A stretch of 64,000 nucleotides of DNA from Glycomyces niveus (GTDB lineage: Bacteria > Actinomycetota > Actinomycetes > Mycobacteriales > Micromonosporaceae). Both the position numbers and the translations under genes were made by a program. Every line of letters begins with the position of its first letter. Position 1 is the stretch's first letter. The stretch covers positions 1 to 64,000 of the forward strand of contig NZ_JAGFNP010000002.1 of assembly GCF_017592475.1 (NCBI RefSeq), in the 5' to 3' direction. The notes below the pieces were generated by a model. It made no database searches. It was not told the DNA's origin and worked only from the letters and a program-made list of their open reading frames with translations. Below, one piece after another: positions 1 to 64,000 of this stretch.

Positions 1-2166
1 TCCTGCGGCCGTGTAGGTCCACTGCTGGTTCGCGCCGGACCAGCAGTCGTAGATCTGCACCTGCGTGCCGTTCGTCGTCGACTGGTTCGGCACGTCCAAG
101 CACCGGTTCGAAGCCGCCGAACGCAACGCGCCCGTCGTCGAACCGCCGCCGTCGTCCCTCGGGCCGGCGGCGGCCATGATCCGGGACGCCTCGGCCGGAG
201 GCGAGCCGGCGTTGAACGTGGTGTTGTTCCTGACGGTGTTGCCGCGCTGGCCGTCCACGAGCCCGGTGATCGCCGAGTTGGTGGTGAAGTTACCGGTCAG
301 CGTGATGTTCCCGGTGAGGTTGCCGCTCTGGTTGTTGGCGTGCGCCCACTGTCCCGCGGTGTTGCGGAAGACGTTCCCGGTGGCGGAGAAGTACCGCGAG
401 CCCTCGTCGAAGTACAGGCCGAGCTGGCCGCTGTTCTCGCAGAAGTTCCCCGAGATGGTGCTGCTCGGGTGGGCCGAGAGCGAGTAGATGCAGCCCGCGT
501 CCCACAGCGTCCTCACGACGTTGCGAACGTGGTTGCCGGTGACGTGCACTTCCCGCAGGGTCGTGGGCGTCTGGTAGATCGGCTGGTAGTCGTACAGGCC
601 GCGGTTGAGGTACTCGGGGCTGCCGCCGGGGTCGTTGGCGCCCCAGCCGAAGCCGACGTTGATGCCGCTGTAGGGCATGTCGGAGACGTAGTTGTGGGAG
701 ATGGTCAGGCGCGTGGCGTAGGTGCCGAGGATCGCGGCGTGGTCGAGGTATTCGAGCGCCGTGGCGTACACGCTGTTGTCGCTGATGAGGATGTCGCTGT
801 TGAGCATTCGCGCGTCGGACGGGTGGTGGGCGTCGGGCCGGACGCCGCCGACCACGATGCCGCCGCCGGCGCTGGAGGTGAACTCGTTCCCGGTGACCTT
901 GACGTTCTTGGCGCCCAGGCCCACACCGGTGGCGTGCGCGTTCGCGTCGTTGCCGATGCCGAGCCCGACGGAGCCGAGGTTCACGAACCTGTTGTCAGAG
1001 AAGGTGATCCCGTCGGCGGCCGAGACCTGCACCGCGGCGGGCATCTGCGCCCAGCCGTTGCGCGCGGCCTCGAAGCCCTTGCAGCCGGAGCGGCAGGAGG
1101 TGAACGCGTCGGCGGGCCGGTGCTGCTGCACACCGGTGATGAACGTGCCGGTCTGCTGGTTGGCGTACCCGTTGTTCGAGCCCGGCTCGGTCCAGGTGGT
1201 GCCGGTGAAGGTGAGCCCGGAGAACACGAGCCCGCGCACGGGCTGGTCGTACGTGCCGCCGACTTCGAAGAGGGTCTTCAGGCGCGGCAGCTCCACTTTG
1301 GCGTTCGCCATGTTCTGGCCCGAGAGCGGCTTGTAGTAGAGCCGTCCGGCGGCGGTGTCGAGGTACCACTCGCCGCCCTGGTCGAGGAAGCGCTTGGAGT
1401 TGAGCAGGAAGAACTGCGGGTTGCGGAACGGGCTCTGGATCGTGTCGTACCCGTAGGTGTTGTTGTTCCAGGCGGGCTGCTGCATGGTCACCGTGCGGCC
1501 GCTGATGCCCTGCACGGGGGCGAACCGGTTGGTGAACGACAGCATGGCCTGGAGTTCGATGCGCTGCTTGTCGGGCAGGCCGGCCAGGTAGTCGAAGTTG
1601 CCGTTGTTGAGGGTGAACCCGCTCGCGTTGAGCGTCATGTCGCCGGGCGCGATGCCGGTGCGGGCCCGCTGGGCGAGCACGCCGTCGACGTAGAGCTGCC
1701 GGGTGTCGAACCCGGTGCCCACGTCGGCGCGGTAGATCCCGGTGGCGGCGTCGTCGAGGACCCAGCCGGTGACGGGCTGCGCGCCGGTGACGACCGGGGC
1801 GGCCCCGTCGGCGGCCTTCCAGGTCACGGTGTGCCCGTTGCGGCCGTTGTCGGTCGCGTTGAACCGCAGCGGGCTGGTGAGCCGGTAGGTGCCGGCGAGA
1901 AGGGTGACGGTGACGTCGCCGTCGCCCGCCGCGGCGGACTGCCTGGCCCGCCGCTGGGCCTCGGTCAGGGTCTTGAGCGGCTGGGTCGAGCTGCCCGGGT
2001 TGCTGTCGTTGCCGTTGGGTGAGACGTGGTAGGTGTAGGCGGTCTGCGCTTGTGCCGGGGAAGCGCCGAGGGCCGCGAGGGCCCCGGCGACGGCGAGAAG
2101 CAGGGTCGCAGCGAGTGCGGTGAGCTTCTTCCTGGGGGAACACAACAATGGGGGTGAGTGCCGCAT
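1..2166 (-). CDS. Secreted right-handed beta-helix protein with C-terminal ricin-type lectin domain (partial, 3' end off window)
   Basis: Probably an exported polysaccharide-active enzyme (lyase or hydrolase fold). Frame read directly from the minus strand: ATG at 2166 follows a GAAAGG ribosome site and gives a signal peptide (LTALAATLLLAVAGALAALG, then SPAQAQ), then the YHVSPNGNDSNPGSSTQP opening typical of parallel beta-helix carbohydrate enzymes. The last codons before the window edge read ASNRCLDVPNQ...GANQQW, the start of a ricin-type beta-trefoil (CBM13) domain. 722 codons are present and the rest of the lectin lies outside. It begins 35 nt after the enolase-family gene, so it is the last gene of the importer operon. 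The exact catalytic activity cannot be assigned. Confidence 0.85.
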   Translation of the reverse strand, partial: MRHSPPLLCSPRKKLTALAATLLLAVAGALAALGASPAQAQTAYTYHVSPNGNDSNPGSSTQPLKTLTEAQRRARQSAAAGDGDVTVTLLAGTYRLTSPLRFNATDNGRNGHTVTWKAADGAAPVVTGAQPVTGWVLDDAATGIYRADVGTGFDTRQLYVDGVLAQRARTGIAPGDMTLNASGFTLNNGNFDYLAGLPDKQRIELQAMLSFTNRFAPVQGISGRTVTMQQPAWNNNTYGYDTIQSPFRNPQFFLLNSKRFLDQGGEWYLDTAAGRLYYKPLSGQNMANAKVELPRLKTLFEVGGTYDQPVRGLVFSGLTFTGTTWTEPGSNNGYANQQTGTFITGVQQHRPADAFTSCRSGCKGFEAARNGWAQMPAAVQVSAADGITFSDNRFVNLGSVGLGIGNDANAHATGVGLGAKNVKVTGNEFTSSAGGGIVVGGVRPDAHHPSDARMLNSDILISDNSVYATALEYLDHAAILGTYATRLTISHNYVSDMPYSGINVGFGWGANDPGGSPEYLNRGLYDYQPIYQTPTTLREVHVTGNHVRNVVRTLWDAGCIYSLSAHPSSTISGNFCENSGQLGLYFDEGSRYFSATGNVFRNTAGQWAHANNQSGNLTGNITLTGNFTTNSAITGLVDGQRGNTVRNNTTFNAGSPPAEASRIMAAAGPRDDGGGSTTGALRSAASNRCLDVPNQSTTNGTQVQIYDCWSGANQQWTYTAAG

Positions 2167-2201
2167 GGGTCGTGCCTTTCCTTCATTGGCGAGGCGGTCG
2201 G

Positions 2202-3440
2202 TCAGGTGGCGGGTGCGCGCCGCGAGGCGGGTGGCGCCTCGGTCTCCTCCAGTCCGCGGCGGGCAGGGGATCGGTCGGTCGTGTCGCGTTGCGCGCGAAG
2301 GGTGGTCGCGAGCAGTTGCAGTCCGGCGCGGGCGGGCCGTACGCCCGGCCCGGCCGGGTCCGCCGGGCCGGGCTCGCGGCCCAGTCCGGCGATGGCCCCG
2401 GTGTGGACGGTGAGTCCCAGGCCGGGGGTGTCGCCGAGGACGAACGCGCCGTCCTCGATGTCGAGGTCGGCGGTGACGCCGACGGGCGGGCGCAGGTCCT
2501 GCAGCTCGCTGACGAGGTGGTTGGGGACGGACGTGGCGGCGTGGAGCAGCCCCACCGGGACGTTCCCGATCGGGCTCACCGGCAGGTCGAACGCGTGGGC
2601 GAGCGCGGCGACCCGCAGGAAGTGCGTGACGCCGCCGACGGCGGCGGTCTGGACGACGTCGACCGCGCCCGCCTGCAGGAGCGGGCGGAACTGCTCGATC
2701 CCGGTGAGATTCTCGCCGGTCGCCACGGCCGCGCGCACGCCCCGCTGCACGACCCCCAGACCCTCGGCGTCCCAGCGCCGCACCGGTTCCTCGATCCAAA
2801 TCAGATCCATAGTGGACTCGATCTCGCGCACGTGGCGCACGGCCTGCTTGCGCGACCACGTCTCGTTCGCGTCGAGCATGAGCCCCGGCCGCGCGGTGCC
2901 CGCCTCGACGAGCACGTCCCGCACGATGCCGAGCCGGCGCCGGTCGGCCTCCACGTCGAGACCGCCTTTGAGCTTGGCGGCCCGCAGTCCGCGTTCGGCG
3001 TAGACGCGGTAGGCCGCGGCCAGGTCCTCGTCGCCGAGGCCGATGTCGAGCCCGGACGCGTACGCGGGCACGATCCGGTCCCGGCCGCCGAGGAACCGCC
3101 ACAGCGGCTCGTCCGCGGCCTGCGCCTTGAGGTCCCACAGGGCCGTGTCGAGCGCGCCGATGGTCGCGAACACCGTTCCCGCGTGCCCGGCCTTGAAGGC
3201 GTGCCGCAGCATCCGGTCGTACAGCGCGGTGACGGCGCGCGGGTCCTCGCCTTCGATCGCCCCGAAGACGTGCTCGATCCCGGCGTGCGAGCCGATGCCG
3301 ACGCCGGTGAAGCCCTCGTCGGTGTCCACCAGGACGAGCGGGACGGAGGTGACGCCGTCGGCGAAGACGCCGTTGGCGTCGCCGACGGGCCGCGCCCATT
3401 CCTGGATCGTCGTCAGCGTGCGGTAACCGGTGATCCGCAT
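2202..3440 (-). CDS. Enolase-superfamily (mandelate racemase/muconate lactonising type) sugar-acid dehydratase-like protein
   Basis: Predicted cytoplasmic enzyme abstracting the alpha-proton of a carboxylate sugar acid (dehydratase or epimerase). Visible motifs: KLK pair at residues 156-158, metal ligands in LDANETW (D190), WIEEP (E217/E218) and TGEN (E243). The C-terminal tail (about 350-412) is Pro/Ala/Arg-rich and longer than usual. The dyad histidine expected after a VSP motif in the mandelate racemase subgroup appears to be isoleucine (SPIGN, residue 291), so the reaction is uncertain. The gene starts 1 nt after the permease stop codon, so it is translationally linked to the importer, which suggests its substrate is what the transporter brings in. 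Confidence 0.85.
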   Translation of the reverse strand: MRITGYRTLTTIQEWARPVGDANGVFADGVTSVPLVLVDTDEGFTGVGIGSHAGIEHVFGAIEGEDPRAVTALYDRMLRHAFKAGHAGTVFATIGALDTALWDLKAQAADEPLWRFLGGRDRIVPAYASGLDIGLGDEDLAAAYRVYAERGLRAAKLKGGLDVEADRRRLGIVRDVLVEAGTARPGLMLDANETWSRKQAVRHVREIESTMDLIWIEEPVRRWDAEGLGVVQRGVRAAVATGENLTGIEQFRPLLQAGAVDVVQTAAVGGVTHFLRVAALAHAFDLPVSPIGNVPVGLLHAATSVPNHLVSELQDLRPPVGVTADLDIEDGAFVLGDTPGLGLTVHTGAIAGLGREPGPADPAGPGVRPARAGLQLLATTLRAQRDTTDRSPARRGLEETEAPPASRRAPAT

Positions 3441-3441
3441 G

Positions 3442-4269
3442 TCATCCCTTCGTGGAGCCGGCCGTCACGCCGGTGGCGATCTGGCGCTGGAAGCAGAGGT
3501 AGAGCACGAGCACCGGCAGGGCCGCGATGAGCACGCCCCCGGCGAACGTGGGGATGTCCGCGGAGTACTGGCCGCGCAGCGAGGTCACCCCGACCATGAG
3601 CGTGCGGTGCTCGGCCGAGGGCATGAGCAGCAGCGCGATGAGAACGTCGTTCCAGCAGAACAGGGCGTTGAGGATGCCCACCGACAAGAGCGCCGGGCGC
3701 CCCAGCGGCAGCATGATCCGCCCGTACACCCCGTACGCGGAGTTCCCGTCGATCCGCGCCGCGTCGACGATCTCGGCCGGGATGCCGCTGTAGTAGCTGG
3801 TCATGAGGAACACCGTGAACGGCAGGAACTGCGCGGTGTACGCGAGGATCAGCCCCGGATAGGTGTCGACGAGCCCGGCCTGGCCCATGGTCCGCGCGAG
3901 CGGGACCATGATGACCTGGAACGGGATGAACAGCGCCGCCAGGCACGCCAGGTACAGCGCCCGCGAGCCGCGGAACCGCAACTGGCTCAAGGCGAACCCA
4001 GCCATCGACCCGAAGAGCAGCAGCAGCGCGACCGCGCCGCCGACGACGATGAGCGAATTGGCGAGGTACCGGCCCATGTCGGCGCTGGCCCACGCGGTCG
4101 CGAACGCGTCCCAGCGCAGGCCCTCGGCGGGGGCGAAGCGGTCGAGCACGTACTCGTGCCGGGTCTTCATGGCCACGTTGGCGGTGAACACGAGCGGGTA
4201 GACGGTGGCGATCGCCAAGGCGGCCATGGGGATCGCGGCGAGCCAGCGGCCGGCGCGGAGGGCGTTCAT
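3442..4269 (-). CDS. Carbohydrate ABC transporter permease, MalG type
   Basis: Inner-membrane subunit of a sugar importer, 275 aa, with about six membrane segments beginning at residue 9 (LAAIPMAALAIATVYPL). The cytoplasmic EAA-type loop EIVDAARIDGNSAYGVYGRI, which docks the ATPase, is intact near residues 165-185. The ATG overlaps the stop of the upstream permease by one base (ATGA arrangement), indicating coupled translation. The protein ends in KG, as this family often does. No ATPase gene is linked. Confidence 0.93.
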   Translation of the reverse strand: MNALRAGRWLAAIPMAALAIATVYPLVFTANVAMKTRHEYVLDRFAPAEGLRWDAFATAWASADMGRYLANSLIVVGGAVALLLLFGSMAGFALSQLRFRGSRALYLACLAALFIPFQVIMVPLARTMGQAGLVDTYPGLILAYTAQFLPFTVFLMTSYYSGIPAEIVDAARIDGNSAYGVYGRIMLPLGRPALLSVGILNALFCWNDVLIALLLMPSAEHRTLMVGVTSLRGQYSADIPTFAGGVLIAALPVLVLYLCFQRQIATGVTAGSTKG

Positions 4270-5231
4270 CAGTCCTCCCTCCCGGCGCGGCGCAGGACCG
4301 CGATCTGGGCGAGGCCGACCACGAGCATCACGCAGAAGAGGACGGTGGACGCCGCGGAGGCGAGGGCGGGGCGGCCCATCTGGCCCTGCTGGAACCAGAT
4401 GTAGTACTCGGGCAGGTAGGTCGAGCCCTCCGGGCCGCCGCCGGTCATCACATAGAGCAGGCCGAACATCGAGGTGAGCATGCCGATCATCGTGGTGACG
4501 ACGACGAACTGGATGGTGCGCGAGAGCCCGGGCACGATCACGTGCCGCACCACGCGCGGCAGCGACGCGCCGTCGACGCGCGCCGCGTCGATGAGCGAGG
4601 CGTCCAGGGTCGCGAACCCGGCGAGGAACACCACGAGCGCCATGCCGAAGGTCGCCCAGATGTGCACGCCCACAACGGCGTACATCGCGATGTCGGGGTC
4701 GCCGAGCCAGTCGACCGGCCCGAGGCCGACCGTGCCGAGGAGCGCGTTGGCGGGTCCGTCGAAGGCGAGCAGGAGGTTGAAGATCGCGCCGATGATGACG
4801 GGGGAGAGGACGGCGGGGAAGAAGTAGACGCTCCGGTACACGCGGTGCCCGGGCACGCGCAGGTAGATGAAGGTGGCGAGGAGCCCCGGGATCGCCACGG
4901 CCACCGGCAGGAGCAGCACGAGCAGCCCCACGTTCTTCATGGACGCGAGGAACAGCGGGTCCTCGAACAGCGCCGCGTAGTTGTCCAGGCCGACGGCCTG
5001 CCCGTTGCGGTCGCCGTCGCCGGTGAAGGAGAAGTTCACGCCGAGTCCCAAGGGGTACAGGCGGAACACGGCGATGATGAGCGCCGCGGGGGCGACGAGG
5101 ACGTACGGCGCGAGCCGCTCCGCCCGGGACCGGCCCGCGGCGCCGCGCCCGGATCTCGCGCGGCGCCGCGGGGTTACGGGGCCGGTCCGGAGTGCAGTCC
5201 GGACCGGCGAGTCGGTGGTGGCGGTCGGCAT
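4269..5231 (-). CDS. Carbohydrate ABC transporter permease, MalF type
   Basis: Partner permease of the MalG-type subunit, 320 aa. The N-terminus (about 1-40) is basic and Arg-rich and cytoplasmic, followed by YVLVAPAALIIAVFRLYPLG as first membrane segment. The ATPase-contact loop LIDAARVDGASLPRVVRHVI is near residues 222-241. The start lies 1 nt after the stop codon of the binding-protein gene, so the three transport genes form one unit. Confidence 0.93.
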   Translation of the reverse strand: MPTATTDSPVRTALRTGPVTPRRRARSGRGAAGRSRAERLAPYVLVAPAALIIAVFRLYPLGLGVNFSFTGDGDRNGQAVGLDNYAALFEDPLFLASMKNVGLLVLLLPVAVAIPGLLATFIYLRVPGHRVYRSVYFFPAVLSPVIIGAIFNLLLAFDGPANALLGTVGLGPVDWLGDPDIAMYAVVGVHIWATFGMALVVFLAGFATLDASLIDAARVDGASLPRVVRHVIVPGLSRTIQFVVVTTMIGMLTSMFGLLYVMTGGGPEGSTYLPEYYIWFQQGQMGRPALASAASTVLFCVMLVVGLAQIAVLRRAGRED

Positions 5232-6500
5232 CTAGCCCGCCTGGTCGCTCTCGGCGAGCTGGGCCAGCGCGTCGTCAACGGTGACCGATCCGCTCAGGAG
5301 CTGCTGCGAGAGCCGCCCCATGAGCTCCAAGGTCTCGGCCGAGAGCGCCACGTGCAGCGCGGGCTTGCCGGTCTGCAGCTGGTCGACGATGGCCGCGGTG
5401 GCGGGACCGGAGCTGGAGGCGTCGATCGTGGTGTCGGCGGCGATGGCGCCGGCGTCGGCGTAGAACGCCTCGAGCGCGGCGGTCGAGGACAGGGAGCGGA
5501 CGAGGTCGGCGGCGAGCTCGGGGTCCTCGGTCCATTCGGCGACGCCGTAGCCGATGCCGCCGTCGTAGGGCAGGCTCGGGTCGGCCACGGGGTTCGCGAG
5601 CGGGGCGGGCATGACGCCGACGTTCTCGGGGCCGATGAACTCGGCGAAGTCCTTCCAGTGGCCCACATCGGACATGAGCCCGATCACGTGCGCGGCGTCC
5701 CCTGCGTCGAAGATCGCGAACTCGTCGTTGAACATCGCGGTGGAGTTGACGCCGTCGTTGTTGAGCCCGGCCTGCTCGGCCTCGACCCACATCTCGAAGA
5801 CGCGCTTGACGTCGGGGGAGGTCCAGTCGCGGTCGCCGGCGATCCACGCGTCGTATTCCTCGGGGCTCAGCACGCCCGGTCCCATCCCGGAGAGGAAGAA
5901 CTGGATGCCGATGCCCTCCTTGTTGCCCAGGGCGAAGCAGTTCGCGCCGGTGGCCTCCTCGATCTGCGCGCAGTCGGCGAGGAAGTCGTCCCAGGTGGCG
6001 GCGGGGGCCTCGGGGTCGAGCCCGGCCTCGGTGTAGAGCGCCTTGTTGTAGTAGATCGGGTGGCCCTGCAGGGTCACGGGGGCGGCGTAGACGTGGCCGT
6101 CGGCGGAGAACGCCTCCCAGCCGGCGAGGCGGTCCATGTCCTCGGCGAGGTAGTCCTCGAGTGGGAGCAGCGCGTCGGTGCGCTCGCGCAGCTGCCCGCC
6201 GCCGTTGAACAGCATGACGTCGGGGCCCTCGCCGGACTGGATGGCCGTGCCGAGCAGGTTGTAGTACTGGTCGAACGGCTGGGCCACGAACTCGACCTCG
6301 ACGTCCGGGTGCTTCGCGGCGAAGTCGGCCTTCGCCGCCTCTACATAGGAGGTCGCGGTCGCGTCGCCGGATTTCCAGTCCCAGACCACCAGGGTGCCGC
6401 CGTCGCCTCCCGATCCGGAGTCCGGTCCGGCGGCGCTGCCGCATCCGTACAGCGCGAGGGGCGCTATAAGGGCGGTCGACCACAGTGCTCGTCGCTTCAT
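5232..6500 (-). CDS. Extracellular solute-binding lipoprotein of a sugar ABC importer (family 1)
   Basis: Captures the substrate outside the membrane and delivers it to the two permeases downstream. 422 aa with a lipoprotein signal: MKRRALWSTALIAPLALYGC, lipobox LYGC with the lipidated cysteine at residue 20. The mature part has the ESP family pattern (VVWDWKSG..., FVAQPFDQYYNLLGTAIQSGEGPDV..., NGGGQL). First gene of the operon running to the beta-helix gene. A strong promoter lies upstream (TTGACG at 6585-6580, TATGTT at 6562-6557 on the minus strand, 17-nt spacer) with an operator inside the spacer. Confidence 0.93.
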   Translation of the reverse strand: MKRRALWSTALIAPLALYGCGSAAGPDSGSGGDGGTLVVWDWKSGDATATSYVEAAKADFAAKHPDVEVEFVAQPFDQYYNLLGTAIQSGEGPDVMLFNGGGQLRERTDALLPLEDYLAEDMDRLAGWEAFSADGHVYAAPVTLQGHPIYYNKALYTEAGLDPEAPAATWDDFLADCAQIEEATGANCFALGNKEGIGIQFFLSGMGPGVLSPEEYDAWIAGDRDWTSPDVKRVFEMWVEAEQAGLNNDGVNSTAMFNDEFAIFDAGDAAHVIGLMSDVGHWKDFAEFIGPENVGVMPAPLANPVADPSLPYDGGIGYGVAEWTEDPELAADLVRSLSSTAALEAFYADAGAIAADTTIDASSSGPATAAIVDQLQTGKPALHVALSAETLELMGRLSQQLLSGSVTVDDALAQLAESDQAG

Positions 6501-6556
6501 TGCAAGATCACTCTCTGTAGGGGTGCCGGAGGGATCCGGCTCACAGGATCGCGGTA

Positions 6557-6604
6557 AACATAACTTGTATGACGTCTTACGTCAATGGAGTGATGCCGTA
6601 TACT
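6557..6604. promoter_or_regulatory. Divergent promoters with FadR-type operator
   Basis: Minus-strand promoter: CGTCAA/AACATA on the plus strand (6580-6585 and 6557-6562), i.e. TTGACG-N17-TATGTT. Plus-strand -10 TATACT at 6599-6604. Between them lies GTATGACGTCTTAC (6567-6580), an inverted repeat with one mismatched pair. It fills the spacer of the importer promoter and abuts the likely -35 of the regulator gene, so one bound repressor could close both. Confidence 0.65.
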
Positions 6605-6630
6605 TGCCCGCGACCCCTGACGGAGGACCG

Positions 6631-7398
6631 ATGGCACTGCACCGCCCGATCACCGAAGAGCCCGCCCCGCCCGCATGGTCGCGGCGGCCCGCCAACCTGG
6701 CCAAGGCCGTCACCGAGGAGCTGGTGCGGCGCGTGGTGCGCGGCGACTACCCGCCCGGGTCGACCCTGCCCGCCGAGCACGCCCTCTGCGCCGCGTTCTC
6801 GGTGAGCCGCACCGTGGTCCGCGAGGCCGTGAAGGTCCTTCAGGAGAAGGGCCTGGTCCAGATCCGGCAGGGCTCCGGCACCGCCGTGCTGCCTTCGACC
6901 TCCTGGAACCTGCTCGACGAAGCGGTGCTCGCCGAGACCATCGAGGACGACGCGACCCTCGGCATCCTGGACGACCTCGTCGTCACCCGCCGCCTCCTCG
7001 AGTCCGACATGGCGCAGGTCGCGGCCCGTGCCGCCGACGAAGCGGCCGTCGCCCGCATGCGCGACCTGGTCGACCGCATGGACGCGCTCGTGGACGACCC
7101 CGCGTCCTACCACGAGCACGACCGGGCCTTCCACGACACGGTCATGCGCGCCTCCGGCAACCGCATCGCGCGCGCCGTCGTCCGCTCGCTCGAAAGCCAG
7201 GTCATCAACACCGCCAGCTACATGGGAAAGACCGAGCGAGCCCTGTGCGAGGCCTCGAACCAGGGTCACCGCCGAATCTTGGAGCGCATCGCGGCCCGCG
7301 ACCCCGAGGGCGCGGCCGAGGCGATGTTCGCCCACATCACGGACGCGTGGCTGGTGCGCCGCGGAGAGCAGGGCGACCCGGACCGCCTGGCGCGCTGA
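6631..7398 (+). CDS. FadR-subfamily GntR transcriptional regulator
   Basis: DNA-binding repressor or activator, 255 aa. N-terminal winged helix (about 20-85: VTEELVRRVVRGDYPPGSTL, then SRTVVREAVKVLQEKGLVQI and RQGSGT) and an all-helical FCD effector domain (about 105-240) with metal-binding-type histidines in HDRAFHDTVM. ATG 6631 chosen because GGAGG lies about 5 nt upstream; earlier in-frame codons read through the promoter. It is divergent from the sugar-acid importer operon and almost certainly controls it, with a sugar acid or related metabolite as likely ligand. Confidence 0.92.
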   Translation: MALHRPITEEPAPPAWSRRPANLAKAVTEELVRRVVRGDYPPGSTLPAEHALCAAFSVSRTVVREAVKVLQEKGLVQIRQGSGTAVLPSTSWNLLDEAVLAETIEDDATLGILDDLVVTRRLLESDMAQVAARAADEAAVARMRDLVDRMDALVDDPASYHEHDRAFHDTVMRASGNRIARAVVRSLESQVINTASYMGKTERALCEASNQGHRRILERIAARDPEGAAEAMFAHITDAWLVRRGEQGDPDRLAR

Positions 7399-7655
7399 AC
7401 CGCCGCCCAGTGGTCGGATGTCTTGCGCCGCAACCGGTGGACATACTCCGGCAAACTTCTCCACCGCCTCGGGTATTGACCGCATACATCCAATCTATAT
7501 AGACTCACATCGATATTCAAGGCACCGTACGGCCTGATCCCCGCCCGGCTTGGGAGCGATCTCAACCAGCGTCCGGCCGCAACCTCCGCAACGGACCTCT
7601 CATGCGATGCCGCCCCACAGGTCTCCGACGAGCCTGACCACAAGGAGTTCCCTCG
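7399..7655 (+). promoter_or_regulatory. Promoter and 5' leader of the esterase gene
   Basis: 257 nt without a gene. It holds a good promoter: TTGACC at 7476-7481, 16-nt spacer, TATAGA at 7498-7503, with an ATCGATATTC element just downstream (about 7509-7518) that resembles half-sites seen at other promoters here. The following leader of about 140 nt has no obvious hairpin. I see no coding sequence. Confidence 0.55.
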
Positions 7656-8966
7656 ATGTCGAGAATCAGATCCGTTCTCGCGTGCCTCGCGGCCGCGATC
7701 GTCATGGCGATGGCCGGAGGCGCGACCGCGCAAGCCGCCGGGACGCCTGAGCAGTCCACAGCGGACTTCACCGCCGCCGCCAGCACCGGCTGCGGCAAGG
7801 CCCCCACCCTCACCAGCGGCACCCACACCATCCAGAGCAGCGGCATCAACCGCAGCTTCATCCTCAAGATCCCCGCCGGCTACGACCGCAACAAGCCCCA
7901 CAAGCTCATCTTCGGCAACCACTGGTGGGGTGGCACCGCCCAGCAGGTCGCCGGCGGCGGCTCCGACGGCGCCGTCTACGCCCACTACGGTCTCGACGCC
8001 CTCTCGGGCGGCTCCGCGATCTTCGTCGCCCCGCAGGGCCTCGACAACGCGTGGGCCAACCCGAACGGCCGGGACATCGTCTTCTTCGATGACATGATCC
8101 GCCGCATCGAAGCCGACCTCTGCGTCGACGAGTCGCAGCGGTTCTCCCTGGGCTTCAGCTACGGCGGGGCCATCAGTTACGCGCTGGCGTGCGCCCGCCC
8201 GACCGTGTTCCGCGCGGTGATCGCGATCGCCGTGCCGGGGCCGGTCAGCGGTTGCAGCGGCGGCACCGGCGCCGTGGCCTACTTCGGCATCCAGGGCGTC
8301 ACCGACAGCATGCCGAACGCCCGCGCGATGCGCGACCGCTTCGTGGCGAACAACGGCTGCGCGGCGCTGAGCCCGCGCGAGCCGGCCTCGGGCAGCGGCA
8401 CCCACATCACCACCAACTACTCGTGCCGCGCCGGCTACCCGGTCCGGTGGGCGGCGTTCGACGGCGGCCACCAGCAGGGTCCGGTGGACGGCTGCACGGG
8501 CTGCGAGAGCGGCGCCCGCAGCTGGGTCAAGAACGAGGTCTGGAACTTCATCAGCCAGTTCTCCTCGACCCCGCCGGCCGAGACCGACCAGGTCCGCAAC
8601 ACCGCGGCGAACCGCTGCCTCGACGTCGCGGCCCAGTCGCAGTCGAACGGCGCGCTCGCCCAGCTGTGGGACTGCCACACCGGCTCCAACCAGCAGTGGA
8701 CGCGCACCGCGTCGAAGCAGCTGAGCGTCTACGGCGGCAAGTGCCTCGACGCGGAGGGCGCGGGCACGGCCCCCGGCACCCGGGTCATCATCTGGGACTG
8801 CCACACCGGCGCGAACCAGCAGTGGAACGTGAACGCCGACGGCACGGTCACGGGCGTCCAGTCGGGGCTGTGCCTGGGCACGGTCAACAACGGCACCGCG
8901 AACGGCACGGGCGTGGTCCTGGCCAGCTGCAACGGCTCCTCGAGCCAGAAATGGTCCTTCGTCTGA
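7656..8966 (+). CDS. Secreted esterase (PHB-depolymerase / feruloyl esterase-like) with C-terminal ricin-type lectin domain
   Basis: Exported serine esterase probably removing ester decorations (for example feruloyl or acetyl groups) from plant cell-wall polysaccharide. Signal peptide 1-28 (LACLAAAIVMAMAGGATAQA). Catalytic alpha/beta-hydrolase domain about 45-300 with nucleophile motif GFSYGG (Ser168) and a C-terminal FDGGHQ histidine. Ricin beta-trefoil domain about 310-436 with repeated NRCLDV and NQQW motifs. AAGGAG stands 9 nt before the ATG. It is followed by a strong bidirectional terminator shared with the convergent GH43 gene. Confidence 0.88.
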   Translation: MSRIRSVLACLAAAIVMAMAGGATAQAAGTPEQSTADFTAAASTGCGKAPTLTSGTHTIQSSGINRSFILKIPAGYDRNKPHKLIFGNHWWGGTAQQVAGGGSDGAVYAHYGLDALSGGSAIFVAPQGLDNAWANPNGRDIVFFDDMIRRIEADLCVDESQRFSLGFSYGGAISYALACARPTVFRAVIAIAVPGPVSGCSGGTGAVAYFGIQGVTDSMPNARAMRDRFVANNGCAALSPREPASGSGTHITTNYSCRAGYPVRWAAFDGGHQQGPVDGCTGCESGARSWVKNEVWNFISQFSSTPPAETDQVRNTAANRCLDVAAQSQSNGALAQLWDCHTGSNQQWTRTASKQLSVYGGKCLDAEGAGTAPGTRVIIWDCHTGANQQWNVNADGTVTGVQSGLCLGTVNNGTANGTGVVLASCNGSSSQKWSFV

Positions 8967-8992
8967 TCCGACAGTGAGCGCATCACATGAAT

Positions 8993-9022
8993 GAACGGGC
9001 CTCCCGCGAGGGAGGCCCGTTC
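8993..9022. terminator. Bidirectional intrinsic terminator
   Basis: Perfect 13-bp stem GAACGGGCCTCCC / GGGAGGCCCGTTC (8993-9005 and 9010-9022) with a GCGA loop, followed by CCTTT. It lies between the convergent esterase and GH43 genes and can serve both. Confidence 0.85.
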
Positions 9023-9038
9023 CTTTGCGCCGCAGCCG

Positions 9039-10430
9039 CTACGCGGTGAACTGCCACCAGTTCACGTTGAAGAGGTAACCGCCGCCGCCGGTGAACTTCA
9101 GGTACAGGTCCCGCGTCCCCGTCGCGCCCGTCACCGGGCAGGAGACGTTCGACCAGTTCTGCCACCCGCCGGTCCCCGAGACCGTGCAGCGGCCCGCGAG
9201 CGGGCCGTTCGGCCCGTCGAGCCGCAGTTCGATCGCGCCGCCGCCGGTCGCCGAGGCGACCCGCGCGGTGAACGACTTGGCGCCCGCGCCGAAGCCCGCG
9301 CCCTTGACCTTGATGGAGTCCCCGTTCTCGATCCACCCGACGTTCATGCCGCCCTCGCTGGAGCGCTCGGTCTCCACCCCGGTCGCCCACGCGATGGTCT
9401 CGGCCTCTTGGCGCGCATAAGGGTTGAGGGTCCCGACCTGCGGCGCTCCGGCCGTGGTCATGTTGATGGTCGGGAAGGTCCCGTCGGCGTTGTAGGTGAA
9501 CTTCTCGACGGCCACCGACCTCGTGAAGCCGCCGCCGCCCGGCAGCGCGCCGTTGTGGTAGAAGAAGTACGACCCTCCCTTGTAGTCGATGACCCCGGGG
9601 TGGTTGGTGAAGCTGGAGCCCTGCGTCGGCATGATCGTGCCCCGGTACGTCCACGGCCCGGTCGGTCCGGGGGCCGTCGAGTACGCGATGAACTCCGAGC
9701 AGCACTTGGCGGCGAACACCATGTAGTACAGGTTGTTGCGCTTGTACACCCACGGCCCCTCCTCGTAGAGGGTGGGCCGGTCGGTGCTGTTCGGCCGCGT
9801 CCCGAAGCCCTGCGTGGTGAGCGGGATGCGGTTGATCCCGCCCGAGTAGGAGATCATGTCCGCGTTGAGCTTCACGTACCAGAGGTTCGGGTTGCCCCAG
9901 TACAGGTAGGCCTGCCCGTCGGTGTCGATGAAGACCGTGGGGTCGATCTCGCCGTTCTGGACCAGCGGGTGTCCGAGCGCGTCCCGGAACGGCCCGGTGG
10001 GGCTGTCTCCGACGGCCACGCCGATGGCGGGCCGGCCGGTGGCGTCGTTGATGACGGGGACGTACCAGTAGAACTTGCCGTTGCGCTCGACGGCCTGGCC
10101 CGCCCATGCGTCCTGCCGGGCCCAGGAGAAGGTGTCGAGGTTCAGCGGCGAGCCGTGGTCGGTCCAGTTGACCATGTCGTCGGTGGACCAGACCCGCCAC
10201 TCCTTCATGGTGAACCAGGTCGAGCCGTCCTCGTCGTGGCCGGTGTAGAGGTAGAGCCGGCCGTTGTGGACCAGGGGCGAGGGGTCGGCGGTGTAGATGG
10301 TCTGGATGATCGGGTTGTCGGCCTGTGCCGGGTCGGGCGACGGATCGGCGGTCGCGCTGAGCGAGGCCGCCGCGAACGCGGCTACGAGCGCCGCGGCGAT
10401 CCTGCGCCGACGCGGGATGCGGGTCGTCAT
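9039..10430 (-). CDS. Secreted GH43 arabinofuranosidase/xylosidase with C-terminal CBM6
   Basis: Exported exo-acting hemicellulase, 463 aa; the sequence resembles arabinoxylan arabinofuranohydrolases. Signal peptide 1-28. GH43 five-bladed propeller about 35-320 with catalytic residues visible as TADPSP (base D49), GEIDPTVF (pKa-modulating D163) and YEEGPW (acid E224). CBM6-type beta-sandwich about 335-463 (ARQEAETIAWATG at its start, FNVNWWQF at its end). The upstream region carries two nested palindromes of the CGAAA/TTTCG type, suggesting LacI-family control with other xylan genes. Confidence 0.9.
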   Translation of the reverse strand: MTTRIPRRRRIAAALVAAFAAASLSATADPSPDPAQADNPIIQTIYTADPSPLVHNGRLYLYTGHDEDGSTWFTMKEWRVWSTDDMVNWTDHGSPLNLDTFSWARQDAWAGQAVERNGKFYWYVPVINDATGRPAIGVAVGDSPTGPFRDALGHPLVQNGEIDPTVFIDTDGQAYLYWGNPNLWYVKLNADMISYSGGINRIPLTTQGFGTRPNSTDRPTLYEEGPWVYKRNNLYYMVFAAKCCSEFIAYSTAPGPTGPWTYRGTIMPTQGSSFTNHPGVIDYKGGSYFFYHNGALPGGGGFTRSVAVEKFTYNADGTFPTINMTTAGAPQVGTLNPYARQEAETIAWATGVETERSSEGGMNVGWIENGDSIKVKGAGFGAGAKSFTARVASATGGGAIELRLDGPNGPLAGRCTVSGTGGWQNWSNVSCPVTGATGTRDLYLKFTGGGGYLFNVNWWQFTA

Positions 10431-10479
10431 GGGGAACCTTTCCGGCGCTCACGCGCCTCAGGAGTCGTGCGATCGTCCT

Positions 10480-10542
10480 CGAAACTTTCGATGAATCCAT
10501 CGAAATCTCGGAAACTAGAGCTCAGGGTATCCATAGTGTCCA
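10480..10542 (-). promoter_or_regulatory. Promoter and CGAAA-N-TTTCG operators of the GH43-CBM6 gene
   Basis: Minus-strand promoter TGGACA (10542-10537), 17 nt, TCTAGT (10519-10514). Downstream of the -10 are CGAAACTTTCG (10480-10490) and the overlapping palindrome TTTCGATGAATCCATCGAAA (10486-10505; 8-bp arms, 4-nt centre). The placement fits repression by blocking initiation or early elongation. Confidence 0.65.
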
Positions 10543-10595
10543 GATATGTAAATAACTCGATGCCTACGGTCATCTGATCTTTTCCTTCGCAGGCC

Positions 10596-10624
10596 TTGGC
10601 ACGGTCGATCCGCGCGGCTATCGT
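10596..10624 (+). promoter_or_regulatory. Promoter of the cytoplasmic GH43-like gene
   Basis: TTGGCA (10596-10601), 17-nt spacer, TATCGT (10619-10624). The start codon is 45 nt further on, preceded by AGGAG. The promoter is divergent from that of the GH43-CBM6 gene and separated from its operators. Confidence 0.5.
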
Positions 10625-10668
10625 GATCCTTCACAATTCCCCGGAATCGAACACCACTCAGGAGCGCC

Positions 10669-11622
10669 ATGTCCACTCACCCCGACTACGCTGGCTACCT
10701 CTACGTGCACTTCAAGCGCGAGTCCGCCGACGGCGAGCAGATCCACTTCGCCCTCAGCGACGGCAACGACCCCCTGCACTTCGACGACCTCAACGGCGGC
10801 GCGCCGGTCCTGTACTCGACCCTGGGCGACCGCGGCGTCCGCGACCCGCACATCGTCCGCTCCCCGGAAGGCGACCGGTTCTTCATGGTCGCGACCGACC
10901 TCCGCGTATTCGAGCGCACCGACTGGGACGAGATGCAGCGCTGGGGCAGCCGCTCGATCATGGTGTGGGAGTCGCGGGACCTCGTCGACTGGGGCGAGGG
11001 CCGCCTCATCGAGGTCGCGCCGCCCGAGGCCGGCAACACCTGGGCGCCCGAGTCCGTGTGGGACCCCGAGCAGGAGGCCTACCTCGTCCACTGGTCCTCG
11101 ACCGTCTACGCCGACGCCGCTCACGAAGGCGAGAGCTACAACCGCATCATGTACGCCCTCACCCGCGACTTCCGGGAGTTCTCGGAGGCGCGCACGTGGA
11201 TCGACCGCGGCTGGCAGACGATCGACGCCACCGTCATCGACCACGACGGCCGCTACTACCGCTTCCTCAAGGACGAGCGCGCCCGCGGCGGCCTTGCCCC
11301 GCAAGGCAAGTCGGTGTTCTCCGAGGCCGCCGCCTCGCTCACGGCCGCCGAGTGGGCGCCGCTGGCCGAGGGTATCGGCCTCGGGGCGGTCAAGCAGGGC
11401 GAAGGCCCCCTCGTCTACAAGTCGAACACCGAGGACAAGTGGTACCTCTGGATCGACGAGTTCACCCCCGAGCGGCGGTACGTGCCCTTCGAGACCGACG
11501 ACCTCGCGGGCGGGCAGTGGACCTCCGCCGCCGACTTCCGGCTGCCGCCGGACCCGTGCCACGGCGTCGTCCTCCCGGTGACCGCCGAGGAGTACGAGCG
11601 CCTCGCGAAGGCCTGGGCGTGA
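10669..11622 (+). CDS. Cytoplasmic GH43-like five-bladed beta-propeller glycosidase
   Basis: 317 aa, no signal peptide, so it likely acts on imported oligosaccharides. The propeller fold is suggested by repeated strands such as GVRDPHIVRSPEGDRFFMVAT, SIMVWESRDLVDWGEG and NTWAPESVWDPEQEAYLVHW. The acidic residues RDPH and WAPE are typical catalytic-site positions in clan GH-F. AGGAG lies 6 nt before the ATG. Its position between a secreted arabinoxylan-type GH43 and an importer operon supports a role in finishing hemicellulose fragments. The precise subfamily and linkage are not clear from sequence alone. Confidence 0.8.
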   Translation: MSTHPDYAGYLYVHFKRESADGEQIHFALSDGNDPLHFDDLNGGAPVLYSTLGDRGVRDPHIVRSPEGDRFFMVATDLRVFERTDWDEMQRWGSRSIMVWESRDLVDWGEGRLIEVAPPEAGNTWAPESVWDPEQEAYLVHWSSTVYADAAHEGESYNRIMYALTRDFREFSEARTWIDRGWQTIDATVIDHDGRYYRFLKDERARGGLAPQGKSVFSEAAASLTAAEWAPLAEGIGLGAVKQGEGPLVYKSNTEDKWYLWIDEFTPERRYVPFETDDLAGGQWTSAADFRLPPDPCHGVVLPVTAEEYERLAKAWA

Positions 11623-12025
11623 TCCGGGCTTTGAAAGTTCCGGTCGTTTCTTGACCCGGCCGAGTCTCGGACCGGTCTGGAGAAGGCTTGCCTGGCGCCC
11701 GGCCGAACGCCGTCGAACCGCCGAATCGGCGCGAAAGGCGGGCCTTCCGGTAAGACGGTCCGAGACTGACAGCATTCCCGGCACTGCCTGCAGGAAGGCG
11801 CTCTCACGCCGTCCCCTTTGTCGCGGTTTCCGAGTGTTCTCCGAGGTCACGCAGCGTATTTCTCAAGCCACCGGGGGAGATTTATTGACATCACTGCTCG
11901 TGGTACGTAAGCTCTGGAAGTTATCGGAAATAGCCCCGAAAGTTTCGATCGTTACGGCAGTGCAACCTCGCCCGCCCGAAGAGAAGCTCGGGGCGAAGTC
12001 TTGGGCCATCTCAAGGAGGAGAGAC
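11623..12025 (+). promoter_or_regulatory. Long regulatory region upstream of the Lpl-type importer operon
   Basis: 403 nt without a credible gene. A promoter is visible: TTGACA (11885-11890), 17-nt spacer, TAAGCT (11908-11913). A perfect CGAAAGTTTCG palindrome follows at 11937-11947, the same operator class as upstream of the two GH43 units. A looser copy (TGAAAGTTCCG) lies at about 11631. An AAGGAGGAGAG ribosome site precedes the ATG at 12026. Confidence 0.65.
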
Positions 12026-13705
12026 ATGTCGAGTGTGTTCGGGCGGACGCCCAGTGGAGCCACCCGTCGCAGGGTCATCGGATTCTCGCTCGCCGCGGGC
12101 GGTGCGGCCGCCCTCGCGGCCTGCAGCGACGACGGCGGCACCGAGATCGACGTCGAAGCGCAGTCCAAGGGCGCGATGGAGAACTTCGCGGCCGACATGC
12201 AGTTCACGGCCACCGAGCCGTTCACCCTGTCAGTGCTGTGGACCGACTGGCCGGACCTTCCCATCACCGATCAGTGGCAGTTCTTCAAGGAGGTCGAGAA
12301 GCGCACCAACGTCAAGATGGAGGTCACGAACATCCCGTTCAGTGACGCCACCGAGAAGCGCAGCCTCCTCATCAGCGCCGGCGACGCGCCCACGGTCATC
12401 CCGCTGGTCTACACCGGCGACGAGAGCTCGTTCGTCTCCTCCGGCGCGATCCTGCCGATGAGCGACTACGTCGAGCACATGCCCAACTTCCAGAAGTACG
12501 TGGAGGAGTGGGACCTGGGCGACATGGTCAACAACCTCAAGCAGGCCGACGGCAAGTACTACATGCTGCCGGGCCTCCAGGAGGTCTCGGTCCCCGTCTT
12601 CACCGTCGTCATCCGCAAGGACGTCTTCGAAGAGGTCGGCGCGGGCGTGCCCCAGACCTGGGACGAGATGCGCGCGGCGCTGGTCAAGATCAAGGAGAAG
12701 TACCCCGACTCCAAGCCGCTCGCAGACGGCTTCGAGGGCGCGTCGATGCTGAACTACGCCTCCCACGCCTGGGGCGCGCGGGCCGGCTGGGGCTTCGGCA
12801 ACGGCATGGTGGACGACGGCTCGGGCAAGCTCGAGTACACCGCCGTGACCGAGGGCTACAAGCAGATGGTCGAGTTCTTCCGCGGCCTCGTCGAGGACGG
12901 CCTCCTCGACACCGACTCGATGACCGCGGCGAACGACGGCAGCGGCGGCGGCAGCGTGACCGAGAAGGTCGCGGGCAACCTCGTGTTCGCGGCGTCCGGC
13001 TCGCCCGGCACCGCGATCGAGTTCCAGCAGGCCCTCAACGAGACGGTCGGCGAAGGCAACCACGAGGTCGTCGTGATCCCCCCGCCGGGCGGCCCGGCCG
13101 GCCAGATCGTGGAACCGCGCAACTTCTGGAACGGCTTCATGCTGAACGCCGAGATCGCCGACTCCGAGAACTTCGTCGCGATCCTGCAGTTCCTCGACTG
13201 GCTGTACTACAACCAGGAGGCCCGCGAGCTCATCCGCTGGGGCGTGCTCGACGAGACCTACACCAAGGACGCCTCCGGCAAGATCACCCTCAAGCCGGAG
13301 TTCTCCCTCAACGCCTACAACATCAACCCCGGTGCGCCCACGGACATCCAGCGCGACCTCGGCTGGTCGAACGCCGTGTTCGCCGACTCGTCCGAGTCGC
13401 GGGCGCTGAAGGAGTCCTACAACTCGCCCACCTTCGTCGAGTATGTCGAAGCCGTGCTTTCGAGCCGTACCCCCCGCGACCCGAACCCGCCGGCCCCGCT
13501 GGACGAGGCCGAGCTGGAGTCGTCCTCGCTGATGGCGACCCCGCTCAAGGACACTGTGGACACCAACACGCTGAAGTTCATCCTCGGCGAGCGCGACATC
13601 GCCGAGTGGGACGACTACGTGGGAGAACTCGAGGCCCAGGGCCTGCAGCAGTACGTCGACCTCATCAACACCGCTCGCGAACGCTTCGAGGAGGAGAACT
13701 CCTAG
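12026..13705 (+). CDS. Lpl-type extracellular solute-binding lipoprotein (Tat signal)
   Basis: Large (559 aa) substrate-binding lipoprotein of a sugar importer of the LplABC class. The signal has a twin-arginine motif followed by a lipobox: TRRRVIGFSLAAGG...LAAC, with the cysteine near residue 35. ATG 12026 chosen because AGGAGGAGAG lies 5-12 nt upstream; the open frame extends further upstream only through the promoter. The mature protein shows the ADGKYYMLPG... and QTWDEMRAALVKIKEKYPD patterns of this family. First gene of a four-gene operon with two permeases and a DUF624 protein. The operator class upstream hints at xylan-type oligosaccharides. Confidence 0.93.
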   Translation: MSSVFGRTPSGATRRRVIGFSLAAGGAAALAACSDDGGTEIDVEAQSKGAMENFAADMQFTATEPFTLSVLWTDWPDLPITDQWQFFKEVEKRTNVKMEVTNIPFSDATEKRSLLISAGDAPTVIPLVYTGDESSFVSSGAILPMSDYVEHMPNFQKYVEEWDLGDMVNNLKQADGKYYMLPGLQEVSVPVFTVVIRKDVFEEVGAGVPQTWDEMRAALVKIKEKYPDSKPLADGFEGASMLNYASHAWGARAGWGFGNGMVDDGSGKLEYTAVTEGYKQMVEFFRGLVEDGLLDTDSMTAANDGSGGGSVTEKVAGNLVFAASGSPGTAIEFQQALNETVGEGNHEVVVIPPPGGPAGQIVEPRNFWNGFMLNAEIADSENFVAILQFLDWLYYNQEARELIRWGVLDETYTKDASGKITLKPEFSLNAYNINPGAPTDIQRDLGWSNAVFADSSESRALKESYNSPTFVEYVEAVLSSRTPRDPNPPAPLDEAELESSSLMATPLKDTVDTNTLKFILGERDIAEWDDYVGELEAQGLQQYVDLINTARERFEEENS

Positions 13706-13798
13706 TCCGCCGCCGGGGGCGGGGAGGCTGGTGAACACGGCTCCGCCGCATTCACGAATCAGCCGCTCTGCCCCCGCCTCGGACGGGAGGGCGCATCT

Positions 13799-14815
13799 AT
13801 GTCCCTCACACAAGACGAGCAGTCCCCGCGGGCCGAGGCGCGCGGGGCCATCGCCGACGCCGCGCCCGCGCGGCCGCGCGGGGCGCAGCCGAAGGCGCGG
13901 CCCCGCAAGCGGAAGCAGACCTGGCGCGAGGCCTTCAAGCGCGACTGGCAGCTGTACTCGCTGGCCGTCGTGCCGCTGATCTTCTTCATCATCTTCAAGT
14001 ACGGCCCGATGCTGGGGAACGTCATCGCGTTCCGCAGGTTCCGCCCCGGCGGGAGCGTCTTCGGCGACGAGTGGGTCGGCCTGCGCTACATCGAGATGTT
14101 CATCAACGACCCGTCGTTCTGGCACGTCTTCACGAACACGGTCGTCCTGGGCGCCTTGACGATGATCGTCTGCTTCCCGCTGCCGATCGTGCTGGCGCTC
14201 ATGCTGAACGAGGTGCGTCAGCAGTACTTCAAGAAGTTCGTGCAGTCGGTCTCGTACCTGCCGCACTTCCTGTCGATCGTCATCATCGTCGGCATGCTGA
14301 TGCAGCTCCTGTCGCTGGAGGGCACGGTGAACCAGATCATCCGCGCCTTCGGCGGCGAGGAGGTGCCGTTCCTGCAGCGCGCCGAGTGGTTCCGCTTCAT
14401 CTACGTGGGATCCGAAGTGTGGCAGACGGTCGGCTGGGGGACCATCCTCTACCTGGCGGCCCTGACCTCGATCGACGACTCCCTCTACGAGGCGGCGAAG
14501 ATCGACGGCGCGGGCCGGTGGCGCCAGACCTGGCACGTCACGCTGCCGGGCATCCGCCCCACTATGGTGACGCTCCTGATCCTCAACATCGGGATGTTCA
14601 TCAACGTGGGCTTCGAGAAGGTCTTCCTGCTGTACAACCCGTTGACGTACGAGACGGCCGACGTCATCTCGACGTACCTGTACCGGGTCGGCCTCGTGTC
14701 GAACAATCTCAGTTATGCGACGGCGATCGGCCTGTTCCAGGCCCTGATCGGCCTTGTGATGGTGCTTTCCGCGAACCTCATCTCGCGGCGGACGACGGGG
14801 ACGAGCCTGTGGTGA
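13799..14815 (+). CDS. LplB-type ABC transporter permease
   Basis: 338 aa. The unusually long basic, Ala/Arg-rich cytoplasmic N-terminus (about 1-45) precedes the first membrane segment (LYSLAVVPLIFFIIFKYGPML). The EAA loop SLYEAAKIDGAGRWRQTWHV, the ATPase contact, is intact near residues 228-247. A GGGAGGG ribosome site lies upstream. The 93-nt gap after the binding-protein gene contains GC-rich complementary tracts that may allow unequal expression, a common arrangement, but I could not define a clear hairpin. Confidence 0.93.
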   Translation: MSLTQDEQSPRAEARGAIADAAPARPRGAQPKARPRKRKQTWREAFKRDWQLYSLAVVPLIFFIIFKYGPMLGNVIAFRRFRPGGSVFGDEWVGLRYIEMFINDPSFWHVFTNTVVLGALTMIVCFPLPIVLALMLNEVRQQYFKKFVQSVSYLPHFLSIVIIVGMLMQLLSLEGTVNQIIRAFGGEEVPFLQRAEWFRFIYVGSEVWQTVGWGTILYLAALTSIDDSLYEAAKIDGAGRWRQTWHVTLPGIRPTMVTLLILNIGMFINVGFEKVFLLYNPLTYETADVISTYLYRVGLVSNNLSYATAIGLFQALIGLVMVLSANLISRRTTGTSLW

Positions 14816-15735
14816 CCGATGTACGCACGACCGACCTCGCGATGGTGAAGCCGCGGGGGACCGCCCGGACGAGGGGCGAGCGCGTCTTCGGCGCCGTCAA
14901 CGCGACCCTGCTCGTGCTGCTGTGCGTGGGGATGCTGTACCCGTTCATCACGGTGCTCGCCCAGTCGTTCAGCTCCTCCGGGGCCATCAAGGCCGGCCAG
15001 GTGAACTTCCTGCCGGTCGGGTTCAACCTGGACACGTACGCGGCCGTCATGTCGAACGACATGTTCTGGCGCAACTACGGCAACACGGTGCTGTACACCG
15101 TGGTCGGCACGGCGATCGCCATGACGCTGACCACGACGTACGCGTTCGTGCTGTCGAAGCCGCACCTCAAGGGCCGCAAGGTGCTCATCGGCATCGCCGT
15201 GTTCACGATGTTCTTCAACGGCGGCCTCGTCCCGAACTACGTGCTCATCTCGGCGCTCGAAATGAAGAACACCATGTGGGCGATCGTGCTCCCGGGCGCG
15301 ATCTCGGTGTTCAACCTGCTGGTGATGAAGGCGTTCTTCGAGAACCTCCCGAAGGAGCTCGAGGAGGCCGCGCAGATCGACGGTCTCGGCTGGTACGGCA
15401 TCTTCGGCCGGATCGTGCTGCCGCTGTCGAAGGCCGTCATCGCCACGATGGTGCTGTTCTACTCGGTCGCGTTCTGGAACGACTGGTTCGCCGCGTTCCT
15501 GTACCTCGACAAGAGCGAGCTGTTCCCGATCACGCTGTTCCTGCGCAACCTCATCGCGGGCGCGTCGACCACGGCCTCCGAAGGGGCCGCGGCCGCGGGC
15601 AGCACGACCGCGCAGGTCTCGGCGAACATCCAGGCGGTGACGATGATCCTCACCGTCATCCCGATCCTGACGATCTACCCCTTCGTCCAGCGGTACTTCG
15701 TCTCGGGCGTCATGCTTGGATCGGTCAAGGGCTAA
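14812..15735 (+). CDS. LplC-type ABC transporter permease
   Basis: Second permease of the importer, 307 aa from GTG 14812. That GTG overlaps the previous stop in a GTGA arrangement, indicating coupled translation; an ATG at 14842 is an alternative. Six membrane segments, with EAA loop ELEEAAQIDGLGWYGIFGRI intact near residues 183-202 and the C-terminus GSVKG typical of LplC/YtcP proteins. The open frame extends far upstream inside the preceding gene, which is a high-GC artefact. Confidence 0.9.
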   Translation: MTDVRTTDLAMVKPRGTARTRGERVFGAVNATLLVLLCVGMLYPFITVLAQSFSSSGAIKAGQVNFLPVGFNLDTYAAVMSNDMFWRNYGNTVLYTVVGTAIAMTLTTTYAFVLSKPHLKGRKVLIGIAVFTMFFNGGLVPNYVLISALEMKNTMWAIVLPGAISVFNLLVMKAFFENLPKELEEAAQIDGLGWYGIFGRIVLPLSKAVIATMVLFYSVAFWNDWFAAFLYLDKSELFPITLFLRNLIAGASTTASEGAAAAGSTTAQVSANIQAVTMILTVIPILTIYPFVQRYFVSGVMLGSVKG

Positions 15736-15760
15736 TGCGCGCAAGGGAAGGGGCGACAGC

Positions 15761-16450
15761 ATGAGCATGCGGCAGCACGCGGGGGAGATCGGTCCGGGAG
15801 TGCTCTCCCGGTTCACCGCCGCCGTCTACCGGTACCTGGTCCTCGGGGTGTTCCTCGCGGTCGCGGGGGTGCCGACGCTGCTGGTGTGGATGCTGCTCGC
15901 CCCTGCTCCCGGCAATGTCGCGTGGTTCGTGGCGGCGCTCCTGCCGGCCGCGCCCGCGCTCTCGGCGGCGCTGTACGCGCACCGCGCCTGGGAGAAGGAG
16001 CCGGACCTGAGCCCGGCGCGGCCGCTGTTCCGCGGCCTGCGGATGAACCTGCGCGACACCCTCGCCTGGTGGGTGCCGGTGCTGGCGGTCGCGACGGTGC
16101 TCGCGGTGAACGTGCTCTTCGCGGAGCAGGTCGCCGGGGGCGCGCTGCTGCGGCCGGTGTGCGCGGTCCTCTTGGCGGTGCTCGCCGTGTGGGCCGGGCA
16201 CCTGCTCGTGGTGTCCTCGTTCTTCTCGTTCCGGTTCCGGGACGTGCTGCGGGTGGCGGCCGCGGAGTTCTTCCTCTCCTGGAAGGCCTCGCTCGGCATG
16301 CTCCTGCTGATCGCCGTGGCCGTCGGGGTCGTGGCCCTCGCCTCCGAGGCCGTGCTGCTCCTGGTCGCCTGGGCGTTCGCCCTGATGCTGTGGGTGCTCG
16401 TGCGGCCGGTCGTCGCCGACGTCACCAAGCGGTTCACCGTCCAGGACTGA
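15761..16450 (+). CDS. DUF624 (YesL-like) membrane protein
   Basis: 229 aa, five or six predicted membrane segments (YLVLGVFLAVAGVPTLLVWM, VAALLPAAPALSAALYAHRA, WWVPVLAVATVLAVNVLF and others). The family is commonly co-located with LplABC-type oligosaccharide importers; its role is not known, perhaps assembly or regulation of the transporter. ATG 15761 chosen on AAGGGG 6-10 nt upstream. It lies 25 nt after the permease stop codon and is the last gene of the operon. Confidence 0.85.
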   Translation: MSMRQHAGEIGPGVLSRFTAAVYRYLVLGVFLAVAGVPTLLVWMLLAPAPGNVAWFVAALLPAAPALSAALYAHRAWEKEPDLSPARPLFRGLRMNLRDTLAWWVPVLAVATVLAVNVLFAEQVAGGALLRPVCAVLLAVLAVWAGHLLVVSSFFSFRFRDVLRVAAAEFFLSWKASLGMLLLIAVAVGVVALASEAVLLLVAWAFALMLWVLVRPVVADVTKRFTVQD

Positions 16451-16471
16451 CCCGCTGCGCGCCTGAGGGCC

Positions 16472-17353
16472 TCAGCCGCGCGGCTCCTGGACGAGCTCGA
16501 GGAAGTGCGCGGCGGGGGAGTCGGGCCGGTCGAGCCCCGACGCCACCGCCGAGACCGTCCACTCCGGAGGGTCATCGGCCATCGGCAGCGCCCGCAGCCC
16601 GTTCGCCTGCGGCTTCGCGGCCACATGCCGCGGCACCACCGCGATACCGAGCCCGCGGCACACGAGGTCGAGCAGCGTGTGGACGTCGTTCACCGAGCAC
16701 CTGACGCGCCGGTGCACGCCGCGCGCGGCGAACGCGTCGTCGTTCAAGGTCCGCATCCCCCACGACGGCCCGAAGTCGATGAACGCCTCGTCCGCCAGCG
16801 CCTCCCACCGCACCGAGGCCTTCGAGGCGAGCGGATGGTCGTGGGGCAGCAGCGCGAGCAGCGGCTGGCGGCCGATCTCCAGGCGCGGCAGGCCGCTCAG
16901 ATGCCGGTCGGTGGCGACGAACGCGACGTCCAGCTCCCCGCCCCGCAGGAGTCCCAGCAGGTCGTGCGAGCCCGACTGCACGAAGTGGGTCTCGACGCGC
17001 GGGTGCCGCCGGTGGAACCGGTCGAGCAGGGACCCGATGTCGACCAGGCCCAGGCACTGCTCGGAGCCGATGCGCAGCGACCCGGAGAGGTCGCGGCTGG
17101 CCTTGACGACCGCGTCGCGCGCGCCCGCGGCCTGCTCGAGCATCGCCCTGGCGAACGGCAGCAGCGCGAACCCGGCCTCGGTGGGCTCGACCCGCCGGGT
17201 GGTCCGGATGAACAGGCTCGTGCCCAGCTCCTCCTCGAGCCCCCTGATGGCGGCCGAGAGTCCGGACTGGGAGATGCCGGTGAGTTCGGCGGCGCGAGTG
17301 AAGTGCCTCTCATCCGCCAGCGCTACCAGGTACTCCATCTGCCGCAGATCCAT
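16472..17353 (-). CDS. LysR-family transcriptional regulator
   Basis: 293 aa. N-terminal winged helix-turn-helix about 1-60 (MEYLVALADERHFTRAAEL, SQSGLSAAIRGLEEELGTSLF) and a periplasmic-binding-protein-like effector domain from about 90. Divergent from the aldo/keto reductase gene, so it probably regulates it. The shared 126-bp intergenic region holds an inverted repeat TGCC-ATGATC-GGCA, similar to the T-N11-A type of LysR sites. Confidence 0.93.
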   Translation of the reverse strand: MDLRQMEYLVALADERHFTRAAELTGISQSGLSAAIRGLEEELGTSLFIRTTRRVEPTEAGFALLPFARAMLEQAAGARDAVVKASRDLSGSLRIGSEQCLGLVDIGSLLDRFHRRHPRVETHFVQSGSHDLLGLLRGGELDVAFVATDRHLSGLPRLEIGRQPLLALLPHDHPLASKASVRWEALADEAFIDFGPSWGMRTLNDDAFAARGVHRRVRCSVNDVHTLLDLVCRGLGIAVVPRHVAAKPQANGLRALPMADDPPEWTVSAVASGLDRPDSPAAHFLELVQEPRG

Positions 17354-17479
17354 GAATGATTTCCCGTGCTTCTCAATGCCATGATCGGCAGTTGTTGGAC
17401 TTCTAGATTAGCGGTACCTAGCATGGTCGGCACGGCCCCATCCGGGCCTCGTGTTGACCGCTCCGGCGAGGAGAGACCG

Positions 17480-18412
17480 ATGAAGACCTTCACCATGCCC
17501 GGCACCGACATCACCGCACCGAACGTGGTGCTCGGCCTGATGCGCATCCAGGAGAAGACCGACGAGGAGGTGCGCACCCTCCTCAAGACCGCGACCGACG
17601 CGGGGATCACCTTCCTGGACCACGCCGACCTCTACGGCAACGGCCGCCACGGCTGCGAGCGACGCTTCGCCGAGGCCATGAAGCTGACGCCCGCCGAGCG
17701 CGAGCGCCTGATCATCCAGACCAAGACCGGCATCATGCACCCCGGCCCGTACTTCGACTTCTCGTACGAGCACATCGTCGAGTCCGTCGACGAGTCGCTC
17801 GAGGCGCTGGACACCGACTACATCGACATCCTCCTGCTGCACCGCCCGGACGCGCTGGTCGAGCCCGAGGAGGTCGCCCGCGCCTTCGACGACCTGCAGG
17901 CCGCCGGCAAGGTCCGCGCCTTCGGCGTCTCGAACCACACCGCCCGCCAGCTCGACCTGCTGCGCAAGTACGTGGACCAGCCGATCGTGGCCAACCAGGT
18001 GCAGCTGTCGATCACGCACGCGCCCTTGATCGCCCAGGGCATCGCCGCGAACATGCAGGCCCTGGACCAGTCGGTGTCGCGTGACGACGGCATCGTCGAC
18101 TACTGCCGCCTGCACGACATCACCCTCCAGGCGTGGTCGCCGTTCCAGGCGGGCTTCTTCACCGGCCCGTTCCTCGGCTCCGAGCGCTACCCCGAGCTGA
18201 ACGAGGTGATCGACCGCCTCGCCGCCAAGTACGACGTGCCGCCGATCGCGATCGCGGTCGCCTGGATCACCCGCCACCCGGCGCAGATGCAGGTCGTCAT
18301 CGGCACGACCAACCCCGAGCGCGTGGCGGCCTCCGCCCAGGGCTCGGACGTCCCGCTGACGCGCCCGGAGTGGTACGAGCTGCTGAGCGCCGCCGGGTAC
18401 ACCGTCCCGTAA
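17480..18412 (+). CDS. Aldo/keto reductase (YdhF-like)
   Basis: NAD(P)H-dependent carbonyl reductase, 310 aa, cytoplasmic TIM barrel. The catalytic tetrad is visible: D47 (FLDHAD), Y52 (DLYGNG), K82 (QTKTG) and H121 (LLLHRPD). Cofactor-binding residues near the C-terminus (VVIGTTNPER). ATG 17480 lies 6 nt after GAGGAGAG. The physiological substrate is not evident; divergent pairing with a LysR regulator suggests inducible detoxification or sugar metabolism. Confidence 0.93.
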   Translation: MKTFTMPGTDITAPNVVLGLMRIQEKTDEEVRTLLKTATDAGITFLDHADLYGNGRHGCERRFAEAMKLTPAERERLIIQTKTGIMHPGPYFDFSYEHIVESVDESLEALDTDYIDILLLHRPDALVEPEEVARAFDDLQAAGKVRAFGVSNHTARQLDLLRKYVDQPIVANQVQLSITHAPLIAQGIAANMQALDQSVSRDDGIVDYCRLHDITLQAWSPFQAGFFTGPFLGSERYPELNEVIDRLAAKYDVPPIAIAVAWITRHPAQMQVVIGTTNPERVAASAQGSDVPLTRPEWYELLSAAGYTVP

Positions 18413-18449
18413 GCAGCCGTCCACTATAGATTTGCGCTCCGTTTGTAGA

Positions 18450-18477
18450 CTGGGCGGGTTTCCGGTGGCCCGCCCAG
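18450..18477 (+). terminator. Hairpin terminator after the aldo/keto reductase gene
   Basis: CTGGGCGGG (18450-18458) pairs with CCCGCCCAG (18469-18477) around a 10-nt loop. There is no long T-run. It ends 3 nt before the ribosome site of the next gene, so it could also act in that gene's leader. Confidence 0.5.
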
Positions 18478-18490
18478 GACAAGGACGCCA

Positions 18491-19324
18491 ATGACCCCAC
18501 CAGTGCCCGGCCCGAGGGCGCTCGTCACCTACATGCAGACCGGCAGCCGCGAGGCCCGCATCGCCTACCGCGAGCTCCCCGACAAGGAGCGCGCGTCCTA
18601 CCGCATCCTGGTGCGCCGCGTCTTCGACACCGCACTCGCACGGCACCTCGGCAAGCACCCGGACAAGGCGCGGGTGCGCGAACTCATCGAGCGGACCGGC
18701 GATCGCCACCCCCAGTACGCCGGCGGCGTCAGGCGCGTCGTTCGCTCCACTGTGGATGGTACTCCGGTGGACGGCATGAGCCCCCGGCAGGTACTCACCG
18801 CCCAGCACCTCGTCATCCGCGAGATCGCCAAACTCCACTCCGACTTCCGCGACCAGGCCGACGAGATCGTCGACCCCGGCAGCGAGTTCACCGGCCGCGA
18901 ACCCCACGGCGTCGCCTCGGTGACCCTCGAACTCGACGGCACCATGCTCGACCTCCAGCTGCTGCGCGGCGCCGAACGCATGGGCGGCAAGACCCTCGGC
19001 GTGTGCATCGTCCGCGCCTGGGTCGACGCCGAGCAGCGGCGCTGGCGCAGCGCGAAGGAGATCGGCCGCCACGACCTCTTCCCGGAGATCGGCTCGGGCA
19101 AGGGCAGCGGGGACTCGTACCGCTACGAGGCGTATTCGACGAGCCGCCTCTGCCGCGCCACCGTGGACCGGTACGGGCGGCTGCGCGGTGTCACGTTCAT
19201 GCGCAACGCCCTCTTCGAGGACGACGGCCGCATCGGCCTCGCCGCCCAGCTCCGCGAAGCGGTCAGGAAAGCCCAGGCGGGCCTGAAGGACAAGGACCGC
19301 GCGGGCCTCGAAGCGTCAGTCTGA
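18491..19324 (+). CDS. Protein of unknown function, with a weak YbaB-like C-terminal region
   Basis: 277 aa, no signal or membrane segments, rich in Arg and Asp/Glu. I do not recognise it. The last 60 residues ([14 protein letters not shown]..., [17 protein letters not shown]) loosely resemble YbaB/EbfC-type nucleoid proteins: a beta hairpin then a helix with spaced alanines. This is a by-eye impression only. AAGGACG precedes the ATG. It converges on the murF-like gene with a 9-bp overlap of the coding ends, so it borders the vancomycin island without being clearly part of it. Confidence 0.7.
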
Positions 19325-20662
19325 CCCGATGGCTTCCGCGACCTCGTCGAGGCGGGCCTCCCGCGAGGCCTTGACCAGGACGATGTCGCCGGGTTCGAGC
19401 CGGGCGCGAAGCCACTCGATCGCGGCCGCGTTGTCCGCCAGCGCGATCCCGCGCTCGCCCGCCCCGTCCGTCACCGGCCTCGCGGCCCCGACCGCGATCA
19501 CGATGTCCGCCTTAGCGGCCGCGTACCGTCCGATCGCGAGGTGCTCGGCCTCGCTCGCGTCCCCGAGCTCGGCCATGTCGCCGAGGACGGCGATGCGGTG
19601 CCCGCCTTCGATCGCGGCGAGCGCGTCCAGGGCCGCGCGGGCCGAGTCCGGATTCGCGTTGTAGGAGTCGTTGAGCAGCGTGATGCCGCCGGGCAGCTCC
19701 CGCAGCTCCATGCGCCACTTCGACAGCGAGGCCCCCGCGAGCGCTGCGGCGGCCTGCTCGAGCGGTACCCCTGCGGCGAGCCCCGCCGCGGCGGCGGCCG
19801 CAGCGTTGAGCGCCTGGTGCGCACCCACGAACGGCAGCGCGACCCGCGTCTCAATGCCCCTGGCGTGCAAGGTGAACGAAGGCCGGCTGCGCCGGTCCAA
19901 CATCAAGTTCGCCACCCGCACATCGGCGTGCGGAGCCGAACCGAAGGTGATGACCGGCCCGTCGGTGTGCGTCCGCATCGCGGCCACGGCGGGATCGTCG
20001 GCGTTGAGGACGGCCGTGCCGCCGGGCCGCAGGCCCCGCACCAGCTCGCCCTTCGCCTCGGCGATCGCCTCGCGCGTCCCGAAATAGCTGAGATGCGCCT
20101 GCCCGACGTTGAGGACCACCCCGATGTCGGGCGGCGCCAGCGCGGCGAGCGCCGCGATGTCGCCGACGCGCCGCGCCCCCATCTCCAAAGCGAGGCAACG
20201 AGTCCCGGGGTCGGCGCGCAGGATCGTGACCGGCACGCCGAGCTCGTTGTTCATCGACCCGGCCGTGGCGACCGTCGGCGACGCGCTCGACAGCACCGCC
20301 CCCACCAGGTCCTTGGTGCTCGTCTTCCCCTGTGAACCGGTCACGCCGACCACGGTCAGCCCGCCCCGCAACCGCGCGGCGGCCTTGGCGGCGAGCGCCT
20401 GCAGCGCGGCCCGCGCGTCCGCGACGACGACCGTGGGCAGCGTCGTCGGCCGCGAGCCCAGCACCGCCACCGCGCCGGCCTTCCCGGCCTGCTCCGCGAA
20501 GTCGTGCCCGTCGACCCGCTCGCCGTCGAACGCGACGAACAGCCCGCCCGGCTCGGCGAGGCGGCCGTCGAGCACCGCCGGGGCGGTCACCATGACATCG
20601 GGATCGCCCGCGACCGCGCCGTCCGCGAGGGCGGCGATCTCCTTGAGACTGAATGGGATCAT
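19316..20662 (-). CDS. murF: MurF-like UDP-MurNAc-tripeptide:D-alanyl-D-X ligase of the vancomycin island
   Basis: Predicted ATP-dependent ligase adding the terminal dipeptide or depsipeptide to UDP-MurNAc-tripeptide, 448 aa. The three MurF domains are visible: N-terminal UDP-binding region ([17 protein letters not shown], about 39-55), central ATPase with P-loop [12 protein letters not shown] (106-117) and NNELGVP, and C-terminal domain with [12 protein letters not shown] 20662 is chosen because it places the shared van promoter element exactly 31 nt upstream. Encoded beside vanHAX and apparently co-induced, it is probably a second MurF that accepts D-Ala-D-Lac; a housekeeping copy is expected elsewhere. 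MurF paralogues beside van genes are known from some glycopeptide producers (from memory). Confidence 0.9.
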
Positions 20663-20693
20663 GCGCCCATCCAATGACCCGCGTGGTTGCGGG

Positions 20694-20761
20694 GGCGTAT
20701 GCGCTTTTCCATACGCCCCCGATAAGCGCCTATCGCGCGCGTATCGAAAACGCCATACGCC
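20694..20761. promoter_or_regulatory. Divergent murF/vanH promoters with two copies of the proposed VanR element
   Basis: vanH copy on plus strand 20730-20761: repeats TATCG (20731-20735) and TATCG (20742-20746), then AAAA and ATACGC. murF copy on minus strand 20725-20694: TTATCG, TATGG (20713-20709), AAAA, ATACGC. The repeats start 11 bp apart and each element ends 31 nt before its start codon. The perfect inverted repeat GGGGGCGTATG / CATACGCCCCC (20691-20701, 20710-20720) lies within and around the murF copy. The -35 regions are poor, as expected for activator-dependent promoters. Confidence 0.75.
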
Positions 20762-20792
20762 CCGGTAACGCCCGGCCCCGTTGACTGTGCGC

Positions 20793-21770
20793 ATGACCAA
20801 CAGGGAACCGGTCGGCATCGCCGTCTACGGATGCGGCGAGGACGAGGCCGCGCTGTTCCGCGCGCTCGCGCCGCGCTTCGGCGTCGCGCCCCGCATCACC
20901 GACGCCGCGCCGACTGAGGCGAACGCCGGCCTCGCGGCGGGCTGCCGCTGCGTGAGCATCGGCCACCAGACCCGCGTCACCGGCGCCGCCCTCCGGGCGC
21001 TGAGCCGAGCCGGCGTCGCCTACATCTCGACCAGGAGCATCGGCTACAACCACATCAGCGTCCAGTACGCCCGCAGCCTCGGCATCGAGGTCGGCAACGT
21101 CGCCTACTCGCCCGACAGCGTCGCCGACTACACGCTCATGCTCATGCTGATGTCCCTGCGGCACGCCAAGTCCACGGTCCTCCGCGCCGACGTGCACGAC
21201 TACCGCCTCCACGAGACGCGCGGGAGGGAACTGCGCGACCTCACCGTGGGCGTGGTCGGCACCGGCCGCATCGGATCGGCGGTCATCGACCGGCTGCGCG
21301 GCTTCGGCTGCCGCATCCTCGCGCACGACAACGGCCCCAAGGCGGCCGCCGAGTATGCGCCCCTCGACGACCTGCTGCGCCGCAGCGACATCGTCACCCT
21401 CCACACCCCGCTCAACGCGGGCACGCACCACTTCCTGGGCCGCGGGCGCCTCGCGCTCATGAAACCCGGCGCCGTCGTCGTCAACACCGGCCGCGGCGCG
21501 CTCATCGACACCGAAGCCCTGGTCTCGGCCCTGGAGAGCGGCAGGCTCGGCGGCGCGGCCCTCGACGTGGTCGAAGGCGAGGAAGGCGTCTTCTACGCCG
21601 ACCGCCGCGACCGGCCCGTCGGGAGCAAGCCGCTGCTGCGCCTCCAGCAAATGCCCCATGTGCTCATCAGCCCGCACACCGCCTACTACACGGACCACGC
21701 GCTCGGCGACATCGTCGAGCAGTCCATTGTGAACTGCCTGAACTTCGAGAAGGGAAACCAGCATGGCTAA
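20793..21770 (+). CDS. vanH: VanH, D-lactate dehydrogenase
   Basis: Reduces pyruvate to D-lactate, the precursor of D-Ala-D-Lac. 325 aa. The strongly conserved VanH block [12 protein letters not shown]...[18 protein letters not shown] is present (78-120). NAD-binding GTGRIGS (157-162) and catalytic R234 (NTGRGALID), Glu near 262-264 and H295 (SPHTAYYT) are all in place. ATG 20793 chosen over TTG 20781 because it fits the VanH N-terminus and the 31-nt spacing from the promoter element. Overlaps vanA by 8 nt; first gene of vanH-vanA-vanX-GNAT. Confidence 0.97.
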
Positions 21771-22803
21771 ACTGCAGGTCGGCGTCGTCTTCGGCGGCCG
21801 CTCCGAGGAGCACGCCGTCGCCGTCAAATCCGCCCGCGAAGTCGCCGACAGCCTGGACCGCGACCGGTACGAGCCGCACTTCATCGGCATCACCGAACAC
21901 GGCGAATGGCGGCTCTGCGACGGACCCGAACCCGGCTGGGAGCACGGCCTGCCCGCGATCCTCTCGCCCGACCGCGGCACCCGCGGCCTCCTCGTCTTCG
22001 AAGGCGGCCGACACAAGACGATCCCGCTCGACGCGGTCCTGCCCGTGCTCCACGGCAAGCAGGGCGAAGACGGCGCCATCCAGGGCCTCCTCGAACTCTC
22101 CGGCATCCCGTACGCCGGCTGCGATGTGCAGAGCTCTGCGCTGTGCATGGACAAGACCCTCGCCTACCTCGTCGTGCGCGACGCCGGCATCGCCGTGCCC
22201 GGCTTCCGGACCGTCGGCCCCGACGAGAAGACCGACGCCGAGACCCTGCCCTACCCCGTCTTCGTCAAACCCGCCCGCTCCGGCTCCTCGTTCGGCGTCA
22301 CCAAGGTCGACCACCCCGACCACCTCGAGGAGGCCATGGCGACCGCCAGGCGGTACGACGCGAAAGTCCTCATCGAAGCGGCCGTCGAGGGCGAGGAGAT
22401 CGGCTGCGCCGTCCTCGGCAACGGCACCGCGCTCTACGCCGGCGAGGTCGACCGCGTCGCGCTCTCCCACGGCTTCTTCAGGATCCACCAGGAGGACGCG
22501 CCGGAGACCGGGTCCGAGAACGCCACCTTCATCGTGCCCGCCGACATCCCCGCGGCCTCGCGCGCACTCGTCCAGGAGACCGCGAAGGCGATCTACCGCG
22601 CCCTCGGATGCCGGGGCCTCGCAAGGGTCGACCTGTTCCTCAAAGGAGACGGCACCGTCGTCCTGAACGAGGTGAACACCATGCCCGGGTTGACCTCTTA
22701 CAGCCGCTACCCGAGAATGATGGCGGCGTCGGGGCTGCCGCTCGCCGAGGTGATCGACCGGCTGGTCGCGCTGGCGCTGGAGGGAACGGCCGTTGCGGGA
22801 TGA
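21763..22803 (+). CDS. vanA: VanA-type D-alanine:D-lactate ligase
   Basis: ATP-grasp ligase making the depsipeptide D-Ala-D-Lac, which lowers glycopeptide affinity for cell-wall precursors. 346 aa. FGGRSEEHAVAVKSA at 10-24; omega-loop GFFRIHQE carries H242, corresponding to VanA H244, the residue that selects D-lactate over D-alanine; metal/substrate region LNEVNTMPGLTSYSRYPRMM. Starts inside the end of vanH and is overlapped at its end by vanX. Intrinsic or producer-type (actinomycete) lineage rather than a recent plasmid copy is inferred from base composition matching the neighbourhood. Confidence 0.97.
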   Translation: MAKLQVGVVFGGRSEEHAVAVKSAREVADSLDRDRYEPHFIGITEHGEWRLCDGPEPGWEHGLPAILSPDRGTRGLLVFEGGRHKTIPLDAVLPVLHGKQGEDGAIQGLLELSGIPYAGCDVQSSALCMDKTLAYLVVRDAGIAVPGFRTVGPDEKTDAETLPYPVFVKPARSGSSFGVTKVDHPDHLEEAMATARRYDAKVLIEAAVEGEEIGCAVLGNGTALYAGEVDRVALSHGFFRIHQEDAPETGSENATFIVPADIPAASRALVQETAKAIYRALGCRGLARVDLFLKGDGTVVLNEVNTMPGLTSYSRYPRMMAASGLPLAEVIDRLVALALEGTAVAG

Positions 22804-23401
22804 CTTCGCGTACGTCGACGAACTGGTGCCCGGCGCGCGCTGGGACGCGCGGTACGCCGGACCGGACAACTTCACCGGCGCGCCCGTCGAGGGGTACCTG
22901 ACCGACCGCATCGTGGGGACCCGCGCGCTCTGCGCGGCCCTGCGCGAGGCGCAAGGAAAAGCGGAGGCGATGGGCCTCGGCCTGCTGCTGTGGGACGCGT
23001 ACCGGCCGCAGCGCGCCGTGGACCGGTTCCTGCAGTGGGCGGCGCTCCCCGAGGACGGGCGCACGAAGGCCCGCCACTACCCGAACATCGACCGCACTGA
23101 AATGGTCGCGAAGCGGTACGTGGCCCCGAAATCCGGCCACAGCCGGGGGAGCACCGTCGACCTCACCCTCTGCCGCCTCGACACCGGCGAACCCGTCCCG
23201 ATGGGCGGCCACCACGACCTGATGGACCCGCTCTCCCACCACGGCGCCGCCGGCCCCACCCGCGAGGAGACCGCGAACCGCGGACTCCTGCGCTCCATCA
23301 TGGAGGACTGCGGTTTCGCGCCCTACCAATGGGAGTGGTGGCACTACACGCTCAAGAACGAGCCCTTCCCGGACACGTACTTCGACTTCCCGATCACCTG
23401 A
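22793..23401 (+). CDS. vanX: VanX, Zn-dependent D-Ala-D-Ala dipeptidase
   Basis: Hydrolyses D-Ala-D-Ala so that only D-Ala-D-Lac is built into the wall. 202 aa, the canonical length, with catalytic and metal residues at the same numbers as enterococcal VanX: R71, H116 and D123 (SGHSRGSTVD), E181 and H184 (EWWH). Start codon is TTG at 22793, overlapping vanA by 11 nt, with GGAGG about 8 nt upstream. The overlap points to coupled translation and fixed stoichiometry with the ligase. Confidence 0.97.
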   Translation: MRDDFAYVDELVPGARWDARYAGPDNFTGAPVEGYLTDRIVGTRALCAALREAQGKAEAMGLGLLLWDAYRPQRAVDRFLQWAALPEDGRTKARHYPNIDRTEMVAKRYVAPKSGHSRGSTVDLTLCRLDTGEPVPMGGHHDLMDPLSHHGAAGPTREETANRGLLRSIMEDCGFAPYQWEWWHYTLKNEPFPDTYFDFPIT

Positions 23402-23410
23402 AGGAGGACC

Positions 23411-23848
23411 ATGCTGATCCGACCCGTGCGCCCCGCCGACGCGGCGGCCGCCGCCGTCCTGCTCGGCCAGCTCGGCTACCCCCAGGACGGCGAGGCCGCC
23501 GTCGCCTCCCGCCTCGCCGCCTGGGCCGAGGACCCGTCGAGCGCGGCCTTCGCAGCCGAATCCGAAGGCGACGTGCTGGGCCTCATCGCCGTCCACGTCT
23601 GCCCGCACTTCGAGCGCGACGGCGCCTGGGGCCGCATCGCCGCGTTGGTCGTCGCCGAGGACGCCCGCGGTCGGGGCGTCGGCGGGCGGCTCGTGGCGGC
23701 CGCCGAATTGTTCGCGGCCGCTCACGGCTGCCAGCGGATGGAGGTCACCAGCAGCGACCGCCGCCGGGAAGCGCACGAGTTCTACCGCAGCCGCGGCTAT
23801 GCCGCGCAGACCGGCCGTTCGTCGCGGTTCCTACGCGACCTCGGGTAG
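23411..23848 (+). CDS. GNAT-family N-acetyltransferase in the vanHAX operon
   Basis: 145 aa, a single GNAT domain: acetyl-CoA-binding motif EDARGRGVGGRL about residues 84-95, C-terminal AHEFYRSRGY. It follows vanX by 9 nt with an excellent AAGGAGG ribosome site, so it is induced with vanHAX. Substrate unknown. It is much shorter than FemX/VanK-type aminoacyltransferases (about 350 aa or more), so it should not be read as VanK. Its last 18 bp overlap the end of vanS on the other strand. Confidence 0.88.
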   Translation: MLIRPVRPADAAAAAVLLGQLGYPQDGEAAVASRLAAWAEDPSSAAFAAESEGDVLGLIAVHVCPHFERDGAWGRIAALVVAEDARGRGVGGRLVAAAELFAAAHGCQRMEVTSSDRRREAHEFYRSRGYAAQTGRSSRFLRDLG

Positions 23849-24943
23849 GCGCACCTCGACACGGAGGCCGCCGCCCTCTCTGGCCGTGAGGGTGAGCGAC
23901 CCGTCGTGGACGCGGACGATGTTGTCCACGATCGCGAGGCCCAGGCCGACGCCCGCGTGGTCGCTGCGCACTCGCAGGGTGCCGCGCTGGAACGGCTCCG
24001 TGAGCGTGGCGACCAGGTGCGGCGTCAACTGCGGGCCCGTGTTCTCGACCGCGAGCACCGCGCCGCCAGCAACCTCGGTCGTCCTGATCCGCACCGTGCC
24101 GCCTTCGCCGAGATTGTGCACGATCGCATTGTGCAGCAAGTTGACCGCCATCTGCAGCAGCAGCGCGGGCGAGCCCGCCGCCGCCGCGAAATCGCCGGCG
24201 ACCTCGATGTCCACGCCGCGCTCCTCCGCCAGCGGCAGCAGCGTCTCAGCGGCCTCCTCCGCGACCAGTGAAAGGTCGACGCGCTCACTGACGAACGTGC
24301 GCTGGCCGCTGCGGCTCAGCATCAGCAGCGCCTCGGTGAGATCCACCGCCTTCGCGTTCACGTAATGCAGCCGCTCCACCAGCTCCTCCGAACCCCGCGC
24401 CGGGTCACGCCGGGCCACGTCGAGGAGCGCCTGCATGGTCGCGAGCGGCGTCCGCAGCTCATGGGAGGCGTTGGCCGCGAACCGCTGGTGCTCGGCCACA
24501 TGCGCTTCCAGCTGCTCGAGCATCGAGTCGAACGCGTCGGCCAGCTCGCGGAACTCGTCGCGGCGGCCCGGCATCCGGATGCGGTGCGAGAGCGAACCGT
24601 TCGCCGCGATCCGCGTCGCGGCCGCGATCTGGTTGAGCGGCGTCAGCATCCGGCCCGCGAGCAGCCATCCGCCCGCGAGACCGAACACGAGCAGGAAGCC
24701 CAGCACCACTGCGGCCTTCGGTATGAAGGCCCGCATGAGGTCGCCCCGGCCGGGGATGAACGTGCCGGGGCAGAGCCGGGCGGGGTCCGAGCACTCGCCG
24801 CGGATCGTCACCGCTTCAGGCGGCACGTACCGGAGGAGGAAGAACCAGACGACCGCGAGCAGCAGGACCCCGGCGAGCAGGAGGAACGCCGCATAGCTGA
24901 TCGTCAGTTTCAGCCGTGCGCTGAGGCCGGGCCGCCTACCCAC
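23831..24943 (-). CDS. vanS: VanS, glycopeptide-sensing histidine kinase
   Basis: Membrane sensor kinase controlling VanR, 370 aa from GTG 24943, which overlaps the vanR stop and gives the GRRPGLSARLKLTISYA N-terminus resembling S. coelicolor VanS. Two membrane helices (about 16-39 and 74-97) flank a short extracytoplasmic loop (about 40-72) holding two cysteines (C51, C58). HAMP about 95-150, phospho-accepting H161 in SHELRTP, N box NLLHNAIVHN, G boxes HAGVGLGLAI. A longer in-frame start at 24976 lies inside vanR. Its 3' end overlaps the GNAT gene. Confidence 0.95.
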   Translation of the reverse strand: MGRRPGLSARLKLTISYAAFLLLAGVLLLAVVWFFLLRYVPPEAVTIRGECSDPARLCPGTFIPGRGDLMRAFIPKAAVVLGFLLVFGLAGGWLLAGRMLTPLNQIAAATRIAANGSLSHRIRMPGRRDEFRELADAFDSMLEQLEAHVAEHQRFAANASHELRTPLATMQALLDVARRDPARGSEELVERLHYVNAKAVDLTEALLMLSRSGQRTFVSERVDLSLVAEEAAETLLPLAEERGVDIEVAGDFAAAAGSPALLLQMAVNLLHNAIVHNLGEGGTVRIRTTEVAGGAVLAVENTGPQLTPHLVATLTEPFQRGTLRVRSDHAGVGLGLAIVDNIVRVHDGSLTLTAREGGGLRVEVRLPEVA

Positions 24944-25610
24944 GGGCCGCGCCCGTCTCGATCCGGTAGCCCACACCGGGCACGGTCGCGATCACCCACG
25001 GCTCGCCGAGGCGCTTGCGCAGGGCCGAGACCGTGATGCGCACGGCGTTCGTGAACGGATCGGCGTTCTCGTCCCACGCCCGCTCCAGCAGGTCCTCGGC
25101 GCTCACCACGCCGCCCTCGGCGGCGATGAGCACCTCGAGCACCGCGAACTGCTTCCTGGTGAGCGCCACGTACTTCCCGTCGCGGAACACCTCCCGCCGG
25201 AACGGGTCCAGACGCAGGCCCGCGATCTCCCGCACCGGCGGCCGGTGGTGGGCCCGCCGGCGGTCGAGCGCCCGCAGGCGCAGCACGAGCTCCTTGAGCG
25301 CGAACGGCTTCGTGAGGTAGTCGTCCGCGCCGAGCTCGAACCCCGACGCCTTGTCGTCGAGCCGGTCTGCCGCGGTCAGCATCAGGATCGGCATGCCGGT
25401 GCCGGACGCCACGATGTGCGCGGCCACCTCGTCGCCCGACGGCCCGGGGATGTCGCGGTCGAGGACCGCGATGTCATAGGCGTTCACGCTCAACAGCTCC
25501 AGGGCGGCGTCGCCGTCCCCGGCGATGTCCGCGGCGATGGCCTCCAGCCGGAGACCGTCGCGGATGGCCTCGGCCAGAAAGGGTTCGTCCTCGACGATCA
25601 GCACGCGCAT
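24936..25610 (-). CDS. vanR: VanR, OmpR-family response regulator
   Basis: Activator of the resistance genes, 224 aa, close in appearance to S. coelicolor VanR. Receiver domain 1-115 with phospho-site D51 (VLDRDIPGPSGDE), acidic pocket E7-D8 and K102-type KPF motif; C-terminal winged helix about 125-220 (VRITVSALRKRLG, VPGVGYRI). Expected to bind direct repeats spaced 11 bp, which are present before vanH, murF and vanY but not before vanR itself. Translationally coupled to vanS. Confidence 0.96.
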   Translation of the reverse strand: MRVLIVEDEPFLAEAIRDGLRLEAIAADIAGDGDAALELLSVNAYDIAVLDRDIPGPSGDEVAAHIVASGTGMPILMLTAADRLDDKASGFELGADDYLTKPFALKELVLRLRALDRRRAHHRPPVREIAGLRLDPFRREVFRDGKYVALTRKQFAVLEVLIAAEGGVVSAEDLLERAWDENADPFTNAVRITVSALRKRLGEPWVIATVPGVGYRIETGAARG

Positions 25611-25636
25611 AGTCCCAAGATGCTACGGCCGCGCCC

Positions 25637-25668
25637 CTATCGTCGGTATATGGAAAACCGCTAACGCG
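25637..25668 (+). promoter_or_regulatory. vanY promoter with proposed VanR element
   Basis: Third copy of the element: TATCG (25638-25642) and TATGG (25649-25653), starts 11 bp apart, then AAAA and TAACGC, ending exactly 31 nt before the vanY ATG. The 89-bp vanR-vanY intergenic region contains only this copy, oriented toward vanY. Confidence 0.7.
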
Positions 25669-25699
25669 CCGACAACACCGGCCCGCCTGTACTGGACGC

Positions 25700-26302
25700 A
25701 TGTCCAGCACCCTTGCGCCTCGCGCCATGACCCGTCGCCTCCGCCGGGGCCTCGCCGCCCGCGCGGTCGCCGTCCTCGCCGCGCTGGCCGCCGCCCTCGG
25801 CTACCGGCTCCTGCGCATCCGGGACCGCGGCGCGCTCGGCGTCCCCGACGGCGCGGTCCCGTACCGGACCACGGTCTTCGACGACACGGTGCCGGGCGTC
25901 GCCAACCTGGACCCGCCGCTCCTCGCCGCCCTGCGCCGCGCCGGCGCCGAGGCCGCCCGAGGGGGCGTCACCCTCTACGTCAACAGCGGCTGGCGCTCGC
26001 CCGAGTACCAGCGTCAACTGCGCCGCGAAGCAGTTGCCGAATACGGGTCCGAGGCGGCCGCGTCCCGCTGGGTCTCCACTCCGGAGACCTCGGCGCACGT
26101 GGACGGTCGCGCGGTCGACATCGGCCCGCCCGACGCCGCGGCCTGGCTATCCGAACACGGTGCCGCCCACGGTCTCTGCCGCATCTACGCGAACGAGCCC
26201 TGGCACTTCGAACTGCGTCCCGAAGCGATCGAACACGGCCCGCCGCCGATGTACGCCAACCCCGCCGAAGATCCGCGAACACGGGTCCGCCCCGCGATCT
26301 GA
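25700..26302 (+). CDS. vanY: VanY-type D,D-carboxypeptidase (M15), membrane-anchored
   Basis: Removes the terminal D-Ala from residual D-Ala-D-Ala pentapeptides outside the membrane, lowering the number of vancomycin targets. 200 aa: basic N-terminus, one membrane helix (about 19-38), then an M15 zinc peptidase with SAHVDGRAVD (H133, D140) and EPWHF (E166, H169), plus the NSGWRSPEYQ substrate loop. Divergent from vanR and carrying the shared van promoter element. Resembles the VanYn class of actinomycetes. Confidence 0.93.
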   Translation: MSSTLAPRAMTRRLRRGLAARAVAVLAALAAALGYRLLRIRDRGALGVPDGAVPYRTTVFDDTVPGVANLDPPLLAALRRAGAEAARGGVTLYVNSGWRSPEYQRQLRREAVAEYGSEAAASRWVSTPETSAHVDGRAVDIGPPDAAAWLSEHGAAHGLCRIYANEPWHFELRPEAIEHGPPPMYANPAEDPRTRVRPAI

Positions 26303-26373
26303 TCGATCACCTCTCGGCGGTCCTCGCCGTGGAGCGGTGGGACTCGACTCAAAGCAGGCAGCGAAGCAGTAGC

Positions 26374-26404
26374 GGGCCGGGCGCCGATCTCAGGCGCCCG
26401 GCCC
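26374..26404 (+). terminator. Intrinsic terminator after vanY
   Basis: Perfect 12-bp stem GGGCCGGGCGCC / GGCGCCCGGCCC (26374-26385, 26393-26404) with loop GATCTCA. No clear T-run follows. It marks the right end of the resistance island. Confidence 0.7.
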
Positions 26405-26455
26405 CCGGTGGTGCGGGTAGGGTGGGCGCCGGATTCGTAGAGAAGGGATGTCACA

Positions 26456-27334
26456 TTGCGCGACACGGCGATCGACGAACGGCTGCTGCGGGACCTCCTG
26501 GAGCAGCAATGCCCCGACCTGGCCGACCTCGAGGTCAAGTCCGTCGACGGCGGTTGGACCAACCAGATGTGGCGCCTCGGCCCCGACCTGGCGGTGCGCA
26601 TCCCCCGGAGAGACGACGCCCCCGCGCTGCTCGAGCGGGAGCACCGCCTGATCCCCGACATCGCCTCTCGGCTGCCGCTGCCGGTCCCCGTGCCCACCCG
26701 GCTCAGCGAGCCCTCGGAGCGGTTCCCCTACCACTGGCTCATCACCACCTGGGTCCACGGCACGCCTGCCGACCTCGCCCCGATCACCGACCCCGAATCG
26801 GCCGCCACGCTCGCCGACTTCCTGACCGCCCTCCACCTCGAAGGCCCCGCCGACAACCCCGCGAACGACGGCCGCGGCGCGCCCCTCACCGACATGGACG
26901 AGCGGTTCGAGCAGACCCTCCAACGCCTCCCCGAGGTCGACGCCGACCGCGCCCGCGCCGTCTGGCGGGAGTCGCTCGACGCGGCCCCCCACAACGGCAC
27001 CGGCGTGTGGCTGCACGGCGACCTGCACCCGGCCAACGTCGTCGTCGAGGACGGCCGCCTGTCGGGCGTGATCGACTTCGGCGAGATCTTCGTCGGCGAT
27101 CCCGCCGTCGACCTCGCCGCCGCCTGGATCCTGCTACCCGACGGCGCTTCCGACGCGTTCTTCAACGCGTACAAGGCAGCCGACGAGGCCACGATCCTGC
27201 GCGCCCGCGGTCTGGCGCTCATCAAGGCGTTCGGGCTGATCGAGATCGGCATCGCCGGAGAGCGCGGCTGGGCCGGAGGCAAGCCGACTTGGAAGCCTGC
27301 CGGAGAAGCGGCGCTCTCCCGCATCCTGCGCTGA
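26456..27334 (+). CDS. Aminoglycoside/macrolide phosphotransferase-fold kinase (APH family)
   Basis: 292 aa with the APH kinase signature HGDLHPANVV (187-196, catalytic Asp) and metal-binding DFGE (207-210). The usual ATP-lysine strand reads DLAVRIPRR, as in macrolide-phosphotransferase-like relatives. TTG start at 26456 follows GAAGGGATG. It could modify an antibiotic, but this family also holds many kinases of small metabolites, so no resistance phenotype can be claimed. It lies after the vanY terminator and lacks the van promoter element. Confidence 0.85.
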   Translation: MRDTAIDERLLRDLLEQQCPDLADLEVKSVDGGWTNQMWRLGPDLAVRIPRRDDAPALLEREHRLIPDIASRLPLPVPVPTRLSEPSERFPYHWLITTWVHGTPADLAPITDPESAATLADFLTALHLEGPADNPANDGRGAPLTDMDERFEQTLQRLPEVDADRARAVWRESLDAAPHNGTGVWLHGDLHPANVVVEDGRLSGVIDFGEIFVGDPAVDLAAAWILLPDGASDAFFNAYKAADEATILRARGLALIKAFGLIEIGIAGERGWAGGKPTWKPAGEAALSRILR

Positions 27335-27740
27335 TGCGATCGGCACGGTCGCGTCACTGACCGGTGAGAGCCAGTTCTTCATCGCTGCCAGGCCGCAGTG
27401 CTGAGCGGGTGGTGCTCTACGAGGCCGTAGCCGAGAGCGAAGGTTTTCGTCCCCAACGCAACTCGACGTCCATGCAATGCAGGCAGATAGCCAGAGGCTT
27501 ATGTCTTAGTCTGCTTACCACTATCTCGTTCACCTACATGGATTCCGTACGCCCGTACGTACCTCAATTATCCATGCTCCCGGTCCGGGCCGCATCGCCC
27601 ACAAGACGAGAAAGCATTCATGTTTCCCCGATCCGGCTGCGCCCCAACCGGAACCGGGCCAGGCCGCCGCGACCCGACCCGGCCCTCCCTGCCACCTCTT
27701 CGTCGCTGATGCCTTGACCTCGAGTCAGACAAGGCCAGAA
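27335..27740. other. About 400-nt tract without a recognisable gene
   Basis: Codon-position bias is absent and GC is locally lower around 27460-27580. A 117-codon open frame on the plus strand (27364-27717) has a composition unlike its neighbours and no ribosome site, so I do not call it. A GTACGCCCGTACGTAC self-complementary stretch lies near 27549. I see no RNA gene fold; this may be degenerated sequence or an untranslated regulatory region. Confidence 0.4.
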
Positions 27741-28346
27741 TCAGTTTCTCCACATCGGAATCAGGGTCGGCCCCTCCTCCGGCAGCCGCAAGCGGTCGCC
27801 GATCGCCTCGAAGCCGTGCCGGCGGTACAGGCGGGCGGAGTCCTCGGTGCTCGCCTCGAGGTACACCGGCATGCCCTCCTGCTCGGCGGTCGCCAAGCGC
27901 GCCTTGAGCATCGCCCCGCCGGCGCCGGCGCCGCGGTGCTCGGGGACCACGGCGATCGAGAAGAGGTACAGGTGCGGGAACTTTTCGGGGTGCGCCCCGG
28001 CGATGAGCCGCATCACGGTCTCGGCGCGTCCCAGCATCGGCAGCGCCATGGTCTCGGCCATCGCCGCGATTTCCTCGACCTCGGCGTGGAAGCGCTCGGT
28101 CGACGCCACCTGGATCCATACGGAAAGGCCTTCGATGCGGCCGTCGCGCTCGGCGATCCAGACCTCGTCGTCGCGCAGGTGCTTGCGCATCGACTCGATG
28201 AGGTGGGCGGTGTACGCATCGACCGGTACGGGTCCGGCGGCGGCGATCCAGGCGTTGACGACCTCGTCGGCGGTGGCCGCCGCGAACGCGGGCACGACAG
28301 TGTCGAGATCGGCTTCCTGAGCTCGGCGGACGATTATGTCGCTCAT
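27741..28346 (-). CDS. GNAT-family N-acetyltransferase
   Basis: 201 aa, cytoplasmic. The acetyl-CoA pyrophosphate loop VVPEHRGAGAGGAML is near residues 130-144, and the C-terminal YRRHGFEAIGD strand is typical of the family. It begins MSDIIVRRAQEADLDTVVPAF. Divergent from the zinc-ribbon TetR regulator, which probably controls it through the operator between them. Substrate unknown. Confidence 0.88.
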   Translation of the reverse strand: MSDIIVRRAQEADLDTVVPAFAAATADEVVNAWIAAAGPVPVDAYTAHLIESMRKHLRDDEVWIAERDGRIEGLSVWIQVASTERFHAEVEEIAAMAETMALPMLGRAETVMRLIAGAHPEKFPHLYLFSIAVVPEHRGAGAGGAMLKARLATAEQEGMPVYLEASTEDSARLYRRHGFEAIGDRLRLPEEGPTLIPMWRN

Positions 28347-28409
28347 CTCGGGTTCCCTTCGATCGGTGATCCGTTTCGCTCGAAGTTAGCGCCCGCGCCG
28401 CTGAGCGCC

Positions 28410-28440
28410 TAGAATTACGTCACACTCCTAACGCGTGACG
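28410..28440. promoter_or_regulatory. Divergent promoter region with TetR-type inverted repeat
   Basis: Plus-strand -10 TAGAAT at 28410-28415. Inverted repeat CGTCAC (28418-28423) / GTGACG (28435-28440) with an 11-nt spacer lies between the -10 and the GTG start at 28454, well placed for autorepression and control of the divergent GNAT gene. Confidence 0.5.
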
Positions 28441-28453
28441 AAATGAGCGAACC

Positions 28454-29245
28454 GTGGACCGATGCGCGCAATGCGGCCGCCAGATCGACCAGCCGTCGCG
28501 CGGCCGACGCCGCCGCTACTGCTCCCGGGCGTGCCAGGCCCGCGCGTACCGGGACCGCAAGCGGACCCGTCCGGCGGTGCGCGTCGAACGGCCGTCAGCG
28601 CTGACGCCGGCGCGGATCACCGCCGCCGCGATCGCGCTTGCGGACGCCGACGGCCTGCGGGAACTCTCGATGCGGCGCCTCGCCACCGCGCTGGGCGTGG
28701 CGACCATGAGCCTGTACCGGCATTTCGCCAACCGCGACGCCCTCATCCAGGCGATGACCGACACCGTCGCCGGTGAACTGCGGCCCAGCGACTCCGCCCT
28801 CGGTTGGCGCGAACGGCTTTCGCACGAGGCCCGTGAGGAGTGGCGGCTCTACCGCCGCCACCCGTGGGTCCTCCAGGTCCTCGCCTCCACCCGTCCGCCC
28901 TTGGGGCCCAACACGCTCGGCAACGTCGAACGGGCGCTTGACGCGGCCGCCTCCGCCGGGCTTCCCGCCGAGGCGGCCATGACCGTCTACCTCGCCTCCT
29001 CCGGCATCGTCCAGGGCATCGCGCTACTGCCGACCTCGGAGCAGGAGGTGGCCGACGCGTCCGGCGTGAGCATCGAGGAGTGGTGGGAGGCCCAGACCTC
29101 GCACCTCGTCGAGACGCTCGACCCAGCCGCCTTCCCGCGGCTCGCCCGTCAACCGGCGGGCGGCGCGTTCACCGACTTCGACGCCGTCTTCGAGTTCGCC
29201 CTGGACGCCCTGCTCACCGGGGTGCAGTCCCGCCTCGAGCGCTGA
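28454..29245 (+). CDS. TetR-family regulator with N-terminal zinc-ribbon-like CxxC/CxxxC extension
   Basis: 263 aa from GTG 28454. Residues 1-35 form a small cysteine-rich motif (CAQCGRQI ... RYCSRACQARAY) that looks like a zinc-binding FYDLN/HNH-like ribbon. A TetR helix-turn-helix follows at about 48-100 (LSMRRLATALGVATMSLYRHFANRDAL), then a TetR C-terminal ligand domain. The extension could bring extra DNA contact or redox/metal sensing. Divergent from a GNAT gene, its probable target. Ligand unknown. Confidence 0.88.
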   Translation: MDRCAQCGRQIDQPSRGRRRRYCSRACQARAYRDRKRTRPAVRVERPSALTPARITAAAIALADADGLRELSMRRLATALGVATMSLYRHFANRDALIQAMTDTVAGELRPSDSALGWRERLSHEAREEWRLYRRHPWVLQVLASTRPPLGPNTLGNVERALDAAASAGLPAEAAMTVYLASSGIVQGIALLPTSEQEVADASGVSIEEWWEAQTSHLVETLDPAAFPRLARQPAGGAFTDFDAVFEFALDALLTGVQSRLER

Positions 29246-29290
29246 GGCGGTTCCCGATCAGGGCCAGTGCGAGCGGGTTGCGGTACACGG

Positions 29291-29992
29291 CTACTTGCGG
29301 ATCAGCTCGAGCCCGGCGGGCGCGGCGTCCGCGCCTGCCCCGTCGAGGGCGCGGAGGGCTTCGGCCACGAAGCGGGCGACGGCGACCGCTCCGGCGGTCG
29401 TGTAGTGGGTGTTGTCCTTCTTGAGGTCGGCGCTCACTTCGATGCCGCGCGCGGCGGCGGCGCCGTGGACGAAGAGCGCGGCCGACTCCTCCGGCCCGAG
29501 GGAGGTGTAGAGCCAGCGGGTGAAGACGTTGAGGTCGATGACCGGCACGTCCAGTTCGTGTCCGAGGCGGCGGACCTCGGCCGGGTAGGGGCCGTGCGAG
29601 AAACGAAGGGTCCCATCGGGCTCGAACATGCGCCGTTCGACGCTGGTGGTGAGCACGGGCTTCGCGCCGGCGGCGCGGACCTCTTCGATGAAGGCGGTCA
29701 GGCGCTCGCGGTAGCCGCCGTCGGCGGCGAGCACGTCGGGCTCCTTCTGGTCATTGTGGCCGAACCCGAAGACGACGGTGTCACCAGCCTGGAGTCCGTC
29801 GGTGACGAGCTTCCAGTTGCCCTGCTCGCGGAAGGTCCGGGTAGTGGCGCCGCCGAAAGCGCGGTTGGCGACCGGCTCGTCGAGGAACGCGGCGAGTTCG
29901 TCGCCCCAGCCGAGCAGGGGGAGTTCGGGGTGGCCCGAGGTGGCGCCGCCGTCGGTGGGAGCGACGGTGGAGTCGCCGGCGAGGTGGATCAT
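29291..29992 (-). CDS. SGNH-hydrolase, rhamnogalacturonan acetylesterase-like
   Basis: 233 aa, no signal peptide, so it acts on imported fragments. Block I IHLAGDSTVAP (nucleophile S8), block III FGFGHNDQKEP, and block V DNTHYTTAGA with the catalytic Asp and His match the YesT/RhgT class that deacetylates pectin-derived rhamnogalacturonan. ATG 29992 follows GAAAGG; longer in-frame starts run through the divergent promoter region. It shares the AT-rich intergenic region with the DUF2089 operon. Confidence 0.85.
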   Translation of the reverse strand: MIHLAGDSTVAPTDGGATSGHPELPLLGWGDELAAFLDEPVANRAFGGATTRTFREQGNWKLVTDGLQAGDTVVFGFGHNDQKEPDVLAADGGYRERLTAFIEEVRAAGAKPVLTTSVERRMFEPDGTLRFSHGPYPAEVRRLGHELDVPVIDLNVFTRWLYTSLGPEESAALFVHGAAAARGIEVSADLKKDNTHYTTAGAVAVARFVAEALRALDGAGADAAPAGLELIRK

Positions 29993-30154
29993 GGTCGGCC
30001 TTTCACGCTTCCGATGAGCTTGCCTATTGCGCAGTGCTTCTGGAGCAAACGCATGAGCGAGGGCATCGTAGCGATCACGACCACCGCGAACTCGATGACG
30101 TCGCGGCGTCGCATCGACTCCAGGCCTGAAATTAATAAAATCAATCTCTGACTC

Positions 30155-30190
30155 TTGAAAATTAAGAATCTCGCAGGTACAACTTAAAGT
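30155..30190 (+). promoter_or_regulatory. Promoter predicted to give a leaderless mRNA for the DUF2089 gene
   Basis: TTGAAA (30155-30160), 17-nt spacer, TACAAC (30178-30183), then 7 nt to the ATG at 30191. No ribosome site precedes that ATG (ACTTAAAGT), so transcription probably begins at or next to the start codon. The surrounding 60 nt are AT-rich compared with the rest of the window. Confidence 0.6.
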
Positions 30191-30568
30191 ATGGCAGATG
30201 AAGCATCGGACTGGCAGGAGCTCACCGACCTGACCCGCGGCCGCCCCTTCACCGTCGAGCGCGTGCGCCTCGACGACTCCGGGATCGCGGTCGAAGGCGC
30301 GTTCGAGCTGCCCCAACTCGCCCAGCTGAGCGTCGAAGACCAGGTCTTCGTCACCGCGTTCGTGCGGTGCCACGGCTCCATCAAGGAGATGGAGCGGACC
30401 TTCGGCATCAGCTACCCGACCGTCAAATCCCGGCTCAACCGCATCGGCCAGGCCCTCGACTTCGTCGAGACCGACCCGGCCCCCTCGCGCGCCGACGTCA
30501 TCGACCGCCTCCGCCGCGGCGAGATCACCGCCGACCAGGCGCTGGCCGAACTGGAGGGATCGACGTGA
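30191..30568 (+). CDS. DUF2089-domain protein (predicted DNA-binding)
   Basis: 125 aa. The core (EDQVFVTAFVRCHGSIKEMERTFGISYPTVKSRLNRI, about 50-85) looks like a helix-turn-helix, and the C-terminus (VIDRLRRGEITADQALAEL) is a SHOCT-like helical hairpin. Proteins of this type usually sit in small operons with membrane and SHOCT-like proteins and are suspected of regulating envelope functions. Its stop codon overlaps the ATG of the next gene (TGATG), indicating coupling. Confidence 0.85.
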   Translation: MADEASDWQELTDLTRGRPFTVERVRLDDSGIAVEGAFELPQLAQLSVEDQVFVTAFVRCHGSIKEMERTFGISYPTVKSRLNRIGQALDFVETDPAPSRADVIDRLRRGEITADQALAELEGST

Positions 30569-30825
30569 TGCCCCAACTCGTGACCCTGAAGATCGAACGG
30601 CCCGGCCACCGCACGGTCCGCCTCTGGATCCCGGTCCTCCTCGCCGTCGTCCTGCTCTCCCCGGTCCTGCTCCTCGCGCTCATCGGCGGCATCATCGCCT
30701 GCCTCATGTTCGACATGCGCGTGTTCGCGACCATCGCCGGCGTCGGCCGCTTCATCGGCGCCCTCCCCGGCTCCCGCTTCCACATCGAACAGGGCCGCAC
30801 CGCCCTGCTCCTCATCATCCGCTGA
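30568..30825 (+). CDS. Small membrane protein of the DUF2089 operon
   Basis: 85 aa. One long hydrophobic stretch (LWIPVLLAVVLLSPVLLLALIGGIIACLMF, too long for a single helix, probably a hairpin of two) after a short basic N-terminus, then a second weakly hydrophobic tail (TALLLIIR). ATG 30568 overlaps the previous stop codon and has GGAGG about 10 nt upstream; a GTG three bases earlier is possible. Function unknown; likely the membrane partner of the neighbouring regulators. Confidence 0.75.
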   Translation: MPQLVTLKIERPGHRTVRLWIPVLLAVVLLSPVLLLALIGGIIACLMFDMRVFATIAGVGRFIGALPGSRFHIEQGRTALLLIIR

Positions 30826-30839
30826 GAAAGGCACCCGCC

Positions 30840-31250
30840 GTGAACGAGCAACGCAAAGCCATCCTCGACATGCTGGCCGAAGGCAAGATCAACGCCACCG
30901 AGGCCGAACGGCTCCTCACCGCCATCGAACCCGCCGACACCGCCCCCGCCGCCGACCGCAAGACCGGCAAGAAGTACCTGCGGCTCGTCGTGGACTACAC
31001 GGAGAACGGCGAACCCGGCCGCGTCAACATCCGCGTCCCCGTCGCGCTCCTGCGCGCCGGCGTGCGCCTCTCCGCGCTCGTCCCCGCGCAGGCCCTCGAG
31101 AAGGCCAACGCCGAGATGGCCAAATCCGGGGTCCCCTTCGACCTCACCCAGCTCAAACCCAATGAGCTGGAGGAGTTGGTCAACCATCTCGACGAGGTCA
31201 TCGTGGAGGTCGACTCCTCCGAAGCCCAGGTCCGCATCTACAGCGAGTAG
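30840..31250 (+). CDS. SHOCT-like (YvlB N-terminal-type) protein
   Basis: 136 aa from GTG 30840. The first 30 residues (QRKAILDMLAEGKINATEAERLLTAIE) are the helical SHOCT-like motif found at the start of YvlB/LiaG-type envelope-stress proteins; the rest (KYLRLVVDYTENGEPGRVNIRVPVALLRAG) is a beta-strand pattern with a C-terminal DEVIVEVDSSEAQVRIYSE. No signal peptide. Third gene of a compact operon; likely acts with the DUF2089 and small membrane proteins. Confidence 0.8.
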   Translation: MNEQRKAILDMLAEGKINATEAERLLTAIEPADTAPAADRKTGKKYLRLVVDYTENGEPGRVNIRVPVALLRAGVRLSALVPAQALEKANAEMAKSGVPFDLTQLKPNELEELVNHLDEVIVEVDSSEAQVRIYSE

Positions 31251-31254
31251 ACGC

Positions 31255-31365
31255 ATGATCCGGCGGTGCCGCGTCGCGGCGAAGCTCATGGGCGCCCGGT
31301 GGCGCACGGCCGTCTGGCGGCACCGGATCGACCGGGCCGTCAGGCGGCAGGAGCGGCGGGCCTGA
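31255..31365 (+). CDS. Possible 36-residue basic small protein
   Basis: ATG 31255 to TGA 31365 encodes a peptide with twelve arginines and two tryptophan positions (RWRTAVWRHR). It starts 4 nt after the SHOCT-like gene and ends 29 nt before the DUF389 gene, so it would fit an operon, but no good ribosome site is visible. It could be a chance open frame. Confidence 0.3.
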   Translation: MIRRCRVAAKLMGARWRTAVWRHRIDRAVRRQERRA

Positions 31366-31394
31366 ACCCCGCGCCCGCCCCGAAGCAGGGGAGA

Positions 31395-32390
31395 ATGCCG
31401 TACGTGTTGCACATTCGCGTGATCACCCCCGCCTCCCGCACCGACGAGGTGCTGCGGATCGCCGCCGACAGCCCGGCCGTCGTCAACGTCCTCAAACTCC
31501 CCGGCGCCGCCTTCGACCCCGAAGGCGACCTCGTCGAGTTCGACGTCGCCCGCGAAGGCGCGAACGCCGTGCTCGCCGACCTCAAAGCCCTCGGGCTCAA
31601 GGACACCGGAGGCATCAGCGTCGAGCAGCTCGACCTCTCCATCTCCACCGCCGCCGAAGCCGCCGAGCACGCCGCCCCCGGCGACCCCGAGGACGCCGTC
31701 GTGTGGGAGGAGCTGTCCGCCCGCACCGCCGCCGAGGCCCGCATGACCTGGTCCTACTTCGCGTTCCTGGCGCTGGCGGTGCAGATCGCGGCGATCGGCG
31801 CACTCCTCGATCAGCCCATCCTCATCGTCGGCGCGATGGTCCTCGGCCCGGACTTCGGGCCGGTCGCCGCCATGTGCTTCGGCGTGCTGCAACGCAACGT
31901 GCGCCTGATCGGCGCGGCCGCCCGCACCCTCGCCGCCGGGTTCGCGGTCGCCATCGCGATCACGCTCGCGTGCGCCGCCGTCAGCCGCCTCATCGGCTGG
32001 ATCGAGCCGACGATGCTCGACGACCGGCCGCTCACCAGCTTCATCATCCACCCCGACCGCTGGTCCTTCGTGGTCGCCGTCCTCGCCGGGGTCGCGGGCA
32101 TCCTCTCCATGACCGCCCGCAAATCGTCGGCGCTCGTGGGCGTCTTCATCTCGGTCACCACGGTTCCCGCCGCCGGGAACATCGCCGTGGCGATCGCGCT
32201 CGCGCACTGGAACGAGGTGGGCGCGTCGCTCGTGCAGCTCGGCGTCAACCTCGCGGGCATGATCGTGGCCGGGATCGCGACGCTGTTCATCCAGCGCCTG
32301 ATGTGGTCGCGCCTCGGCCGGCACGACATCGCGCCGCACTCGCCCGAGGTCGCGGCCGGTCAGCCGACGAGCGGGCGCGTCTCCGGGTAG
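31395..32390 (+). CDS. DUF389-family membrane protein
   Basis: 331 aa. N-terminal soluble ferredoxin-like domain (about 1-100: MPYVLHIRVITPASRTDEVLRI) followed by a DUF389 membrane domain of about six helices with the conserved GALLDQPILIVGAMVLGPDFGPVAA segment. Function of the family is not established. ATG 31395 follows CAGGGGAGA. Its last 31 bp overlap the end of the convergent trkH gene. Confidence 0.87.
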   Translation: MPYVLHIRVITPASRTDEVLRIAADSPAVVNVLKLPGAAFDPEGDLVEFDVAREGANAVLADLKALGLKDTGGISVEQLDLSISTAAEAAEHAAPGDPEDAVVWEELSARTAAEARMTWSYFAFLALAVQIAAIGALLDQPILIVGAMVLGPDFGPVAAMCFGVLQRNVRLIGAAARTLAAGFAVAIAITLACAAVSRLIGWIEPTMLDDRPLTSFIIHPDRWSFVVAVLAGVAGILSMTARKSSALVGVFISVTTVPAAGNIAVAIALAHWNEVGASLVQLGVNLAGMIVAGIATLFIQRLMWSRLGRHDIAPHSPEVAAGQPTSGRVSG

Positions 32391-33817
32391 CGGTAGAGGC
32401 GCTTGCGGGTGGCCATCGCCAGCGAGGTCGCGAAGAGCACCGGGCCGATGCGGCCGCCGTACATGACGATCGCGAGCAGCCACTTCGACGGGTCGCCGAG
32501 GTCGTAGGTGATGCCCGTGGACTGGCCCACCGTGGCCGCGGCCGAGACGACCTCGAACATGATGGGCGCCAGCATGATGTCGGGCTCGAACCGCTGCATG
32601 AGCATGACCGCCGCGACATTGAGCGCGAGGTAGACCAAGGCGACGGCGAGCGCCTCGCGCACCACCTGCGTCGGCAGGCGGCGGCGGAACGCCGTGGCGT
32701 CCCGCTCGCCGCGGACCTCGGCCCAGATCACCCACATCAGCAGGAAGAACGTGGCGACCTTGATGCCGCCCGCCGTCGAGGCCGAACCGCCGCCGATGAA
32801 CATGAGCACCATCGAGACCAGCAGCGAGTCGTCGTTCAACTGCCCCACGTCGATCGAGTTGAAGCCGCTCGTGCGCAGCACCGCGGACTGGAAGAACGCC
32901 GGTAGGAACCGGTCGTGCCACGCGTACTGGCCGAACGTCCCCGGGTTCGACCACTCCAGGGCCAGCAGGACGAGCCAGCCGCCGAAGAGGAGCACCGCCG
33001 TGCCGGACAGGGTCATCTTGGTGTGGAGCGACCAGTTCCGGACCGCGCGCCGGCGCGAGAGCTCGTAGACGACGGGGATGCCGAGCCCGCCGAGGATCGT
33101 CCCGAGGATGAGCGGCATGCTGATCCACGGGTCGGTCGCGAAGCCGATGATCGAATCGGAGAACAGCGAGAACCCGGCGTTGTTGAAGGCCGCCACGCTG
33201 TGGAAGACGCCCTGCCAGAGCGAGTCGCCCGGCGCGAAGCCGTAGGCGAAGTGGAACCGCAACGCGAGCACCGCGGCGATCAGGATCTCGACGGCGAGCG
33301 TGTACAGGGCCGCGAAGCGCAGCACGCTCTTCACGTCCCCGAGGCTGATCGACGGGTGCAGCTCGGCCTGCGTCATCAGCTTCGCCCGCAGCCGCAGCCT
33401 GCGGCTCACGACCATGCCGAGGAAGGCCGCCGTCGTCATGATGCCCAGACCGCCGAGTTGCATGCAGGCCAGGATGACCGCTTCGCCGAAGCCGGTCCAG
33501 TGCGTCGGCGTGTCCACGGTGATCAACCCGGTGACCGAGATGGCCGACGTGCCGGTGAAGAACGCGTCGATGAAGCGGGTCTCGCCGGGCGCCGTCTGCG
33601 CGACGGGCAGCATGAGCAGCCCTGTGGCGGCCAAGATCGCCGCGGCGAACGCCACGGGGATGACGCGGACGGGGTTCCGGATGACGCCTTCGAGGACGGC
33701 GCTCAGGATTGCTCGCAGAGGACGGCCTTCCAACGGATGGGAGCGGCACCGGACCGCGCCGCCGTCAGCAGAATATCGCCACGGCCCGCTCGCCGAAGGC
33801 GACACAACGCCGCTCAC
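32360..33817 (-). CDS. TrkH-family potassium transporter
   Basis: Membrane K+ channel-like subunit, about 485 aa as drawn. The four selectivity-loop regions of the TrkH/KtrB fold are visible: TGTSAISVTGL, VAAFNNAGFS, LRTSGFNSID and ATVGQSTGIT. About ten membrane segments. The regulatory TrkA/KtrA subunit is not in this window. The start is uncertain: GTG 33817 gives a 40-residue polar N-terminus without a clear ribosome site; GTG 33754 is an alternative. A GTCCTG-TTC-CAGGAC palindrome lies upstream at 33880-33894. Confidence 0.88.
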   Translation of the reverse strand: MSGVVSPSASGPWRYSADGGAVRCRSHPLEGRPLRAILSAVLEGVIRNPVRVIPVAFAAAILAATGLLMLPVAQTAPGETRFIDAFFTGTSAISVTGLITVDTPTHWTGFGEAVILACMQLGGLGIMTTAAFLGMVVSRRLRLRAKLMTQAELHPSISLGDVKSVLRFAALYTLAVEILIAAVLALRFHFAYGFAPGDSLWQGVFHSVAAFNNAGFSLFSDSIIGFATDPWISMPLILGTILGGLGIPVVYELSRRRAVRNWSLHTKMTLSGTAVLLFGGWLVLLALEWSNPGTFGQYAWHDRFLPAFFQSAVLRTSGFNSIDVGQLNDDSLLVSMVLMFIGGGSASTAGGIKVATFFLLMWVIWAEVRGERDATAFRRRLPTQVVREALAVALVYLALNVAAVMLMQRFEPDIMLAPIMFEVVSAAATVGQSTGITYDLGDPSKWLLAIVMYGGRIGPVLFATSLAMATRKRLYRYPETRPLVG

Positions 33818-33941
33818 CAGCAGGAGTCCGCTCAGAACGGGCGGGCAGGCCGCGAGTCTTGACGTTTTCTTTACGTGCCGTCCTGTTCCAGGACCAGGGC
33901 GTTCGGTATCGCCCCCATATGGTCCTCAGAGGAGACCAATA

Positions 33942-34013
33942 CTGACCGCGCGGTTACCACGCCGAGCACGGGAGTGATCGGCGTGGCCGTGAGCAGCGAA
34001 AACGCGCGGTCAG
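33942..34013. terminator. Two-tier hairpin between GH32 and trkH genes
   Basis: Outer arms CTGACCGCGCG (33942-33952) and CGCGCGGTCAG (34003-34013); inner arms CCACGCCGA (33957-33965) and TCGGCGTGG (33978-33986). The outer arm includes the GH32 stop codon. Probably the terminator of the minus-strand GH32 gene; the nested design is unusual. Confidence 0.55.
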
Positions 34014-35542
34014 ATCTGGCGGAACTCGGTGATGGTCACGTCGCTGAAGACCGCCGAGCCGCCGTCCGTGAAGAGCGCCAGGCGGTCGTCGCCGGGCTGG
34101 GCGTAGACGAGGCTGGAGTGGACGTAGCGGCCGTCGTCGATGAACACCTCGACCGAGAGGTTGTCGACCAGGATCCGCAGCGTCGCTTCCTTCCTCGCGG
34201 CGTCGAACGGGGTGCGGCTCTCCAGCCAGCGGCCCGTCGCGTCGGGGTTCCCGGTGTAGCCCCTGTTGAGGTACGCGTAGCCGCCGGCGAGGTAGACGCC
34301 CGCGTCGGCGTGGCGCGTGCCGTCCGGGGACCGCCGCAGCTGCATGCCGATGTTGTTCAACTGGTTCCAGGTCACCCTGGTCCGGATCTCGTAGGCGCGG
34401 CCGCGGTAGTCGAGCGGCACATTGCCGTCGACGGTGAGGTCGCCGAGGTTCACCGTCCGCGAAGCGCGGTCGGCGAGCGTGCGGACCGGCGTGGACAGGA
34501 GCACCGGTTCGGTCGCGCTGTACCAGCGCAGGCTGATCTCCCGCACGATCGAGTCGGTGCCGTTGAACCCGTCCGCGTCCCACGAAGGGGTCTTGTCGAA
34601 GTAGTCCCAGTGGTTCATCCAGCCGATCGCGTAGCGCGTGCGCGGGTCGAGGACCGCGCCGGTCCGGCGCTCCCAGGTGACCGCGCCGTACCAGTCCCAG
34701 CCGTGGTCGAGCCATTTCGGGTCCGGGTGGTCGGGCACGAAGGTGGTGCCGTTCCAGTTCCCGATCCAGTACGCGTAGGTCGCGGGGCCGCCCGAGCCCT
34801 TGGTGTTGGCGCTGGCGCCGAGCACCCAGCGGCCGGGTCCGGTGGCGGACTCCAGGTAGAACAGGTCGGGGCATTCGAAGATGCCCATGCCGCCGCGGAT
34901 GAACCCCTCGGTGTAGGTCCAGGTCTTGAGGTTCGCGGAGCGGTAGAACCCGATCTTGTCGTTCTCGGCGAGCGCCATGACCCACTGCGAGCGGGCGGCG
35001 TCCCAGACGACCTTCGGGTCCCGGAAGTCCACGACGCCGGGGTTGGGGAGCGCGGCGGGCTCGTGCCGGGCGAAGGTGCGGCCGCCGTCGGTGGAGTAGA
35101 AGAGGAACTGCGCCTGGCGGTGCGGGGCGGTCGCGAACCGGTCCTCCTGGGTCGCGATCGCGATGATCGCGCCCGCGCCGAAGCCGGCCGTGTTCCGCTC
35201 GTCGACGACCATGCAACCCGACCAGATCGAGCCGTTCGGGTTCGTCTCCTTAGGAATGGCGGTGCCGAGATCGGTGAAGGCGACGTTGTCGGTCGAGGAC
35301 GCCAGTCGCCACGAAGTGCCGGTGCCCATCTCCGGGTAGTCCTTGTTGTAGAGGTAGTAGTAGTACGTCTTGCCGTCCACGTAGATCGGCCGCTGCGGGT
35401 CGTTCTTCCAGCGGTCGGGCACCGAGAAGTGGTAGACGGGCCGATACGTGGCGTCCTGCGCCGCCGCGGGGAGTCCGAACAGGCTGATCGCGCCACCGGC
35501 GGCGGCCGCGCGGAAGAGGTTCCTTCTCGAGGTCTGCAGCAT
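34010..35542 (-). CDS. Secreted GH32 fructan hydrolase (levanase/inulinase-like), Tat signal
   Basis: Exported beta-fructosidase, 510 aa. Tat signal SRRNLFRAAAAGGAISLFG, cleaved after about residue 28. Five-bladed catalytic domain with nucleophile D48 (RWKNDPQRP), transition-state RDP (FRDPKV, 174-176) and acid/base E223 (ECPDLF); C-terminal beta-sandwich about 360-510 (DNLSVEVFIDDGR). ATG 35542 chosen from the signal-peptide fit. It lies downstream of the fructan uptake operon, with its own upstream region carrying two GGTTAAT half-sites that match the local LacI operator. Confidence 0.92.
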   Translation of the reverse strand: MLQTSRRNLFRAAAAGGAISLFGLPAAAQDATYRPVYHFSVPDRWKNDPQRPIYVDGKTYYYYLYNKDYPEMGTGTSWRLASSTDNVAFTDLGTAIPKETNPNGSIWSGCMVVDERNTAGFGAGAIIAIATQEDRFATAPHRQAQFLFYSTDGGRTFARHEPAALPNPGVVDFRDPKVVWDAARSQWVMALAENDKIGFYRSANLKTWTYTEGFIRGGMGIFECPDLFYLESATGPGRWVLGASANTKGSGGPATYAYWIGNWNGTTFVPDHPDPKWLDHGWDWYGAVTWERRTGAVLDPRTRYAIGWMNHWDYFDKTPSWDADGFNGTDSIVREISLRWYSATEPVLLSTPVRTLADRASRTVNLGDLTVDGNVPLDYRGRAYEIRTRVTWNQLNNIGMQLRRSPDGTRHADAGVYLAGGYAYLNRGYTGNPDATGRWLESRTPFDAARKEATLRILVDNLSVEVFIDDGRYVHSSLVYAQPGDDRLALFTDGGSAVFSDVTITEFRQI

Positions 35543-35627
35543 CGTCGCTCCAAAGTCTCCGGGAGTCGTCGCAATTGATGGGTACCAGGGTAAACAGTTA
35601 AGTGAAGTTAAATCCATCAATATATTT

Positions 35628-35644
35628 GGTTAATTTCGGTTAAT
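35628..35644. promoter_or_regulatory. Tandem GGTTAAT half-sites upstream of secreted GH32
   Basis: GGTTAAT at 35628-35634 and again at 35638-35644, 10 bp apart. The same heptamer forms each arm of the palindromes before the fructan-locus LacI gene. Direct rather than inverted arrangement makes this a weaker site. Confidence 0.4.
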
Positions 35645-35651
35645 TCGAGAC

Positions 35652-35680
35652 GGGCCGCTCCGCGCATTGCGAAACGGCCC
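35652..35680 (-). terminator. Weak hairpin after the fructokinase gene
   Basis: GGGCCG (35652-35657) pairs with CGGCCC (35675-35680), with a possible inner CGC/GCG pairing. It lies just past the fructokinase stop codon on the minus strand and may end the uptake operon. Confidence 0.4.
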
Positions 35681-35695
35681 CAAGGAAACGCTGAA

Positions 35696-36610
35696 CTACA
35701 ATTCCGAACGGAATGGCGGATTGGCGCCGGCCCGCGAACAGGTCACGGCGGCCACCTTGGACGCGAACTCGACCGCAGCGCGCGCCTCGCCGGCGCTCAA
35801 CCGCTCCAGGCCCTCGGGACGCAGTCGGCCGTTGCGGTCGAGCCAGTCCAGGAGCGCGCCGCTGAACGAGTCGCCCGCGCCCACCGTGTCGACCATGTCG
35901 ACCGGCGCGACGGGCACCTCGAAGGCCTCGCCTCCGGCCCAGACCAGCGAGCCGCCGCCGCCCCGCGTCACCACGACCAGCTTGCGGCCCTCTGCGATCC
36001 ACCCGTAGGCCAGCGCCGCCGGTTCCATGCCGGGCCAGATCCACGCCAGATCCTCGTCGGAGACCTTGACGATCGCGGCGAGTCCGAGCCAGCGCCGCAG
36101 GCGCTCGCGGTAGGAGTCCCGGTCGCCGAGGAGCGCGGGGCGCACGTTCGGGTCGAGGCTGATCGTCGTGTGCGCGGCGAGGCCGGCGAGCCACTGCTCG
36201 AGCACTGGGCCGCCGGGCTCGACGGCGAGCGCGAGTGATCCGGCGTGGACCGCGTCGAGTCCCGGGTTGCGGGGGAGCTCGGCGTCCTGCCACTGCCAGT
36301 CGGCGGTGCCGTCCACATGGAACGCGTAACTCGCGGAGCCGGACGGCGCAACGGACACGATGGCGACGCTGGTCGGCTCCTCGGCGTCGACGACCCAGCG
36401 CAGGTTCACCTCGGACTCGGCCAAGTGGGTCCGCAGCAGCTTCCCGAACGCGTCGCCGGAGAGCCGCCCGAGGAACGCGACCTCGGACCCCAAGCGCCCC
36501 AGAGTGACCGCGACGTTCATCGGGCTGCCGCCCGGGTGCGCGACCGGGTGCCGGGCGTCCTCGTGCCCGACCTCGAGGTCGATCAGGGCCTCGCCGACCA
36601 CTCCGATCAC
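35696..36610 (-). CDS. PfkB-family carbohydrate kinase, probable fructokinase
   Basis: Cytoplasmic ATP-dependent sugar kinase, 304 aa. N-terminal substrate motif PGGSPMNVAVTLGRLG (26-41) and C-terminal anion-hole/catalytic motif DTVGAGDSFSGAL (about 250-262). Start is GTG 36610, overlapping the upstream hydrolase stop as GTGA. Next to two GH32-type genes, fructose is the natural substrate; the sequence alone cannot separate fructokinase from other PfkB sugar kinases. Last gene of the uptake operon. Confidence 0.88.
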   Translation of the reverse strand: MIGVVGEALIDLEVGHEDARHPVAHPGGSPMNVAVTLGRLGSEVAFLGRLSGDAFGKLLRTHLAESEVNLRWVVDAEEPTSVAIVSVAPSGSASYAFHVDGTADWQWQDAELPRNPGLDAVHAGSLALAVEPGGPVLEQWLAGLAAHTTISLDPNVRPALLGDRDSYRERLRRWLGLAAIVKVSDEDLAWIWPGMEPAALAYGWIAEGRKLVVVTRGGGGSLVWAGGEAFEVPVAPVDMVDTVGAGDSFSGALLDWLDRNGRLRPEGLERLSAGEARAAVEFASKVAAVTCSRAGANPPFRSEL

Positions 36611-37566
36611 TTGCGCACCAGCCTTTCTCCGTCCCAGCGGACCGGGATCGGGTCCGCGAGCTCGCCCACGAACCCGCCGTCCTCGATGTTGCGGAAGCCG
36701 ATGATGACGGTCCGGCCGTCAACGTCGTGCAGTCTCGCCGCGTACAGGCTCTCATGCTCGAACGGCCTTGCCTTGGCGATGTTGAGAACGGCGCCGTTGA
36801 AACCGCCGAAGAGGTCGTCGTCGACGGGCACCACGTAGTTGTCGCCGGTCTCGCCGAGGGACCGCCGCGCGTCGGAGGCCTCGCCCTTGCCGCAGCAGAA
36901 CAGCAGCAGCCACTGGCCGTCCACTCGGTGCAGCTGGGTGACCTCGATCTGGCCGAAGCCGAGGGCGTCGGGGCGGCTCAGGGGCGGCAGGACCTCCCAG
37001 GTGACGAGGTCGTCCGAGCGGGCGTGCCCGACGACGCCGCGCTCGCGGGCCGGTTCGGGCCCTTCGACTCTCGCGGTGAAGAGCATGTGCCAGCCGTCGT
37101 CGGCGCGGACCACCCACGGGTCGCGGCAGGCCTCGTCGAACCAGTCGGACTCGGGGGTGAACCGCTCGTAGTGGCGCGGGTCGGCCTCGACCTGCGGGCC
37201 GGGCTCGCGGTGCCAGACGATGAGGTCGTCGGAGACGGCCGAGCCGATGCGCTGCACGTTCCCGCCCTCGCTGCGGGAGACGCCGGTGTAGAACATCCGC
37301 CACCGTCCCGAGTCCTCCCGCACGATCGAGCCGGTCCAGGTGGCCTGGTCGTCCCAGGCGGGCGCGTCGGCGTGGACGAGGGCGTCGGGCAGGAGCGTCC
37401 AGTCCTTCAGGTTCTCGGAGACGGCGTGGCCGATGGAGGCGCGGTGGTGGCGGCGGCCCTCTTCCTGGAGCGCGCGCGAGGCGCGCAGGAAGAACACATG
37501 GTGCCGCCCGTCGTCGTCGATCACGTACCAGGAGTCCCAGACCCAGTGGTCGGCGAGCTTGAGCAT
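36607..37566 (-). CDS. Cytoplasmic GH32-like beta-fructosidase
   Basis: 319 aa, no signal, a five-bladed propeller without a long C-terminal sandwich. Related to GH32/GH43 by the pattern: DHWVWDSWYV at the N-terminus (nucleophile region), TWTGSIV, EACRDPWVV (RDP arginine motif), GQIEVTQL (possible acid). Likely cleaves imported fructo-oligosaccharide or sucrose. ATG 37566 is preferred over GTG 37578 because GAGGA lies 5 nt before it. Coupled to the fructokinase gene by a 4-nt overlap. Confidence 0.8.
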   Translation of the reverse strand: MLKLADHWVWDSWYVIDDDGRHHVFFLRASRALQEEGRRHHRASIGHAVSENLKDWTLLPDALVHADAPAWDDQATWTGSIVREDSGRWRMFYTGVSRSEGGNVQRIGSAVSDDLIVWHREPGPQVEADPRHYERFTPESDWFDEACRDPWVVRADDGWHMLFTARVEGPEPARERGVVGHARSDDLVTWEVLPPLSRPDALGFGQIEVTQLHRVDGQWLLLFCCGKGEASDARRSLGETGDNYVVPVDDDLFGGFNGAVLNIAKARPFEHESLYAARLHDVDGRTVIIGFRNIEDGGFVGELADPIPVRWDGERLVRK

Positions 37567-37591
37567 TGGTTTCCTCACTAGTGGGGGGAGT

Positions 37592-38489
37592 TCAGTCCTT
37601 CATGCCTGCGGCGGCGATGGACTGGATGAACGCGCGCTGGAAGACGAGGAAGACGACCACCATCGGCACGGTGATCATGGTGATGTAGGCCATCACCTCG
37701 CCCCAGGCGGTGTCGAGCGAGAAGAAGTACTGGACGCCGACCATGACGGGGCGCAGCTCTTCGCTCTGGACGGTCATGAGCGGCCACAGGTAGGCGTTCC
37801 AGGTGGCCGGGGAGGTGACCACGGTCAGGATCGCGACGGTGGCGAACACGGGCTTGGAGAGGGGAACGATGATGCGCCAGTAAGGTGCGCAGCCAGCCGG
37901 CCCCGTCTATCGCGGCGGCCTCCTCGAGTCCTTTGGGGAGGCTCTTGAAGTACTGGGCGAACAGGAAGATCGAGAACGCGTTCACGATGAACGGCACGAT
38001 CTGCACCCGGTAGGTGTTGAGCCAGCCGAACTCCAGGACCGGGGTGGGGCCGTCGAAGCCGATCCACGGCAGGTTCGCCACGAGGTACACCATGGGCACG
38101 ATCGTGGTGTCGAACGGCAGGACGAGCGTGGCGATGACGAGGCCGAACACGAGGCCGCGGCCTTTCCAGCGCATCCGGGCCAGCGCGTAGCCGCACATCG
38201 AGTTCACGACGAGGCCGAGGGCGGTGACCATGAAGGTGACGAACAGGGTGTTCCCGAGGAAGCGCCAGAACGGGACGCGGTCGAACACGGCCGCGTAGTT
38301 GTCGAGCGAGAGCTCGCCGACGGGCAGGAACGCCTTGACCGAGTTCATGTCCGCGAAAATCTGGTGGTCGGTCTTGAGGCTCGCGGCGACCATGAACACG
38401 ATCGGGAAGAGGAAGAACAATGCGAGCACGGTCATGGGCGCGTAGGCCCACATGCGTTTCGCGGGGGCTTTGATGATCGTTGCCGCCAT
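37592..38489 (-). pseudogene. MalG-type sugar permease interrupted by a single-base frameshift
   Basis: The frame starting at 38489 (MAATIIKAPAKRMWAYAPM) is a normal permease up to EEAAAIDGAGWLRT, then switches to out-of-frame Arg/His-rich residues. The missing C-terminus continues in the next frame as YWRIIVPLSKPVFATVAILTVV... and ends at a stop codon at 37592-37594. Removing one T of the minus-strand TT at 37883/37882 restores a typical 298-residue protein. The break is inside the EAA loop that docks the ATPase. Either a true inactivating mutation or a base-calling error; a two-base homopolymer is not a usual error site. Confidence 0.85.
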
Positions 38490-38492
38490 GAG

Positions 38493-39446
38493 CTAGTCCT
38501 TGTCCCTCGTCAGCCGCCGCTGGACCAGCGCCAGGGCGAGCACGATGCAGAAGAAGATCAGCGAGAGCGCGGCGCCGTAGCCCATCTGCTGCTGCTGGAA
38601 GCCCTTCTGGACGATCTGGAGCACGAGCGTGCTGGTCGATCCGACGGGGCCGCCGCCGGTCATGATGTTGACCTGCACGAACAGGCTCATCGCGGCGATC
38701 GTGATGGTGATGAGCACGAATACGGACGTCGGTTTGAGCAGCGGCAGCGTCAGGTGCCGGAACCGCTGCCAGGGCGTGGTGCCGTCGAGCGCGCCGGCCT
38801 CGTAGACCTCCTCGGGGATGGTCTGGAGGCCCGCGAGCCAGATGATCATGTGGAAGCCCACGCCCTGCCACACGCTCATGACCACGATGGCGCCCATGGC
38901 GGTCGAGGGGTTGGCGAGCCACGCCTGGCCGGCCCACGCGCCGCCGGTAAGCATCGAGAGGGCGGCGTTGACGAGGCCGTCCTCCTGGTACAGGAACCGC
39001 CACAGGAGGCTGACCACGACCATCGAGGTGATGACCGGCAGGAAGAAGATCGTGCGGAAGACGTTGCGCCCGGCCAGGTTCTGGTTCACCAGGAGCGCGA
39101 GCACGAGTCCGAGCCCGCCTTGGAGCGGCACCACGACGGCGGCGAACAGCAGCGTGTTCAGCAGCGAGCGGTGGAAGGTCGCGTCCTCGGTGAAGGCGCG
39201 CTGGAAGTTCTCCAGGCCCACGAACTCGGGCGGGGTGGGGGAGATGAGCCGCGCGTTGGTGAACGCCAGGACCAGCGACACGACGGCCGGGCCGATGACG
39301 AACACGAGCAGGAGCACGATCCCGGGCACCGCGAAGGCGGCGCCGGCGCGCTGCTCGGCGCGGGAGTGGCTGCGGCGGCGGCGGGGCGGCGGCCCGGGTG
39401 GGGCCGCCGCTGTCGTCGCGGTCCGCTCGGCGACGGTGGTGGCCAT
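38493..39446 (-). CDS. Sugar ABC transporter permease, MalF type
   Basis: 317 aa, intact. Basic Pro-rich N-terminus (PPGPPPRRRRSHSR) then six membrane segments starting at AAFAVPGIVLLLVFVIGPAV. ATPase-contact loop EVYEAGALDGTTPWQRFRHL near residues 216-235. 4 nt after the binding-protein gene and 3 nt before the frameshifted partner permease. Confidence 0.92.
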   Translation of the reverse strand: MATTVAERTATTAAAPPGPPPRRRRSHSRAEQRAGAAFAVPGIVLLLVFVIGPAVVSLVLAFTNARLISPTPPEFVGLENFQRAFTEDATFHRSLLNTLLFAAVVVPLQGGLGLVLALLVNQNLAGRNVFRTIFFLPVITSMVVVSLLWRFLYQEDGLVNAALSMLTGGAWAGQAWLANPSTAMGAIVVMSVWQGVGFHMIIWLAGLQTIPEEVYEAGALDGTTPWQRFRHLTLPLLKPTSVFVLITITIAAMSLFVQVNIMTGGGPVGSTSTLVLQIVQKGFQQQQMGYGAALSLIFFCIVLALALVQRRLTRDKD

Positions 39447-39450
39447 CGGC

Positions 39451-40728
39451 TTAGAACCCGTACCCGGAGTTCGCGTCGATGTCGGCGTCGATCTCGGCGA
39501 CGGCCGCGTCCAGGGCGGTCCGGACGTCGCCGCCGTGGACGATGTCGCCGGCGTACTGGGTGAACACGGAGGCGATGACGGTGTACGCGGGGGTCTCGGG
39601 GCGGAGGGTCGCGTAGGCCTTGGAGTACTCGACCATCATGCGCAGCTTGCCGTCCGTGCCGTAGTGCTCGGTGAGCTCGGCGGCGGCGTCGGTGGCGGGG
39701 ATGAGGCCGGTCTGGTTGGCGTACTCGGCGACGTACTCGTCGGAGAGGGCGGTCTCGAGCCAGGAGTTCGAGCCGGTCTTGTCGGCGGTGGCGGTGACGG
39801 CCCACTGCCAGGAGCCGCCGCCGATCTTGGGGCCGTTGCCGAAGTCCGGCGGCGGCAGGAACAGCATGTCGTCGTACAGGTCCATGGCGGGGAGGGCGCC
39901 CCAGTTGCCGTGGAAGGCCATGGCGGCCTTGCCCTGCATGAAGTCCTCGGCGCCGCCGGGGGACTCGGGGCTGGCGAGCCCGGCGGTGAACAGGCCCTGG
40001 AACCACTGGCCCCAGGCCAGCGCCTCGGGTCCGTTGAGGACGCCGGCGGCGCTGCGGTAGGTCGAGCGGTCGATGAGGTCGCCGCCGAAGCTCTGCAGGA
40101 AGGGCGAGAACGCGTACGGGTACCACTCGCCGGTGTCGGCGGTGGAGAAGTCGATCGCGTACTCGTACCCGGCCGCGCCGGTGACGGCGGCGAGGGCGTC
40201 GTCGAACTCCTCACGGCTCCAAGGGGACTCGATCGTAGGGATGCGCACCCCGGCGGTCTCCAGCACCGACTGGCGGGCGAAGACCGAGCATGCGGCCTCC
40301 CAGTGGCCGACGGAGTAGAGCTGGTCCTGGAAGATCCCGAGGGTGGAGGGCAGGAACTTGGAGGTGACCGCTTCCGGCACGTCGAGCGGCTGGAGGTGCC
40401 CGGCCCAGGCCCAGTTGGGGACGTTCGGTCCGTCCACAGTGAGCAGGTCGGGGAGATCGCCGGAGAGTGCGGCGGCGTTCACGGAGTCGTTGTAGACGTC
40501 CTGCGGGAACGGCTCCAGGGCGGCCTTCAGGTCGTCGTGGGAGTCGTTGAAGGCCTTGATGATCTCTTCGGTGACCGCGATCTCGAGGGGACTGCCGGCG
40601 TTGTGGCTCCAGAGGACCAGCTCGCCGTCCGAGGCGGAGCCGGCGGTGCTGCACGCGGCGAGGGCGGGACCGGCGAGGGCCGCGCCTCCTGATGCGGCGG
40701 CCAGTTTCATGAGGTGGCGTCGTTGCAT
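39451..40728 (-). CDS. Solute-binding lipoprotein of the fructan importer
   Basis: 425 aa. Lipoprotein signal MQRRHLMKLAAASGGAALAG followed by ALAAC; cysteine near residue 26. Family 1 binding-protein pattern (ELVLWSHNAGSPLEIAVTEEIIKAFND, HGNWGALPAM). ATG 40728 follows GGAGTGAGCACC and is placed 41 nt after the LacI gene, making it part of the LacI-headed operon. Downstream hydrolase and kinase indicate fructo-oligosaccharides as ligand. Confidence 0.93.
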   Translation of the reverse strand: MQRRHLMKLAAASGGAALAGPALAACSTAGSASDGELVLWSHNAGSPLEIAVTEEIIKAFNDSHDDLKAALEPFPQDVYNDSVNAAALSGDLPDLLTVDGPNVPNWAWAGHLQPLDVPEAVTSKFLPSTLGIFQDQLYSVGHWEAACSVFARQSVLETAGVRIPTIESPWSREEFDDALAAVTGAAGYEYAIDFSTADTGEWYPYAFSPFLQSFGGDLIDRSTYRSAAGVLNGPEALAWGQWFQGLFTAGLASPESPGGAEDFMQGKAAMAFHGNWGALPAMDLYDDMLFLPPPDFGNGPKIGGGSWQWAVTATADKTGSNSWLETALSDEYVAEYANQTGLIPATDAAAELTEHYGTDGKLRMMVEYSKAYATLRPETPAYTVIASVFTQYAGDIVHGGDVRTALDAAVAEIDADIDANSGYGF

Positions 40729-40769
40729 GGTGCTCACTCCAATGTGATTCGGGCAGAAGGGCTTGCGGG

Positions 40770-41792
40770 CTACTGCGGCTTGGCGACGGAGTGCCGCCTC
40801 GCCACGGGGCAGGGCATGAGGTGCTGCACGGGCGCGGCCTCGGGGTCGTCGAGGCGGCGCAGCAGCTCCACGACCGCCCAGCGCCCCATCTCGTAGTGGG
40901 GGAGGGCGGCCGAGGTGAGCCCGGGGTGCAGTGCCGGTGCGATGAGCTCCTGGTCGTCGTAGGAGACGACCGACAGGTCGTGGGGGATGGACAGGCCGAG
41001 TTCGGCGGCGGCGCGGTAGACGCCCATGGCCATCCGGTCGTTGAAGCAGAAGACGGCGGTGGGCCGGTCGGGCCGCGAGAGCAGCTCGAGTGCGCCTTCG
41101 TAGCCGAGCTGAGTGGTGGCGTCCTCGACCTCGACGAGCAGCGGCTCGGGGTCGACCCCGCAGTCGCTGACGCGCTCGCGCCAGGTCGCGAGCCGCACGG
41201 CGCGCGCCTGGACCTCCTCGCGGGTGGTGACGTGTCCGATGCGGACGTGCCCGGCGCCGGTCAGCTCGGCGAGGACCCCGAGGGTCCCGCCGCGCTCGTC
41301 GGGGACGACTGAGGAGGCCGACCCGTCGGCGGTCCTGGCGTCGAGGAGAACGCAAGGGGTGGAACCGATCGCGTCCGGGACCTCCACGACCTGGTGGTAC
41401 ATGGTCGCGAGGACGATCCCGTCGATCTGGCGCTCCTGGAGCGCCCCGATAGCCTCCGCGGTCTCGTCCTTGTCTCCCGAGGTGTCCACCATGAGGAGCA
41501 GGAACCCGGCCTCGCGGGCCGCATCGTGCGCGCCCCGGATCATCTGCCCCGCAAAGGGCGTGGTCGCGACATCGTCACCGACGAACCCGATCATCTGGGT
41601 CCGCCGCGTCCGCAGCCCCCGCGCCACCGTGTTCGGCCGGTACCCCAGCTCCGCGGCGGCCGCACGCACCCGCTCCCGGGTCTCAGGGCCGATGCGCCGC
41701 CCCCCGGTCTCGTTGAGAGCCATGGAGGCCGTGGCAGTGGAGACGCCGGCCGCCCGCGCGACATCGGCCAATCGGGGCTGCTTGGTCACCAT
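40770..41792 (-). CDS. LacI-family regulator of the fructan operon
   Basis: 340 aa. Helix-turn-helix at 5-25 (RLADVARAAGVSTATASMALN), hinge helix GYRPNTVARGLRTRR, then a periplasmic-binding-protein-like ligand domain. ATG 41792 chosen on GAAGGGAAG 3-11 nt upstream; an upstream in-frame start at 41828 would translate through the operator. It is the first gene of the operon it probably represses, giving autoregulation. Confidence 0.93.
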   Translation of the reverse strand: MVTKQPRLADVARAAGVSTATASMALNETGGRRIGPETRERVRAAAAELGYRPNTVARGLRTRRTQMIGFVGDDVATTPFAGQMIRGAHDAAREAGFLLLMVDTSGDKDETAEAIGALQERQIDGIVLATMYHQVVEVPDAIGSTPCVLLDARTADGSASSVVPDERGGTLGVLAELTGAGHVRIGHVTTREEVQARAVRLATWRERVSDCGVDPEPLLVEVEDATTQLGYEGALELLSRPDRPTAVFCFNDRMAMGVYRAAAELGLSIPHDLSVVSYDDQELIAPALHPGLTSAALPHYEMGRWAVVELLRRLDDPEAAPVQHLMPCPVARRHSVAKPQ

Positions 41793-41807
41793 TGACTTCC
41801 CTTCATA

Positions 41808-41867
41808 GGTTAATCGATTAACCAACATACTAAGACGTCGCCGCCAGAAGTTGTTAATCGATTAACC
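41808..41867. promoter_or_regulatory. Paired LacI operators flanking the fructan-operon promoter
   Basis: GGTTAATCGATTAACC (41808-41823), a perfect 16-bp palindrome, and GTTAATCGATTAAC (41853-41866), a perfect 14-bp palindrome; centres 44 bp apart, about four helical turns. On the minus strand a -10 TAGTAT (41832-41827) sits between them and TTAACA (41857-41852) overlaps the distal operator, though a 19-nt spacer is long. Confidence 0.8.
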
Positions 41868-41958
41868 GAGAATCTACGACCACTCGGCCACAACCAGGCC
41901 ACGCCCAGATCACGGTTATGCAACGACACGACTGGCCTTGGGCGTGTTAGGAATGGGG

Positions 41959-43512
41959 ATGCCTCTGCACAAGTCGTACGACGCCGTGATCGTCGGTGGT
42001 GGTCACAATGGCCTCGTTGCTGCGTCCTACCTCGCCCGGGCGGGGAAGCGCGTCCTGGTTCTGGAGCGGCTGGGGCACACGGGAGGGGCGGCGATCTCCG
42101 CGCCCGCGTTCGCCGGGGTGGACGCGCGGCTGTCGCGGTACTCGTACCTGGTGAGCCTGCTGCCGCGCAAGATCGTCGAGGATCTGGACCTTCGGTTCGA
42201 GGTGCGCAAGCGCGCTGTCTCCTCGTACACGCCGACCGAGCGCGGGGGGCGCGATACCGGGCTCCTCGTCACGCGCGATGTCTTCCGCACTAGGGAGTCC
42301 TTCGCGCGCCTGACCGGGTCGGACCGGGAGTTCGAGGCCTGGCAGGACTTCTACGGGAAGGCCGCGCATGTCGCCGAGCGGGTGTTCCCGACCCTCACCG
42401 AGCCGCTGCCTACAGAGGACGAACTGCGCGAGCGCGTCGGCGACGATGCGATCTGGAGCATGTTCTTCCAGCGACCCCTCGGCGAGACCATCGAGCAGGC
42501 GTTTGCCGACGACCTCGTGCGCGGCGTCGTGCTCACCGACGGGCTCATCGGCACCTTCGCTTCTGCGTGGGACGCGGACCTGCGGCAGAACCGGTGCTTC
42601 CTGTACCACGTGATCGGCGGCGGCACCGGGGACTGGGACGTGCCGATCGGCGGGATGGGCGCCTTCACCGACGAGCTCGCCGCTACCGCCGAGGCCGCCG
42701 GGGCGGAGATCCGCACCGGCCATGAGGTCACGGCGCTCGCCACTGACGGCACCCGCGCGGAGGTGTCCTACACGGATGCGGACGGGAGCGGGACGGTCGA
42801 GGCCCGTAACGTGCTGGTGAACGCCTCGCCCGAGGCGCTGGCGGCACTGCTGGGCCGGGAGCGGCCCGAGCGGGCCGAAGGGTCGCAGCTCAAAGTGAAC
42901 ATGCTGCTCAAGCGGCTGCCGCGGCTGCGGGACACCGGGGTCGACCCGAGCGAGGCGTTCGCGGGGACCTTCCACGTGTCCGAGTCGTTCGAGCAGTTGG
43001 AGGCCGCGTACACCGAGGCGGCCTCCGGGCGGCTCCCGTCGCAGCCCCCGTCGGAGGTGTACTGCCACTCGCTCACCGATCCGTCGATCCTCGGCGACGA
43101 CCTGGTGCGCCAGGGGTACCAGACGCTCACGCTCTTTGGATTGCACACGCCCGCAAGGCTGTTCGACGGTTCGGGGGACGAGAGGGCGCGCTTGCTCGAG
43201 GCCACGGTCGCGCAGCTCGACCGCTACCTCGACGAGCCGCTGGCCGACTGCCTGGCCGTGGACGCCGAGGGGGCGCCGTGCATCGAGGCGAAGACCCCGC
43301 TCGACCTCGAGCGCGACCTGCGGCTGCCGGGCGGGAACATCTTCCACCGCGACCTGTCATGGCCGTTTCGCGGCGCAGCCGATGCGGGCCGGTGGGGCGT
43401 GGAGACCGAGCACGCAAACGTCTTCCTCTGCGGCGCGGGGGCGGTGCGCGGCGGCGGCGTGAGCGGGATCCCTGGGCACAACGCGGCCATGGCCGTACTC
43501 GAAGCCGGCTAG
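41959..43512 (+). CDS. FAD-dependent oxidoreductase, phytoene-desaturase/PYROXD2-like
   Basis: 517 aa. FAD-binding DAVIVGGGHNGLVAASYLARAGKRVLVLE at the N-terminus and a C-terminal GAGAVRGGGVSGIPGHNAA flavin-contact segment are characteristic of the carotenoid-desaturase-like amine oxidase clan. No signal peptide. ATG 41959 chosen on AGGA 6 nt upstream; ATG 41953 and TTG 41938 are also in frame. Substrate unknown; no carotenoid genes are nearby. Tail-to-tail with the FadR-type regulator, the two stop codons sharing CTAG at 43509-43512. Confidence 0.88.
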   Translation: MPLHKSYDAVIVGGGHNGLVAASYLARAGKRVLVLERLGHTGGAAISAPAFAGVDARLSRYSYLVSLLPRKIVEDLDLRFEVRKRAVSSYTPTERGGRDTGLLVTRDVFRTRESFARLTGSDREFEAWQDFYGKAAHVAERVFPTLTEPLPTEDELRERVGDDAIWSMFFQRPLGETIEQAFADDLVRGVVLTDGLIGTFASAWDADLRQNRCFLYHVIGGGTGDWDVPIGGMGAFTDELAATAEAAGAEIRTGHEVTALATDGTRAEVSYTDADGSGTVEARNVLVNASPEALAALLGRERPERAEGSQLKVNMLLKRLPRLRDTGVDPSEAFAGTFHVSESFEQLEAAYTEAASGRLPSQPPSEVYCHSLTDPSILGDDLVRQGYQTLTLFGLHTPARLFDGSGDERARLLEATVAQLDRYLDEPLADCLAVDAEGAPCIEAKTPLDLERDLRLPGGNIFHRDLSWPFRGAADAGRWGVETEHANVFLCGAGAVRGGGVSGIPGHNAAMAVLEAG

Positions 43513-44225
43513 GCGGGCTCGGGCGCCTCGTCCTCATCGGACGGCAGGAACGGCAGCGAGTCCTCGACGCCGAGCAGGTGGTTCGCCATGCGGATGCGGG
43601 CCGAGTCGGCATCGTGGTGGTAGAGCGCCCGCCAGATGGCGTGGTGCTCGCCGTGGGTGCGCCGGTCGATGCCCTCTTCGCGGAGGCTGCGCCACAGCCG
43701 CTCCCGGACCGTGCGGCTCGCGAAGGTCTCGATCATGCCGGTGAGCACGGGATTGCCCGTGTGGGCGGCGATGATGCGGTGGAACGCGATGTCGATCTCG
43801 ATGATCCGCTCGTGCGCCTCGGGGGTCTCGTCGAGGATGCGGCCGGCCTCGTTGAGCAGCGCCTCGGCCTCCGCAAGCGCCTCGTCGGTGATTCGGGTGG
43901 CGGCGAGCCGGGCCGCCTCGCATTCGAGGAGGCGGCGGATGGCGTGGATGTCGCGGGTCTGGCCCTCGCCTTGGAGGTCGACCACGAAGCCCATCGGCGA
44001 GAGCAGCTGGGAGACGCCGAGGTCGGTCACGTAGGTGCCGTCGCCCTGCCGCGAGTTGAGGATGCCGAGGATCGACAGGGCCCGGACGCCTTCGCGCAGC
44101 GAGCCGCGGGAGACGCCCAGGGCCTCGGCGAGGTCCTTCTCCACGGGCAGGCGCTGGCCGGGCTGGAGCTCGCCGTTGAGGATCATGTGTTTGATGCCGT
44201 TGACGACATCGTCCGTGCGGGACAT
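43509..44225 (-). CDS. FadR-subfamily GntR regulator
   Basis: 238 aa. Winged helix about 5-75 (VVNGIKHMILNGELQPGQRLPVEKDLAEALGVSRGSLREGVRALSILG) and FCD ligand domain with IAFHRIIAAHTGNP histidines. ATG 44225 has no ribosome site, but GATACT lies 7 nt upstream with TTGCGG 17 nt before it, consistent with a leaderless mRNA. Palindromes of the CATCnGATG type, fitting this subfamily, occur before the neighbouring lipoprotein gene, which it probably controls with the alpha-galactosidase locus. Confidence 0.9.
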   Translation of the reverse strand: MSRTDDVVNGIKHMILNGELQPGQRLPVEKDLAEALGVSRGSLREGVRALSILGILNSRQGDGTYVTDLGVSQLLSPMGFVVDLQGEGQTRDIHAIRRLLECEAARLAATRITDEALAEAEALLNEAGRILDETPEAHERIIEIDIAFHRIIAAHTGNPVLTGMIETFASRTVRERLWRSLREEGIDRRTHGEHHAIWRALYHHDADSARIRMANHLLGVEDSLPFLPSDEDEAPEPA

Positions 44226-44313
44226 GGGTGCAAGTATCGCCGAGTCGCCTGCGAACCGCAAGAATCATCGAACCATTCCCGCCACAGCAGCGCTGCTCGC
44301 AGTGGTATGCAAA

Positions 44314-44373
44314 GGGGGCCTTCCGGTCCCGGTCCGGCAGTGTGCACCTGCCGGTCCGGGGCGGAAGGCCCCC
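44314..44373 (-). terminator. Terminator after the orphan solute-binding protein gene
   Basis: Long hairpin: outer arms GGGGGCCTTCCG (44314-44325) and CGGAAGGCCCCC (44362-44373), inner arms CCGGCAG / CTGCCGG around TGTGCAC. On the minus strand it is followed by TTT. It separates the lipoprotein gene from the GntR gene. Confidence 0.75.
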
Positions 44374-44462
44374 GGCCGCGCGCAGTACGACGGCGAATCG
44401 ACCCCCCGACCCTCACATCGCGCTCGCGGCCGTCCCGGGCCGGCGATGCGGCCCGGAGCCGG

Positions 44463-46157
44463 TCACTTCTCGTTGAGGCTCTTGTAGATGTCGGTGTAGA
44501 AGGTGCGGGCCTCTTCGCCGCCGTTAGCCATGAAGGTCTCGACGATGTCGGGGATCGAGGAGAGTTCGGCGCGGCCGTAGGCGATGTCGTTCTGCTGGTC
44601 GCTGAGGGTCTGCGCGGCGGACTTCGCGGCGGCCGGGGCCTCGACGCGGACGCCTTCGAAGAGGCTCGGGACGATGTACTGCTGGGCCGCGGCGTTCCAC
44701 TCGAAGTGCTTCTGGACCACTTCGGGGTCGCCGGTGAGGAACCGCTGCACCTTGCCGGAGAACATCTTGAGGTTGACGGGAGCCTGGACGATCTTGGCGC
44801 CGTGCTCGGTGTGGACGGGGGTGCCGGTGGCGTCGTAGTCGAAGTCGACGCCTTCGACGCCGTATTCCATGAGTTCGAACTCCTTGGTGCCGAACGGCGC
44901 GGAGCACCAGTTCGCCACGTCCAGGATCTCCTCGACCTGCTCCTTGGAGAGGTCCTTGTTGAGGAAGGTCCAGCCGTCGACGGAGGCGTTGACCGACACG
45001 ACCGGGGTGCGGCCCTTCGCGCCGAGCGGCGGGAGCGGCGCGACCGTACCCTGGGCGCCGCCGGTCTTGATGAGGTTCGTGTACTCGTACCAGCGGACGA
45101 GGTTGACCTGGGCGAACAGGGCCTTGCCGGCCGCGTGGAGGGCGTTGCCGTCCAAGGTCCCGGTGGGGGCGTCGGGGTGGATGAGCTTCTCGTCCCACAG
45201 GGTGCGGCGGAACTCCATGAGTTCGGTGAACTCGGGCCGCTCGGAATCGTGGACGAGCCTGCCCTGCTCCTCGTCCCAGGACCAGCCGTCGTAGCCGACG
45301 AGGCCGAACTGCTGCGGCAGGATCCAGTCGATCCCCGGGAAGGCCCACTTGCCGTTCGCGTCGTCCGACCAGGCGCGGGCGGCGTCCAGGAGCTCTTCGA
45401 CGGTGGTCGGCATGGCGAGGCCGGCCTCTTCGAGGAGGTCGGTGCGGGCGAGGATGCCGTTGCCGATGCCGCCGTTGAAGGTGGAGGGGATGCCGTAGAT
45501 GCGGGCGGTCTCGGGGTCGCTCGGGTCCTTCGACCACACCGACTGCGCCCACGAGGTGGTCGGTAGGCCGGCGAGGAGCGGCCAGCGCTCGGAGATGTCG
45601 CCCTTGACGATGTCGGTGAGGTCGTAGAAGGAGTTGACGACAGTCTCGGGGAAGTTGGAGTGGGAGCCGAGCATCCAGCTGAACAGGAGGATGCCGTCGC
45701 CGTACTCGTTGGCGTTGAGCCACTGCACGGAGGTGTCGGCGTAAGTGTTGCCGTCGGCTTGGCGCAGGTTGATGTTGGTGCCGCCCCACCCGTCGCGCAG
45801 CGCCGCGAAGTAGGGGTCGTCGTTCGAGGGGGCCTCGCCCCAGAACGGGACGGTGATCTCGTAGCTGCCGCTGCCCGAGGCGACCTCGGTGACGCCTTCG
45901 ACCGGTTCGGGGTAGGAGGTGAACGCGGACGGGTGGTGCGGCGGTTCGCCCACCAGGTCGGGCTCGGCCGGGAGGGGCCATTCCTTGTACTCGGGCAGGA
46001 AGTCGAAGCCCTCGGTCTTCTGGGTGGAGCCTTCGCCGGTCTTGAGGTCGGAGCAGGCGGCGGCGAAGGGGAGCCCTGCCGCGCCGACCGCACCGAGCCC
46101 GGCGGCCTTGAACAGCGAGCGGCGGCGCATCGAGGATGCGGAAGAGGAGTCGGGCAC
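44463..46157 (-). CDS. Orphan Lpl-type solute-binding lipoprotein
   Basis: 564 aa from GTG 46157 (GAAAGG 8 nt upstream). Signal with MRRRSLFKAAGLGAVGAAG, a twin-arginine-like motif, and lipobox FAAAC. Sequence type is the large LplA/YtcQ class (DGWGGTNINLRQADGNTYADTS, GIPSTFNGGIGNGILARTDLLEEAG). No permease genes accompany it, so it must share permeases encoded elsewhere or lies in a broken-up locus. It lies downstream of the GH36 gene, so an alpha-galactoside ligand is possible. Confidence 0.9.
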   Translation of the reverse strand: MPDSSSASSMRRRSLFKAAGLGAVGAAGLPFAAACSDLKTGEGSTQKTEGFDFLPEYKEWPLPAEPDLVGEPPHHPSAFTSYPEPVEGVTEVASGSGSYEITVPFWGEAPSNDDPYFAALRDGWGGTNINLRQADGNTYADTSVQWLNANEYGDGILLFSWMLGSHSNFPETVVNSFYDLTDIVKGDISERWPLLAGLPTTSWAQSVWSKDPSDPETARIYGIPSTFNGGIGNGILARTDLLEEAGLAMPTTVEELLDAARAWSDDANGKWAFPGIDWILPQQFGLVGYDGWSWDEEQGRLVHDSERPEFTELMEFRRTLWDEKLIHPDAPTGTLDGNALHAAGKALFAQVNLVRWYEYTNLIKTGGAQGTVAPLPPLGAKGRTPVVSVNASVDGWTFLNKDLSKEQVEEILDVANWCSAPFGTKEFELMEYGVEGVDFDYDATGTPVHTEHGAKIVQAPVNLKMFSGKVQRFLTGDPEVVQKHFEWNAAAQQYIVPSLFEGVRVEAPAAAKSAAQTLSDQQNDIAYGRAELSSIPDIVETFMANGGEEARTFYTDIYKSLNEK

Positions 46158-46283
46158 GTCATCGGCCTTTCAAGTCGTGCTGCCGCGAGGGAGGGGTGGG
46201 CAGCGAGGGATCTCTAAATTTGGATATGCCTGCAAACAAACGTAGGCGAGGCCGGGCCGCGCATGCAACCCCTGAGACGCGAA

Positions 46284-46382
46284 ACATCAGATGTATCGTG
46301 ATCGATGCCGAGTTGTGACACCTACAAGACTGATGAAACGCCACAAAACATATATCGAGTCGACTGATACATCTGATGCATC
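46284..46382. promoter_or_regulatory. Operators of the orphan lipoprotein gene (CATCnGATG type)
   Basis: ACATCAGATGT (46284-46294), a perfect odd palindrome, and GATACATCTGATGCATC (46366-46382), palindromic except one pair. The 13-mer CATCAGATGTATC at the first site recurs inverted at the second; centres are 85 bp apart. Both lie in the 226-nt region before the lipoprotein start. I did not find a convincing -35/-10 pair here. Confidence 0.65.
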
Positions 46383-46383
46383 G

Positions 46384-48450
46384 TCACCTCACGGTGAAGA
46401 TCCGGGCCGCCGGACCCGCTGGCACCTCGAGCACCGGCACGCCCCCGCCGCCGCGGATCGCCCACTGCGGCAACGCGATCGGATACGCCTGCTCCACGGT
46501 CCGGCCGCGCAGCCCCGGCAGCGCGACCTCTGCCGCGGCGCCCCGCGACCACACCGCCAGCAGCGACCGCGAGCCCGCGTCGAGCTGGAGCGCCACGACC
46601 TCGTCGTCCCACCCCGGCAGCCCGAGCGGCCACACCGGCGTCGAAGCCGCGATCAGGTGCCGCCAGTCCTTGTGCAGCGCCACGGCTTCACGCACGAGCG
46701 AGGACTGCTCCACGCTCAAATCGCCCAGGAACCCCGACAGGTACAGCCGCCCGATCACGCCCGCCGTCATCGCGAACGCCGTCTCCTCGACGCTCATCGA
46801 CGCGGCCGGATACGCCCAGTTCCCCGCCTGCTCGGGCACCACGCTCGCCGGCGCGGCCGCCGCGATCGGCGCGTACAGCCGGAAGTCCTGCTGATCGCTC
46901 GTCGACTGCAGGTGCGCGACCGAGAGCACGTGGTAGTCCATGCGCATCGCGCCCGAACCGCAGTTCTCGAACAGCACGTGCGGATGCCGCTCCTGCGCCG
47001 CCCGCAGCCAGTCCCGGAACGCCCGAGTGTGCCCCAGCAGCCCCGCACCGGCGCCCGCGGCGTCCACGTCGGTGCCGACCCCGGAGTTCGTGTTGTAGTC
47101 GAGCTTGAAGAACGCGAGCCCGAACTCGTCGACCAGCCGGTCCACCGTCTCGTCCAGATGCGCCCGCGCCGCCGGATGCCGCAGGTCGAGCTGGAAGTGC
47201 CCGGCCTCCTCGACCCGCTCCCCGAAGCGCCGGAAGAACGCCTCCTCGGGAAGCTTCCCCGCCAGCGGCGAATCGACGCCCACCGCCTCCGGCTCGAGCC
47301 ACAGTCCCGGCCGCATCCCCTTGTCGCGGATAGCGTCGACAACCGCGAGCAGCCCGCCCGCGAACCGGCCCTGCGCCTCGCGCCATTCGCCCGCGCCCGT
47401 CCACCAGTTGCCCTCCATCTCCGCGAACCAGCCCGCGTCGATGCAGAAGTACTCCGCGCCCGCTGCCGCCGCCGACTCGATGAGCGGCAGCAGCCGCTCC
47501 GTCGTCGGCCAGCCCATGAGCGTGTTCATGAAGTCGTTGTAGACCACCGGCAGCCGGGCGTCGACCGGCCGCAGCTCCCGGATCGCGCGCCGGTACCCCG
47601 TGAGCGCCCCGAACGCCGCGTCCCGCCCGCCGTCCGCGATGCACAGGCCCGCCGGCACGCTCGTGAATGTCTCGCCCGGTGCCAGCCGCACCGCGAACTG
47701 GTGGAACATGTCCGTGGGGCCGTTCACCCCCACGGTGACCGTCGCACCGGTCTGCGCGACCTCCCAGTGCCAGCCCGCGCTCGTCTCGACCTGCCACGCC
47801 AGCGACGGCCCCGAGTGGTTCACCAGCACTCCGGTCGGCAGCACCGAGCCGCTGGACCAGCTCCCGTGGCTCGTCAGCGCGAACCGACCGCGCGAGTACT
47901 GGCCGTGGAACGGCACGTTCACGTCGGGCAGCAGCTCCGCGAGCGGCCGCTGCCGCCAGCGCCCCTCAGCGAGCCATTCGCTCTCGCCCCACAGGAGCTC
48001 GTGCTCGCCTTCGGGAACGGCCACGACCAGCGAGCTCACCGAGAGCAACACCATCTCGCGCTCGGACCCGTTGCGCACGGTGTGCCGCAGCTGCAGTCCC
48101 GGCCCGGCGGCGCGGAACGCGCTGGTGACCTCGAGGCCGGTCAGCGGATCGCGCTGGCGGACGCGCAGCTCCTCGTCTTCCGCTTCGTGGTCGACGTACC
48201 GGAGGCGCTGGCCCGTCCCAGAGTGCAGGAGGCTCTGGTTGTTTCGGGCGCGGTGCTCGCCGGGGGTGATGACGTCGACGATCGCCCAGGGCGCGACCGC
48301 CGAGGGCGCGTCGGCCCCGGTCGCCAAGCACACGAGCCGCACCGGCCGGTCATCGGCGCGGTCGAACCCCAGGTGCAGTCCGGGGAGGGTCCACTCGAAG
48401 TCCGGCTCGACGTCGGGCCGGGGGTCGGTCGCTGCCAAAGAACGCTCCAC
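46384..48450 (-). CDS. GH36 alpha-galactosidase, cytoplasmic
   Basis: Releases terminal alpha-galactose from imported oligosaccharides (raffinose or galactomannan type), 688 aa, no signal. N-terminal beta-supersandwich about 1-290, TIM barrel about 300-620 with VYNDFMNTLMGWPTTERLL, nucleophile D451 (FFKLDYN), CGSGAMRMDY and acid/base D519 (STSDQQD), and a C-terminal beta domain. GTG 48450 as drawn lacks a ribosome site; TTG 48438 with GGAG upstream is an alternative start. Confidence 0.9.
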   Translation of the reverse strand: MERSLAATDPRPDVEPDFEWTLPGLHLGFDRADDRPVRLVCLATGADAPSAVAPWAIVDVITPGEHRARNNQSLLHSGTGQRLRYVDHEAEDEELRVRQRDPLTGLEVTSAFRAAGPGLQLRHTVRNGSEREMVLLSVSSLVVAVPEGEHELLWGESEWLAEGRWRQRPLAELLPDVNVPFHGQYSRGRFALTSHGSWSSGSVLPTGVLVNHSGPSLAWQVETSAGWHWEVAQTGATVTVGVNGPTDMFHQFAVRLAPGETFTSVPAGLCIADGGRDAAFGALTGYRRAIRELRPVDARLPVVYNDFMNTLMGWPTTERLLPLIESAAAAGAEYFCIDAGWFAEMEGNWWTGAGEWREAQGRFAGGLLAVVDAIRDKGMRPGLWLEPEAVGVDSPLAGKLPEEAFFRRFGERVEEAGHFQLDLRHPAARAHLDETVDRLVDEFGLAFFKLDYNTNSGVGTDVDAAGAGAGLLGHTRAFRDWLRAAQERHPHVLFENCGSGAMRMDYHVLSVAHLQSTSDQQDFRLYAPIAAAAPASVVPEQAGNWAYPAASMSVEETAFAMTAGVIGRLYLSGFLGDLSVEQSSLVREAVALHKDWRHLIAASTPVWPLGLPGWDDEVVALQLDAGSRSLLAVWSRGAAAEVALPGLRGRTVEQAYPIALPQWAIRGGGGVPVLEVPAGPAARIFTVR

Positions 48451-48832
48451 TATGGATCAGAGGTCGCAGGGTGTCATCGAATCAAGCTAGTCGCGGCCGC
48501 GGGGGGAGCGCAAGGGCCGGTACTGGAATACCCCGATGAATCGCTCCCATCCGGTTCTCGCGAAACCGGGCATTTCATGCTAAACAGCCTCTCTTCCGGG
48601 GTTGGGCGGCGAATAAGTCGGATCTATTTGCCAGTCGACCGGCAAGGTCACGGTTCCGGAAATTTTAGTTTCATCGGCCGTCCAAACATTGACACGGCCA
48701 GCGAGGTATTGCAGTCTTTCCATATCTCGCCCCACGGCATCCCGTCTGGAGCCGAGTCGGCACCCACCCATCCCGCACCTCCCCGCGGCTGCGTCGCGGA
48801 CCGTCCCAGGTGCACTGAAAGGGGAAACTCCT
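48451..48832 (+). promoter_or_regulatory. Intergenic region between GH36 and GH5 genes
   Basis: 382 nt without a gene. A TTGACA lies at 48689-48694, but the matching -10 is unclear. CCGGAAATTTTAG near 48656 is a degenerate member of the GAAA-TTTC class. A GGGAGCGC half-site near 48502 is reminiscent of CebR boxes but is not palindromic. GAAAGGGG before the start codon is a good ribosome site. Confidence 0.4.
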
Positions 48833-50533
48833 TTGATACGCAAGGCAATGAGGATGCTCCTGGCGGCCCCTCTCGCCCTCACGCTGCTGGCGGTCCCCGC
48901 CGCGACCCAGGCGCAGGACCCCGAGCCGCAGACCGCCGAGGAGATCGTCGCGGCCATGCAGCCCGGCTGGAACCTCGGCAACTCCTTCGACTCCATGTGC
49001 TGCGGCGACGAGAACGCCGACGAGACCACCTGGGGCAACCCGCGTCCGGACGCGAACTTCTTCAAGTCCATCCACGCCGAGGGCTTCAACTCGATCCGCC
49101 TGCCCGTCAGCTGGAACACCCACACCGGACCCGCACCCGACTACGAGATCGACCCGAAGGTCATGGACCGCGTCCAAGCGGTCGTCGACATGGCGCTCGC
49201 CGAGGGCCTCTACGTCATGATCAACACGCACCACGACTCGTGGCAGTACCTCAACAAGTTCTCCGACCCCGCCCAGCACGACGCGGTCCTGGCCCAGTTC
49301 GACGCGACCTGGGTCCAGATCTCGGAGACCTTCAAGGACTACCCGCAGGAGCTGGTGTTCGAGGCCATGAACGAGGTCGGCTGGAACGATGTCAGCACAG
49401 AGGAGAATCACGCCCTCATGGCCGAGCTGAACACCTCGTTCCATGAGATCGTCCGGAACTCCGGCGGCGACAACGACGATCGCCTCCTGGTCTTGGAGAC
49501 GGTCCACACCAACGCCGCGCAGGAGCACCTCGACGCACTCGCCGCCGAGATCGAGGCGCTGGACGACCCGATGCTGGCCGCGACCACGCACCAATACGGC
49601 TACTGGCCCTTCAGCGTCAACATCGCCGGCGGCACCAAGTACACCGAGGAGTACCAGGCGATTCTGGAGGGCGACTTCCAGCGCCAGGTCGACACGTTCG
49701 TCTCCAAGGGAATCCCCGTCATCATCGGCGAGTACGGCCTGCTCGACAACTACCAGCGCAAGGTCGAGCGCGGCGAGGCCCTGAAGTTCTTCGAGCACTT
49801 CACCTACCTCGCCCGCACCAGCGGCATCACCACGATGCTGTGGGACAACGGCACCCTCTACGACCGCTTCACCCACCGGTGGCGCGACCAGGAGGAGTAC
49901 GAGTACACCGCCAGCGGCTGGACCACCCGCTCGGGCACGGCCTCGTCGGACCTCGTGTTCGTCGACTCCACCGACAAGGTCACCGACAAGTCCGTGACCC
50001 TCAACTACAACGGCCTGGACTTCTCGGGCCTGTACTTCGGCAACACGAAGCTGAAGGAGGGCAAGGACTACACCCTCGAGGGCGACACCCTCACCGTCAA
50101 GGCGAAGGTCCTCAGCCGCATCCTGGGCGACCGCGCGCCGGGCACCAAGGCGCAGCTCGAGGTCCGCTTCTCCGCGGGCATGCCGTGGAAGCTGAACGTC
50201 ATCAGCTACGAGAACCCTGTGCAGGAGGACGCGACCGGCACCGCCGAGTCGCTGTTCATCCCGACGCAGTTCAACGGCGACCAGCTGGCCACCATGGAGG
50301 CCGTCTATGCCGACGGCACCGGCGCCGGGCCCCATGACTGGACCACCTACAAGGGGTTCTGGGACCACTTCCGGCCGGACTACAAGAACGACACGATCCA
50401 GCTGACCAAGGACATGCTGGCCGAGATCGACGAGGGCGCGCCCGTGACCTTGACGTTCTACTTCTGGAGCGGCGCGGTCATGGAGTACACCGTGACCAAG
50501 AACGGTGACGTCGTCACCGGCACCGTCGCCTAA
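48833..50533 (+). CDS. Secreted GH5 (GH5_4-type) endoglucanase with X2/Ig-like and CBM46-like modules
   Basis: Exported cellulase or xyloglucanase, 566 aa from TTG 48833 (AGGGG about 9 nt upstream). Signal peptide 1-28 (MLLAAPLALTLLAVPAATQAQ). GH5 barrel about 30-365 with GWNLGNSFD, INTHHD, acid/base E181 (FEAMNEV) and nucleophile E300 (IIGEYG). CBM_X2/Ig-like module about 375-460 (LKEGKDYTLEGDTLTVKA) and a C-terminal CBM46-like module about 463-566 (VTLTFYFWSGAVMEYTVTKNG). The order matches known GH5_4-Ig-CBM46 enzymes. Strong terminator follows. Confidence 0.92.
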   Translation: MIRKAMRMLLAAPLALTLLAVPAATQAQDPEPQTAEEIVAAMQPGWNLGNSFDSMCCGDENADETTWGNPRPDANFFKSIHAEGFNSIRLPVSWNTHTGPAPDYEIDPKVMDRVQAVVDMALAEGLYVMINTHHDSWQYLNKFSDPAQHDAVLAQFDATWVQISETFKDYPQELVFEAMNEVGWNDVSTEENHALMAELNTSFHEIVRNSGGDNDDRLLVLETVHTNAAQEHLDALAAEIEALDDPMLAATTHQYGYWPFSVNIAGGTKYTEEYQAILEGDFQRQVDTFVSKGIPVIIGEYGLLDNYQRKVERGEALKFFEHFTYLARTSGITTMLWDNGTLYDRFTHRWRDQEEYEYTASGWTTRSGTASSDLVFVDSTDKVTDKSVTLNYNGLDFSGLYFGNTKLKEGKDYTLEGDTLTVKAKVLSRILGDRAPGTKAQLEVRFSAGMPWKLNVISYENPVQEDATGTAESLFIPTQFNGDQLATMEAVYADGTGAGPHDWTTYKGFWDHFRPDYKNDTIQLTKDMLAEIDEGAPVTLTFYFWSGAVMEYTVTKNGDVVTGTVA

Positions 50534-50549
50534 CCGCATACGGACGACC

Positions 50550-50575
50550 AGGGGCGGCGCACTCGCGCCGCCCCT
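50550..50575 (+). terminator. Intrinsic terminator after the GH5 gene
   Basis: Perfect 11-bp stem AGGGGCGGCGC / GCGCCGCCCCT (50550-50560, 50565-50575) with loop ACTC, 17 nt after the stop codon. Confidence 0.75.
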
Positions 50576-50611
50576 GCCCGCCTTCGCCTTACGGGTCTCC
50601 ACCTTCACGTC

Positions 50612-50640
50612 TTGACCCGATATCGAACGATATCTATAGT
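50612..50640 (+). promoter_or_regulatory. Strong promoter with an operator filling its spacer
   Basis: TTGACC (50612-50617), 17-nt spacer, TATAGT (50635-50640). The spacer contains GATATCGAACGATATC (50619-50634): 7-bp inverted arms around AA. A repressor bound here would exclude RNA polymerase. A second inverted repeat TTTCGGAG-ACCG-CTCCGAAA lies downstream at about 50653-50672. Confidence 0.75.
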
Positions 50641-50700
50641 TTGGAACCGTTGGTTTCGGAGACCGCTCCGAAAACTGCGAACGAAGGAGAGACGACGCCT

Positions 50701-50805
50701 ATGCGCCGCAACCGAATCGCCTCCACGCCCGAACGGAGTACCGGCCCCCGGCATGCCGCTGCTCCCCGTCCGCACCGACTCGGCCTCCCGGCCGCGACCC
50801 GCTGA
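50701..50805 (+). CDS. Possible 34-residue leader peptide upstream of the alpha/beta hydrolase
   Basis: ATG 50701 is preceded by a very good ribosome site (GAAGGAG, 10 nt). The peptide is Arg/Pro-rich (MRRNRIASTPERSTGPRHAA...) and ends 11 nt before the hydrolase ATG; its stop codon is part of the TGAGGAG ribosome site of the hydrolase. Could be a translated leader coupling translation, or a chance frame. Confidence 0.4.
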   Translation: MRRNRIASTPERSTGPRHAAAPRPHRLGLPAATR

Positions 50806-50816
50806 GGAGCGACGAC

Positions 50817-51764
50817 ATGACCATGCGACGACGCACCCTCCTGAGCCTCGGCCTCGCCGGCACCGCCGCCGCCGGAGCCTCCGCGCTCGGCATCGGCCAG
50901 GCCCTCGCGGGCCCGCGGCCCGGCCACGGCCGGCCCCGCCAAGCCGCGCCGACCGATCCGTTCGCGGTCGGCGTGCGCGAGTTCCAGTGGAACCGCGGCG
51001 ACCGCCGCCTCACCACGCGCATCTTCTACCCCGCCACCGGCGCCGCGGGCGGCGGACCGGTCCGGGACGCGCCGCTCGCTGACGGGGTCTTCCCCGTCTG
51101 CGAGTTCAGCCACGGCCTCGGCGGCAGCCCCGAGAGCTACGGGGCGCTCGTGCTCCCGCTGGCCGAAGCCGGGTTCATCGTCCCCGCGCCGGTCTTCCCG
51201 ACCACCTCGGGCGGCACCGAGGGCAACGTGGGCGACGTCTACAACGGCAACCAGTCGAAGGACGTCTCCGAGGTCATCACGCGGACGCTCGCGCTGAACG
51301 ACACGGCCGGCGACCCGTTCGCCGGCCGCATGGCCGTCGATGCGGGCGTCGGCGCCGCCGGGCACTCCTTGGGCGGCATGACGACCCACGGCCTGCTCTC
51401 CGCGTGGCCCGACCCGCGGATCACCGCCGCGGTGCCGTTCGCGTGCATCGACATGGGCGACCCGTCCCCGAACGTGAAGGCGAAGGTCCTGTTCGTGCAC
51501 GGCGACCAGGACACGCTCACGCACTTCGACCTGGCGCGCCAGGCCTACGCGGAGCTGCCGGCGCCGAAGGCGTTCATGACGCACACGGGCGTGGGCCACC
51601 ACGAGTACATCTGGGGCGGCCCCAACGCGGGCGCCACGCTGGAGACCTATCTGGACTGGATGCGGTGGGGCCTGTACGGCGACACCGCCGCCCGCGACCG
51701 CCTCGCCGACGACGCCGCCGTCCCGGGCGTCGTCTGGGAGGCCGACCTCGGCGTCAGGGGATGA
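50817..51764 (+). CDS. Tat-exported alpha/beta hydrolase (PAF-acetylhydrolase/chlorophyllase-like)
   Basis: 315 aa. Tat-type signal MRRRTLLSLGLAGTAAAGASALG, cleaved near residue 33. Alpha/beta hydrolase with oxyanion region FSHGLGGSPESY, nucleophile GHSLGG, acidic HGDQD and histidine GVGHHEY. Likely an esterase on a small or polymer-bound ester; substrate not deducible. ATG 50817 follows GAGGAG; ATG 50823 is also possible. Directly followed by a LacI-family gene that may control the strong operator-bearing promoter upstream. Confidence 0.87.
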   Translation: MTMRRRTLLSLGLAGTAAAGASALGIGQALAGPRPGHGRPRQAAPTDPFAVGVREFQWNRGDRRLTTRIFYPATGAAGGGPVRDAPLADGVFPVCEFSHGLGGSPESYGALVLPLAEAGFIVPAPVFPTTSGGTEGNVGDVYNGNQSKDVSEVITRTLALNDTAGDPFAGRMAVDAGVGAAGHSLGGMTTHGLLSAWPDPRITAAVPFACIDMGDPSPNVKAKVLFVHGDQDTLTHFDLARQAYAELPAPKAFMTHTGVGHHEYIWGGPNAGATLETYLDWMRWGLYGDTAARDRLADDAAVPGVVWEADLGVRG

Positions 51765-51943
51765 GCGGGGAGGAGCGTGTGACAGCGTGGCCGCACGCCG
51801 CCGCCGCACCCCGGCCTCCGTCGCCTGACCAGCGTCCGCGCCCGCCGGGCCCGCATCCACTGCGGGCCCGGCGGGCGCGTCATGGTCGAATTGAGCACCG
51901 CCGATCGAGCACCGGCACGGCGAGTGGAGCGAAAGGGAATGCA

Positions 51944-52930
51944 GTGGCCAAACGGGTGACGATCCTCGACGTCGCAGCGGAGGCGGGGGTCTCGCGGCAG
52001 ACCGTCACCCGCGCGATGAACGACATGGGGGACATCAGCGACGCGACCCGCCGCAAGGTCCTGGCCGCCGCCGAACGCCTCGGATACCGCCCCAGCCGGT
52101 TCGCCCGCAACCTCGTCACCAGGCAGAAGACCCACGCGCTCGGCCTGGTCGTGGCCTCGTTCCGCAACCCCTACTTCACCGAGCTCGCCGGAGACCTGGT
52201 CGAAGCGGCCGCCGAACGAGGCTGGCAGGTCGTCATGGCCTCCTCCGGCACCGAAGCGGAGGCGATCAACCTGCTGTCGAACCAGGTCGACGTCGTGATA
52301 GGGCACTTCACCGGTCCGGACGAGGAGCTGCTGGCCGTGGCCAAGGGCCTGCCGGTGGTCCGACTGGAGACCCCGAGCGCGCTCCCCGGCGTCCACTCGG
52401 TCGAAATCGACCTCAGATCCGGTGTGGTGGAAGCGATTCGCACCCTCCGCGAGCGCGGCGCGCGCCGGTTCGGGATGGTCGACTCCTCGTACTCGGAGGA
52501 GATCGGCGGCGTCTACGGTCCCTCGCCGCGCCGCGGCTGGTTCGAGGAGGAGGTCGGCGACCAGCTCACCGCCGTCGTCCGCGGTGAAGAGTCGATCTCC
52601 GGCGGCGGCAGGGCCTTCGCCCGGCTCATGGAGCGCCACCCGGACACCGACGCCGTGCTCATGTTCAACGACCTCATGGCCCTCGGCGCGGTCCAGAGCG
52701 CCCACGCGCTCGGCATCGACGTCCCCGGCAGCGTGCGGATCGTCGGTGTCGACGGCCTGGCGCTCGGCGAGGCGGTCGACCCGCCGCTGACCTCGATCGC
52801 GATGGACCGCAAGGGGCTCACCGCGCACACCCTCGACATCGTGGAGGCGCTGGCCGCCGCCGACTTTGCGCGGCTCGACTCGATCAACCGGGTCGTGGCG
52901 TCCAAGATGCTCTGGCGACAGTCGGCTTAG
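51944..52930 (+). CDS. LacI-family regulator
   Basis: 328 aa from GTG 51944 (AAAGGG upstream). Helix-turn-helix TILDVAAEAGVSRQTVTRAMN (6-26), hinge GYRPSRFARNLVTR, then ligand domain with HFTGPDEELLAVAKG and VGVDGLALGEAVDPPLTSI. Lies after the hydrolase gene on the same strand. Candidate regulator of the 50612-50640 promoter. The coding end overlaps the end of the next convergent gene. Confidence 0.92.
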   Translation: MAKRVTILDVAAEAGVSRQTVTRAMNDMGDISDATRRKVLAAAERLGYRPSRFARNLVTRQKTHALGLVVASFRNPYFTELAGDLVEAAAERGWQVVMASSGTEAEAINLLSNQVDVVIGHFTGPDEELLAVAKGLPVVRLETPSALPGVHSVEIDLRSGVVEAIRTLRERGARRFGMVDSSYSEEIGGVYGPSPRRGWFEEEVGDQLTAVVRGEESISGGGRAFARLMERHPDTDAVLMFNDLMALGAVQSAHALGIDVPGSVRIVGVDGLALGEAVDPPLTSIAMDRKGLTAHTLDIVEALAAADFARLDSINRVVASKMLWRQSA

Positions 52931-53619
52931 CTGCTCGGCTCCCAGGGCACCTCGGCGCTGAACGCGGTGCCGAGCAGCCGCACGAAGTTCCAGAGGTCGT
53001 CGTCCGCCGCGTCGCGGCCGTCGAGCAGGAAGCGGGCCGGCGGGAAGGCGCGGCCGGCGCGCAGCTGCGCGATCTCGACGAGGTTGGCGCGCTCGGCGAC
53101 CGGGTCGGCGCTCGCGTCCATGGCGGACAGTGCGGCGCGGAGCGCGGGCTGGAAGGTGCCCTCCTCCCAGAGGCCGTCGATCTCGTCGAGCTCGATCGTG
53201 ATGAACCTCCCGGGCGCGGCGGCCACGGCCTGCCGCAGCATCGCCGCGTGACCGTCAAGGGGCCCTTCGGCTTCGAAGAGCCGGTTGAGTGCGGGCACGG
53301 CGGCGTCGAGCTGCGCGAGCGCCCGCTCCTTGGCGACGAGCGGCGCGACCGCCTCGACGACCTCGTCCTCGTCCTCCTCGTCCGTCTCGACGAAGTCGCC
53401 GGTGGCCTCATCGAACTCGTAGAACACGGCGTCGGGGTCGGCCTCGATCACGATCGTCTGGGTCCTGATGTCCGCGGCGCGGAACAGCGCGAGCCACAGG
53501 AGCGGGACGCAGCGGGCGTCGCACGCGACGACGTGCGTGGACGGCTCGAAGTCGGCCACCGTCGTCGAGGGGTAGAGGGATTCGGCGTCGGTGGTGCACA
53601 GGTACGAGGAGTTCGGCAT
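52927..53619 (-). CDS. Protein of unknown function with an acidic segment
   Basis: 230 aa, soluble, no signal. I do not recognise the family. It opens MPNSSYLCTTDAESLYPST, a start I associate with uncharacterised actinobacterial proteins, and has an acidic run (TDEEDEDEVVEAV) around residues 78-90. C-terminal half is helical and Ala/Leu-rich. Convergent with the LacI gene (4-bp overlap) and divergent from the GH39-like gene; no functional link is evident. Confidence 0.75.
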   Translation of the reverse strand: MPNSSYLCTTDAESLYPSTTVADFEPSTHVVACDARCVPLLWLALFRAADIRTQTIVIEADPDAVFYEFDEATGDFVETDEEDEDEVVEAVAPLVAKERALAQLDAAVPALNRLFEAEGPLDGHAAMLRQAVAAAPGRFITIELDEIDGLWEEGTFQPALRAALSAMDASADPVAERANLVEIAQLRAGRAFPPARFLLDGRDAADDDLWNFVRLLGTAFSAEVPWEPSS

Positions 53620-53678
53620 GGCCGGAGCCTATCCGGCCCCGCCGACACCGCCCGCGCTCCACATCGTCCTCGCACGGG

Positions 53679-53740
53679 TTGACCGAATATCGACATCTGT
53701 CTATGGTATGTGGATCGAAACGTTCGGTCGAAACATCGAA
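53679..53740 (+). promoter_or_regulatory. Promoter and TCGAAAC repeats of the GH39-like gene
   Basis: TTGACC (53679-53684), 17-nt spacer, TATGGT (53702-53707). Downstream CGAAACGTTCG (53716-53726) is an imperfect relative of the CGAAA-N-TTTCG operator, and TCGAAAC occurs twice (53715-53721, 53728-53734). Leader of about 130 nt to the start codon. Confidence 0.6.
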
Positions 53741-53846
53741 TGAATCGGTGCGCGGCACCCTCGGTCCCCGCCCGCGCCCGCCGCGACCGCGGCGCCTCCC
53801 GGCTTCGGCCACCCCATCCGAGAAACCTCACCGACCTGGAGCATCC

Positions 53847-55649
53847 ATGAGACTGAGAGCGCTCACAGTCCGAGGCCGCGGCGCCGCCGCGGTCCTCCTC
53901 GCCTTCCTGATGGTCTTGTCCGCCCAGCTCCTCGCCCCGCAGGCGGCGCAGGCGCAGAGCGGGCTCACCGTGAACCTCGCCTCCGACGCCGGCCCCTCGA
54001 CCGGGGTCGGGCTCGGCTTCCTCTACGGCGTCAACGCGGACGGCTCCCAGCCGCCCGCCTCACTCCTCGACCCCCTGCGCATGAACGCCTTCCGCGGCGG
54101 CGGCCACGTCTCCCGCGGCTGGATCCAGGACGGGTACCGCAACGGCCAGGCGACCCAGGCCGTGCTCGCCTCGATCACGTCCCAGGCGCGGCGGTTCACC
54201 GCCGCCCCCTACAACGCCCAGTACCAGGCGATCCTCAGCGACATGTACGGCGCGTACGGCGGCCAGCCCGCGAACACCATGTACCCCTGCGACAACGGCA
54301 ACTGCTCGAACTGGGTGACCTTCCTCGAGACCGTCGTCGCGCAGCTGCGCGACACCGGCCTGCCGATCACCTACGACATCTGGAACGAGCCCGACATCGA
54401 CATCTTCTGGACGCGCGGGGTCAACAGCCCCCAGTACTTCCAGATGTGGGACACCGCGGTCCGCACCATTCAGCGCGTCGACCCCGACGCCGAGATCGTC
54501 GGCCCGTCCTTCGCGTACACTCCCGACCGCCGCCCCGAGCAGTGGCGCACGTTCCTCTCGCACGTCAAGGCCGCCGGCACGCTGCCCGACATGATCGCCA
54601 ACCACACCCTCGGCAACGTCGACGACCCGGTGGCCGTGGGCGACGCGACGCTCGCCGCGCTCTCCGCACAGGGCATCCCGGCGCTGCCGCTGTCCGCCAA
54701 CGAGTACCAGCCCCAGAACATGCAGACCGCCAACGTCACCGCGTGGTACCTGGCGCGGTTCGCGCAGTCCGACTACGACAACGCGATCCGCGGCAACTGG
54801 TTCTGCTGCCTCACTCCGAACCTGACCGGGCTGCTGACCCAGTCCGGCGGCACCTGGCAGCCCACCGGCAACTGGTGGGTGATGAAGTCCTACGCGGACA
54901 TGACCGGGCGGCTGGTCCAGACCTCCGGCCAGGTGAACGGCACCGCGATCTCGGCCGCCAAGGACGAGGCCGCCCGCCGGGCGGTGGCCGTGCTGGGGAA
55001 CATCAACGGCGCCACCGGGTCCACTTCGGTCACCTTCAACGGGCTGGCCTCGGTGCCGTGGCTGACCGAGGGCGGGAACGTCCACGTCACGGTCAACCGC
55101 ATCCCGGAGGCGGCCCCGCTCGCCGCGCCGCAGGTCGTCTACAGCCAGGATGTGAGCGCCGCGAACGGCTCGATCACCGTGCCGGTCAACATCCAGAACG
55201 CCCGCGACGCGTACTCGGTCTACCTCACCCCGGCCACCGGCGGCGGGGGCGAGGACACCGGGCAGCTCCGCTCGGCCGCGTCCAACCGCTGCCTGGACGT
55301 GCCGAACTCAGCCACGACCAACGGGACCCGCCTCCAGATCTGGGACTGCCACACCGGCGCCAATCAGCAGTGGACGCTGAGCGCGAGCGGTGAACTGTCC
55401 GTCTACAGCGGAGCGTCGCGGCGCTGCCTCGACGCCTACGAGAACCAGACCACCGCCGGCACGCCGGTGATCATCTGGTCCTGCCACGGCGGCACGAACC
55501 AGCGCTGGACCCTCCAGTCCGACGGCACCGTCAGGAACGCCCTGTCGGGCCTGTGCCTGGACGTCTCGGGAGCCGCTACGGCCAACGGCACGCAGGCGGT
55601 GCTGTGGACCTGCCACGGCGGATCCAACCAGCGGTGGTCGCTCGGCTGA
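53847..55649 (+). CDS. Secreted clan-A (GH39-like) glycosidase with C-terminal ricin-type lectin domain
   Basis: 600 aa, exported. Signal peptide 1-36 (AVLLAFLMVLSAQLLAPQAAQAQ). TIM-barrel domain with acid/base motif TYDIWNEPDID and a second Glu in SANEYQ, placing it in clan GH-A near GH39; specificity is open (xylosidase, galactosidase or arabinosidase). Ricin beta-trefoil about 470-600 with three QxW-type repeats. ATG 53847 chosen on TGGAGC and signal peptide. Its lectin start is almost identical to that of the beta-helix protein at the left edge of the window. Confidence 0.85.
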   Translation: MRLRALTVRGRGAAAVLLAFLMVLSAQLLAPQAAQAQSGLTVNLASDAGPSTGVGLGFLYGVNADGSQPPASLLDPLRMNAFRGGGHVSRGWIQDGYRNGQATQAVLASITSQARRFTAAPYNAQYQAILSDMYGAYGGQPANTMYPCDNGNCSNWVTFLETVVAQLRDTGLPITYDIWNEPDIDIFWTRGVNSPQYFQMWDTAVRTIQRVDPDAEIVGPSFAYTPDRRPEQWRTFLSHVKAAGTLPDMIANHTLGNVDDPVAVGDATLAALSAQGIPALPLSANEYQPQNMQTANVTAWYLARFAQSDYDNAIRGNWFCCLTPNLTGLLTQSGGTWQPTGNWWVMKSYADMTGRLVQTSGQVNGTAISAAKDEAARRAVAVLGNINGATGSTSVTFNGLASVPWLTEGGNVHVTVNRIPEAAPLAAPQVVYSQDVSAANGSITVPVNIQNARDAYSVYLTPATGGGGEDTGQLRSAASNRCLDVPNSATTNGTRLQIWDCHTGANQQWTLSASGELSVYSGASRRCLDAYENQTTAGTPVIIWSCHGGTNQRWTLQSDGTVRNALSGLCLDVSGAATANGTQAVLWTCHGGSNQRWSLG

Positions 55650-55657
55650 CCAGGCGT

Positions 55658-55691
55658 CCCGCCCGCCCGCGCGGTTCAGCGGGCGGGCGGG
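55658..55691. terminator. Bidirectional terminator between GH39-like and LacI genes
   Basis: 13-bp stem CCCGCCCGCCCGC / GCGGGCGGGCGGG (55658-55670, 55679-55691). The right arm overlaps the last codons and stop codon of the minus-strand LacI gene. Confidence 0.7.
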
Positions 55692-56719
55692 GCCGTACTG
55701 GTGCGCAGGACGAACTCGGTGGCGATCTCGACGCGGCGCCTGGGCGGGACCCGCCCGGCCGCGAGCTCGAGGAGCATCCGCGCGGCGGTCTCGGCCATGT
55801 CATGGAGCGGCTGGCGGATCGAGGTGAGCGGCGGGATGTTCCACTCGGCCATCGGGAGGTCGTCGAAGCCGACGACGCTCAGGTCCTCGGGGATGCGGAC
55901 ACCGGCCTCGGCGGCGGCCTGGTAGACGCCGAGGGCCTCGCCGTCGTTGCACGCGAAGATCGCGGTGGGCGGGTCAGGCAGGCGCAGGAGGTCGCGGGTG
56001 AACTTGCGGCCGTCCTCTATCTGGAAGTCGCCCACGCGCACCAGCTCGGGGTCGACCGGGACGCCGGCCAGGTCCATGGCGGCGCGGTAGCCGTCGAGCC
56101 GGGCCCGGCCCGCGAGTACCTTCTCCGGCCCGGTGATGACCGCGATGCGGCGGTGCCCCAGTTCGAGCAGGTGCCTCGTGGCCTCCAGGCCGCCGTTCCA
56201 GTTGCTGGTGCCCACGGACGGGTCGTCGTGGTCGGGCTCGCCCGTCGGATCGACCGCGACGATCGGGATCTCCCTGGCGCGCAAGCGCTCCCGCTGGTCG
56301 GGGGTGACGCCGCAGAAGACGGGGATGACGCCGACGGGGCGGCGCGCCAGGACGTCCTCGACCCAGCCGCGGCCGGGGGTGTGGCTGCCGCCGAGCTCGG
56401 AGACCACGATGCCCAGGCCGTTCGCGCGCGCGACCGCGCTGACGCCGTTGATGACCTCGACCGGGTAGAGGCCGCGGATCTCGTGGAAGACGACCTCGAT
56501 GAGCGGCGCGGGACGCGAAGCCTTCTTCTGACGGCGGTAGCCGTGGCGGCGGATGAGCGTCTCGACCAGTTCCCGGGTCTCGGGCGCGACGTCGAGCCGC
56601 CCGTTCACGACCTTGGAGACCGTGGCCACCGAGACGCCCGCGTGTTCGGCGAGCTGCGCGATCGTGAACGGTTCGCCTTGCGGCGCGGGGTCGGCGGCGG
56701 CGTCGGGGGAGGAGTCCAT
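55676..56719 (-). CDS. LacI-family regulator, candidate xylan-regulon repressor
   Basis: 347 aa. Polar N-terminal extension (1-16), helix-turn-helix FTIAQLAEHAGVSVATVSKVVNGRLDV (18-44), and ligand domain with EIRGLYPVEVINGVSAVARANG, similar to XylR-like LacI proteins of actinomycetes. It is divergent from the lectin/GH43 xylosidase unit, whose upstream region carries the perfect CGAAA-A-TTTCG operator, so it is the best candidate to bind the same palindrome at the other hemicellulose units. Confidence 0.9.
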   Translation of the reverse strand: MDSSPDAAADPAPQGEPFTIAQLAEHAGVSVATVSKVVNGRLDVAPETRELVETLIRRHGYRRQKKASRPAPLIEVVFHEIRGLYPVEVINGVSAVARANGLGIVVSELGGSHTPGRGWVEDVLARRPVGVIPVFCGVTPDQRERLRAREIPIVAVDPTGEPDHDDPSVGTSNWNGGLEATRHLLELGHRRIAVITGPEKVLAGRARLDGYRAAMDLAGVPVDPELVRVGDFQIEDGRKFTRDLLRLPDPPTAIFACNDGEALGVYQAAAEAGVRIPEDLSVVGFDDLPMAEWNIPPLTSIRQPLHDMAETAARMLLELAAGRVPPRRRVEIATEFVLRTSTAPPAR

Positions 56720-56775
56720 TCGAGGATTCTAGCGGCGGTCGTGCCGGACGGTCCGGGTCGATGTGCCGCGCCGAC

Positions 56776-56842
56776 TTGACAGGGATCGATGCTTATCGAT
56801 AACTTGTAATCGGAAATTTCGATACCTCAATCGAAAATTTCG
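56776..56842 (+). promoter_or_regulatory. Promoter and operators of the lectin/GH43 xylosidase unit
   Basis: TTGACA (56776-56781), 18-nt spacer, TAACTT (56800-56805). The spacer holds ATCGAT-GCTT-ATCGAT (56785-56800). Downstream are GAAATTTC (56813-56820, inside CGGAAATTTCG) and the perfect CGAAAATTTCG (56832-56842), just before the ribosome site AAGGAG. Confidence 0.75.
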
Positions 56843-56857
56843 GATCAAGGAGTCCCG

Positions 56858-57463
56858 ATGCAACCGGCACCTGACATCGCCCTCCTCTCCCGGTGGGCCC
56901 GTGCCCTCGGAGCGGTGGCGGCCGCGGTCGTGCTCGCCACGGCCGCACTGATCGGCCTCGCCGCCGACCGCGCCGAGGCCCAGCCGACCGCCAGCGACTG
57001 GTACACCGTCCAGTCCCGCCACTCCGGCCTCGTCCTCGACATCCAGGGCGCCTCCACGGCGACCGGCGCGATCCTCACCCAGTACACGAACTGGGAGGGC
57101 ACCAACCAGCAGTTCCGCTTCATCGACCTCGGCACCGGCTACCACAAGATCCAGGTCCGGGGCTCCGGGCTGGTGCTCGACGTGTGGAACGCCAGCACCG
57201 CCGACGGCGCGACGGTCGCCCAGTACACCGGCACGGGCGGCGCCAACCAGCAGTGGAAGGTCACCAGGGATGCGGCCGGGTACTACTCGATCGTCAACCG
57301 CCACTCCGGCAAAGCCCTCGACGTCCACAACTGGTCCACTAGCGCGGGCGCGCCGATCGTGCAGTACGCCCCCACCGGCGCGGCCAACCAGCAGTGGACG
57401 CTCACCCCCGTCGGCGTCACCTGCGGCGCCGACACCGTCCTCGCCGACATCGGCGGGGCCTGA
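56858..57463 (+). CDS. Secreted stand-alone ricin-type lectin (CBM13)
   Basis: 201 aa. Signal peptide about 1-42 (ALGAVAAAVVLATAALIGLA ... AEA) and one complete beta-trefoil domain about 47-190 with three NQQW/NQQF repeats (EGTNQQFRF, GGANQQWKV, AANQQWTL), closer to the RICIN_2 type than to the CLDV-type lectins fused to enzymes here. No catalytic module; presumably binds xylan or another polysaccharide near the cell. Co-transcribed with the GH43 xylosidase 89 nt downstream. Confidence 0.85.
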   Translation: MQPAPDIALLSRWARALGAVAAAVVLATAALIGLAADRAEAQPTASDWYTVQSRHSGLVLDIQGASTATGAILTQYTNWEGTNQQFRFIDLGTGYHKIQVRGSGLVLDVWNASTADGATVAQYTGTGGANQQWKVTRDAAGYYSIVNRHSGKALDVHNWSTSAGAPIVQYAPTGAANQQWTLTPVGVTCGADTVLADIGGA

Positions 57464-57552
57464 GCCCGATCCCCCATGGGGCGGTCGGTGCCATCGAGCG
57501 ATACCGAACCGACCGCCCCTCCCCGACCTCGAGGAAAACCCGGAGCACCACC

Positions 57553-59178
57553 GTGAACTGGATCGAACACGCACTCCGCCACTCGTCCGACCGCCGCCGC
57601 CTGCTCATCGCGGGCGCGGGACTAGCCGCCGGAGCCGCAGCCGCCGTGTACGCCCCCTACGCCCTCGGCCAGGCCGAGGCGCAGCAGACCTCCTTCACGA
57701 ACCCCGTGGTGTGGCAGGACTTCGCCGACGTCGAGGTCATCCGCGTCGGCGCGGACTTCTACATGACCGCCTCGACCATGCACTACTCGCCCGGGGCCCC
57801 CGTGCTCCACTCGCGGGACCTCGTCAACTGGGAGTTCATCGGCCACTCCGTGCCCCGGCTCGACTTCGGCGCCAAGTACGACCTCAGCGGCGGCCGCGGC
57901 TACGTGCGCGGCATCTGGGCCTCGACGCTCGCATACCGCCCCAGCGAGTCCCGCTACTACTGGCTCGGCCAGATCGACTTCGCCCGGTCCTACATGTACA
58001 CCGCCACGAACCCGGCCGGGCCCTGGACGCAGCACGCGCAGCTCTCCCGCGCGTACTACGACGCCGGCATGCTCATCGACACCGACAACACCATGTACGT
58101 GGCGTACGGCAACACCCAGATCTCGGTCGCCCAGCTCTCCGCCGACGGGAAGACCGAGGTCCGCAACCAGCAGGTCTTCTCGACGCCGTCGAACATCGGC
58201 ACCCTCGAAGGCGCCCGCTTCTACAAGATCAACGGCAACTACTACATCTTCCTCACCCGCCCCGCGAACGGCCAGTACATCCTCAAAGCCTCGTCCCCTT
58301 GGGGCCCTTACACACTCCGGCAGGTCCTGCTCGACATGCGCGGCCCCATCGCCGGCGGCGGCGTCCCGCACCAGGGCGGCCTCGTCTCGACCCCCGGCGG
58401 CGCCTGGTACTACATGGCCTTCGTCGACGCCTACCCCGGCGGCCGCATGCCCGCCCTCGCCCCGATCACCTGGACCTCGGACGGCTTGCCGCAGGTCACC
58501 ACCGTCAACGGCGCCTGGGGCCAGACCTACCCGTTCCCGAACCTCACCCCGCACCCGGTGCCCCCGATGACCGGCGCCGACACCTTCACCTCGGCGACCC
58601 TCGCCGCCAAATGGGAGTGGAACCACAACCCCGACAACACGAAGTGGACCACCGGGAACGGCCTGCGCCTCCAGACCGCCACGGTCACCAACGACCTCTA
58701 CAACGCCCGCAACACCATCACCCACCGCATCCCCGGTCCCACCTCGACGGCCACCGTGGAGATCGACCCGTCCGCGATGGCCAACGGCGACCGCGCCGGC
58801 CTCGCCATGCTCCGCGACGCCTCCGCCTGGATCGGCCTGCGCCGCGAGAACGGCGTCACCCGCCTGTCCATGACCGACGGCCTCACCATGGACGGCTCCT
58901 GGAACACCACCGGCACCGGCACCGAACGCGCCCGCGCCGACCTGTGCGGCACCCGCGTCTGGCTGCGCGTCAAGGCCGACATCCGGCCAGGCTCCGGCCG
59001 CCAGGCGGTCTTCTCCTACAGCGAGGACGGCTCGAACTTCGTCCCGCTCGGCCCCGCGTTCACCCTCAACAGCAACTGGACCTTCTTCATGGGCTACCGC
59101 TTCGCCGTCTTCAACCACGCCACCCAGGCGCTCGGCGGCGCGATCACCGTGCGGCGCTTCGAAGTCGCCACGCCCTGA
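57553..59178 (+). CDS. Tat-exported GH43 beta-xylosidase/arabinofuranosidase with C-terminal beta-sandwich
   Basis: 541 aa from GTG 57553 (GGAG 7 nt upstream). Signal SSDRRRLLIAGAGLAAGAAAA is Tat-like, cleaved near residue 44. GH43 propeller about 47-345 with base D59 (WQDFADVEV), GRGYVRGIWAST, DAGMLIDTD and acid TLEGARFYK. C-terminal jelly-roll about 350-541 as in GH43_12-type xylosidases (WEWNHNPDNTKW, GSGRQAVFSYSEDG). Partner of the preceding free lectin; together a xylan-degradation unit under the divergent LacI regulator. Confidence 0.9.
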   Translation: MNWIEHALRHSSDRRRLLIAGAGLAAGAAAAVYAPYALGQAEAQQTSFTNPVVWQDFADVEVIRVGADFYMTASTMHYSPGAPVLHSRDLVNWEFIGHSVPRLDFGAKYDLSGGRGYVRGIWASTLAYRPSESRYYWLGQIDFARSYMYTATNPAGPWTQHAQLSRAYYDAGMLIDTDNTMYVAYGNTQISVAQLSADGKTEVRNQQVFSTPSNIGTLEGARFYKINGNYYIFLTRPANGQYILKASSPWGPYTLRQVLLDMRGPIAGGGVPHQGGLVSTPGGAWYYMAFVDAYPGGRMPALAPITWTSDGLPQVTTVNGAWGQTYPFPNLTPHPVPPMTGADTFTSATLAAKWEWNHNPDNTKWTTGNGLRLQTATVTNDLYNARNTITHRIPGPTSTATVEIDPSAMANGDRAGLAMLRDASAWIGLRRENGVTRLSMTDGLTMDGSWNTTGTGTERARADLCGTRVWLRVKADIRPGSGRQAVFSYSEDGSNFVPLGPAFTLNSNWTFFMGYRFAVFNHATQALGGAITVRRFEVATP

Positions 59179-59183
59179 CCGGC

Positions 59184-59216
59184 GGGCCCCGCGGCGGTCT
59201 GACCGCCGCGGGGCCC
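59184..59216. terminator. Bidirectional terminator with 16-bp arms
   Basis: GGGCCCCGCGGCGGTC (59184-59199) and GACCGCCGCGGGGCCC (59201-59216), separated by one base so the effective loop uses the inner bases. Lies between the convergent GH43 and RidA genes, beginning 6 nt after the GH43 stop codon. Confidence 0.85.
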
Positions 59217-59222
59217 GGCCGG

Positions 59223-59624
59223 CTACGCCACCGCGGTGCCCTCGAGCTCGACCATCTGGCCCGGGAGGGCCAGGCGCGTAACGCCGAGCATCGTCGACGC
59301 GGGCGCGGCCCCGGCCGCGCCGAGGCGCGCGGCCAGCACGCCGTAATGCGGGAACAGCCCGTCGACGTCCGTCGTGTAGACGTTGAGCCGCACCAGGTTC
59401 GCGAGCGACATGCCCGCCGCGCCGAGCACGCCCTCGAGGTTGTCGAGCGCGAGCGCCAGCTGCGCGCCCATGTCGCCCTCGTGCTGCGGCTTGCCGTCGG
59501 CGTCCATCGCGGTCTGCCCCGAGCAGTACAGGGTCCGGGACGCCCCGGTCACCAGCTCGCCCTGGTTGAACCCCAGCTCGAGCGACCACTCCACCGGGTT
59601 GACCGCGGTTCGTTCCATCGCCAC
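59223..59624 (-). CDS. RidA-family (YjgF/YER057c/UK114) protein
   Basis: 133 aa, cytoplasmic trimeric enamine/imine deaminase fold. Characteristic strands: TLYCSGQTAMDADGKP, QLALALDNLEGVLGAAGMSLANLVRLNVYTTDV, PASTMLGVTRLALPGQMVELEGTAVA. The usual active-site Arg near 105 is replaced by Met/Leu (STMLGVTRL), suggesting a subgroup outside classical RidA. GTG 59624 (GGAG 5 nt upstream) or ATG 59618. Divergent from the WYL regulator. Confidence 0.85.
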   Translation of the reverse strand: MAMERTAVNPVEWSLELGFNQGELVTGASRTLYCSGQTAMDADGKPQHEGDMGAQLALALDNLEGVLGAAGMSLANLVRLNVYTTDVDGLFPHYGVLAARLGAAGAAPASTMLGVTRLALPGQMVELEGTAVA

Positions 59625-59728
59625 ATCGGCTCCATTCCATGAAGTGCGGCGGCACCTTGCCGCCGCGGAACCGAGCCTCCCAAGGAATCACGACATCCTG
59701 TGTCAGGTATTCCCACTAGAATTCCGGC

Positions 59729-60697
59729 ATGCGCGCCGACCGCCTGGTCTCCCTCGTCCTCCTGCTGCGCCAGCGCGGGCGCATGACCGCCGACGCCCTC
59801 GCCGCCGAGCTCGAGGTCTCCACCCGCACCGTGCTGCGCGACATCGAAGCGCTCTCCGCTGCGGGCGTCCCGGTGTACGCCGAACGCGGCCGCCACGGCG
59901 GCTTCGCCCTCCTGCCCGGCTTCCGCACCGAGCTGACCGGCCTCAACCACGAAGAGGCCCTTGCCCTCTTGACGGCCGGGTCGGGCCGCGGCGAGCAGGC
60001 GTTCGGACTCGGCTCGGCGCTGGCCTCGGCGATGCGGAAGGTGGTCGACGCCCTGCCCGAGCGGCACCAGGCGGCGGTCGGGGACGCGGCGAGCCGGTTC
60101 CTGGTCGAACCGGAGACGGACCTGCTCTCGCGGCGGCACGCCGCGGAGGCGATCCCCGAGGCGGTCATGCTCGAGGTCAGGCGCGCGGTGCTCGACGGGC
60201 GACGGCTCCGCCTCCACTACGCCGCGAGGGACGGCGAACCGCGCTGGCGCACCGTGGACCCGCTCGGGCTGGTCACCGTGCGGGACAAGGGATACCTGCT
60301 GGCGACGAGGGACGGCGCGGACCGCACCTACCGGTTGTCGCGGTGCCTCGCGGCCGAGGCGCTCGCGGAGCCGGCCGAGCGGCCCGAGCGCGTGGACCTC
60401 GACCGGATCTGGCGCGAGCGCTGCGCGAGGTTCCTGGCCGAGGACCATCTCACCGTGCGGGTGCGGATCGATCCCGCGCAGCGCGAGGCGCTCCTGGCCC
60501 CGGTGGTGGCCGTCCGCGCCGACTCCGAGGAGCCCGACGCCGACGGGCGGCTGGTGCTGGAGGTCGTCTACCAGGACGCCGAGCACGCCGAGTGGGCGCT
60601 GTGGCGGCTCGGCCCGGGCGCGGAGGCCCTTGCGCCGCGATCGCTGCGGCGCGCGCTGCACGCCCGCGCGAAGGCGTTCGCGGCCCGGTACGCCTAA
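59729..60697 (+). CDS. WYL-domain transcriptional regulator (DeoR/HTH_11 N-terminus)
   Basis: 322 aa. N-terminal winged helix 1-60 (RLVSLVLLLRQRGRMTADALAAELEVSTRTVLRDIEALSAAGVPV), then a WYL domain about 140-215 (RLRLHYAARDGEPRWRTVDPLGLVTVRDKGYLLATRDG) and a C-terminal WCX-like extension. WYL proteins often sense ligands or nucleic acid and repress neighbours; the divergent RidA gene is the obvious target. Convergent with the SDR gene, the stop codons overlapping in CTAA. Confidence 0.92.
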   Translation: MRADRLVSLVLLLRQRGRMTADALAAELEVSTRTVLRDIEALSAAGVPVYAERGRHGGFALLPGFRTELTGLNHEEALALLTAGSGRGEQAFGLGSALASAMRKVVDALPERHQAAVGDAASRFLVEPETDLLSRRHAAEAIPEAVMLEVRRAVLDGRRLRLHYAARDGEPRWRTVDPLGLVTVRDKGYLLATRDGADRTYRLSRCLAAEALAEPAERPERVDLDRIWRERCARFLAEDHLTVRVRIDPAQREALLAPVVAVRADSEEPDADGRLVLEVVYQDAEHAEWALWRLGPGAEALAPRSLRRALHARAKAFAARYA

Positions 60698-61671
60698 GCG
60701 ATCAGCGGGTTCGGCGTCTCGATCCGCCCGTTGTCGAGGAGCCAGCGCAGCGATTCGAGGACGGCCGCCTCGGGCTCGTACGCGGGGGCGTATCCCAAGC
60801 GGGCCTTGGCCTTCGCGATAGTGAAGCACTGGCTGCGGTCGAGGTGGTTCCAGGCGACCTCGGCGTGCTGCTCGGTGGTGCCGGCGCGGAACTCGTCCCA
60901 GGTCACGGTTTCGAGGGTCGCGGTCTGGCCGAACCAGGAGGCGGCGATGGCGGCGAAGCCGCGCACGCTGAGGGCGGTGGGGGCGACGATGTTGAAGTCC
61001 TCGCCCGCGGCGGCGTCGCGGTCGGCGATCGCCAGTTCGAAGGCCTGGGCGAGGTCGTCGGCGTGGACGTGGTGCATCGTCTCGGCGCCGCTGCCGGGCA
61101 CGCGGAGCGGCTTGCCGGCGGCGATGGTCGTCCAGACCTCGGGGTCGAGATTGCCGAGCGGGCCGATCGGGTGCCAGCCGGGGCCGACGATGTGGCCGGG
61201 GTGGACGGTGGTGGTGACGAGCCCGCCGGATGCGGTCTCCTCCTTGAGCATCCGCGCGATGCGGTCCTTCTGGACCCCGTACTCGTCGAGCGGCGGTTCG
61301 GCCCCTTCGCCGTCTTCGGCGATGGGGAGCTTGCGGCTCTTGCCGTACCGCCAGATGGAGCCGCAGTGCAGCAGGTGCGCGACGTGGCCGCGCAGGGCCT
61401 CGACGAGCGCGGTCGCGGATTCGAGGGTGAAGCAGACGAGGTCGACCACGACGTCGGGTTCGAGCGCGAGCACGGTGGCGCCGAAGGTCCCCTCGGCGTC
61501 CTGGCGTTCGCGGTCGGCCGCGACCTGGCGCACCTGCTCCCATTCGGGCGCTTCGACGTACGCGGTGCTCGTGCCCCGGCTGATGTTGACGACCTCGTGC
61601 CCGGCGCGCACGAGGCGCGGCACGAGGAAGGTGCCGATGTGGCCGGAGCCGCCGATGACGACGATCTTCAT
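60694..61671 (-). CDS. NAD(P)-dependent epimerase/dehydratase (extended SDR)
   Basis: 325 aa. Rossmann motif MKIVVIGGSGHIGTFLVPRL at the N-terminus; HCGSIWRYGKS and EYGVQKD supply the Ser-Tyr-Lys-type active site (Y in DEYGVQK). ATG 61671 chosen on GGGAG 8 nt upstream rather than 61686. Substrate likely a nucleotide or free sugar derivative; not determinable. The SDR gene lies 88 nt downstream of the TetR gene on the same strand. Confidence 0.88.
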   Translation of the reverse strand: MKIVVIGGSGHIGTFLVPRLVRAGHEVVNISRGTSTAYVEAPEWEQVRQVAADRERQDAEGTFGATVLALEPDVVVDLVCFTLESATALVEALRGHVAHLLHCGSIWRYGKSRKLPIAEDGEGAEPPLDEYGVQKDRIARMLKEETASGGLVTTTVHPGHIVGPGWHPIGPLGNLDPEVWTTIAAGKPLRVPGSGAETMHHVHADDLAQAFELAIADRDAAAGEDFNIVAPTALSVRGFAAIAASWFGQTATLETVTWDEFRAGTTEQHAEVAWNHLDRSQCFTIAKAKARLGYAPAYEPEAAVLESLRWLLDNGRIETPNPLIA

Positions 61672-61759
61672 GGTTGGTGCTCCCATCAGGTCGAGACGCG
61701 CCGAAGTGTACCGGCGGGCCGGGGCCGGTGCCAGGGGAGCGGCGACCTGCGGCGAGGGG

Positions 61760-62347
61760 TCACTCGGGCGCTGCGAGCCGGGCGGCGGCCTCTTTGAGCG
61801 CGGTCCGGTTCGAGGCGGCGCCGGAGGCCTTGTCGGCGTGCATCATCCTTGCCATCTGCGGCACGGCGTACCACCAGCCGGCGAGGGCCAGGACGAGGAA
61901 CGCGAGGTCGGCGGCCGGGATGCGGCCGCTGATCCGGCCTTCGCGCTGGGCGCGTTCGAAGACGGCGACCTTGGCCCGGTAGTAGTCGGTGCGGGCGGCT
62001 TCGTCGGGGACCTCGGGCAGGTCCATCAGCCCCTCCCACAGCAGCAGCCGGGTCAGCTCGGGGTGCGCGGAATGGTAGTCGTACACGTCCGCGGCGTAGT
62101 CGCCGACCGCTTGCGGCCCTTCGATCTCGGTGAGCGGCACGGCCGCGGCGACCTTGTTCAGCTCGTCGGCGAGGACGGTGGCGAACAGCTGCGGCTTGTC
62201 CCCGAAGTACGAGTAGAGCCGCTCCTTGTTGAGCCCGGCGCGGCGCGCGATCTTCTCCATCGTGGTGCCGTCGAGGCCGTGCGCGGCGAACTCCGCGACG
62301 GCGGCGTCCTTGAGCTTGCGCTTGGTCTCAGCGGTGTTCCAGGCCAT
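61760..62347 (-). CDS. TetR-family regulator
   Basis: 195 aa from ATG 62347 (ATG 62359 also in frame; neither has a clear ribosome site). HTH AAVAEFAAHGLDGTTMEKIARRAGLNKERLYSYFGDK (15-51), then a TetR ligand domain. Divergent from the PepSY-like secreted-protein gene, with two copies of a CCAACG-N4-CGTTGG operator between them. Confidence 0.92.
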   Translation of the reverse strand: MAWNTAETKRKLKDAAVAEFAAHGLDGTTMEKIARRAGLNKERLYSYFGDKPQLFATVLADELNKVAAAVPLTEIEGPQAVGDYAADVYDYHSAHPELTRLLLWEGLMDLPEVPDEAARTDYYRAKVAVFERAQREGRISGRIPAADLAFLVLALAGWWYAVPQMARMMHADKASGAASNRTALKEAAARLAAPE

Positions 62348-62361
62348 GCCGGGAAGCATAT

Positions 62362-62424
62362 CCAACGGTTGCGTTGAAAGTCTACGGTCGATGTGCTTAT
62401 ACTCAACTCCAACGTTTCCGTTGG
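62362..62424. promoter_or_regulatory. TetR operators flanking the promoter of the secreted-protein gene
   Basis: CCAACGGTTGCGTTGA (62362-62377, one end mismatch) and CCAACGTTTCCGTTGG (62409-62424, perfect 6-bp arms). Between them, TTGAAA (62374-62379), 18-nt spacer, TATACT (62398-62403). One operator overlaps the -35, the other covers the transcription start. Confidence 0.75.
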
Positions 62425-62444
62425 ATTCTGAAAGGAGCCGTCCG

Positions 62445-63161
62445 ATGGCCCGTCGAATCGCCACCGCCGTCGCGGTGGGCGCCGTGCTCGTCACCGTCGG
62501 CACCGCAGCGGCCGTGTACGCCGCCAACGACACCGATCCCGAACCCGACCTTCCGGAGCCCGACATGCAGACCGCGATGCACCTGGAGACCGATGCGCTG
62601 CAGGGCACCGGCCTGGAGATCCCGAAGGACTGGGCGATCGTCGACGTGCGCACCGAGCACCACGACGAGCGCGCGGTCACCGTCATACGCCACCAGCCCG
62701 ACGAGATGCGCCTGGGCGGCCCGCACGCCACCGTCGTCGTCGACGCCGAGGGCACGATCCTCGGGTACACGCGCCTCACCGAGGAGGACGCCGGCGCGGC
62801 GCTCCTCGACGAGGCCGAGGCTGAGCGGCACGCGCGGAACTTCCTGCGCGAGCTCGACCCGGGCTACCTCGAAGGGCTCTCGGTGAACTTCGTGCAGCGG
62901 CACGACGAGGCGATCACGGCCGCCGACGGCACCGAGCTCACCGTCTCGGGCATGAAGGTCAAGTTCCACCACGACGGCGGCCTCTACGCCTGGGTCATCA
63001 TCGGCCCGGACGGGCGCGTCCTGACCTTCGAGCGCGACATCGCCTGGGACTCGGGGCAAGGCCGGCGCGGCACCCAGATGTGGCTCCACGACTCGTGGAT
63101 CGCGGCCTATGAGGGCACCGGGCCGCAGCCCGACGCGCCCTACGCGGTCGCGAAGCCCTAG
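62445..63161 (+). CDS. Exported or membrane-anchored protein of unknown function, PepSY-like
   Basis: 238 aa from ATG 62445 (AAAGGAG 7 nt upstream). Signal or anchor MARRIATAVAVGAVLVTVGTAAAVYA. The remainder resembles PepSY/YPEB-type alpha-beta repeats (GTILGYTRLTEEDAGAALLDEAEAERHARNFLREL; GLYAWVIIGPDGRVLTFERDIAW), seen only by pattern. Such domains often inhibit or chaperone secreted enzymes. Controlled by the divergent TetR protein through two operators. Confidence 0.75.
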   Translation: MARRIATAVAVGAVLVTVGTAAAVYAANDTDPEPDLPEPDMQTAMHLETDALQGTGLEIPKDWAIVDVRTEHHDERAVTVIRHQPDEMRLGGPHATVVVDAEGTILGYTRLTEEDAGAALLDEAEAERHARNFLRELDPGYLEGLSVNFVQRHDEAITAADGTELTVSGMKVKFHHDGGLYAWVIIGPDGRVLTFERDIAWDSGQGRRGTQMWLHDSWIAAYEGTGPQPDAPYAVAKP

Positions 63162-63181
63162 ACCTGCCAGGGGGTAGGAGG

Positions 63182-63213
63182 AAGCCGCGGGGAGGAGCGT
63201 CTCCCCGCGGCTT
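63182..63213. terminator. Bidirectional terminator
   Basis: Perfect 13-bp stem AAGCCGCGGGGAG / CTCCCCGCGGCTT (63182-63194, 63201-63213), loop GAGCGT, followed by TTC. Lies between the convergent secreted-protein and ROK genes. Confidence 0.85.
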
Positions 63214-63221
63214 TCGCGTTG

Positions 63222-64000
63222 CTAGCCTTCGCGTTCGCGCAGGCCGGAGGACTCGAGGAAGTTCCGCAGCACCATCGCGGCGCCGCCGATGGCCGGGGCC
63301 TGCGAGACGTCCCCGGCGAGGTCGACCTGGACGGTGTGGACGTCCCGCATGAACACGGACCGGTCGAGCACCTCCTGGATCGCGTCCCGGTAGCGCGGGC
63401 CGAGGTCGGCGAAGGCCCGCCCGGCGAGCACGACGCGGCCGACGTCGAACATGTTCACCAGCGAGACGGTGCCGACCGCGAGCATCTGCGCCGAGACGTC
63501 GATGAGCGCGGCGGCGTCCGGGTCGCCCGCGAGCGCGGCCCGGCCGATGCGCATGAACGCGCCGAGCTGGTCGCCCTCGAGGTCGAGCCTGGCGGACAGG
63601 CCCGGGTGCTCCTTCGCGTCGCGCACCACCGCGTTCGGGCCGCCCACGAGTTCGAGGCAGCCGCGGTTGCCGCAGCCGCAGACCGTGCCGAGGGCGTCCA
63701 CGGAGATGTGCCCGAGCTCGACCCCGTTCGAGGTCACGCCCCGGTACGGGAACCCGTCGAGGATCACCCCCGAGCCGATGCCGCCTGACATGAACACGAC
63801 CGCGAAGCTCGACGCGGCGCTGTCCTGGGCCTGCACGCCGAGCCCGGCGGCGGTGGCGTCGTTCTCGATCCGCACCGGCAGGCCCGTGGCGGCCGCCAGC
63901 TCGGCCGCGAGCGGATACCCGCGCCACGCCGGCGCCGGGTACTCGGTGAGCAGGACGCCCGCGTCGCGGTCCTGCGGCCCGTGCGTGGCCAGCCCGATCC
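63222..64000 (-). CDS. ROK-family protein (sugar kinase or repressor), 5' end off window
   Basis: 259 codons are present, continuing past the right edge as IGLATHGPQDRDAGVLL upstream of the portion shown. The ROK signature is visible: GIGSGVILDG, GELGH-type VELGHISVDALG, and the zinc motif CGCGNRGCLE. The catalytic Asp of ROK kinases is present in ENDATAAG. Whether it is a glucokinase-like enzyme or an XylR/NagC-type repressor depends on an N-terminal helix-turn-helix, which is outside the window. Confidence 0.9.
   Translation of the reverse strand, partial: IGLATHGPQDRDAGVLLTEYPAPAWRGYPLAAELAAATGLPVRIENDATAAGLGVQAQDSAASSFAVVFMSGGIGSGVILDGFPYRGVTSNGVELGHISVDALGTVCGCGNRGCLELVGGPNAVVRDAKEHPGLSARLDLEGDQLGAFMRIGRAALAGDPDAAALIDVSAQMLAVGTVSLVNMFDVGRVVLAGRAFADLGPRYRDAIQEVLDRSVFMRDVHTVQVDLAGDVSQAPAIGGAAMVLRNFLESSGLREREG

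Follow-up and report, generated by a model that had tools for sequence, protein, structure and literature searches.

The van locus and three copies of a promoter element

The window, the whole stretch of DNA analysed here, comprises 64,000 nt of the Glycomyces niveus assembly GCF_017592475.1 (contig NZ_JAGFNP010000002.1, positions 1 to 64,000, forward strand) from a genome of 5.26 Mb. It contains the gene order vanH-vanA-vanX-GNAT, with vanH first and the GNAT gene last. The D-lactate dehydrogenase gene vanH (20793..21770, +) was recognized by the NCBIfam vanH models below their curated cut-offs (e.g. NF000112, 507.5 bits), and is followed by a gene for a vanA-type D-alanine-(R)-lactate ligase (21763..22803, +; NF000206, 563.9 bits, cut-off of 550 exceeded), by the D-Ala-D-Ala dipeptidase gene vanX (22793..23401, +, with a predicted start codon; NF033115, 348.7 bits, cut-off of 320 exceeded) and by the acetyltransferase gene (23411..23848, +; PF00583, 64.2 bits). 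The opposite strand encodes the sensor kinase VanS (23831..24976, −) and the OmpR-family response regulator VanR (24936..25610, −), for which the VanS-O and VanR-O models were the best ones, both scoring under their cut-offs (NF033094, 427.7 bits against 720; NF033118, 448.5 bits against 505). VanR carries the Response_reg and Trans_reg_C domains and matched the S. coelicolor VanR 7lz9 with 425 bits. A vanY-like D,D-carboxypeptidase gene (25700..26302, +; PF02557, 44.1 bits, cut-off of 25 exceeded) and murF (19316..20662, −; TIGR01143, 412.2 bits) are also present; this murF is the genome's second copy and is 48% identical to the other MurF-like gene (G000:C1:109271).

Copies of one element precede vanH (20730-20761, +), murF (20725-20694, −) and vanY (25637-25668, +), whose ATG codons lie at 20793 (+), 20662 (−) and 25700 (+). 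The earlier note had described them accurately in place and strand: each copy ended exactly 31 nt before its start codon, and the shared TATCG, the TATSG 11 bp later and the AAAA were exact in all three. The proposed VanR boxes, each an exact match to the pattern, read TATCGCGCGCGTATCGAAAA in the vanH promoter (20731..20750, +; −62 to −43 from the ATG), TATCGGGGGCGTATGGAAAA in the murF promoter (20705..20724, −), back to back with the vanH box, and TATCGTCGGTATATGGAAAA in the vanR-vanY gap (25638..25657, +). Downstream of the vanH box lies a CATACG block (20754..20759, +; offsets 23-28 of the profile described below). Six bases before each ATG and at the same offset are the proposed −10 hexamers TTGACT of vanH (20781..20786, +), TTGGAT of murF (20669..20674, −) and TGTACT of vanY (25688..25693, +), and the proposed −10 of vanR, TAGCAT (25620..25625, −), lies 9 bases before the vanR ATG, at −15 to −10.

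The pattern TATCGN6TATSGAAAA had three exact matches in the window, and the same three alone were found at up to 2 mismatches (0.04 expected from shuffles). Genome-wide, the three exact matches were those before vanH, murF and vanY, and at up to 2 mismatches 10 matches were obtained versus 2 for the reversed control. The single genome match with one mismatch (G000:C8:466) was rejected as a chance occurrence, showing by eye neither the CATACG nor the TTGACT part downstream. A 56-position matrix, from which each copy was left out in turn while close relatives were kept in training, gave 63.7 bits for vanH, 61.0 bits for vanY and 49.7 bits for murF, the weakest of the three, against −9.3 bits for the highest-scoring other position in the window and −14.8 bits for the best of 45 control loci; one of the training copies itself scored just −7.5 bits. 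Matrix matches were accompanied by a start codon in 130 of 134 cases, a count that is not independent of the training set, whose copies were picked for having a start codon and were used at offsets 0-55 only.

A conserved unit reaching the start codon

Comparison across relatives confirmed the element, claimed as a 32-bp unit, and extended it to about twice that length, with 62 nt reaching the start codon. The full promoter reads in order TATCG-N6-TATCGAAAA, CATACG, GGCAAC, TTGACT and start codon. In a profile of 76 copies, drawn from 48 loci and the window with close relatives included, so that the copies are not independent, the half-sites TATCG and TATSG fell at offsets 0 and 11, and a TTGACT-like hexamer at offset 50 in 67 of the 76. 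The first T was 61-64 nt away from the start codon in 76 of 87 copies, 62 and 63 being the commonest values. These blocks were kept while the bases between them varied, in 25 of the 138 sampled genera of the class. Two marks of an OmpR/PhoB-type operator were found: a pair of like half-sites, repeated in the same orientation at about 11 bp, and an encoded, co-inherited regulator of that family.

The WWACGC motif, which had been named as the likely −10, lies at about −39 to −34, and TTGACT, TTGGAT and TGTACT at −12 to −7 are better candidates for this role. TTGACT, just before the ATG, is probably the −10 and WWACGC probably is not. Among the four hexamers including that of vanR, TAGCAT alone fits TANNNT; TTGACT has a T instead of an A in position 2. 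Table 1 of PMC3160421 lists S. coelicolor vanH, vanK and vanR among documented leaderless genes, with transcription beginning at the start codon. The window vanH, murF and vanY are probably leaderless as well, and leaderless transcription would account for the fixed 31 nt between element and start codon. A vanHp-gusA reporter was induced about 20-fold in liquid and poorly on plates, and a vanJp reporter 40-fold (PMC9779433). When the primers were placed on an S. coelicolor-like genome, the vanJp fragment spanned the element, and the vanHp fragment ended 35 nt past the first T, short of both the −10 and the ATG. Its inducibility is difficult to reconcile with TTGAAT being an essential −10 there, unless the vector supplied one.

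Two other assignments were rejected. With TTGACT as a −35, the −10 would be coding, and profile offsets 73-78 show no TANNNT; the start of S. coelicolor vanH and vanK at the ATG, as given in the same table of PMC3160421, also counters this assignment. A perfect 12-nt inverted repeat occurs in the murF stretch; its reading as a hairpin or RNA signal was discarded, because the profile does not keep the pairing (offset 10 is a G/A mixture, whereas offset 27, with which it would pair, hardly varies).

The box beside vanR

The vanY copy sits in the 89-bp vanR-vanY gap, 27 bases from the vanR start, and the earlier note's statement that vanRS lacks the element had to be abandoned. Of 45 distinct sequences upstream of vanR, 39 had a box at 23-27 bases from the gene when up to 3 mismatches were allowed, and 6 had none within that limit; all 45 contained a TANNNT starting between −20 and −5. 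The vanR-vanY box probably serves both genes. A count of element-vanR distances used the 52 genomes with both on one contig, the window's vanY box being added by hand.

Co-occurrence of the promoter with VanR

The element recurred in many actinobacterial van clusters with the same regulator, at the same distance from the start codon. In the family survey, the exact core was present in 9 of 18 genomes with VanR at ≥83% identity and in 0 of 43 others. One mismatch brought short core matches in 13 of the 43 genomes without this VanR, and at that stringency the short core is often a chance match. Across the phylum the short core matched 13 of 396 genomes, and the reversed control matched 9. The short core was too weak in low-GC genomes, and the 56-nt pattern was therefore used for the class. 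The class survey covered 394 genomes, and the 56-nt promoter was found in 54 of 71 genomes with VanR versus 2 of 323 without (p = 1e-48, a figure that ignores kinship), and no control matches of the pattern were seen in this survey. The two exceptions have a VanR relative at 75% identity (G1177) and a VanS relative at 69% on the same contig (G956). Of the 17 VanR genomes without a match at 3 mismatches, at least two (G128 and G161) have a diverged copy; the window's own vanY copy differs from the 56-nt pattern by more than 3 mismatches.

At vanH loci, the element was present in 12 of 13 cases with VanR at 86-90% identity; L022 has VanR at 89%, yet its vanH is without the element. Where VanR was of another type (26-35% identity), the element preceded vanH at 0 of 8 loci, which are mostly non-actinobacterial, so that kinship confounds the comparison. 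The link to murF applies in the window but not everywhere: among 13 van-type murF genes, 4 had no element of their own (the partial L026, at 64%, whose start was not aligned, was left out of this count). In the genome matching published S. coelicolor van strings (L157), the element lies before vanH, vanK and vanJ, the vanJ element being 25 bases from vanR. The S. coelicolor cluster is described in PMC4790382 as four units, vanRS, vanJ, vanK and vanHAX, and all four, vanRS included, are reported as vancomycin-induced in PMC7947799.

A proposed VanR regulon with probably leaderless promoters

The conserved blocks, their spacing, their co-occurrence with VanR and their placing before units reported as induced, all read from the sequences, argue that the shared element is very probably the binding site of VanR. 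We consider each copy to be a VanR-activated operator joined to a leaderless promoter, with a probability of about 0.87. The proposal of a VanR regulon with vanHAX, murF and vanY is well supported, the element tracking VanR (54/71 vs 2/323), missing at all eight vanH loci with VanR of another type and present before the S. coelicolor-like vanJ, vanK and vanH; its exclusion of vanRS and its WWACGC −10 are not supported. Upon exposure to a glycopeptide, VanS would phosphorylate VanR, and a VanR dimer would bind head to tail to TATCG-N6-TATSG at −62 to −43, with its half-sites 11 bp apart. VanR would then recruit polymerase to the weak TTGACT-type −10 (−12 to −7), while CATACG and GGCAAC perhaps provide further contacts for VanR or RNA polymerase; direct binding, these contacts, the function of the two blocks and the transcription starts in this species are inferred. 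Transcription would begin at or beside the start codon and yield an mRNA without a leader, which would fix the distance between box and ATG. The vanR-vanY box would act in both directions, leading to autoactivation of vanRS, so that vanHAX with the GNAT gene, the second murF, vanY and vanRS would be switched on jointly.

The strong conservation of CATACG, together with the roughly 20-fold inducibility of a vanHp fragment that ends just after CATACG and before TTGAAT, would suit WWACGC as the −10, with leaders of roughly 25 nt and vanRS outside the regulon. We regard this arrangement as improbable, since PMC3160421 (Table 1) counts S. coelicolor vanH, vanK and vanR among leaderless genes, TTGACT occurs at a constant offset in 67/76 copies and would be needless with a leader, and the start codon keeps its distance from the box in unrelated genes. 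Placing vanRS outside the regulon is further opposed by the box before vanR in 39/45 upstreams and by the induction of S. coelicolor vanRS itself (PMC7947799). An activator or alternative sigma factor travelling with vanRS could instead bind the element, with VanR acting indirectly: CATACG, GGCAAC and the unusual TTGACT might be read by a protein other than VanR or the main sigma factor, and VanR binding is itself a prediction. However, vanR promoters combine the box with TANNNT, not TTGACT, which makes the box, rather than the sigma-type part, common to the regulon. In addition, vanH has no element where VanR is of another type, and the 11-bp direct repeat suits a head-to-tail OmpR-family dimer of the kind modelled for S. 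coelicolor VanR in PMC8329863. We hold an indirect role of VanR to be marginally less probable still than the WWACGC arrangement.

Recent duplication of one promoter stretch, each copy being without regulatory selection, would explain why, in many relatives, unrelated genes still resemble each other beyond the ATG, in their first codons. We give it the least credence, as the blocks are kept across many genera while the bases between them vary, and in the window the blocks are retained before murF and vanY, whereas the codons that follow are not (13 and 16 of 33 positions matching a 33-nt consensus built from the same set on which it was tested).

A possible start cassette for gene capture

Within the VanR-activated leaderless promoter reading, we give roughly even odds to the unit being a transferable start cassette that captures genes, the regulon having grown by such capture. 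The cassette would consist of the VanR box, the −10, the AUG and, in many lineages, about eleven codons (M-T/S-Y-S-E-P-A-R-T-A-A) with A-rich wobble positions, and it could capture new genes because its own start codon comes along. Capture may proceed by in-frame fusion, VanH, VanY and VanK sharing an N-terminus though unrelated, or may leave behind a short leader ORF, with a 4-nt overlap between its stop and the start of the gene. One VanR box could also serve two divergent promoters at two different distances. Capture would have reached VanY, MurF, VanZ-like, VanJ, VanK and beta-lactamase-family (PF00144) proteins; among 15 other targets, six were run against Pfam and at least 8 of the rest look by eye like the VanZ-like one.

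Two points appear new. One is a precise candidate recognition sequence for this VanR type; the recognition sequence of S. coelicolor VanR was stated to be unknown, and the placing of its dimer on DNA called speculation, in a 2021 structure paper (PMC8329863). The other, for which there are signs, is that the promoter seems to travel with its own start codon. No earlier description of the motif was found in the open-access full texts searched. PMC3224704 gives MEME consensus sequences for upstream regions of network modules, one of which is vanRS with vanKHAX, and an earlier report of the motif, for example among these, is possible.

The 20-bp candidate with its fixed half-site spacing, present in many actinobacterial genera, opens the placing of VanR to direct experiment and allows VanR regulons to be recognized in genome sequences. 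Among the genes it has so far singled out are murF, vanY, VanZ-like and beta-lactamase-family ones. The constant spacing of box and start codon also suggests a route by which a leaderless promoter could reach further genes, and this in the group of bacteria commonly regarded as the origin of clinical van genes.

Comparison with known systems

The S. coelicolor VanRS regulon has the same VanR type (not VanA/VanB) and, in the genome carrying the published strings, the same element; its vanH, vanK and vanR are listed as leaderless, as is probable for the window genes, and its VanR was modelled as a head-to-tail dimer (PMC8329863). Unlike S. coelicolor, the window has vanHAX, the second murF and vanY as targets, with no vanJ or vanK promoters among its three copies. 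Enterococcal VanR proteins of the VanA and VanB types also activate vanRS and vanHAX in response to glycopeptide, and their recognition sequences are known; according to PMC8329863 these proteins share <20% identity with S. coelicolor VanR. Dbv6 of Nonomuraea is described as unrelated to the VanRS type (PMC7148328), and its gel shifts were therefore not used as evidence.

The window promoters resemble PhoB/OmpR-type operators in having two like, directly repeated half-sites with an 11-bp period upstream of the promoter. OmpR-family regulators commonly bind direct repeats of about this spacing. Classical pho boxes overlie the −35 place, whereas the window box occupies −62 to −43 and precedes the conserved CATACG block, and the window promoter, unlike PhoB/OmpR-type operators, would be leaderless.

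A promoter shared by vanH, murF and vanY

The three 32-bp copies reported in the earlier note were present before vanH (20730–20761, forward strand), murF (20725–20694, reverse strand) and vanY (25637–25668, forward strand), each ending 31 nt 5′ of its start codon. A pattern search for the core, TATCG-N6-TATSG-AAAA, gave three exact matches in the window and the same number in the whole 5.26-Mb genome; shuffled windows gave 0.04 matches even with two mismatches allowed. The genes around the element (murF, vanH-vanA-vanX, a GNAT acetyltransferase gene, vanS, vanR and vanY) form an arrangement already known, since PMC8698665 reports vanHAXRSY together with genes for MurF and GNAT proteins in Glycomycetales. 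Downstream of vanY, at 26456–27334, is a gene for an APH-family phosphotransferase (PF01636, 130 bits).

A search of genome contigs with the window's VanA returned at least 80 loci (L011–L090). The core recurred in other actinomycete van clusters, where the earlier note had proposed to look for it: among the matches listed, actinobacterial vanHAX loci with a VanR 86–90% identical to the window's mostly carried it 5′ of vanH, and it was also found 5′ of other genes. From 48 loci and the window we collected 87 distinct copies with no more than two mismatches to the core, 76 of which had an ATG or GTG 61–64 nt from the first T of the core (49 at 62, 24 at 63, two at 64 and one at 61), the runner-up start-codon offsets being 28 (17 copies, GTG within CATACGTG) and 54 (seven copies). 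The profile of these 76 copies resolved, in offsets from the first T, the blocks TATCG (0–4), GGC (7–9), TATCGAAAA (11–19), CATACG (23–28), GGCAAC (33–38) and TTGACT (50–55), followed by the start codon. Leave-one-out matrix scores were 63.7 bits for vanH, 49.7 for murF and 61.0 for vanY, with the rest of the window at −9.3 or lower and 45 control loci at −14.8 or lower.

A probable −10 element and leaderless start

The published Streptomyces coelicolor vanH upstream string occurred with at most one mismatch in 2 of 392 genomes of the genus of genome G182, one of them (G690) without mismatch. The van region of G690 (L157) contains exact matches to all but one of the eight S. coelicolor strings and primers taken from publications, and a match with two mismatches to the remaining one, the reverse primer for vanJ, indicating that G690 is S. 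coelicolor or a close relative; the predicted PCR products were 539 bp for vanHp, as published, and 312 bp for vanJp versus 321 bp published. L157 carries three elements, 5′ of vanH, vanK and vanJ, with 25 bases between the vanJ element and vanR. The S. coelicolor cluster comprises four transcription units (vanRS, vanJ, vanK and vanHAX) according to PMC4790382, and vanRSJKHAX is vancomycin-induced according to PMC7947799.

The earlier note had proposed WWACGC as the likely −10, and the strongest argument for this position comes from a vanHp-gusA fragment that was induced about 20-fold in liquid, with a poor response on plates (vanJp, about 40-fold; PMC9779433). Mapped by its primers onto L157, this fragment ends 35 nt past the first T, before the AAC, the −10 and the ATG, so its induction is difficult to reconcile with TTGAAT as an essential −10, unless a −10 came from the vector. 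We nevertheless prefer the TTGACT-type hexamer, taken here as the putative −10 of a leaderless promoter, because of its fixed offset and because PMC3160421 includes vanH, vanK and vanR of S. coelicolor in its list of genes documented as leaderless, their upstream strings ending in CCTTGAATAGAGGCATG, CCTTGACTGGGGGCATG and CGTAATCTCGACACCATG, respectively. The best TTGACT-like hexamer sits at offset 50 in 67 of the 76 profile copies, and in the window the hexamers six bases 5′ of the ATG are TTGACT (vanH), TTGGAT (murF) and TGTACT (vanY). A leaderless start would couple the promoter to the start codon, and would thereby account for the identical 31-nt spacing at three genes that are unrelated to one another.

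A box beside vanR

The view that vanRS lacks the element did not hold, since only 27 bases separate vanR from the vanY copy in the window, and the box, the proposed VanR site, was found with at most three mismatches in 39 of 45 distinct vanR upstream sequences (33 with at most two), 23–27 bases away. All 45 contained TANNNT beginning between −20 and −5. Of 52 genomes of the class in which the element and vanR share a contig, 39 had an element whose first T lay 25–28 positions (41 in one case) from where vanR begins, always divergently. Six loci (L019, L020, L044, L143, L147 and L148) kept the box beside vanR with no start codon at the usual place; the other promoter blocks were still present in L044 and lost in L019, L143, L147 and L148. 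The simplest reading is that one VanR box would serve both directions.

L138 (genome G441) has a head-to-head pair of VanR genes (85 and 86% identity to that of the window) separated by a stretch that contains a box; vanA is on one side of the pair and vanH-vanX on the other. Near position 7269 of L140 (genome G444) there is a lone VanR-type box with one mismatch in a 15-kb stretch without a VanR match; the VanR of that genome lies about 200 kb away, and the lone box may be what is left of a former vanR promoter.

Co-occurrence with VanR

We surveyed 394 genomes of the class for the 56-nt promoter (offsets 0–55, at most three mismatches), found in 56, and for VanR (E ≤ 1e-100), found in 71: 54 had both, two the promoter only, 17 VanR only and 321 neither (nominal Fisher p 1e-48). 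By genus, the promoter was present in 25 and VanR in 28 of 138. Both promoter-only genomes are near misses for VanR: G1177 encodes one at 75% identity (E 3.1e-100) adjoining a vanY, and G956, in 850 contigs, has a VanS 69% identical on the contig of the element and its best VanR-like match, at 58%, elsewhere. Among the VanR-only genomes, G128 and G161 retain an exact short core within a diverged promoter; in G204 the short core was not found at up to one mismatch.

Within the family, nine of 61 genomes contained the exact core, all of them among the 18 with VanR of at least 83% identity, and it was found in none of the 43 others; with one mismatch allowed it occurred in 16 of the 18 and also in 13 of the 43, so such matches to the short core are often due to chance. 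Thirty vanH loci among the matches listed from the VanA search were compared by VanR type. The element lay 5′ of vanH in 12 of 13 with VanR at 86–90% (scores 28.5–91.7; exception L022), in 7 of 9 where the locus held no VanR and in none of eight with VanR at 26–35% (−42.3 or lower), these eight being mostly not actinobacteria, so that kinship is confounded with VanR type. Binding of the box by VanR is a prediction from sequence.

murF, other putative targets and a possible start cassette

The proposed link of murF to the vancomycin response is supported by sequence in the window but is not universal: of 13 van-type murF genes (at least 70% identity, window included), nine carry their own element (window, L021, L134, L136, L141, L145, L203, L205 and L207), and none was found at the other four (L012, L017, L039 and L135). 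Both same-genus genomes, G405 and G443, have vanH and vanY elements, with a murF element in G405 and none in G443. The window's genome also encodes another MurF-like protein, 48% identical and presumably the housekeeping copy, with three weaker Mur-ligase-like matches within 10 kb of it. In L145, L134, L179 and L205, a leader ORF of 16–28 codons precedes murF, its stop overlapping the murF start by 4 nt.

Across the fetched loci, 130 elements had a start codon, and the first ORF was at least 60 aa long in 109 (VanH 46, VanY 33, VanK 7, MurF 4, VanJ 4, other 15) and 14–44 codons long in the remaining 21. The leader stop overlapped the start of the long ORF by 4 nt in 14 of these 21, and in eight of the 14 the long ORF starts, as judged by eye, like MurF, VanK or VanH; such an overlap arises by chance in about half of TGA stops, which leaves the recognisable genes as the only informative ones. 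Ten selected further targets compared with Pfam comprised two VanZ-like proteins, three of the PF00144 beta-lactamase family, one PhyH, one Exo_endo_phos (a VanJ relative) and three without a match. Genome G1140 has boxes at four chromosomal places, two of them 5′ of PF00144 genes. Boxes 5′ of genes outside any vanHAX cluster were seen in L195–L198 (G1140), L147, L210 and L211. Among the genes concerned are some for proteins of the PF00144 beta-lactamase family and one for a VanZ-like look-alike, and a short leader ORF often intervenes. In Patulibacter (L015, position 8349), the element precedes a PhyH-family (PF05721) gene inside the van region.

In many relatives, similarity extended past the ATG, where at least 20 of 33 nt matched ATGACCTACAGCGAACCAGCACGAACAGCGGCC in 63 of 130 genes versus 0 of 520 control windows (VanH 31/46, VanY 15/33, VanK 7/7, short leaders 9/21, other 1/15, MurF 0/4, VanJ 0/4). 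The window's vanH retains some of this stretch (22/33), unlike its vanY (16/33) and murF (13/33). A is favoured at several wobble positions, which is odd for such GC-rich genomes and suggests that the nucleotide sequence itself is either constrained or recently copied.

Comparison with known systems

PMC8329863 describes the recognition sequences of the S. coelicolor VanR as not yet known, and no such box was found described in the open-access full texts searched. The box is a candidate VanR operator, with a specific sequence open to direct testing. Overall, it would represent an OmpR-family operator, of a known kind, set in an unusual leaderless, cassette-like build.
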